Shown one piece after another: positions 1 to 20,335 of a stretch of 20,335 bases of DNA; position 1 is the first letter of the stretch; every line of letters begins with the position of its first letter. Under the pieces are notes generated by a model. That model saw only the letters and a list, made by a program, of their open reading frames with translations. It made no database searches and was not told where the DNA came from. The position numbers were made by a program, and so were the translations under genes. This stretch comes from a virus. Location: positions 1-20,335 of the IMG/VR virus record IMGVR_UViG_3300032560_000149; one strand, 5' to 3'.

Positions 1-23
1 CTCTGTGTTGCTGTCTATGATTC

Positions 24-52
24 AATATAGCAAAACGGGCAGATGATGTCAA
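24..52 (-). promoter_or_regulatory. Sigma70-type early promoter reading out of the window
   Basis: On the minus strand TTGACA lies at 52-47 and TATATT at 29-24, with a 17-base spacer. A/T-rich sequence (CATAAAAAGG) precedes the -35 box and GAATCATA follows the -10 box directly, as at the promoter at 1269-1297. It begins just after the stop of the repeat-protein gene and should drive a gene beyond position 1. Host RNA polymerase use in early infection is inferred from the consensus match. Confidence 0.8.
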
Positions 53-57
53 CCTTT

Positions 58-732
58 TTATGCCATCTGTCTTTCTTTTGTAGTTACCCAATGGACGAGT
101 TGATCTATTTCTTCGCCATTCAGAAACCAACGCTTGGAGCCATCTGCCCCTTCATATGCCGGCCCATCTTCACGATGTCGTTTGCCATTCAGCCACCATG
201 CTTTGGAGCCATCTGCCCCTTCATATGCCGGCCCATCTTTCCGGTGACGTTCGCCATTCAGATACCATTCTTCGGTGCCATCTGCGTATTCAATTGCCGG
301 TCCATCTTTCCGGTGACGTTCGCCATTCAGATACCATAATTTGGAGCCATCTGTCCCTTCAACTGCCGGTCCATCTTCACGATGTCGTTTGCCATTCAGA
401 TACCATAATTTGGAGCCATCTGCCCTTTCATATGCCGGCCCATCTTTCCGGTGAAGTTCGCCATTCAGATACCATTCTTTGGAGCCATCTGCCTCTTCAT
501 ATGCCGGCCCATCTTCACGATGTCGTTTGCCATTCAGAAACCAACGCTTGGAGCCATCTGCCCCTTCATATGCCGGCCCATCTTCACGATGTCGTTTGCC
601 ATTCAGATACCATTCTTTGGAGCCATCTGCCTCTTCATATGCCGGCCCATCTTCACGATGTCGTTTGCCATTCAGATACCATTCTTTGGAGCCATCTGCA
701 TGTTTAATTATGTTAGGTCGCGTAGAGAACAT
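58..732 (-). CDS. Tandem-repeat protein with WYLNGK-HREDGPA repeats (MORN/YwqK-like)
   Basis: A protein of about 224 residues made almost wholly of a 23-residue unit, typical form ADGSKEWYLNGKRHREDGPA plus three variable residues. There are eight full copies, a ninth cut short after the LNGE, and a short tail (VHWVTTKERQMA). The repeat resembles the MORN/YwqK-antitoxin-like repeats known in phage, giant-virus and bacterial proteins, which form beta-hairpin stacks; its function is not known. I chose ATG 732 because AGG lies five bases upstream (ACAGGTGAAG-ATG) and this start avoids overlapping the upstream gene. A GTG at 762 in the same frame has no good ribosome site. No signal peptide or membrane segment is seen. 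It is the last gene of a small early cluster, 10 bases below the 92-residue gene. Confidence 0.8.
   Translation of the reverse strand: MFSTRPNIIKHADGSKEWYLNGKRHREDGPAYEEADGSKEWYLNGKRHREDGPAYEGADGSKRWFLNGKRHREDGPAYEEADGSKEWYLNGELHRKDGPAYERADGSKLWYLNGKRHREDGPAVEGTDGSKLWYLNGERHRKDGPAIEYADGTEEWYLNGERHRKDGPAYEGADGSKAWWLNGKRHREDGPAYEGADGSKRWFLNGEEIDQLVHWVTTKERQMA
109..699 (-). repeat. 69-bp in-frame tandem repeat array (8 full units plus a partial one)
   Basis: The unit starts at gccattcag on the plus strand and recurs every 69 bases (115, 184, 253 and so on). Several units, mainly between about 450 and 680, are nearly identical at the DNA level. The others differ at a few sites, mostly in the codons for residues 4-8, 12-13 and 21-23. 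Because 69 is a multiple of three, copies can be gained or lost without breaking the frame, and spurious open frames arise in the other frames and strand. Confidence 0.95.
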
Positions 733-742
733 CTTCACCTGT

Positions 743-1021
743 CTAGATGCTGGGACGATCACGATTTTCGTCCATGTCCTTCCGCATTCTCGCTTTGGCG
801 ACGGCTTCTTCTTCGGGAGTCATCGTCTTATTTTGTGATAGTCGCAGAGCATGGAGTTCTTCAGGACTCAATCGTGTGAGTACATCTGCATGTGCATTTT
901 GTAGGCGCTTGATCTCGTCAAGATATCCATCAGGCTTGTTAGCATTCAAACTACCGATACGACCTTCAATAGTGAGGATGTACCCTTGGTTCACGTTAGG
1001 CTGAAACTTAGTCTCGCGCAT
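743..1021 (-). CDS. Hypothetical small phage protein, 92 aa
   Basis: The start is supported by a Shine-Dalgarno sequence (AAAGGAAATTAAA-ATG) lying inside the last codons of the upstream gene; one base separates that gene's stop from this ATG. The protein is hydrophilic and largely helical. An N-terminal stretch (YILTIEGRIGSLN) is followed by a charged region with LDEIKRLQNAHADVL and MTPEEEAVAKARMRKDMDEN. I recognise no domain, signal peptide or membrane segment. It is cotranscribed with the 71-residue gene from the promoter at 1269-1297. Small early T4-type genes of this sort often alter host functions, but nothing in the sequence shows that here. Confidence 0.7.
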   Translation of the reverse strand: MRETKFQPNVNQGYILTIEGRIGSLNANKPDGYLDEIKRLQNAHADVLTRLSPEELHALRLSQNKTMTPEEEAVAKARMRKDMDENRDRPSI

Positions 1022-1022
1022 T

Positions 1023-1238
1023 TTAATTTCCTTTTATCGCGTTAAAAACTGAATTTTGTAGGTCGGCTGCTTCTTCATGAGAGAGGTAGAAATCCGTATT
1101 CGGATCCCAGTAGTGTCCTTCTTTAGGATCGTAATAAGCTACCCGACCATTCGGATAGAAGAAAGGACCTTCAAGTCCCTTGCGAGGTTGATATTTAGAA
1201 CGAAGTTCGTCAGAAAGAGCAAAAGTTTTATAACCCAT
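1023..1238 (-). CDS. Hypothetical small early protein, 71 aa
   Basis: First gene after a near-consensus sigma70 promoter (1269-1297), with a strong ribosome site, AAGGAGTCGGAC-ATG, in a short leader of roughly 25 bases. The protein is polar and rich in Tyr, Pro and Asp (YPNGRVAYYDPKEG, YWDPNTDFYLSHEEAADL). The YPNGR..YYD piece resembles a single short beta-hairpin repeat, but I do not recognise a family. It has no cysteine, signal peptide or membrane segment. The strong promoter and ribosome site suggest high early expression; the function is unknown. Confidence 0.75.
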   Translation of the reverse strand: MGYKTFALSDELRSKYQPRKGLEGPFFYPNGRVAYYDPKEGHYWDPNTDFYLSHEEAADLQNSVFNAIKGN

Positions 1239-1268
1239 GTCCGACTCCTTGAACTCATCTTATGATTC

Positions 1269-1297
1269 ATAATAGCAGGGTAGGTTGCCGATGTCAA
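1269..1297 (-). promoter_or_regulatory. Sigma70-type early promoter for the 71-aa gene
   Basis: TTGACA at 1297-1292 and TATTAT at 1274-1269 are separated by exactly 17 bases. The box is preceded by GCATAAAAACGG and followed by GAATCATA. The -35 region starts just past the stop codon of the 53-residue gene. Strong host-type early promoter by consensus. Confidence 0.8.
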
Positions 1298-1303
1298 CCG
1301 TTT

Positions 1304-1465
1304 TTATGCGATTAAGGCAGGATATATCTTTCCTGATTCTTCATCACGAAGAAGCCGGACACTGTTGACCTTCATGACCGTTTGATTGGTGTAAATGACT
1401 ACTTCTTTCTTGAGTTGGCTTTCGCTCATCACTTCAAGTAGTTCTTTGAGTTTACCGAGAGTCAC
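1304..1465 (-). CDS. Hypothetical small protein, 53 aa, GTG start
   Basis: A short gene with a GTG start, supported by a good ribosome site (AGAGGAAG, six bases before GTG) and a sigma70 promoter just upstream (1498-1525). The product begins MTLGKLKELLEVMSESQLKK and ends SGKIYPALIA. A helical N-terminal half is followed by two short beta-type segments (EVVIYTN, MKVNSVRLLRDEE). No family recognised. Its stop is followed within a few bases by the -35 box of the next promoter, so two small early units stand head to tail. Promoter, ribosome site and clean codon pattern together make it likely real despite its size. Confidence 0.65.
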   Translation of the reverse strand: MTLGKLKELLEVMSESQLKKEVVIYTNQTVMKVNSVRLLRDEESGKIYPALIA

Positions 1466-1497
1466 TACGCACTTCCTCTGTTCAATCTCTATTATCT

Positions 1498-1525
1498 AGT
1501 ATATCAAATGGGTAACCGATGTCAA
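1498..1525 (-). promoter_or_regulatory. Sigma70-type early promoter for the 53-aa gene
   Basis: TTGACA at 1525-1520 and TATACT at 1503-1498 with a 16-base spacer. The sequence around the -35 (TCGGTTGACATCGG) almost repeats that of the promoter at 1269-1297 (ACGGTTGACATCGG). A T-rich run (CGTTTTTTTCGG) lies upstream of the -35. Confidence 0.7.
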
Positions 1526-1548
1526 CCGAAAAAAACGTTTGATCCTAT

Positions 1549-2280
1549 TTAAATTTCAATTTCCCAATTTTTAATTTCGTAAAAATCTAGGTCATCTCTG
1601 TTGCGGTAATAGAAATATCCCGAAACAACAATCTCCTTCTTGATGATAGAATCCCAGACCGGAAGTAAGGAGTTTTTGCGATCAACCTTGAACAATACAC
1701 GATTGTCCCGATCATCTGAAAACCAGTACTCTATCATCCTATCTTTATCCTTAAGGTGATTTCTAAGACTTTTTATGAACCTTAACGAAGCTTTGGTCCT
1801 AGGCTCTGCAATTTGGCCTGTGATTTTGCGATGTTCGCCTCCAAAGATTTCAGCTATCTCTTTATCGTAATGATAAAAATAAGGTAGTTTATAGGCCATA
1901 CCTACATAATTAGAGTTAAAGCGTAGGGTTTTAGGAGCAACTTCATTAAGCAATTTTTGCAAATCCTTACGCCATTGGGATAAAGTAATCCCTTTCAGCG
2001 TCAAAACCATTAATTTTGATGAAAAATGACGCTTGATATCTAGTGCAAGAATCCTGTCTTCATCTGTAATGCCGCTGGCCTTGGCGTCGTACCAGTTGGC
2101 AGTAGTCCAAAGGGGGCTGGCAGCTGTTTTATATAGACTTTGGTTGTTTAAACGATACTGAACACAACTAAGTGTAATTAGGTCTTCTGTGATTTCGGGT
2201 ACTAGGGCGTCGGTAGGCGCTGCGCCAAAATCATAATTGTATATTAAATTTTTAATTGCTTGGTAATCCCTCGTAGCCAT
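1549..2280 (-). CDS. Unknown phage protein, 243 aa, coupled to the ketoacyl synthase
   Basis: Its ATG overlaps the stop of the ketoacyl synthase gene by one base (TAATG), a layout that usually couples translation. The N-terminal part is mixed helix and strand (DYQAIKNLIYNYDFG; LTLKGITLSQWRKDLQKLL). The C-terminal third looks beta-rich with many aromatic residues (EYWFSDDRDNRVLFKVD, IVVSGYFYYRNRDDLDFYEI). No signal peptide or membrane segment, and no catalytic motif that I recognise. The alternation of short charged strands near the end resembles small nucleic-acid-binding barrels, but that is a guess. The position at the end of the recombination operon suggests early or middle expression. Function unknown. 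Confidence 0.8.
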   Translation of the reverse strand: MATRDYQAIKNLIYNYDFGAAPTDALVPEITEDLITLSCVQYRLNNQSLYKTAASPLWTTANWYDAKASGITDEDRILALDIKRHFSSKLMVLTLKGITLSQWRKDLQKLLNEVAPKTLRFNSNYVGMAYKLPYFYHYDKEIAEIFGGEHRKITGQIAEPRTKASLRFIKSLRNHLKDKDRMIEYWFSDDRDNRVLFKVDRKNSLLPVWDSIIKKEIVVSGYFYYRNRDDLDFYEIKNWEIEI

Positions 2281-3461
2281 TAGATTCTCCGATCAACTTC
2301 AATAATTTGGGCAGCACACTTGCCGCCAAATCCAAACGAATTATTCAATGTCCTAAGGATAGGTTTATCATCAAATTTTATATTCTCTCTCACCAAACAA
2401 TTATGAACATCCATAGTTGCCTTCGTAAGATTGTGAATATGAGGAATAATGCCAGTTTTCATTGATTCAATTGCATAAATTGTTTCTACGATACCTGCTC
2501 CTCCTAATGTATGACCAATCTTAGACTTAGGTGCATAGATAGGAACATCCTGAAAATAATCAGTAATAGTATTATATTCAATCACATCTCCTACAGGAGT
2601 GCTAGTCGCATGTGCAGAAATCGCATCAATATGCATCCCGCTACGCAAAGCCTTATCCATAGCTAATCTGGCGCCTCGCCCGTCTTGTGCAGGGGAAGTC
2701 TGATCAAACGCATCACTTGCTAGTCCAGCAGGATATAGAGTAGCGTGAATGGTTGCTCCATATTTCTCTACTGTTCGGGATGATGCCAAGATTAAAACGC
2801 CGGCACCGCTCCCTATAACGAACCCTTCACGGTTATCGTCAAATGGTTTGTTGTCATTTCCAAGAGCATTGATCGCCATGAAATTTTTCATAGCAACATT
2901 ATGCGATCCAACATCACCACTTCCACAAACGACATAATCATACTCGTCCAACAATCGCATAGCGTAATCTATAGAGAAAATACCAGTCGAACAGGAGGCA
3001 AAAACAGAAGTGCTTGCGCCCATAAATCCCCAGTAACTACCGATGTGACAGCAAGCCATATCTAGAATGCGATTAACTACTATTCTAGGGTTGATACGCT
3101 TGTTGGTTAAAAGTTTAGGAAAATGCTCTTGAAGGGTCTCACTATCATTTAAGCAAGTGCTAAAAATAACTGCAACATTACTACTAATCGGGAGATTTGC
3201 CATCACTAGTGCTTGGTTAGCAGAGTGCATCGCAAGTTTCTGCGTCAGTGTGGTTCCTTTGCTATTCCAACCATCGGGTAATACCAAACTAGATTCATCA
3301 ACACAGTATGCTTGATAAATCTTTAAATTTTCTTCTTTCATTGGTTGTATAACCGAAGAGTAGTCAAGGTCATCTAGCATATGACGAAAGCAATCTTTTG
3401 GATTGTTTCCTAAAGCATCTACTAAACCATACCCAACTACGTATGCTTTATCAATTGCCAT
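2280..3461 (-). CDS. Beta-ketoacyl synthase (KAS I/II, FabF-like), phage-encoded
   Basis: A 393-residue thiolase-fold condensing enzyme. The complete Cys-His-His active site is visible: Cys157 in FASCSTGIF, His284 in SAHATSTPVGD and His317 in PKSKIGHTLGG, with the conserved Lys314. Other family marks are PFDDNREGFVIGSGAG (207-221) and the C-terminal NSFGFGGK (374-381, usually NSFGFGGT). FabF/FabB enzymes condense malonyl-ACP with an acyl-ACP, extending fatty acids by two carbons. The length is slightly below the usual 405-420. With all catalytic residues kept, it is probably active; whether its product is a membrane lipid, a polyketide-like molecule or something else cannot be told. No acyl carrier protein or reductase is encoded in the window. 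It follows uvsY by six bases and overlaps the next gene by one base, so it is part of the recombination operon. Confidence 0.93.
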   Translation of the reverse strand: MAIDKAYVVGYGLVDALGNNPKDCFRHMLDDLDYSSVIQPMKEENLKIYQAYCVDESSLVLPDGWNSKGTTLTQKLAMHSANQALVMANLPISSNVAVIFSTCLNDSETLQEHFPKLLTNKRINPRIVVNRILDMACCHIGSYWGFMGASTSVFASCSTGIFSIDYAMRLLDEYDYVVCGSGDVGSHNVAMKNFMAINALGNDNKPFDDNREGFVIGSGAGVLILASSRTVEKYGATIHATLYPAGLASDAFDQTSPAQDGRGARLAMDKALRSGMHIDAISAHATSTPVGDVIEYNTITDYFQDVPIYAPKSKIGHTLGGAGIVETIYAIESMKTGIIPHIHNLTKATMDVHNCLVRENIKFDDKPILRTLNNSFGFGGKCAAQIIEVDRRI

Positions 3462-3467
3462 ATTACA

Positions 3468-3926
3468 TTATCCTATTGTCACGTCTTCCATGCCGGCAGT
3501 CCTTAATCTAACCACATGCCCTAGCATAAAGTTTTTAGAGTCAAGTCCCTTCATAATTCCTAGATACTTATTTCTCATGAGAGCAACATCATTGATGATG
3601 ACTTCAAAATCAATGACCTCTTGTTCGCCGTCAACATATTTCTCAGCATCACGCGAGGTCAATGCACGGGCATATCCTTCAAGATACTTTTGGAAATGTT
3701 TCCTACGAATCTGTCGCAGTTGTATATTAAGGAAGTTGAGTACCGCTTCGACCTCTTGTAGTTGGTTGAAGCGATACTCTGTGATTCCCGGTAATGCAGC
3801 AATATTCTTTTCTACATTACCATACACCTTCACATCTGCTTTTGCAGAAATGATTTCATTTTCGTAGTGTGAGATGAAGTCCGGTAATACGCTCAAGTCC
3901 TGAGTAATCCGGCTGTACCATGTCAT
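3468..3926 (-). CDS. uvsY: UvsY recombination mediator
   Basis: UvsY loads UvsX recombinase onto single-strand DNA covered by gp32 during T4-type recombination and recombination-dependent replication. The protein has 152 residues against 137 in T4. The central and C-terminal part is diagnostic to me: RKHFQKYLEGYARALTSRDA, EKYVDGEQEVIDFEVIINDVALMRNKYLGIMKGLDSKNF split over 96-133, similar to UvsY of T4-like cyanophages. It is mostly helical and charged, without membrane segments. The start overlaps the stop of the acidic 84-residue gene by one base (TAATG). The cluster gp32-UvsX-UvsY, with matching function, supports the call strongly. Confidence 0.85.
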   Translation of the reverse strand: MTWYSRITQDLSVLPDFISHYENEIISAKADVKVYGNVEKNIAALPGITEYRFNQLQEVEAVLNFLNIQLRQIRRKHFQKYLEGYARALTSRDAEKYVDGEQEVIDFEVIINDVALMRNKYLGIMKGLDSKNFMLGHVVRLRTAGMEDVTIG

Positions 3927-4180
3927 TAGTAATCTTCTTCATCATAGTAATCGTCTTCCTCTTCCTCATCATCTTGAACACCCCATTCAGGAGTTTCCAG
4001 ATAATAAGATAGTGCGCCTTTTACGTCGGAATCTAGCCTAAACACTTGCTTAATTTCAGCCGGAGAGTAAGCCTCATCAACCAGATAATTGACAAGCGTC
4101 TCAGCAGCAGAACCGATATCACCTGTTTCAATGCTGGGCTTTAATACTTTCCAAATTTCATTAACCAGTGCTAGACTCAT
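3926..4180 (-). CDS. Small acidic-tailed protein between UvsX and UvsY, 84 aa
   Basis: The first 65 residues form an ordered helical domain (LVNEIWKVLKPSIETGDIGS; LVNYLVDEAYSPAEIKQVF). The end is an intensely acidic tail rich in Asp, Glu and Tyr (DDEEEEDDYYDEEDY). Small proteins with this layout occur next to uvsX/uvsY in other T4-like phages, to my knowledge without assigned function. The gene overlaps uvsX by four bases (ATGA) and uvsY by one, so it is translated as part of the recombination set. The acidic tail could mimic DNA or bind a basic partner such as UvsY; this is inference. Confidence 0.85.
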   Translation of the reverse strand: MSLALVNEIWKVLKPSIETGDIGSAAETLVNYLVDEAYSPAEIKQVFRLDSDVKGALSYYLETPEWGVQDDEEEEDDYYDEEDY

Positions 4181-5247
4181 TCCATGACTTCCTCTTCTTC
4201 TGGATTAGCAATATTTAGACTAGCACGAGGCTTTTTAGTGAATTCCAACATCACACGATCAAGACAGCCTTCATCATTGCGTTCCCAACCCTTGCGGAAC
4301 TTCTTGATGATCGTGCCATCAACGCAATTATATACGAGGGAATTGCCTTCCTTCTTGAGAAGTTCCATAGCCTCAAACATATCAAGCAAACCTGAATAGG
4401 GATTCATACCTGTCTCATATGGAATCTTGACTTGAACTGATTCAAAAGGTTTACCGTAACGGGTCTTCATCACCTTGCACGCAGCACGAATACCACGCAC
4501 TTCGCTGATCTTGTTACCGTCTTCATCTTCCTTGAGCTTTAGCTTCTTCATCGCAACTACGATAGAAGATGCGTAGACAAATCCTTGACCACCACTGATC
4601 TTGTCATCAGGGTCAAACATGTCTTGAGATGCGTATGTATGATTAGTCGCAACAAGACCTACATTGTATGAACCGAACATGTTGACACAGTTACGAACAA
4701 GAGCAGTCAGTGCCTTAGGCTTGCGACCCATGTCGCCCTTCATATCACCTGCTTCAAACTGATTAACATCAGTTGGAGTGAGCAACATACCGAGGCTATC
4801 AACGACGAACAACACCTTAGGACGGTCTTCTTCTGCCATAGCCTTATAACCCTTCATGAATTCGCTGATAGTCTTACCAACGTCATCAATCATTGCCATA
4901 TTGAGTTTCAGCAACTTGCTTTCGCTTGTGTCAACACCCAAAGCGTGTAGCCAAGATTCATCCAAAGCATTCTCTGAATCAATTAGAACAACAAAGATGC
5001 CTTGCTCTTGGGCATTGCGAACCAGATTACCGGAGCAGATAAATGATTTTCCTGCTCCTGATTCTCCAGCAAAGACAGTAACCTTACCAAGAGGAATGCC
5101 TTTATTAAAATCACTGCTAATACGATAGTTGAGTGCATAGTTACCTGTACTAATCCAATCTGTTGGGTCATTGAACCCGATACTAAGACCATCAATAGCC
5201 TTAGTAATATCTTTCCTAAACCTACTTACATCGAAGGGCTTCGCCAT
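4177..5247 (-). CDS. uvsX: UvsX recombinase (RecA family)
   Basis: A 356-residue RecA-fold strand-exchange ATPase that pairs homologous DNA in T4-type replication and repair. Walker A is GESGAGKS at 61-68. The likely catalytic glutamate lies in DSEN at 90-93, Walker B in VLFVVDS at 145-151, and the DNA-binding loop region includes ISGGQGFVYA at 217-226. The length is close to T4 UvsX (391) and cyanophage forms. The C-terminus is acidic (NPEEEEVME), as in many RecA-type proteins. ATG at 5247 has a good ribosome site (AAGGAAATAAT-ATG). It shares an operon with gp32, a BPSL0761-like gene, the acidic protein and UvsY. Confidence 0.97.
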   Translation of the reverse strand: MAKPFDVSRFRKDITKAIDGLSIGFNDPTDWISTGNYALNYRISSDFNKGIPLGKVTVFAGESGAGKSFICSGNLVRNAQEQGIFVVLIDSENALDESWLHALGVDTSESKLLKLNMAMIDDVGKTISEFMKGYKAMAEEDRPKVLFVVDSLGMLLTPTDVNQFEAGDMKGDMGRKPKALTALVRNCVNMFGSYNVGLVATNHTYASQDMFDPDDKISGGQGFVYASSIVVAMKKLKLKEDEDGNKISEVRGIRAACKVMKTRYGKPFESVQVKIPYETGMNPYSGLLDMFEAMELLKKEGNSLVYNCVDGTIIKKFRKGWERNDEGCLDRVMLEFTKKPRASLNIANPEEEEVME

Positions 5248-5256
5248 ATTATTTCC

Positions 5257-5487
5257 TTATCTAACGATTTGTTTCATCTTATCATTGTAAGATATTTTTT
5301 CAAGCAGTTCGGGACATTGTTCAGCAAGATTATCTAGATCAACGTCCATCGGATAGTGACGCAGAATACCCCTTGCACGGTCACGGATGATGCTTGGAAC
5401 CCTTGGAGTCTTGCCTGGATCGCATAGTTCTTCCAAGAGTTTCTTGCTCTGTTTTAGAGCCCGATATCTTTCATCTGGCATGGTCAT
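5257..5487 (-). CDS. BPSL0761-like small protein, 76 aa
   Basis: The sequence MTMPDERYRALKQSKKLLEE, then LCDPGKTPRVPSIIRDRARGILRHYP, matches the conserved pattern I know from BPSL0761-family small proteins of proteobacteria (MTxPDER..AL.....L..L.DP..TPRVP..IR.RA...LRHYP). Their function is unknown. I take the ATG at 5487, because GGGAG lies seven bases before it. The ATG at 5505 sits inside the arm of the hairpin at 5504-5532 and has no ribosome site. The gene lies between gp32 and uvsX, an unusual place for a family better known from bacterial chromosomes, so transfer from a host is plausible. Confidence 0.8.
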   Translation of the reverse strand: MTMPDERYRALKQSKKLLEELCDPGKTPRVPSIIRDRARGILRHYPMDVDLDNLAEQCPELLEKISYNDKMKQIVR

Positions 5488-5503
5488 GTTTTTTCTCCCA
5501 TAC

Positions 5504-5532
5504 ATGATCGGGGGTTATTAGCCCCCGATCAT
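5504..5532 (-). terminator. Perfect 11-bp hairpin after gp32 (weak terminator or mRNA processing element)
   Basis: atgatcggggg at 5504-5514 pairs fully with cccccgatcat at 5522-5532 around a seven-base loop. It lies 10 bases after the gp32 stop. No U-run follows on the minus strand (next bases GTATGGGAG), so it may act as an attenuator or mRNA-stabilising hairpin rather than a full terminator. That fits high gp32 and lower downstream expression. Confidence 0.6.
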
Positions 5533-5542
5533 TAGGACAATC

Positions 5543-6526
5543 CTATTTGGATTGCCTTTCCCGGATCATCTTCAAGATGTCCTGCGCCTTGTCGGTCGAT
5601 GTTGATTTGGGAACAACAACGGGATCTACATCAAAGGGAACAGCGTCATCTTCGTCAACGATAGGAGATGCAACTACGGGGGCGCTGGTTTCAGCAGTCA
5701 CCGATTGTTTAGCCGTTGCTGCACCAGCAGGGGCTTCAAGTCCGTAAGGACGATAGTAAGCACCCCACTTGTCGTTGTCGTAAGGACGACCATCAACCGA
5801 AGCTTCAAACATTTCCTTGATGATACGGAGTTCAGCTTCAGATGGCTTCTTAGGTAGGAAATCTGCTAGATTAAACAGACCGTGTGCTTCAATAGCAGCT
5901 TGCTCGACCTCAGTCAATGCCGATTCCTTACGGGCCCAAGTAGAAGTAGAATAGTCAGCATAGCCTCCCTTAGCAGACTTCTTGATGTTGAAGTCAAGAC
6001 CACGCATATAATCGGTTGGCAACTCTTCCATCTCAGGATCCATAAGCGAAGACTTGATGATCGTGAAGATTTGCGGAGAGATAATAAAACGACGAATAGG
6101 ATTCGCAGGAGTCGTATCATTGCCGATAGGATTCTGCCGTACAAATCCTTGGAAGATGTAAGTACGCTTCTTCCAATACTTGTTAGCCATATCCTTCAGC
6201 GTGTCATCCTTATACCAAGGGCGGACTTCTGCGAGAATGGGGCAGTTATCCCCATACATCTCTACGCAAGGAACCTGAACAGTGAGTTGTTTGGAATTAG
6301 AGTCACCCTTGACCCCATTGAACGGCAACTTGATCATGTTGCGTTCAACCCAGAAGAATGTATTACTGGAATTAGCATCTGGAAGGAAACGAACAGATGC
6401 AGCAGCACCCTCATCCATATTCCAATGTGCGTAGATTGCATTGTCAGATTGTGTATTAGAACCGCGATCTTGGTTCTTATTTTCGGTCGCCGAGATACGG
6501 GCCCGGATTTCTTGAAGTGATGCCAT
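5543..6526 (-). CDS. 32: gp32-type single-strand DNA-binding protein
   Basis: A 327-residue protein of the T4 gp32 family, which coats single-strand DNA and organises replication and recombination. The N-terminal MASLQEIRARI corresponds to the self-association region. The OB-fold core spans roughly residues 30-245, with typical stretches (AHWNMDEGAAASVRFLPD at 33-50; KKRTYIFQGFV; RRFIISPQIF; GGYADYSTSTW). The T4 zinc site is not kept: only Cys87 and Cys95 are seen, CPIL replaces CPVC, and no histidine is nearby. The C-terminal tail is Ala/Val/Asp-rich with DEDDAVPFDVD, probably the partner-binding region. A strong ribosome site (AAGGAGAAAAACAAA-ATG) and a leader with both a sigma70 and a late-type promoter fit high expression over the whole infection. 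Confidence 0.93.
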   Translation of the reverse strand: MASLQEIRARISATENKNQDRGSNTQSDNAIYAHWNMDEGAAASVRFLPDANSSNTFFWVERNMIKLPFNGVKGDSNSKQLTVQVPCVEMYGDNCPILAEVRPWYKDDTLKDMANKYWKKRTYIFQGFVRQNPIGNDTTPANPIRRFIISPQIFTIIKSSLMDPEMEELPTDYMRGLDFNIKKSAKGGYADYSTSTWARKESALTEVEQAAIEAHGLFNLADFLPKKPSEAELRIIKEMFEASVDGRPYDNDKWGAYYRPYGLEAPAGAATAKQSVTAETSAPVVASPIVDEDDAVPFDVDPVVVPKSTSTDKAQDILKMIRERQSK

Positions 6527-6613
6527 TTTGTTTTTCTCCTTTTAAATGTGCCTAAGTTGAGCTTTAATATGTGTTTTATGTTTCGCTGTCAGGAGACAAC
6601 TAACACAGTCTTC

Positions 6614-6642
6614 AATATAATGTATATTGCTTCCTGTGTCAA
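6614..6642 (-). promoter_or_regulatory. Sigma70-type promoter for gp32
   Basis: TTGACA at 6642-6637 and TATATT at 6619-6614 with a 17-base spacer. The start would be near 6607, giving a leader of about 80 bases before the gp32 ATG. A T4-type late motif abuts its upstream side, so gp32 can be read both early and late. Confidence 0.75.
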
Positions 6643-6643
6643 T

Positions 6644-6652
6644 GTATTTATC
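6644..6652 (-). promoter_or_regulatory. T4-type late promoter motif upstream of gp32
   Basis: GATAAATAC on the minus strand, matching the T4 late box TATAAATA at seven of eight places. It stands two bases from the sigma70 -35 box and about 118 bases from the gp32 start. Confidence 0.55.
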
Positions 6653-6676
6653 ATGCGAATGGGTAAACAGATGTTT

Positions 6677-7720
6677 TTACGCTGATTTTGGGTATTTTAA
6701 TGTAGCATTCACCCTGCGAACACTATGGCTTATTCCGCAATATTGAGTACACTGTGACATGACTTCTCTAAGATTGTCAGTACCATACCAGAACATTCGC
6801 AGGTCTCCCCTGTTAGTGAGTTTATATCCAGGAAACTTGTGTGAGAAACACAGTCTTGCGACACCATCCATATCCACCATTATGTTCCTGTTGAAACTAT
6901 TACAGATGAGTTTTGTGGTACCGCTGCCATCCCATCCTAATAGGGCATCTTGGTTGTTGTGAACACTGTCATGATACATCTCTACAGTGTCAATATATTC
7001 AGGATCTAATCCTAGTTTATATTTCTCGTTACAATCATGTAGTATCTTTTTCAGCCCAACATGATCCCGTATGACATTGTTCTCGTAGAACTTATCAGAC
7101 CTATTCTTACCTTGTTTATCTATCAGTGTACCAAATACGGGCTGCAACCAATTGAGTTTTAACTTGTCAGCCTTTAGATCATTCAACACGAAGTCATAGA
7201 ACTGATCTAAGTCCCGATAGTTATCTTCATACATGACAGACATCGCATAGATAGGTGTTTTTTTGTTTAATATCGTCCTTGCTTCTAGTAGCAATCTGAT
7301 CGCATTTGTTGCTGCGGCGAATGATCCCACAACACCCCTAGAGGAATCATGGACCTCAGGTCTATAACTGTTTAGTGATATCGTGATCTCAGTTGGACCT
7401 TCCGTGATCAATCTCTTTGCTACGCTTAGATCGGTCACCATCGTACCGTTCATGACTGACAGACATCCTAATCCTAAAGATCGGCATTGTCTTGTGATAG
7501 GCCAATATCGTTCAGGGTTCATCATCGCTTCGCCTCCGCATATGACAACAGAACCATTTGGATTCAATTGATAGAACTCATTGATTATCTCGTTGCGTTG
7601 TTCAACTGTTATATGAGAAGGCTGGACAATCTCATCCCTTGTCCAATACATGCAGGTTTTGCATTTAAGATTACATTGTAGATTCGTATCTAAGAATAAG
7701 AATTTAGGAGGATGCATCAT
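6677..7720 (-). CDS. Radical SAM protein with SPASM-like C-terminal cysteines
   Basis: A 347-residue radical SAM enzyme. CNLKCKTC at 16-23 is the CxxxCxxC motif that holds the 4Fe-4S cluster and S-adenosylmethionine. ICGGEAMMNPE (about 59-69) is the GGE motif, and ITISLNSYRPEVHD fits a later barrel strand. Near the C-terminus, cysteines in KLICNSF, VARLCFSH and MSQCTQYCG suggest an auxiliary-cluster (SPASM/twitch-like) domain. SPASM proteins modify peptides or proteins, or catalyse dehydrogenation or epimerisation; the substrate here is unknown. The gene overlaps the glycosyltransferase by four bases (ATGA), so the two are likely made together. It starts MMHPP; either of two adjacent ATGs could be used, with no clear ribosome site. 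Confidence 0.85.
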   Translation of the reverse strand: MMHPPKFLFLDTNLQCNLKCKTCMYWTRDEIVQPSHITVEQRNEIINEFYQLNPNGSVVICGGEAMMNPERYWPITRQCRSLGLGCLSVMNGTMVTDLSVAKRLITEGPTEITISLNSYRPEVHDSSRGVVGSFAAATNAIRLLLEARTILNKKTPIYAMSVMYEDNYRDLDQFYDFVLNDLKADKLKLNWLQPVFGTLIDKQGKNRSDKFYENNVIRDHVGLKKILHDCNEKYKLGLDPEYIDTVEMYHDSVHNNQDALLGWDGSGTTKLICNSFNRNIMVDMDGVARLCFSHKFPGYKLTNRGDLRMFWYGTDNLREVMSQCTQYCGISHSVRRVNATLKYPKSA

Positions 7721-8424
7721 CGTATTGGATCCAGATTTAATATCAATGATTCAGGCTTATACCCAGCAGCAGTATCACCGCTCAACATCCATGTTTTTTC
7801 ATGTCTCACTTGAATCTTTGGATCTCCCCAGATGGTATATCCTAACAGTTGTGCTTTATAGCAGAATCCAACATCTTCAGATAGGTAAGTATTCTCGTAT
7901 TCATGTGGAATGGGATTGAACCAAGGACATTCTAATGCCTCAAACACTCCTGCCTTGACTGCCATGAATCCCATGCCACTCGCTCCTAATCTGATACGAT
8001 TACTATTGATATCTAATTGTTCTCTTTCAATCCAATGCAGATGGGTATTGTTATCAACCTCTTCTACCCTAAAGGAGATTGCTTGGGCATAACTATTGTT
8101 GTCATGTTGTATATAGAATCCGGTAACAATCTTATGATCATTGTTACTTATCAATCGTTCCAAATCCTCAGGCTTCCATATAACATCGCCATCAATCCAT
8201 ATGATCCAATCGTAATCTATCATTCCATTGAACGGCTTGAAGGATTTTGGAGCAGGACCTTTGGCACCTAATAACCAATTACGGCAATTATAGATTATAG
8301 GAGAATATGCATTGACCGTCACGTAGTCAATGTTGTTCTTATAAAGCCATCTGATGGTATCATTCCAAGCACATAGCCAGTTCTTGCTGAAGGAATCGCC
8401 CGGTAGACAGAATACTAATCTCAT
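7717..8424 (-). CDS. GT-A-type glycosyltransferase
   Basis: A 235-residue cytosolic protein with the look of a GT-A nucleotide-sugar transferase: an N-terminal strand (RLVFCLPGDSFS) and DYDWIIWIDGDVIWKPEDL at 70-88, where Asp78-Gly-Asp80 is the DxD metal and sugar-nucleotide motif. A later acceptor-site region includes GASGMGFMAVKAGVFEAL and YLSEDVGFCYKAQLLGY, where ED may include the catalytic base. The compact length fits phage enzymes. The sugar and the acceptor (DNA base, capsid or tail protein, or host glycan) cannot be told. No Shine-Dalgarno sequence stands before the ATG (TATATACTTGT-ATG). It lies between the 716-residue protein and the radical SAM gene, which it overlaps by four bases. 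Confidence 0.82.
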   Translation of the reverse strand: MRLVFCLPGDSFSKNWLCAWNDTIRWLYKNNIDYVTVNAYSPIIYNCRNWLLGAKGPAPKSFKPFNGMIDYDWIIWIDGDVIWKPEDLERLISNNDHKIVTGFYIQHDNNSYAQAISFRVEEVDNNTHLHWIEREQLDINSNRIRLGASGMGFMAVKAGVFEALECPWFNPIPHEYENTYLSEDVGFCYKAQLLGYTIWGDPKIQVRHEKTWMLSGDTAAGYKPESLILNLDPIR

Positions 8425-8443
8425 ACAAGTATATAATGTAGGA

Positions 8444-10594
8444 TTAGAGTCCCGAGAGTTTTCTGATTCTTGCTAATTCTGAATCAACGCTCTCATTAGC
8501 ACCTACAAGTTTGCCTACTGCACCTTTAGGACCTACTTTTTCAGTTGGACCAAGTTGACCTACACGCTTTTGATTAGCATCCAAATCTTCGTCAATCTCT
8601 TCGTCTGGATCATTCTTGACTCTACGAAGACCAGGGCCGCCTCCTTCTGCATCCCTTTTATTGAGTTCATATTCTTTCTTACGAAGATACGCAGGAGTTT
8701 CAAGGTCCTTACCCATCCAAGGTTCTAACTCTTCATCAAGTTCATCGTCATCTTTACTGTGATATACAGCATCCACCTTATCGGCTGCGGTGGCGATCAG
8801 TTGTTGTTGCCAAGGTTCTAGGCTATTCTTATCACCCATCTTCTTGACATTCTTTTCCAACTTACCAGAAGCCTTTGCCATCTTGCGAAGATTATCTTGA
8901 GCCATATCGTTTTCTTCTTCGGTATGACCGTTATCCTTGTCCTCATTCCATTGCTTGAAGTCACCTTGTTCTTCGTTATTGTTGTATCCCGCTTTGTATG
9001 CTTTGATCTCTTCAGGGGTCATATTTTCCTTTTCAACCCGTTCAGATTGTTGAGTAGCACCTACGTAGTAGTGAGGTTGGTATCCCCTACCATAGTAGCT
9101 GTCCATCTGTCCGCGGTCATAGGGGCCGCCGTGCCGATCATCATGTGTTTCTTCTTTGTTTTCCTCGCCTTCAGGAAGATTTAAAACACTTTTCCAAAAG
9201 TTACTAGATGACTTTTTCTTATTATGTGCTTTTAGTTTAGCTCTTTCTAAAGGATCATTCGCAGAAGAAGGATCGTATAAAGATTTAGATTTACTAGTCG
9301 TGGTTCCTGCTGGTTGCACCGCAACTTGCGTAATAGTCACGCCCAATATGCTAGCACCCTTTTTTAACGCTTCTTCCTCACTACTAGCCCTTACTTTTAT
9401 ACCTTCAGGTTTACTAGCAGAAACTATAATGTACTCTTGCTCTGCCTCTTCGCCTAATTTTTCATCCTTCGCAAGATCAGGATTGTTTGTAGCTAAAGAC
9501 TGCTTTCTTTGCGTCTTATAATCTTGCATTTCAGCTTTCTTATACGGTTCCGGAACAGCGTCGTTTAAAGCTTCTTCAAGATGATTGTTAGCAATGGAGT
9601 CAGCCCAAGAAGCCAACTCATTTACTTCTTGCATCTCGTTTACCTTCTTGTGAAGGCGAGATAGGATAGGCATGACTGATTCAATGCGAGGATCTAGAGT
9701 CTCTTGTACGAATAGTTCATTGATAGCAGAGTTGTCTCCGTCATCTTCCATGAGAGCAGGAGTCCAGGATTCAAAATAATTGTTGTATCCACGGAGACCT
9801 GTCATTTTACTGAGTGTTTCGCGGAGATTGTTATAATGATTAATGCCCTCGTTCACAAGTGATTGTGTTGATTCGTTGAACTGACCGTTACGGGTAGCAC
9901 GGACGAAGCCTGCCATCTGGTTATATTCTTCTACGAGAGATGTAATATGCTTTCCGCGCTCATCGTATGGTGTACCACCTTCTGCGATATGTCTAGCATA
10001 GACTCTTGCGATGCCTGGACGAGTAGTCGGGAGTAAGAATCTCTCACCGTCTGTATTTTCAACAAAGATGCGGGCGACATTCCGGAATCTTTGCTCCCCT
10101 TCTTCAATCTGACGGGTGTGCTGTAGCACGATCTTTACATTAGGCACGCCATCATTATAACTGGCTTTCTTGCCCATTGAATGGTAGCCTTCGCCAAGTT
10201 TCTCTTTCATCTTGTAGTGTTCCCTTTGTCGCATGTCGTCGCCGAGACGGTCTTTGTTTTCTAGATCAAAGTCTAGTTGTCTTCTCATCGCCCATTTCTT
10301 GAGATTCTTTAGCAGACCTGTCCAAGTGTCATCGTATTCTACTCCAGGCGTCACATCATTAGGGCTATCTTCTTGTTCATTGTCATAATATAAGGTGATT
10401 CTTTTCGCCTTATCTATACTGATCCAGCACTTGCCGTATTCTTTTCCATCTTTGGTGAAGACAAACTGAATGACATCTGCTTCCTGAGGAGCATTTACTC
10501 TTTGATTTTTAGAATCTAGTGGTACAGGATGATATCCTCTAACCTTTAGAAGATCGTATAGGTCTTTGTTGAAGCTCTCGTTATCTAATGCCAT
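8444..10594 (-). CDS. Large hydrophilic protein, 716 aa, probable virion or packaging-associated protein
   Basis: A very polar protein with one cysteine (GKCWIS), many Lys, Glu and Asp, and long disordered-looking stretches. Residues 1-95 form an ordered domain (KDLYDLLKVRGYHPVPLD; DVIQFVFTKDGKEYGKCWI; ITLYYDNE). Residues 150-360 look helical and globular. From about 370 on it is low-complexity (KSKSLYDPSSANDPLERAKL; GGPYDRGQMDSYYGRGY; acidic DDDELDEELEP). It ends SELARIRKLSGL, a short terminal motif I have seen in proteins of T4-like environmental phages. I do not recognise the domain. The late-type box TATAAATA ends five bases before the ATG with no ribosome site, implying late, leaderless expression. 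The place next to terminase supports a structural or packaging role. Confidence 0.75.
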   Translation of the reverse strand: MALDNESFNKDLYDLLKVRGYHPVPLDSKNQRVNAPQEADVIQFVFTKDGKEYGKCWISIDKAKRITLYYDNEQEDSPNDVTPGVEYDDTWTGLLKNLKKWAMRRQLDFDLENKDRLGDDMRQREHYKMKEKLGEGYHSMGKKASYNDGVPNVKIVLQHTRQIEEGEQRFRNVARIFVENTDGERFLLPTTRPGIARVYARHIAEGGTPYDERGKHITSLVEEYNQMAGFVRATRNGQFNESTQSLVNEGINHYNNLRETLSKMTGLRGYNNYFESWTPALMEDDGDNSAINELFVQETLDPRIESVMPILSRLHKKVNEMQEVNELASWADSIANNHLEEALNDAVPEPYKKAEMQDYKTQRKQSLATNNPDLAKDEKLGEEAEQEYIIVSASKPEGIKVRASSEEEALKKGASILGVTITQVAVQPAGTTTSKSKSLYDPSSANDPLERAKLKAHNKKKSSSNFWKSVLNLPEGEENKEETHDDRHGGPYDRGQMDSYYGRGYQPHYYVGATQQSERVEKENMTPEEIKAYKAGYNNNEEQGDFKQWNEDKDNGHTEEENDMAQDNLRKMAKASGKLEKNVKKMGDKNSLEPWQQQLIATAADKVDAVYHSKDDDELDEELEPWMGKDLETPAYLRKKEYELNKRDAEGGGPGLRRVKNDPDEEIDEDLDANQKRVGQLGPTEKVGPKGAVGKLVGANESVDSELARIRKLSGL

Positions 10595-10598
10595 AATA

Positions 10599-10607
10599 GT
10601 ATTTATA
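10599..10607 (-). promoter_or_regulatory. T4-type late promoter, leaderless spacing, for the 716-aa gene
   Basis: TATAAATAC on the minus strand, a perfect TATAAATA box. Five bases (CTATT) separate the box from ATG 10594. T4 late transcripts start about six bases past the box, so the mRNA would begin at or next to the AUG. No Shine-Dalgarno sequence could be included. Confidence 0.75.
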
Positions 10608-10612
10608 CTAAA

Positions 10613-11674
10613 TCAATTAAAGACAGCAAAGAAGGGGAGGGGTGCGATTGTGTCTTCATGGTCACGGATGTGTGATTCTAGCTCACCGTGATAGTCTGCG
10701 AGTTGCTGCATAATCCGGACTGCTAACAGAGAAGCCATGACCAAATCATCATGATCCCCTACTTTAGCTGCATAGCTACCGCCGTGAGCGACGAAGGCCT
10801 TGAGTTCGCTGATCAGTGAACGACTATGAATAGTCATCTTCTTTGATTCTAATAGTGTTTTGAATTTAGCACAGGCTGCTAACTTCGGTTTGTTAGTAGT
10901 CGTGAATCCTTTGCGTTTCTTTCCTGGCTCACTCATGAAGATGCCCTGGATGTTTGATTCACCATACTCTGCGAGTGAGATGAGTGACGCTTCTCCGATA
11001 GAGTTATTTTCTACGGAGTAATAGATATTGTTAGGTTCGCCGGTAATATCGGCGATATATTTGGTGATCTCTGCGAGTAACTTGATCTGGCTAGGTATGT
11101 CAGTCTTATTGTGCTTCCATTCACCTATCTGCGTAGTTGTACTCGCCTCAAATACCTGAATAGCAGCAGGGTCGCCGCCTGTACCCAGCGATGGATCAAG
11201 TGCTACGACATACAGTTTACCCTTCTCAGGCTGTTTATACCAGCGAATCTGCCCCATGCGATGTGTTGGTTCAGTGCCATTAAGCATCAACAATGTATTT
11301 GGATTAATCAATGTCTCGTCTGCGATAATAAATTCGCAATTGGAACACAGTATATCATTAGCATAGAATCTATGATTATCTCCTACATTAAGCAGATCAT
11401 ATACTATTTCCAAACAATTTTCATTGATAGATACTACTTCCTGTGGTCCTGATAAGGTACAAACAAGATCACCTACTTTAAGTAGTTCAGCAGATATTTT
11501 TTCTAGATTATCTAGAAATACCATATGATCGGGTGTAAGAGTGATAGTAGTATTTTTTAATGCTACTGTTATAGTATGTTTAACTCCCTTATTGACTATA
11601 CCGTCAAATGGTTCCCAACCAGAATCAGTTAATATTTCTAGCCCTAAATTATTCGGGATCAAAGTCTGTGTCAT
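10613..11674 (-). CDS. terL: Large terminase C-terminal half: C-intein fused to the gp17 nuclease domain
   Basis: Residues 1-112 are a C-intein: block B at LTPDHMVFL (46-54, with Thr47 and His50), block F at VYDLLNVGDNHRFYANDIL (91-109), and block G ending Cys-Ser-Asn at 112. Cys113 is the +1 nucleophile. Residues 113-353 are the RNase H-like nuclease domain of gp17: Asp160 in VVALDPSLGTGGD, Glu222 in YYSVENNSIG, and HDDLVMA at 308-314. After trans-splicing with the upstream half, the product would be about 515 residues and would cut and package phage DNA at the portal. The ATG lies 26 bases inside the end of the endonuclease gene in another frame, with a weak ribosome site, suggesting coupling. 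Its first residues (MTQTLIPNNLGLEILTDSGW) align by eye with the start of the AceL-TerL C-intein. Confidence 0.9.
   Translation of the reverse strand: MTQTLIPNNLGLEILTDSGWEPFDGIVNKGVKHTITVALKNTTITLTPDHMVFLDNLEKISAELLKVGDLVCTLSGPQEVVSINENCLEIVYDLLNVGDNHRFYANDILCSNCEFIIADETLINPNTLLMLNGTEPTHRMGQIRWYKQPEKGKLYVVALDPSLGTGGDPAAIQVFEASTTTQIGEWKHNKTDIPSQIKLLAEITKYIADITGEPNNIYYSVENNSIGEASLISLAEYGESNIQGIFMSEPGKKRKGFTTTNKPKLAACAKFKTLLESKKMTIHSRSLISELKAFVAHGGSYAAKVGDHDDLVMASLLAVRIMQQLADYHGELESHIRDHEDTIAPLPFFAVFN
11339..11674 (-). other. C-intein of atypically split TerL intein (112 aa)
   Basis: This segment encodes residues 1-112 of the second terminase gene, ending Leu-Cys-Ser-Asn before Cys +1. It carries blocks B, F and G, so the split lies before block B. 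The penultimate residue is Ser, where most inteins have His. No endonuclease domain is inside the intein; the endonuclease is a separate gene upstream. Confidence 0.88.
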
Positions 11675-12668
11675 CTTTTAGTACTCTGTAATTTTTTCTA
11701 TCTTCAAATAACCAAACTTCGTATTGATATCCAGCATTTAATACTGCTTTGCGTTTTTTCAAATTATTGGACAATCTTGATTTATGCTTATGTATTCCGT
11801 TTCCATCCCACCACCATCTTCCCTTTACTTCTATTATTTTATTTTCTTTCGGAATAAAGATATCTGGATAATATTTTAATATATGCCTTCTATTATCAAT
11901 ATAAGTAAATATTGGCAAATTATATTTAACTAATGTGTCATCCAACACCAATTCACTTTCACTGTAATCTTTTAATAATTTAACAATAGCCGCATCTTCG
12001 TATCCGCGCACTCTGATAATTTTACCGGACGACAGCGTGAATTCTCTACCAATACTATTAGCAACGGCTGACCTTTTGCGAACATTTGGTAGAAAAAATG
12101 GGTTAGATACTCCATACTTTTCTACACAAGTGGTGCGCTTTTTCTCAGCGATGATGTTTAACTCTGCTGAGGTTTTTGCCTGCCAAGAGTCGCTAGTTTT
12201 TTTGGGATTTGAATAGTTTTCATCTCCGTATCTTTCTTTTTTCGTAACCTTAGACTTGTCCATCATTTGAGATGATTGAGTAGTAAAATCTACTCCGTAC
12301 TTCTGTTGATTAGTTTGCACCAATCTATTACGGCGCTGAACTTTTTCTTCAGTCGTTCTTGATGCAGCGGATTTTTTCTTGCTATCCGAATCTTGTTGTT
12401 TTTGTTCAACTGTCCAATTTTTCTTAGTAACTGAAATTAGTTTACCAATACATATAGAATCACCACAGCTACTTGCGTATGTTTCGGTTTGCTGATAGAA
12501 GGTCATTGGTTTGCCGCACTGGCATTTCATCTCAATTTTGGTTACATATTTTTCATAATAAGTTTGGTATGTTAGTTGGTGCTTTTTCAGGTGTCTGGTG
12601 AATTGCCCATTGGTCTTGCAGTACTCATTACCGTCTATTTTTGATTTTACATAAATTGCTTTACCCAT
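11649..12668 (-). CDS. Free-standing Vsr-like homing endonuclease inside the fractured terminase
   Basis: A 339-residue protein between the two terminase halves. The N-terminal part has a likely zinc site (Cys49, Cys51, Cys68, Cys73). The middle carries two KYGV-type DNA-binding-like repeats (QQKYGVDFTTQS at 121-132, VEKYGVSNPF at 182-191) and KERYGDENYSNPKK. The C-terminal part is a PD-(D/E)xK/Vsr-like nuclease: GYEDAAI (222-228), KYYPDIFIP (265-273), NKIIEVKGRWWWDG (276-289) and GYQYEVWLFE. This fits the EDxHD/Vsr-like homing endonucleases described for fractured genes. It would cut terminase genes lacking the insertion, so that repair copies the cassette. I chose ATG 12668 (GAG seven bases upstream). 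A GTG at 12695 is possible and lies five bases after a late-type box. Confidence 0.87.
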   Translation of the reverse strand: MGKAIYVKSKIDGNEYCKTNGQFTRHLKKHQLTYQTYYEKYVTKIEMKCQCGKPMTFYQQTETYASSCGDSICIGKLISVTKKNWTVEQKQQDSDSKKKSAASRTTEEKVQRRNRLVQTNQQKYGVDFTTQSSQMMDKSKVTKKERYGDENYSNPKKTSDSWQAKTSAELNIIAEKKRTTCVEKYGVSNPFFLPNVRKRSAVANSIGREFTLSSGKIIRVRGYEDAAIVKLLKDYSESELVLDDTLVKYNLPIFTYIDNRRHILKYYPDIFIPKENKIIEVKGRWWWDGNGIHKHKSRLSNNLKKRKAVLNAGYQYEVWLFEDRKNYRVLKDDTDFDPE

Positions 12669-12699
12669 ATATTTCTCAGTTAAATTAGTTGTCACTGAC

Positions 12700-12708
12700 T
12701 TATTTATC
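12700..12708 (-). promoter_or_regulatory. Late-type motif overlapping the end of the terminase N-half
   Basis: GATAAATAA on the minus strand. It also encodes the last residues and stop of the N-half (Asp-Lys-stop), so the match could be chance. If used, transcription would start near 12695, separately reading the endonuclease and terminase C-half. Confidence 0.4.
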
Positions 12709-13623
12709 TTTGGATAGCATTTTTTGTAAGTTTTCTACTGTTATTTCTGATATATTACCTAAAGAATCTTTTATTTTAACGATAGAATTGTGCGCGAGGC
12801 ACCCAATCTCACGATTGAAACGATCATCGCCCAATTGGGCGCGCATCTCGTCTGCCCACTTATCATCACGACCAGGCTGTTCACGCCAGTATGCACGATA
12901 AGCCTTGAAGCCATTGGTGCCTAACGCAGTCGTGTTGCCGAATTCATCTTCAGTCTTGTTAGCCATCTTCCATATAAGAGCAAACTGATCTTCATCCGAG
13001 TTTGGAGTAGAAGTAATGATCGCTTTACCACCAGTTGCTAGCGTAGGAGTGATAGATGTCCAGAATTCAGTAGCGATTGATGGACGCACAAATGCGAACT
13101 CGTCAAGATACAGGAGCGTGATAGACATACCACGACCAGTATTTTCAGTTGTTGTAGCAGATACGATACGTGAACCATTCTCAAAGTCAAGCGAACCCTT
13201 ATTATATGTCGTGACCCCTGCTTTAATGTGATCGGGGCAATTTTCATATGCATAGCGAATACGCTGCATAATCTCTTGTGCGCCAGTATACTTGTGTGCT
13301 GCAATAAGGATAGTAGAGTCAGGATTGAACATTGCATACCAGAGCAAGTACCCAGCAGCAGAAGTAGATTTACCTGACTGACGAGGCATCAGTGCTATAG
13401 AGAAACGATAGTTATGATAAGTGTCGATTAGTCGCTCTTGATACTCCCATGGATGATAGTTCATACTTCCCTTAGTAGGATGCTGAATCACAAAGAAGTT
13501 ATCCATAAAATACAAATATCCTGTATTAGGATCGCAACACCTTATGAAGTCTTGCAGTTCTTTGTCTGTCTTGAAGTTAGTTTTCTTATATGGGGTTTTG
13601 ATTAGCGTGGGTGTGTTTGACAT
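12700..13623 (-). CDS. terL: Large terminase N-terminal half: gp17 ATPase domain fused to an N-intein
   Basis: Residues 1-274 are the packaging ATPase of a gp17-type terminase: Walker A in MPRQSGKST (79-87), Walker B in LLYLDEFAF (170-178), and TSTPN (204-208) at the coupling motif. The natural protein would go on from RFNREIG into CEFI of the downstream half. Instead residue 275 begins CLAHNSIVKIKD, an intein block A, and the frame stops after 33 intein residues. The half-protein should thus be joined to the nuclease half by trans-splicing. No strong ribosome site precedes ATG 13623 (TATAATTTC-ATG). The start agrees with the usual beginning of such terminases. It follows a virion-like gene; no small-terminase gene is adjacent, unlike T4. 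Confidence 0.93.
   Translation of the reverse strand: MSNTPTLIKTPYKKTNFKTDKELQDFIRCCDPNTGYLYFMDNFFVIQHPTKGSMNYHPWEYQERLIDTYHNYRFSIALMPRQSGKSTSAAGYLLWYAMFNPDSTILIAAHKYTGAQEIMQRIRYAYENCPDHIKAGVTTYNKGSLDFENGSRIVSATTTENTGRGMSITLLYLDEFAFVRPSIATEFWTSITPTLATGGKAIITSTPNSDEDQFALIWKMANKTEDEFGNTTALGTNGFKAYRAYWREQPGRDDKWADEMRAQLGDDRFNREIGCLAHNSIVKIKDSLGNISEITVENLQKMLSKDK
12703..12801 (-). other. N-intein of atypically split TerL intein (33 aa)
   Basis: The segment encodes the last 33 residues of the first terminase gene, from Cys275 (CLAHNSIVKIKD, block A) to the lysine before the stop. It is far shorter than usual N-inteins of about 90-120 residues and similar in kind to the 25-residue AceL-TerL N-intein. 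Confidence 0.88.
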
Positions 13624-13654
13624 GAAATTATATTAGTGAGGATACACTACTTCT

Positions 13655-14209
13655 TTATGTTGAAGGTCCACCGTTAGAAGGTGTAGGTAATACTCCGCTT
13701 GTACCAGTGTCAGCGTGAGGCATACCTAATTCAGTAATTGAGAATGCGGCAGCGGATCCTGCGACATTCAGGAAAGATACGATATTACCTTGTCCTACAA
13801 TGACGCTATTATTGACTGAGTTTGCAGGAATGATCGTGCTATTCGCGGTTGCGACTTGATACGGAACACCGTGTGGATTGATCGTGATTCCAGCACTAGA
13901 TAATGCCACACCAGCATTAGCAGTGAGCGTCAAACTCGTGTTATTCGCGATGCTATGAACTATTCCTACAGTTGTTCCGGTCGCATTTCCGACCCAATAT
14001 CCTATGCCTAATTGAGTCAAGAATGCAGTTCCAGAACCAGTGACTATAGGTGAAGATGTATTCGCAGTTGCGGTACCAGTGCCAGCAACATTTGGATAAC
14101 TCGCTACAAATTGAATAGCCGAGGTAGTTGTCGCGATCCTAACCTTATCAGTTGCTACATTCGCAGATGATTGCGGGGAAGAATTTGCGGTATAAACATA
14201 TGACGCCAT
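13655..14209 (-). CDS. Small virion-type protein, 184 aa, Ala/Thr/Ser-rich beta structure
   Basis: The composition is rich in Ala, Thr, Ser, Val and Gly and poor in charge. A pattern known in many phage tail and baseplate proteins is visible: GTGTATANTSSPIVTGSGTAFL, then IGYWVG, then IANNTSLTLTANAG, split over about 43-103. The sequence ends in a Gly/Pro/Ser tail. I take ATG 14209 (MASYVY), which has AAGGA in its leader. The in-frame ATG at 14245 would read the late promoter box as protein. The gene stands between a likely terminator and terminase and has its own late motif at 14231-14239, so it should be a late virion component; which one I cannot say. Confidence 0.7.
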   Translation of the reverse strand: MASYVYTANSSPQSSANVATDKVRIATTTSAIQFVASYPNVAGTGTATANTSSPIVTGSGTAFLTQLGIGYWVGNATGTTVGIVHSIANNTSLTLTANAGVALSSAGITINPHGVPYQVATANSTIIPANSVNNSVIVGQGNIVSFLNVAGSAAAFSITELGMPHADTGTSGVLPTPSNGGPST

Positions 14210-14230
14210 GTTCTTTGAGTCCTTTATTAT

Positions 14231-14239
14231 GTATTTATC
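14231..14239 (-). promoter_or_regulatory. T4-type late promoter for the 184-aa virion gene and terminase
   Basis: GATAAATAC on the minus strand, 21 bases before ATG 14209, with AAGGA between the two. It follows the hairpin at 14249-14275, so a new late unit starts here. Confidence 0.65.
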
Positions 14240-14248
14240 ATACATAAC

Positions 14249-14275
14249 AAAAGACCTAGCCTAAGCCCGGCCTTT
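14249..14275 (-). terminator. Probable rho-independent terminator after the methyltransferase
   Basis: On the minus strand AAAGGCC and GGTCTTT can pair (one G-U pair) around GGGCTTAGGCTA, followed by TGTT after the T-run. It begins two bases beyond the methyltransferase stop. On the plus strand the same arms hold an A-C mismatch, so the structure favours minus-strand RNA. Confidence 0.5.
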
Positions 14276-14276
14276 A

Positions 14277-14981
14277 TTATTTAATGTCCAAACATTTCGC
14301 TTTGGTTGCAACTATACAGAAGTACTTTTCTTTAAATACTTGTTCTTCCTGATCCGGTTCTTTAGGAGGCATCTTTAGGTCAAACACGATATCATTAAAC
14401 GTATCAATGTTGAATCCAGCACGAACAATCAATGCACCTAACTGTGTAGCACCAAAAATACTATAGTGATTGAGATTGAATTCATGCGGGCGGTCGCAAT
14501 CCGGAGCCGGCACTTCAATGTAAATTTTTGCACCTTGCTTCAGGATACGATTGTATTCCATCAACGAGAACATAGGATAAGGAGAATGTTCAAGTGCGTG
14601 ACGCAGGAAGATGAAGTCTACTGATTCATCATAGTATCCGTCTTTCTGAGGAAGGAATGATAGATCATAACTCTTGATCCTATGCCCGTTGCCCTCGCAG
14701 ACTTCTTTATCTTCGGGACTTAATGTCACCCCAGTAACATTCGTATACCCGCGTTCCTTCATACCATCTAGAAAGTATCCGGGACCGCAACCAAGATCAA
14801 GGATGTGTGCATCTTTAGGAAGATTGATGGGATCGACATAAGTTTCTATCATCTGTTTGGTCAACTGCTGATGGAATTGACTATCACCTTCAGATTTGAT
14901 ATGCTCGGTGTAAATCCATTCATTATAAAATTTTAGCTTAATGAGGTCTAAGGTTTGGTTGATATCTACGAGTGTTGTCAT
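14277..14981 (-). CDS. Class I SAM-dependent methyltransferase
   Basis: A 234-residue Rossmann-fold methyltransferase. Motif I is ILDLGCGPGYF (60-70) for S-adenosylmethionine; the next acidic position and NVTGVTLSPED follow, then FIFLRHALEHSPYP, the motif IV/post region, and a strand IYIEVPAP. The form resembles small-molecule or sugar methyltransferases (methyltransferase 11/23 type) rather than DNA methylases, as no DPPY or PC motif is seen. The substrate is unknown; with the nearby aminotransferase, glycosyltransferase and radical SAM genes a glycan role is possible. The late box TATAAATA ends five bases before the ATG and no ribosome site exists, so the mRNA is predicted to be leaderless. 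A terminator-like hairpin follows directly. Confidence 0.87.
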   Translation of the reverse strand: MTTLVDINQTLDLIKLKFYNEWIYTEHIKSEGDSQFHQQLTKQMIETYVDPINLPKDAHILDLGCGPGYFLDGMKERGYTNVTGVTLSPEDKEVCEGNGHRIKSYDLSFLPQKDGYYDESVDFIFLRHALEHSPYPMFSLMEYNRILKQGAKIYIEVPAPDCDRPHEFNLNHYSIFGATQLGALIVRAGFNIDTFNDIVFDLKMPPKEPDQEEQVFKEKYFCIVATKAKCLDIK

Positions 14982-14985
14982 GCAA

Positions 14986-14994
14986 ATATTTATA
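14986..14994 (-). promoter_or_regulatory. T4-type late promoter, leaderless spacing, for the methyltransferase
   Basis: TATAAATAT on the minus strand; TTTGC separates the eight-base box from ATG 14981. The spacing of five bases is identical to that at 10599-10607. Confidence 0.7.
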
Positions 14995-15013
14995 TGACTT
15001 ACTTATCGTTAAA

Positions 15014-15397
15014 TTATTTTTTCTTGTAGCCTTTAAATCCTTTTAAAGGACTCACTTTTTGAGTATTAGAGAGTTCAGTGCTTCTATTGCTGGCTAATTT
15101 TGTAATCCTGCCCGCACCAACCATCTTAGCAGCAGCATTGACAATTTGAAGTTCTACATCAGTATAGGTAGACAGCAAGGGATCGCCCGCCATTGGACCT
15201 ACCGGAGGAGTAGGATAGTCAGGAGCTCCAGCCATAGCAACACTGAATCTCCACTGAGCATAGGCACTACCATTAGCTTTATTCATGCTGATATCAGGCA
15301 TACTGATAGGTCCTGGCATTGCATCTAGTTGCCCATCAGGAAATTGTTTAGGTTGTGCCCCTAAATCATCCTCAGTCAAGAATTCCCAAGCTCTCAT
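15014..15397 (-). CDS. Candidate internal head protein with capsid-targeting-like N-terminus (paralog 1)
   Basis: 127 residues. It starts MRAWEFLTE-DD, close to the MKTYQEFIAE capsid-targeting peptide of T4 internal proteins, with Leu-Thr-Glu fitting the prohead protease rule (L/I)-x-E before the cut. The middle has YAQWRFSVAMAGAPDYPTPP and LSTYTDVELQIVNAAAKMVG; the end is SPLKGFKGYKKK, basic and shared with the genes at 16299 and 16673. No signal peptide or membrane segment. ATG 15397 has AAGGA at proper spacing and a late motif 17 bases upstream. The role as a packaged, injected protein is inferred from the N-terminus and the late promoter; the family is otherwise unknown to me. Confidence 0.8.
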   Translation of the reverse strand: MRAWEFLTEDDLGAQPKQFPDGQLDAMPGPISMPDISMNKANGSAYAQWRFSVAMAGAPDYPTPPVGPMAGDPLLSTYTDVELQIVNAAAKMVGAGRITKLASNRSTELSNTQKVSPLKGFKGYKKK

Positions 15398-15414
15398 GTC
15401 AATTTCCTTATAGT

Positions 15415-15423
15415 GTATTTATC
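15415..15423 (-). promoter_or_regulatory. T4-type late promoter for paralog 1
   Basis: GATAAATAC on the minus strand, overlapping the TGA stop of the Ntn-hydrolase gene. A short leader with AAGGA leads to ATG 15397. Confidence 0.65.
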
Positions 15424-16297
15424 AAGTACTGTGCTTCATGCCATTAGAACCAAAGGGCGGATCACCTTTAGTATCTTGCCATAATGCACGATTACTAAGG
15501 ATCTCTACCCAGCAATTTCTGTCTGGTTTATTGAGATTCCAGAAGTCAAACTCAATATGACTTGAGATTGGACGACAATACAATGTTCTCTCGCTTGGAA
15601 TGATCATCTCTTGGGCAGTCGTTCGCATCTTCTTGCGTTCTGTGCTTGTACGCATGATATTAAGTTGCGGATTATCAAGGTAGACCTGACACATGCCATC
15701 TACCATTTCCATCGGATCTTCTGCATTCTCTACGACATTCTGTGCTTGCAGGCGCCTTGATTCACTGCTGATCCTGCTGAGTGTCTGTGCATCATCATCC
15801 GGTGTGCGTTGGTATCCTGCCCAAGGTAACCAAACACCATGGTTAGTTCTAGCAACGACTTGATCTCGTCCTATTTTCTTGCAGACACGATGATATACAT
15901 CATCTTTTTTGCAACCTTCTAGCAAGAATAGATTATCCCTATCGTAGATGATGCTATTTCCAGTCAATTCATTATGTATCGCTCTTTTAACAGCGAGCAT
16001 CGCAGTGTCTTCCTTCAAGGCGTCTGATATCTTGATGCCATCAGGACTCTTCCTTTTTGAATTCTTTGTTGACAGTTCTTTCTCATCATCTTGAACCATG
16101 AGACTTGCACTTAGGATAGATACTCCGTGACTATTGAGTCCTTCTTTATAACCAGTGACCTTATCTTCAAACAGTAATCTTTCTAAACCATCATGTTCAA
16201 TTGCCTTGAAGGTGATCTCAGGCACATAATTTCTATCTCGGTTCTTTACGCCGACCCACCCTTGTTTCTCAAAATATTTGGCAATGATTACGCACAT
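15422..16297 (-). CDS. Ntn-hydrolase-family protein (choloylglycine hydrolase/acyltransferase-like)
   Basis: A 291-residue protein beginning Met-Cys2 (MCVIIAKYF), followed by GVKNRDRNY at 16-24 and EGLNSHGVSIL at 52-62. These fit the N-terminal-nucleophile hydrolases related to bile-salt hydrolase, penicillin V acylase and NRDE proteins: Cys2 would be freed by Met removal and act as nucleophile, and Asp21 matches a conserved active-site residue. ARTNHGVWLPWAGYQ (about 149-163) and ERTLYCRPISSH carry further Asn and Arg candidates. The family cleaves amide bonds; the substrate here is unknown. No signal peptide, so it acts in the cytoplasm or in the virion. It lies one base below paralog 2 and runs straight into the promoter of paralog 1, so it belongs to the internal-protein cluster. 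Confidence 0.75.
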   Translation of the reverse strand: MCVIIAKYFEKQGWVGVKNRDRNYVPEITFKAIEHDGLERLLFEDKVTGYKEGLNSHGVSILSASLMVQDDEKELSTKNSKRKSPDGIKISDALKEDTAMLAVKRAIHNELTGNSIIYDRDNLFLLEGCKKDDVYHRVCKKIGRDQVVARTNHGVWLPWAGYQRTPDDDAQTLSRISSESRRLQAQNVVENAEDPMEMVDGMCQVYLDNPQLNIMRTSTERKKMRTTAQEMIIPSERTLYCRPISSHIEFDFWNLNKPDRNCWVEILSNRALWQDTKGDPPFGSNGMKHST

Positions 16298-16298
16298 A

Positions 16299-16676
16299 CT
16301 ACTTCTTGTATCCTTTAAAGGCTTTTACCGGACTAGTCTTATGAACATCGTCAACTTCTTTACTGCCCCTTGGAATATAATCCTTATGGGGTAGACCTAA
16401 TGCAGTCAATACATTCTTTAACTTATCGTATTCTGCATCAGTATATGCAGAATACATAGGAAGATTTCCTAGATACGACATCAGATCAGTCTTCTTTAGG
16501 TCTTCAGGTGATAGTCCAGTGAGATTACTTATCCTATAGAAGTCATAATATCTACTCACATACATCTCTTCTCTACCAGAAGGACCGATAGTACCTGGAT
16601 GGGCATTGGTGAAGGAATCATCAGGGTGTTTTTTACCCCGCTCAAATGTCTCAAAGATGAACTCATGGGCTCTCAT
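16299..16676 (-). CDS. Candidate internal head protein with capsid-targeting-like N-terminus (paralog 2)
   Basis: 125 residues. It starts MRAHEFIFE-TFERGKKHP, with Ile-Phe-Glu before the predicted prohead protease cut, and ends SPVKAFKGYKK. The central part (YVSRYYDFYRISNLTGLS; YSAYTDAEYDKLKNVLTALG) is the most diverged of the three paralogs but keeps the YTDAE-type helix and the ALGLP segment, shared with paralog 3 (AMGLPPGD). It overlaps paralog 3 by four bases (ATGA) and is followed after one base by the Ntn-hydrolase gene, so it should be translated by coupling. Confidence 0.78.
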   Translation of the reverse strand: MRAHEFIFETFERGKKHPDDSFTNAHPGTIGPSGREEMYVSRYYDFYRISNLTGLSPEDLKKTDLMSYLGNLPMYSAYTDAEYDKLKNVLTALGLPHKDYIPRGSKEVDDVHKTSPVKAFKGYKK

Positions 16677-17071
16677 CGTGGATAACCCTTGAATGCCCTT
16701 ACTGGACTTGATTTGTCTACATCCGGAGTCTCTACGCTTGCCATAGTCGCAATCTGTATAGCATCACCGGGAGGTAAACCCATTGCTGTCAATGCGTCCC
16801 GGATGTATTCGCCTGTAGCCGGATCATAACTCACGACGATCTCGTTTTCACCGAACACATTATCTGGTTCAAATTTGGGAACACCGTCTTGATGCCTCAT
16901 CTTAGCACCTTTGGCGCCGGCAATCGCCATACCAAAACGATATTGTAGATAAGGATCTTGATTAGCAAGTGCAGGAATTTTCCATGCGCCAGGTAGGGCT
17001 AAGGCAACATCTTGTTGTATGCTGCCGGTATGTCCCATAGCGACTTCTGTGATAAATTCCCTTGCTCTCAT
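16673..17071 (-). CDS. Candidate internal head protein with capsid-targeting-like N-terminus (paralog 3)
   Basis: 132 residues. It starts MRAREFITE-VAMG, the closest of the three to the T4 peptide MKTYQEFIAE. The middle has YLQYRFGMAIAGAKG, like YAQWRFSVAMAGAPD of paralog 1; then TGEYIRDALTAMGLPPGDA, like paralog 2; and it ends SPVRAFKGYPR. So it links the other two and supports one gene family made by duplication. The start lies one base after the stop of the fibre-like gene (TAAAATG), so expression likely comes from the late promoter at 17632-17640. Confidence 0.8.
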   Translation of the reverse strand: MRAREFITEVAMGHTGSIQQDVALALPGAWKIPALANQDPYLQYRFGMAIAGAKGAKMRHQDGVPKFEPDNVFGENEIVVSYDPATGEYIRDALTAMGLPPGDAIQIATMASVETPDVDKSSPVRAFKGYPR

Positions 17072-17072
17072 T

Positions 17073-17609
17073 TTACGTTTCTGTGGTGATGTTGTTATTA
17101 TTTTCTGTAGCCATTACTGAGTTCGCATAGCCATCTAATGCTAGTTCTTGTCCTTCGACCATTTCACCTACATACATGATCTGTGATCCAATGAAGTGTA
17201 GTATAGTGTCGCTTACTAACGGATTACATAGAATAACGACGTTTCCACCTACTACAGCCATATCAAAAGTTGCCAGGCAGTTACCAAAATAAGTAAAGCC
17301 AGTAGCAGTAAAGTTTACAAGTGTCTGCTGGGTGTTAAGTTGTGATAGGATAGACAAAGACTGGCTATCATTGTTTATCGTATCGGAAGATTGGATATAA
17401 AAAACAGCTTGGGTAAATTCGTTTGCAGGTGCTTGGAAGATTATTTGTCCCGGTGCATTACCATTAGTGTAGGAAGTACTGGTATTAGTAAATGTAGCAA
17501 AAAGATTTGAGAAGTTATTATTTATCTTCCCGAAGGCTATGCGTAATGGATCACCTTGTCCATCATTTGGAAGTGCTCCGATGTTGATAATTTGTTGTGT
17601 TGCTGACAT
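17073..17609 (-). CDS. Fibre- or tail-associated virion protein, 178 aa
   Basis: The N-terminus holds NIGALPNDGQGDPLRIAFGK, then INNNFSNLF (residues 9-37), a motif widespread in tail-fibre and other adhesin-like virion proteins of T4-like phages (IN.G..PNDGTGDPLR.AF.KIN.NF..L). The rest is Asn/Thr/Gln-rich beta structure (SSDTINNDSQSLSILSQL; GGNVVILCNPLVSD) and ends in an Asn/Thr tail. It is short for a full fibre and may be a fibre-associated or head-decoration protein. ATG 17609 has GGAAGAG in its leader and a late motif 22 bases upstream. Confidence 0.75.
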   Translation of the reverse strand: MSATQQIINIGALPNDGQGDPLRIAFGKINNNFSNLFATFTNTSTSYTNGNAPGQIIFQAPANEFTQAVFYIQSSDTINNDSQSLSILSQLNTQQTLVNFTATGFTYFGNCLATFDMAVVGGNVVILCNPLVSDTILHFIGSQIMYVGEMVEGQELALDGYANSVMATENNNNITTET

Positions 17610-17631
17610 ATAACACTCTTCCGTTTATATA

Positions 17632-17640
17632 GTATTTATC
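17632..17640 (-). promoter_or_regulatory. T4-type late promoter for the fibre-like gene and internal-protein cluster
   Basis: GATAAATAC on the minus strand, 22 bases before ATG 17609, with a Shine-Dalgarno sequence between. It likely starts the unit 17609-15422. Confidence 0.7.
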
Positions 17641-17661
17641 AAACGGGGCGCCAATTTATAA

Positions 17662-17931
17662 CTACTTTTTTATTGAGGAATCATATATAGATTTCTGCGT
17701 ATTATACCAATCTGCCCATGCAGCATTCTTCTCTTTACATGTGTGATATTTCGTATAGTTTTCAACGACCACTGTCATGAGATCACTTAATTTAGGGTCG
17801 GGCTGTAGGATATCAAGATCATCACATCCTTGTAATAGCACATCCGGTGGTGTTGGAAAAGATGCGGATACCGGGACTACATGGGCGCATCCGCTCAACA
17901 ACACCGAACATAGGATAAGAATCTTCCTCAT
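17662..17931 (-). CDS. Outer-membrane spanin subunit (Rz1-like lipoprotein)
   Basis: 89 residues. The N-terminus is a lipoprotein signal: MRKILILCSVLLSGC, with lipobox Leu-Ser-Gly-Cys15. The mature part is short, with a Pro-rich start (FPTPPDVLLQGCDD) and a helical end (YTKYHTCKEKNAAWADWYNTQ). Two further cysteines, in LQGCDD and YHTCKEK, could form disulfides. An outer-membrane lipoprotein paired with an inner-membrane coiled-coil protein is the o-spanin/i-spanin layout that fuses the two membranes at lysis. It overlaps the partner gene by four bases (ATGA), as spanin genes often do. Confidence 0.8.
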   Translation of the reverse strand: MRKILILCSVLLSGCAHVVPVSASFPTPPDVLLQGCDDLDILQPDPKLSDLMTVVVENYTKYHTCKEKNAAWADWYNTQKSIYDSSIKK

Positions 17932-18371
17932 TTTGCAGGCACCGTAGTCAGTGTCGCAGCAGCATTGTGTGCGGCCACGATCTCTTTTGGTATAATGCAG
18001 GTGGTGTCGTACTTGATGACATCAGGACCTTGGATGTACTTGATGATAGCATCGCCCTTGTCATGGATGACTTGAATATCATGGGTGACCACCGTCTCTG
18101 TTTTAGCACTAGCAGTCGCTGCATCTGCTTGGGCTTTCGCTAGCTGTATCTCTAGTTGTGCTATTTGGAGGTCCGTTTTTTGCTTGTAAGCGAGACCTCC
18201 CTCTAGCCAAAAACCATATGATGATATGACGATGCCTACCAGTAATGTCGGTATTTTATATGCATTGACAATGGGAACTAACCCCACGACGAATGATGAC
18301 AACAGGATGATGATTCCTGCTGATAATACCAAATGAGCCATAAAGCTCGGAAATAATGATAATAGCCACAT
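17928..18371 (-). CDS. Inner-membrane spanin-like protein (Rz-like) with two hydrophobic segments
   Basis: 147 residues. Two hydrophobic segments lie at about 14-36 and 40-58, then an Ala/Gln/Lys-rich coiled-coil helix (60-105) and a C-terminal part (DVIKYDTTCIIPKEIVAAHN) typical of phage Rz-like proteins. Classical i-spanins have one membrane segment. With two, the N-terminus must be outside for the coiled coil to lie in the periplasm; alternatively the first is a holin-like helix. I chose ATG 18371, which follows the aminotransferase stop by seven bases. A TTG at 18389 would overlap that gene by 11 bases. The pairing with the lipoprotein gene supports the lysis role. Confidence 0.72.
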   Translation of the reverse strand: MWLLSLFPSFMAHLVLSAGIIILLSSFVVGLVPIVNAYKIPTLLVGIVISSYGFWLEGGLAYKQKTDLQIAQLEIQLAKAQADAATASAKTETVVTHDIQVIHDKGDAIIKYIQGPDVIKYDTTCIIPKEIVAAHNAAATLTTVPAK

Positions 18372-18378
18372 TCTACTC

Positions 18379-19428
18379 TTATTTAGCAAAAAATAATTTT
18401 ACCTTATCTGCAATGTATTCTACTTCATTGTCAGTGAGTTCTGGATAGATAGGAAGACTCAACACGCCCCTAGATAACATAGTGCTTACACTCATCATGT
18501 CTGGTTTAACTAGGTCCTTTGCGATGGGTAATTCGCTCAACGGCTGATCATAATGTATCTTTGTTTCTATTCCATTATAGTTCATTTCCTGATGTAGTAT
18601 CTTTTGTTGATCAGTGTATATCACAAATTTCTGATCCGCATGTTTATCAAAACCTTCGCTCAGGCATCGTATCGGTAGATCCTTGAATGCCTCTATATAA
18701 TACAATCTGATCTGCTTGCGTCTTTCTTGCCATTGATCTATGTAGTTTGCTCTCACCAGCAGATGGGCGCAATCCAGCTCGCTCATCTTGCTGTTAGTAC
18801 CAGTGGTAAAAAAACTTTTCCCTTTACCGTTATTTTTATAATTTTTTATGAAGTCATGAATATATAAGTTGTTTGTCACGACGGCGCCGCCGTTACCTGT
18901 TGCAGGTAGATTCTTTGTAGGATCAAAACTGATAGCCATGGCCTCACCGATGTTACCATCAGCGACTAACCAATGTTGAGCACCATCTGTTATCGTTCCT
19001 GACCATTGCCTCACTGAAGCAGGGGCACCATAGAGTCCTACATAACAGGAAGTAGCCGGAACTTCTATTTGTGACAACGGTAGCAGACCATTTTTATCAG
19101 TGTCCACTAACTCTACTTCCCAGCCAGCGTTCAAAAATGCATTGAGTGTTGCAGGATAGGTTATATTAGGAATCAGGATCTTTTTTTCACGCTGGACCGC
19201 TTCTGCTATGCTTCTAGCAATGAACTCAAGTGCCTGCGTTCCGCTATGGACTACTGTTGCGTAATCACATCCAGTTTTTTTTATAAGCCAGCGTTCAAAC
19301 TTTTCAGTGAAGGGACCTTCAACAAACTGCCCCTCCTTCATAGCCTCATAGGTAGCATCTAATAACTCAGCCTTAAGGTTCTCAGTCTGTCTCTTAAGAC
19401 CGAAGTGAGGTATCTTTGAGAACATCAT
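18379..19428 (-). CDS. DegT/DnrJ/EryC1/StrS-type PLP aminotransferase
   Basis: 349 residues, near the family length (about 370). PLP-binding features are visible: HSGTQALEF (61-69) for the phosphate, ITDGAQHW (146-153) with Asp148 and Gln151, and SFDPTKNLPATGNGGAV (168-183) with the Schiff-base Lys172. The family moves an amino group to a keto sugar nucleotide to make amino sugars for surface glycans or antibiotics; some members are dehydratases or lipid-linked variants. It overlaps the preceding radical SAM gene by four bases (ATGA), so the two likely work in one pathway. No sugar nucleotide dehydratase is in the window. The ATG is doubled (ATGATG). Confidence 0.9.
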   Translation of the reverse strand: MMFSKIPHFGLKRQTENLKAELLDATYEAMKEGQFVEGPFTEKFERWLIKKTGCDYATVVHSGTQALEFIARSIAEAVQREKKILIPNITYPATLNAFLNAGWEVELVDTDKNGLLPLSQIEVPATSCYVGLYGAPASVRQWSGTITDGAQHWLVADGNIGEAMAISFDPTKNLPATGNGGAVVTNNLYIHDFIKNYKNNGKGKSFFTTGTNSKMSELDCAHLLVRANYIDQWQERRKQIRLYYIEAFKDLPIRCLSEGFDKHADQKFVIYTDQQKILHQEMNYNGIETKIHYDQPLSELPIAKDLVKPDMMSVSTMLSRGVLSLPIYPELTDNEVEYIADKVKLFFAK

Positions 19429-20335
19429 GCAAGTATCTTGTTAATTTCCATGTCTAATTCAGGATTGATGTCTGAAAGCTTTACTTTTCTGTGCGAATCA
19501 AACAGAGAATTGAATTCCTTATAATTACTCAGTTGGTGTTTGCTCTCAGCCTCGTCAACCTGCGTATTGCATTTTGCTTTTATGCCATTGATGATTTCGT
19601 GAAAACTATCAGGTTGATACTCACATTTCGTGTCTACCCATTGCTGAATCTTCTCCCAGCATTTCATCTTGAACTCCGAAGGAAGATACAGCAGATTTAG
19701 ATGTTCGGGTCCAGTTAGATTGATAGGCTGAATGCGTATCAATCTTCTTTTAGCTTCTCTGTTGTAGGACTCAAAGTATTCAAACAACTCTACGCATTTG
19801 TTGAGGTTAGTAGTCTGTATAACTGGAGTAGGTGCTACGGAAATGTTATCTCCTAAATCTAACAATTTTTTGATGTTGGCGTCCATGGTCTCCCATTTGC
19901 TAGGATACCTTAGGTATTCTTGCATAGATCCTACTCCATCTATGCTTGCCATGAACACTACATACTTGAATTCTTTTATGAGATTGTAAAATTTAGGATT
20001 AGTATTGGTCATATTAGAATTTATAGCAAGAACAATATTCTTACTCCTACCAGAAGATACCAACGAAGCAAGTAACTCCATGTTTTGTTGTATGATTGTA
20101 GGTTCTCCGCCGGTAAGAGAGATCATGTCAACACTATCTAATTGTTTTTCTAGATTATCCTTAAACACAGGCGTCTGATACCAAGAATTGATATCTTCTT
20201 GAAAGAAGTTTTGATATTTTTTTATGGCTGGCGGCATGACTTCAATTTCCCGTTGAAGTTGGCTGCTGGCCTTAGGATGGCAACTGCGACAACTCAGGTT
20301 ACATAGATTACCAAATCTCAAGTCAATAAACTTGA
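19425..20335 (-). CDS. Radical SAM protein (twitch-type), 5' end outside the window
   Basis: The gene is cut by the window edge: the frame stays open to 20335, reading KFIDLRFGNLCNLSCRSCHP, which is the usual lead-in of this family. A TTG at 20321 is therefore not the true start. CNLSCRSC is the CxxxCxxC cluster motif; ISLTGGEPTI is the GGEP motif; ASIDGVGSMQEYLRYPSKWE is a typical later segment. Radical SAM proteins of this twitch-like form are frequent in T4-like phages; their reactions are unknown. Coupling to the DegT-type aminotransferase (four-base overlap) suggests work on a sugar or similar small molecule. Confidence 0.85.
   Translation of the reverse strand, partial: KFIDLRFGNLCNLSCRSCHPKASSQLQREIEVMPPAIKKYQNFFQEDINSWYQTPVFKDNLEKQLDSVDMISLTGGEPTIIQQNMELLASLVSSGRSKNIVLAINSNMTNTNPKFYNLIKEFKYVVFMASIDGVGSMQEYLRYPSKWETMDANIKKLLDLGDNISVAPTPVIQTTNLNKCVELFEYFESYNREAKRRLIRIQPINLTGPEHLNLLYLPSEFKMKCWEKIQQWVDTKCEYQPDSFHEIINGIKAKCNTQVDEAESKHQLSNYKEFNSLFDSHRKVKLSDINPELDMEINKILA

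What the first reader, a model, noticed from the sequence alone, without database searches (positions are those of the whole stretch)
10613..13623. Fractured large terminase joined by an atypically split intein, with a homing endonuclease gene in the gap
The ATPase half of gp17 ends in an intein block A and stops after 33 intein residues. The nuclease half begins with a 112-residue C-intein holding blocks B, F and G, then Cys +1. The break lies before block B, unlike common split inteins (break after block B, N-part near 100 residues). Only a few such atypical inteins are known to me, chiefly AceL-TerL from an Antarctic lake metagenome (25 + 104 residues), also in a T4-type terminase; the C-intein start here aligns with it by eye. 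The phage depends on trans-splicing for DNA packaging. A 33-residue N-intein that splices well would also be of general interest.
Basis: partly seen in the sequence, partly recalled or inferred. Interest (0 to 1): 0.92.

Follow-up and report, generated by a model that had tools for sequence, protein, structure and literature searches.

The report
Phage packaging motor joined by split intein
This virus of bacteria carries the gene for its DNA-packaging motor in two pieces that a self-splicing protein element (a split intein) almost certainly joins, with a DNA-cutting gene in the gap; the arrangement is of a known kind, but its many relatives show such splits gaining, swapping and losing cutters and sometimes closing up again.

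Summary
On the minus strand the T4-type large terminase is cut at residue 274/275. The ATPase half (13623-12700) ends in a 33-aa N-intein. A homing-endonuclease-like gene (12695-11649, DUF7487, PD-(D/E)XK) follows. The nuclease half (11674-10613) starts with a 112-aa C-intein, then Cys+1. The catalytic intein residues are conserved. The nearest solved relatives are VidaL and CatC, the consensus of AceL/GOS-TerL; a contiguous relative folds as a HINT domain with the split point in its one weak loop. It is a new member of the AceL/GOS-TerL kind of atypically split intein in a fractured gene. Splicing and homing are inferred, not shown.

Not rare as a family: IMG/VR gave about 64 distinct C-inteins at this site. 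Gap contents vary: DUF7487, HNH or GIY-YIG-like nucleases, HEG remnants, or nothing. Three inteins are contiguous, one or two with a HEG fossil in another frame, so splits seem to re-close. Related inteins also sit in Walker A and Walker B; L200 and L225/L226 carry all three, so TerL is in four pieces. Cultured phages (Escherichia HY03, Aeromonas PX29, Serratia 92A1) hold comparable splits.

The parts
12802..13623 (-). N-extein: TerL ATPase domain, residues 1-274, Walker A and Walker B intact
   Evidence: Pfam Terminase_6N 5.9e-17, PHROG 36964 2.3e-60; 79-93% identity to more distant same-site relatives
12703..12801 (-). N-intein, 33 aa, Cys1, ends after helix alpha1; stop at 12702-12700
   Evidence: 29-39 aa N-inteins with Cys1 at the same place in 45 loci; 29-52% identity to relatives other than L082
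11649..12695 (-). homing-endonuclease-like gene, DUF7487, motif PD278...E289-V-K291; probable start ATG 12668
   Evidence: Pfam DUF7487 5.2e-30, PHROG 3339 homing endonuclease 1.7e-9; all IMG/VR relatives found lie at this same TerL site
11339..11674 (-). C-intein, 112 aa, blocks B, F and G, C-terminal Ser-Asn
   Evidence: profile match to VidaL 8.2e-15 and CatC 5.7e-13; invariant T47, H50, D93, N112
10616..11338 (-). C-extein: Cys+1 and TerL RNase-H nuclease domain, 241 aa; stop at 10615-10613
   Evidence: Terminase_6C 3e-9, PHROG 36964 1.2e-38
11649..11674 (-). 26-base overlap of the HEG 3' end with the C-intein 5' end in another frame
   Evidence: ORF coordinates; a similar overlap in same-site relatives

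Best explanation
A class 1, atypically split (S2-type) intein interrupts a T4-type large terminase just before a Cys that most intein-less TerLs already have. The two halves are translated separately. The 33-aa N-intein docks on the 112-aa C-intein to complete a HINT domain, which joins the ATPase and nuclease exteins into a 515-aa TerL. The DUF7487 PD-(D/E)XK enzyme from the gap probably cuts intein-less terL genes at the insertion point in co-infecting phages, so that repair copies the cassette across. Shown: anatomy, homology, fold of a relative, intact catalytic residues, sporadic distribution and horizontal movement. Inferred: splicing, nuclease activity and target site.
For: Joined exteins make a continuous TerL. 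Intein catalytic residues and TerL nuclease motifs are conserved. PDB profile matches to VidaL and CatC. AF2 model of the contiguous relative L191 at pLDDT 95, best VidaL Z 21.2 over 136 residues. In 98 of 104 intein-less TerLs residue 275 is already Cys. On the TerL tree the site-c intein needs 23 changes, at least 16 forced; the window's neighbours are L082 (same cassette), L083 (GIY cassette), L098 and L099 (empty). L083 versus L084: C-intein dS 0.39 but C-extein 1.97. Low dN relative to dS in the exteins. HEG clusters in the gaps are each confined to one insertion site. Cultured phages carry comparable split TerLs.
Against: No direct proof of splicing or of DNA cleavage. The HEG model is poor (pLDDT 71.5) and gave no significant fold match. 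Pfam's intein model misses the N-intein. The penultimate His of block G is Ser here.
Confidence: 0.87

Rival explanations
1. The two halves work as a non-covalent two-subunit terminase and are never spliced; the intein parts only hold them together or are remnants.
For: A phage ribonucleotide reductase split by a homing endonuclease gene that keeps function is cited in PMC3322345. The break lies between two separately folding TerL domains.
Against: Cys1, TxxH, Asp, Asn and Cys+1 are conserved across divergent relatives. Contiguous versions, which are not expected to tolerate an unspliced insert, exist at the same site. In relatives the same intein type splits Walker A and Walker B, where unspliced pieces could hardly work.
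Confidence: 0.07
2. The locus is decayed: TerL was broken by the invader and is no longer functional in this phage, or another TerL exists elsewhere.
For: The contig is a fragment, so another TerL cannot be excluded.
Against: All ORFs intact; TerL motifs invariant; no differences to L082 from the N-half through the HEG and C-intein; exteins under strong purifying constraint, dN/dS about 0.05 where dS can be estimated.
Confidence: 0.03
3. The interruption is removed from RNA as a group I or group II intron, not from protein.
For: terL of Jug gut phages is reported split by group I introns (PMC12363816).
Against: No Rfam match in the window or in four related loci. Intein residues continue the reading frame on both sides.
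Confidence: 0.01
4. The splicing part is right, but the DUF7487 protein is not the homing enzyme of this site; it is a freeloader or inactive.
For: Activity is untested and HEG turnover at this site is high. L252 shows a decayed copy.
Against: Its PD-(D/E)XK residues are conserved among homologues, and all relatives found in IMG/VR sit at the same TerL site.
Confidence: 0.12

Closest known systems
AceL-TerL and GOS-TerL atypically split inteins, and their consensus Cat-TerL
   Same: T4-type terminase host, N-intein 25-37 aa ending after alpha1 (S2 split), C-intein 104-115 aa, Cys+1; CatC is a PDB match and also continues C-E
   Different: 33 + 112 aa; penultimate Ser instead of His; huge-phage-type TerL; DUF7487 HEG in the gap. 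CatC, the consensus of AceL and GOS, matches only distantly (single-sequence E 1.2e-6)
VidaL intein (PDB 6vgv)
   Same: atypically split, best structural and profile match
   Different: split earlier, at S1 after beta2, with a 16-aa N-intein
Fractured genes with split inteins and free-standing HEGs (Dassa et al. 2009; paper not held here; arrangement cited in PMC7891396)
   Same: enzyme gene cut by split intein halves with a free-standing HEG between
   Different: PMC7891396's own case, AceL NrdHF, has the usual break with a 98-aa N-intein and a GIY-YIG HEG; here the break is after alpha1 and the HEG is DUF7487
Aeromonas phage PX29 gene 17A/17B
   Same: terminase split, N-intein on 17A, C-intein on 17B, annotated in the record; same linker site
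   Different: GIY-YIG nuclease fused to the C-half; distant T4-like phage
Escherichia phage HY03 and eight similar isolates
   Same: atypical split intein in TerL with an endonuclease ORF between
   Different: inserted at Walker B, not the linker

Membership tests
AceL/GOS-TerL type atypically split intein | inserted in a T4-type large terminase | tested here: met
   Terminase_6N and Terminase_6C, PHROG 36964
AceL/GOS-TerL type atypically split intein | short N-intein ending after alpha1, before block B; C-intein with blocks B, F, G | tested here: met
   33 + 112 aa; weak loop 31-40 after helix 22-31 in the contiguous relative's model
AceL/GOS-TerL type atypically split intein | sequence homology to the family | tested here: met
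   CatC 6dsl, profile E 5.7e-13, single sequence 1.2e-6
AceL/GOS-TerL type atypically split intein | class 1 catalytic residues Cys1, TxxH, C-terminal Asn, Cys+1 | tested here: met
   present and invariant in same-site relatives
AceL/GOS-TerL type atypically split intein | same insertion point in TerL | tested here: inconclusive
   CatC construct continues C-E as here; native AceL and GOS exteins were not available
AceL/GOS-TerL type atypically split intein | protein trans-splicing | not testable with these tools
   needs co-expression
fractured gene with free-standing HEG | split intein halves with a free-standing endonuclease gene between | tested here: met
fractured gene with free-standing HEG | endonuclease of the Vsr-like HEG family described with them (recalled) | tested here: inconclusive
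   DUF7487; weak Foldseek matches only, 1vsr E 0.085, low-confidence model
canonically split intein (break after block B, N-intein near 100 aa) | break between block B and block F | tested here: not met
   break lies before block B
group I or group II intron | catalytic RNA in the gap | tested here: not met
   no Rfam match at gathering threshold

The most novel reading that the evidence does not exclude
The window is one snapshot of a reversible cycle at a fixed split point. HEGs of three nuclease kinds repeatedly replace one another in the gap. Because the HEG 3' end overlaps the C-intein, HEG loss leaves either a HEG-less split intein or a re-closed contiguous intein with a HEG fossil in another frame. 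In some sister phages three mutually divergent split inteins at Walker A, Walker B and the linker rebuild one terminase from four polypeptides.
Probability: 0.62. Interest if true: 0.75.

Novelty: new member of a known kind. Interest (0 to 1): 0.55.

Why it matters
Atypically split inteins with short N-parts are prized for protein labelling, and few have been characterised; this family offers dozens of natural pairs. Its spread of states at one insertion site (HEG-loaded split, empty split, re-closed) makes testable how inteins split and whether splitting is reversible. Terminases in four pieces would be natural cases of several orthogonal split inteins acting on one protein.

Tried and rejected
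Pfam and NCBIfam intein models: only a sub-threshold Pfam match to the C-half. Introns: none found. The fossil test on the contiguous intein L172 was not significant (17 of 300 shuffles reached it), so L172 is not used as evidence; L215 (0 of 300, score 66 against a maximum of 40) is strong and L191 (0 of 300, 41 against 37) suggestive. dN/dS of the HEG could not be estimated because synonymous sites are saturated. The HEG fold search gave no significant match. PDB sequence search with the HEG gave only ribosomal proteins at chance level. The window's own split intein could not be modelled as one chain, since fused sequences are not accepted; a contiguous relative was modelled instead. Promoter-like sites were at chance number. 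Full texts of the fractured-genes paper, the GOS-TerL paper and the Cat paper are not held.

Full report
WHAT IS THERE. Minus strand, 13623 to 10613. The first ORF (13623-12700, 307 aa) is the ATPase half of a T4-type large terminase followed by 33 residues from Cys275. The second (12695-11649) is a homing-endonuclease-like gene. The third (11674-10613, 353 aa) is a 112-aa C-intein followed by Cys+1 and the nuclease half. On PHROG 36964 the two halves meet at columns 627-630, so the joined exteins form an uninterrupted 515-aa TerL. TerL nuclease-half motifs and intein residues T47, H50, D93, N112 and Cys+1 are invariant in 14 same-site sequences. The HEG probably starts at ATG 12668, since homologues begin there. 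Its 3' end overlaps the C-intein start by 26 bases.

IT IS AN INTEIN OF THE ACEL/GOS-TERL KIND. A profile of 18 related C-inteins finds VidaL (8.2e-15) and CatC (5.7e-13) first among PDB sequences. CatC also continues with C-E. A contiguous relative at the same site (L191, 150 aa) was predicted at pLDDT 95 as a HINT domain; the only weak block is residues 31-40, after helix 22-31, which is where the window's intein is split. VIA-align ranks VidaL first (Z 21.2, 1.5 A, 136 residues). The literature places the AceL-TerL and GOS-TerL splits after alpha1 (S2) and those of VidaL and PolB16 after beta2 (S1) (PMC13014065); sizes are in PMC11766414.

IT BEHAVES AS A MOBILE ELEMENT. Of 162 distinct TerLs, 104 lack the insertion; in 98 of these residue 275 is already Cys, so the intein sits just before a pre-existing nucleophile. 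Presence or absence changes 23 times on the TerL tree, at least 16 forced by well-supported branches. The window's nearest TerLs are L082 (same cassette), L083 (different HEG), L099 and L098 (empty). That tree is a quick one with some long rows, so counts are approximate. L083 and L084 share C-inteins at dS 0.39 while their C-exteins differ at dS 1.97. Window and L083 are the reverse: exteins dS 0.57-0.83, intein saturated. Both fit cassettes moving between phages.

THE GAP IS A TURNSTILE. A profile search of IMG/VR plus the earlier scans gave 64 distinct C-inteins at this site, and N-inteins of 29-39 aa (median 31) in 45 of them. The gap holds a DUF7487 HEG (window and relatives), an HNH HEG (PHROG 655, Pfam HNH), a GIY-YIG-like HEG (called by motif only; Pfam gave nothing), or no HEG. 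The HNH and GIY-like enzymes share a C-terminal part of about 125 aa at 46-58% identity, as if nuclease heads had been swapped on one DNA-binding part. HEG clusters are each confined to one insertion site. On the C-intein tree the HEG labels change 18 times (few columns, many forks unresolved).

SPLITS CAN LOSE THE HEG AND SEEM TO RE-CLOSE. Several HEG-less split loci keep HEG remnants in the gap, e.g. 63 aa at 83% identity in L084, and shorter ones in L204, L218/L219 and L173. Three inteins are contiguous (L172, L191, L215) and lie apart on the C-intein tree among split ones. In L215 the linker DNA, read in another frame and outside the overlap region, still encodes NKQFKDGTQPEGFT of the HEG: score 66, against a maximum of 40 in 300 shuffles. 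L191 is weaker (41 against 37); L172 is not significant. So at least one, probably two, contiguous inteins descend from HEG-bearing split ones.

OTHER SITES AND MULTI-PIECE TERMINASES. Related inteins occur at Walker A (GK|TT) and Walker B (LLY|CDEFAF). Several contigs carry two, and L200 and L225/L226 carry all three, each split, so TerL lies in four ORFs. The C-inteins within one TerL share only 25-39% identity, which would favour correct pairing. L225 and L226 are near-copies from sister samples; L200 is independent. Read data were not available to exclude assembly faults.

CULTURED RELATIVES. Serratia phage 92A1, Providencia phage PSTRCR_127 and Vibrio phage EniLVp02 have the linker-site split; EniLVp02 has overlapping halves and no HEG. 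Aeromonas phage PX29's record names N- and C-inteins in 17A and 17B. Escherichia phage HY03 and similar T4-like isolates have a Walker B split with an endonuclease ORF between. As these phages propagate in culture, such split TerLs must be usable, which supports trans-splicing by inference.

MECHANISM. Shown: anatomy, homology, fold of a relative, conserved catalytic residues, mobility pattern. Inferred: trans-splicing to a 515-aa TerL and homing by the DUF7487 enzyme. The Ser in place of the penultimate His may affect Asn cyclisation; it is shared by many relatives.

VERDICT. The finding is real and its reading right in the main. The window itself is a new member of a known kind; the family around it is the interesting part. 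I found no report of natural re-closure of a split intein or of a four-piece protein joined by three split inteins in the papers searched, but key papers are not in the library.

Noticed in passing
L200 373-5438; L225 1086-6077: TerL in four ORFs with atypical split inteins at Walker A, Walker B and the linker.
   Followed up: partly
L215 2221-2673; L191 4881-5330: Contiguous mini-inteins whose linker DNA still encodes part of a HEG tail in another frame.
   Followed up: yes
L019 6985-7659 and L089 2023-2841: GIY-like and HNH homing enzymes share one C-terminal part of about 125 aa.
   Followed up: partly
L257 1010-3862: Escherichia phage HY03 and similar T4-like isolates carry a Walker B split TerL with an endonuclease ORF between; the inteins are not named in the annotations seen.
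   Followed up: partly
L255 133-4419: Campylobacter phage CP21 terminase seems to hold a contiguous intein in Walker A and a second, split one further on.
   Followed up: no
L160 3001-5085: Salicola phage SCTP-2 TerL ORF starts with a C-intein at Walker B and holds a second, contiguous intein; the N-part was not found nearby.
   Followed up: no
L232 6990-7301: A further C-intein of this profile, cut by the locus end, with a VidaL-like ending (YYGDGIVSH), about 4 kb beyond the TerL ORF.
   Followed up: no
window 43-801: Tandem array of 69-base units, 67-87% identical to the reference copy in register, within overlapping ORFs on both strands.
   Followed up: no
window 2280-3461, 4177-5247, 6677-7720, 18379-19428, 19425-20321: Ketoacyl synthase, RecA-like ATPase, two radical SAM proteins and a DegT aminotransferase near the terminase.
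   Followed up: no
window 10639-14280 (versus L082): No differences to L082 over about 3.5 kb across the split TerL and HEG, but dense SNP clusters near the 3' end of terL and upstream of it, as after recombination.
   Followed up: no
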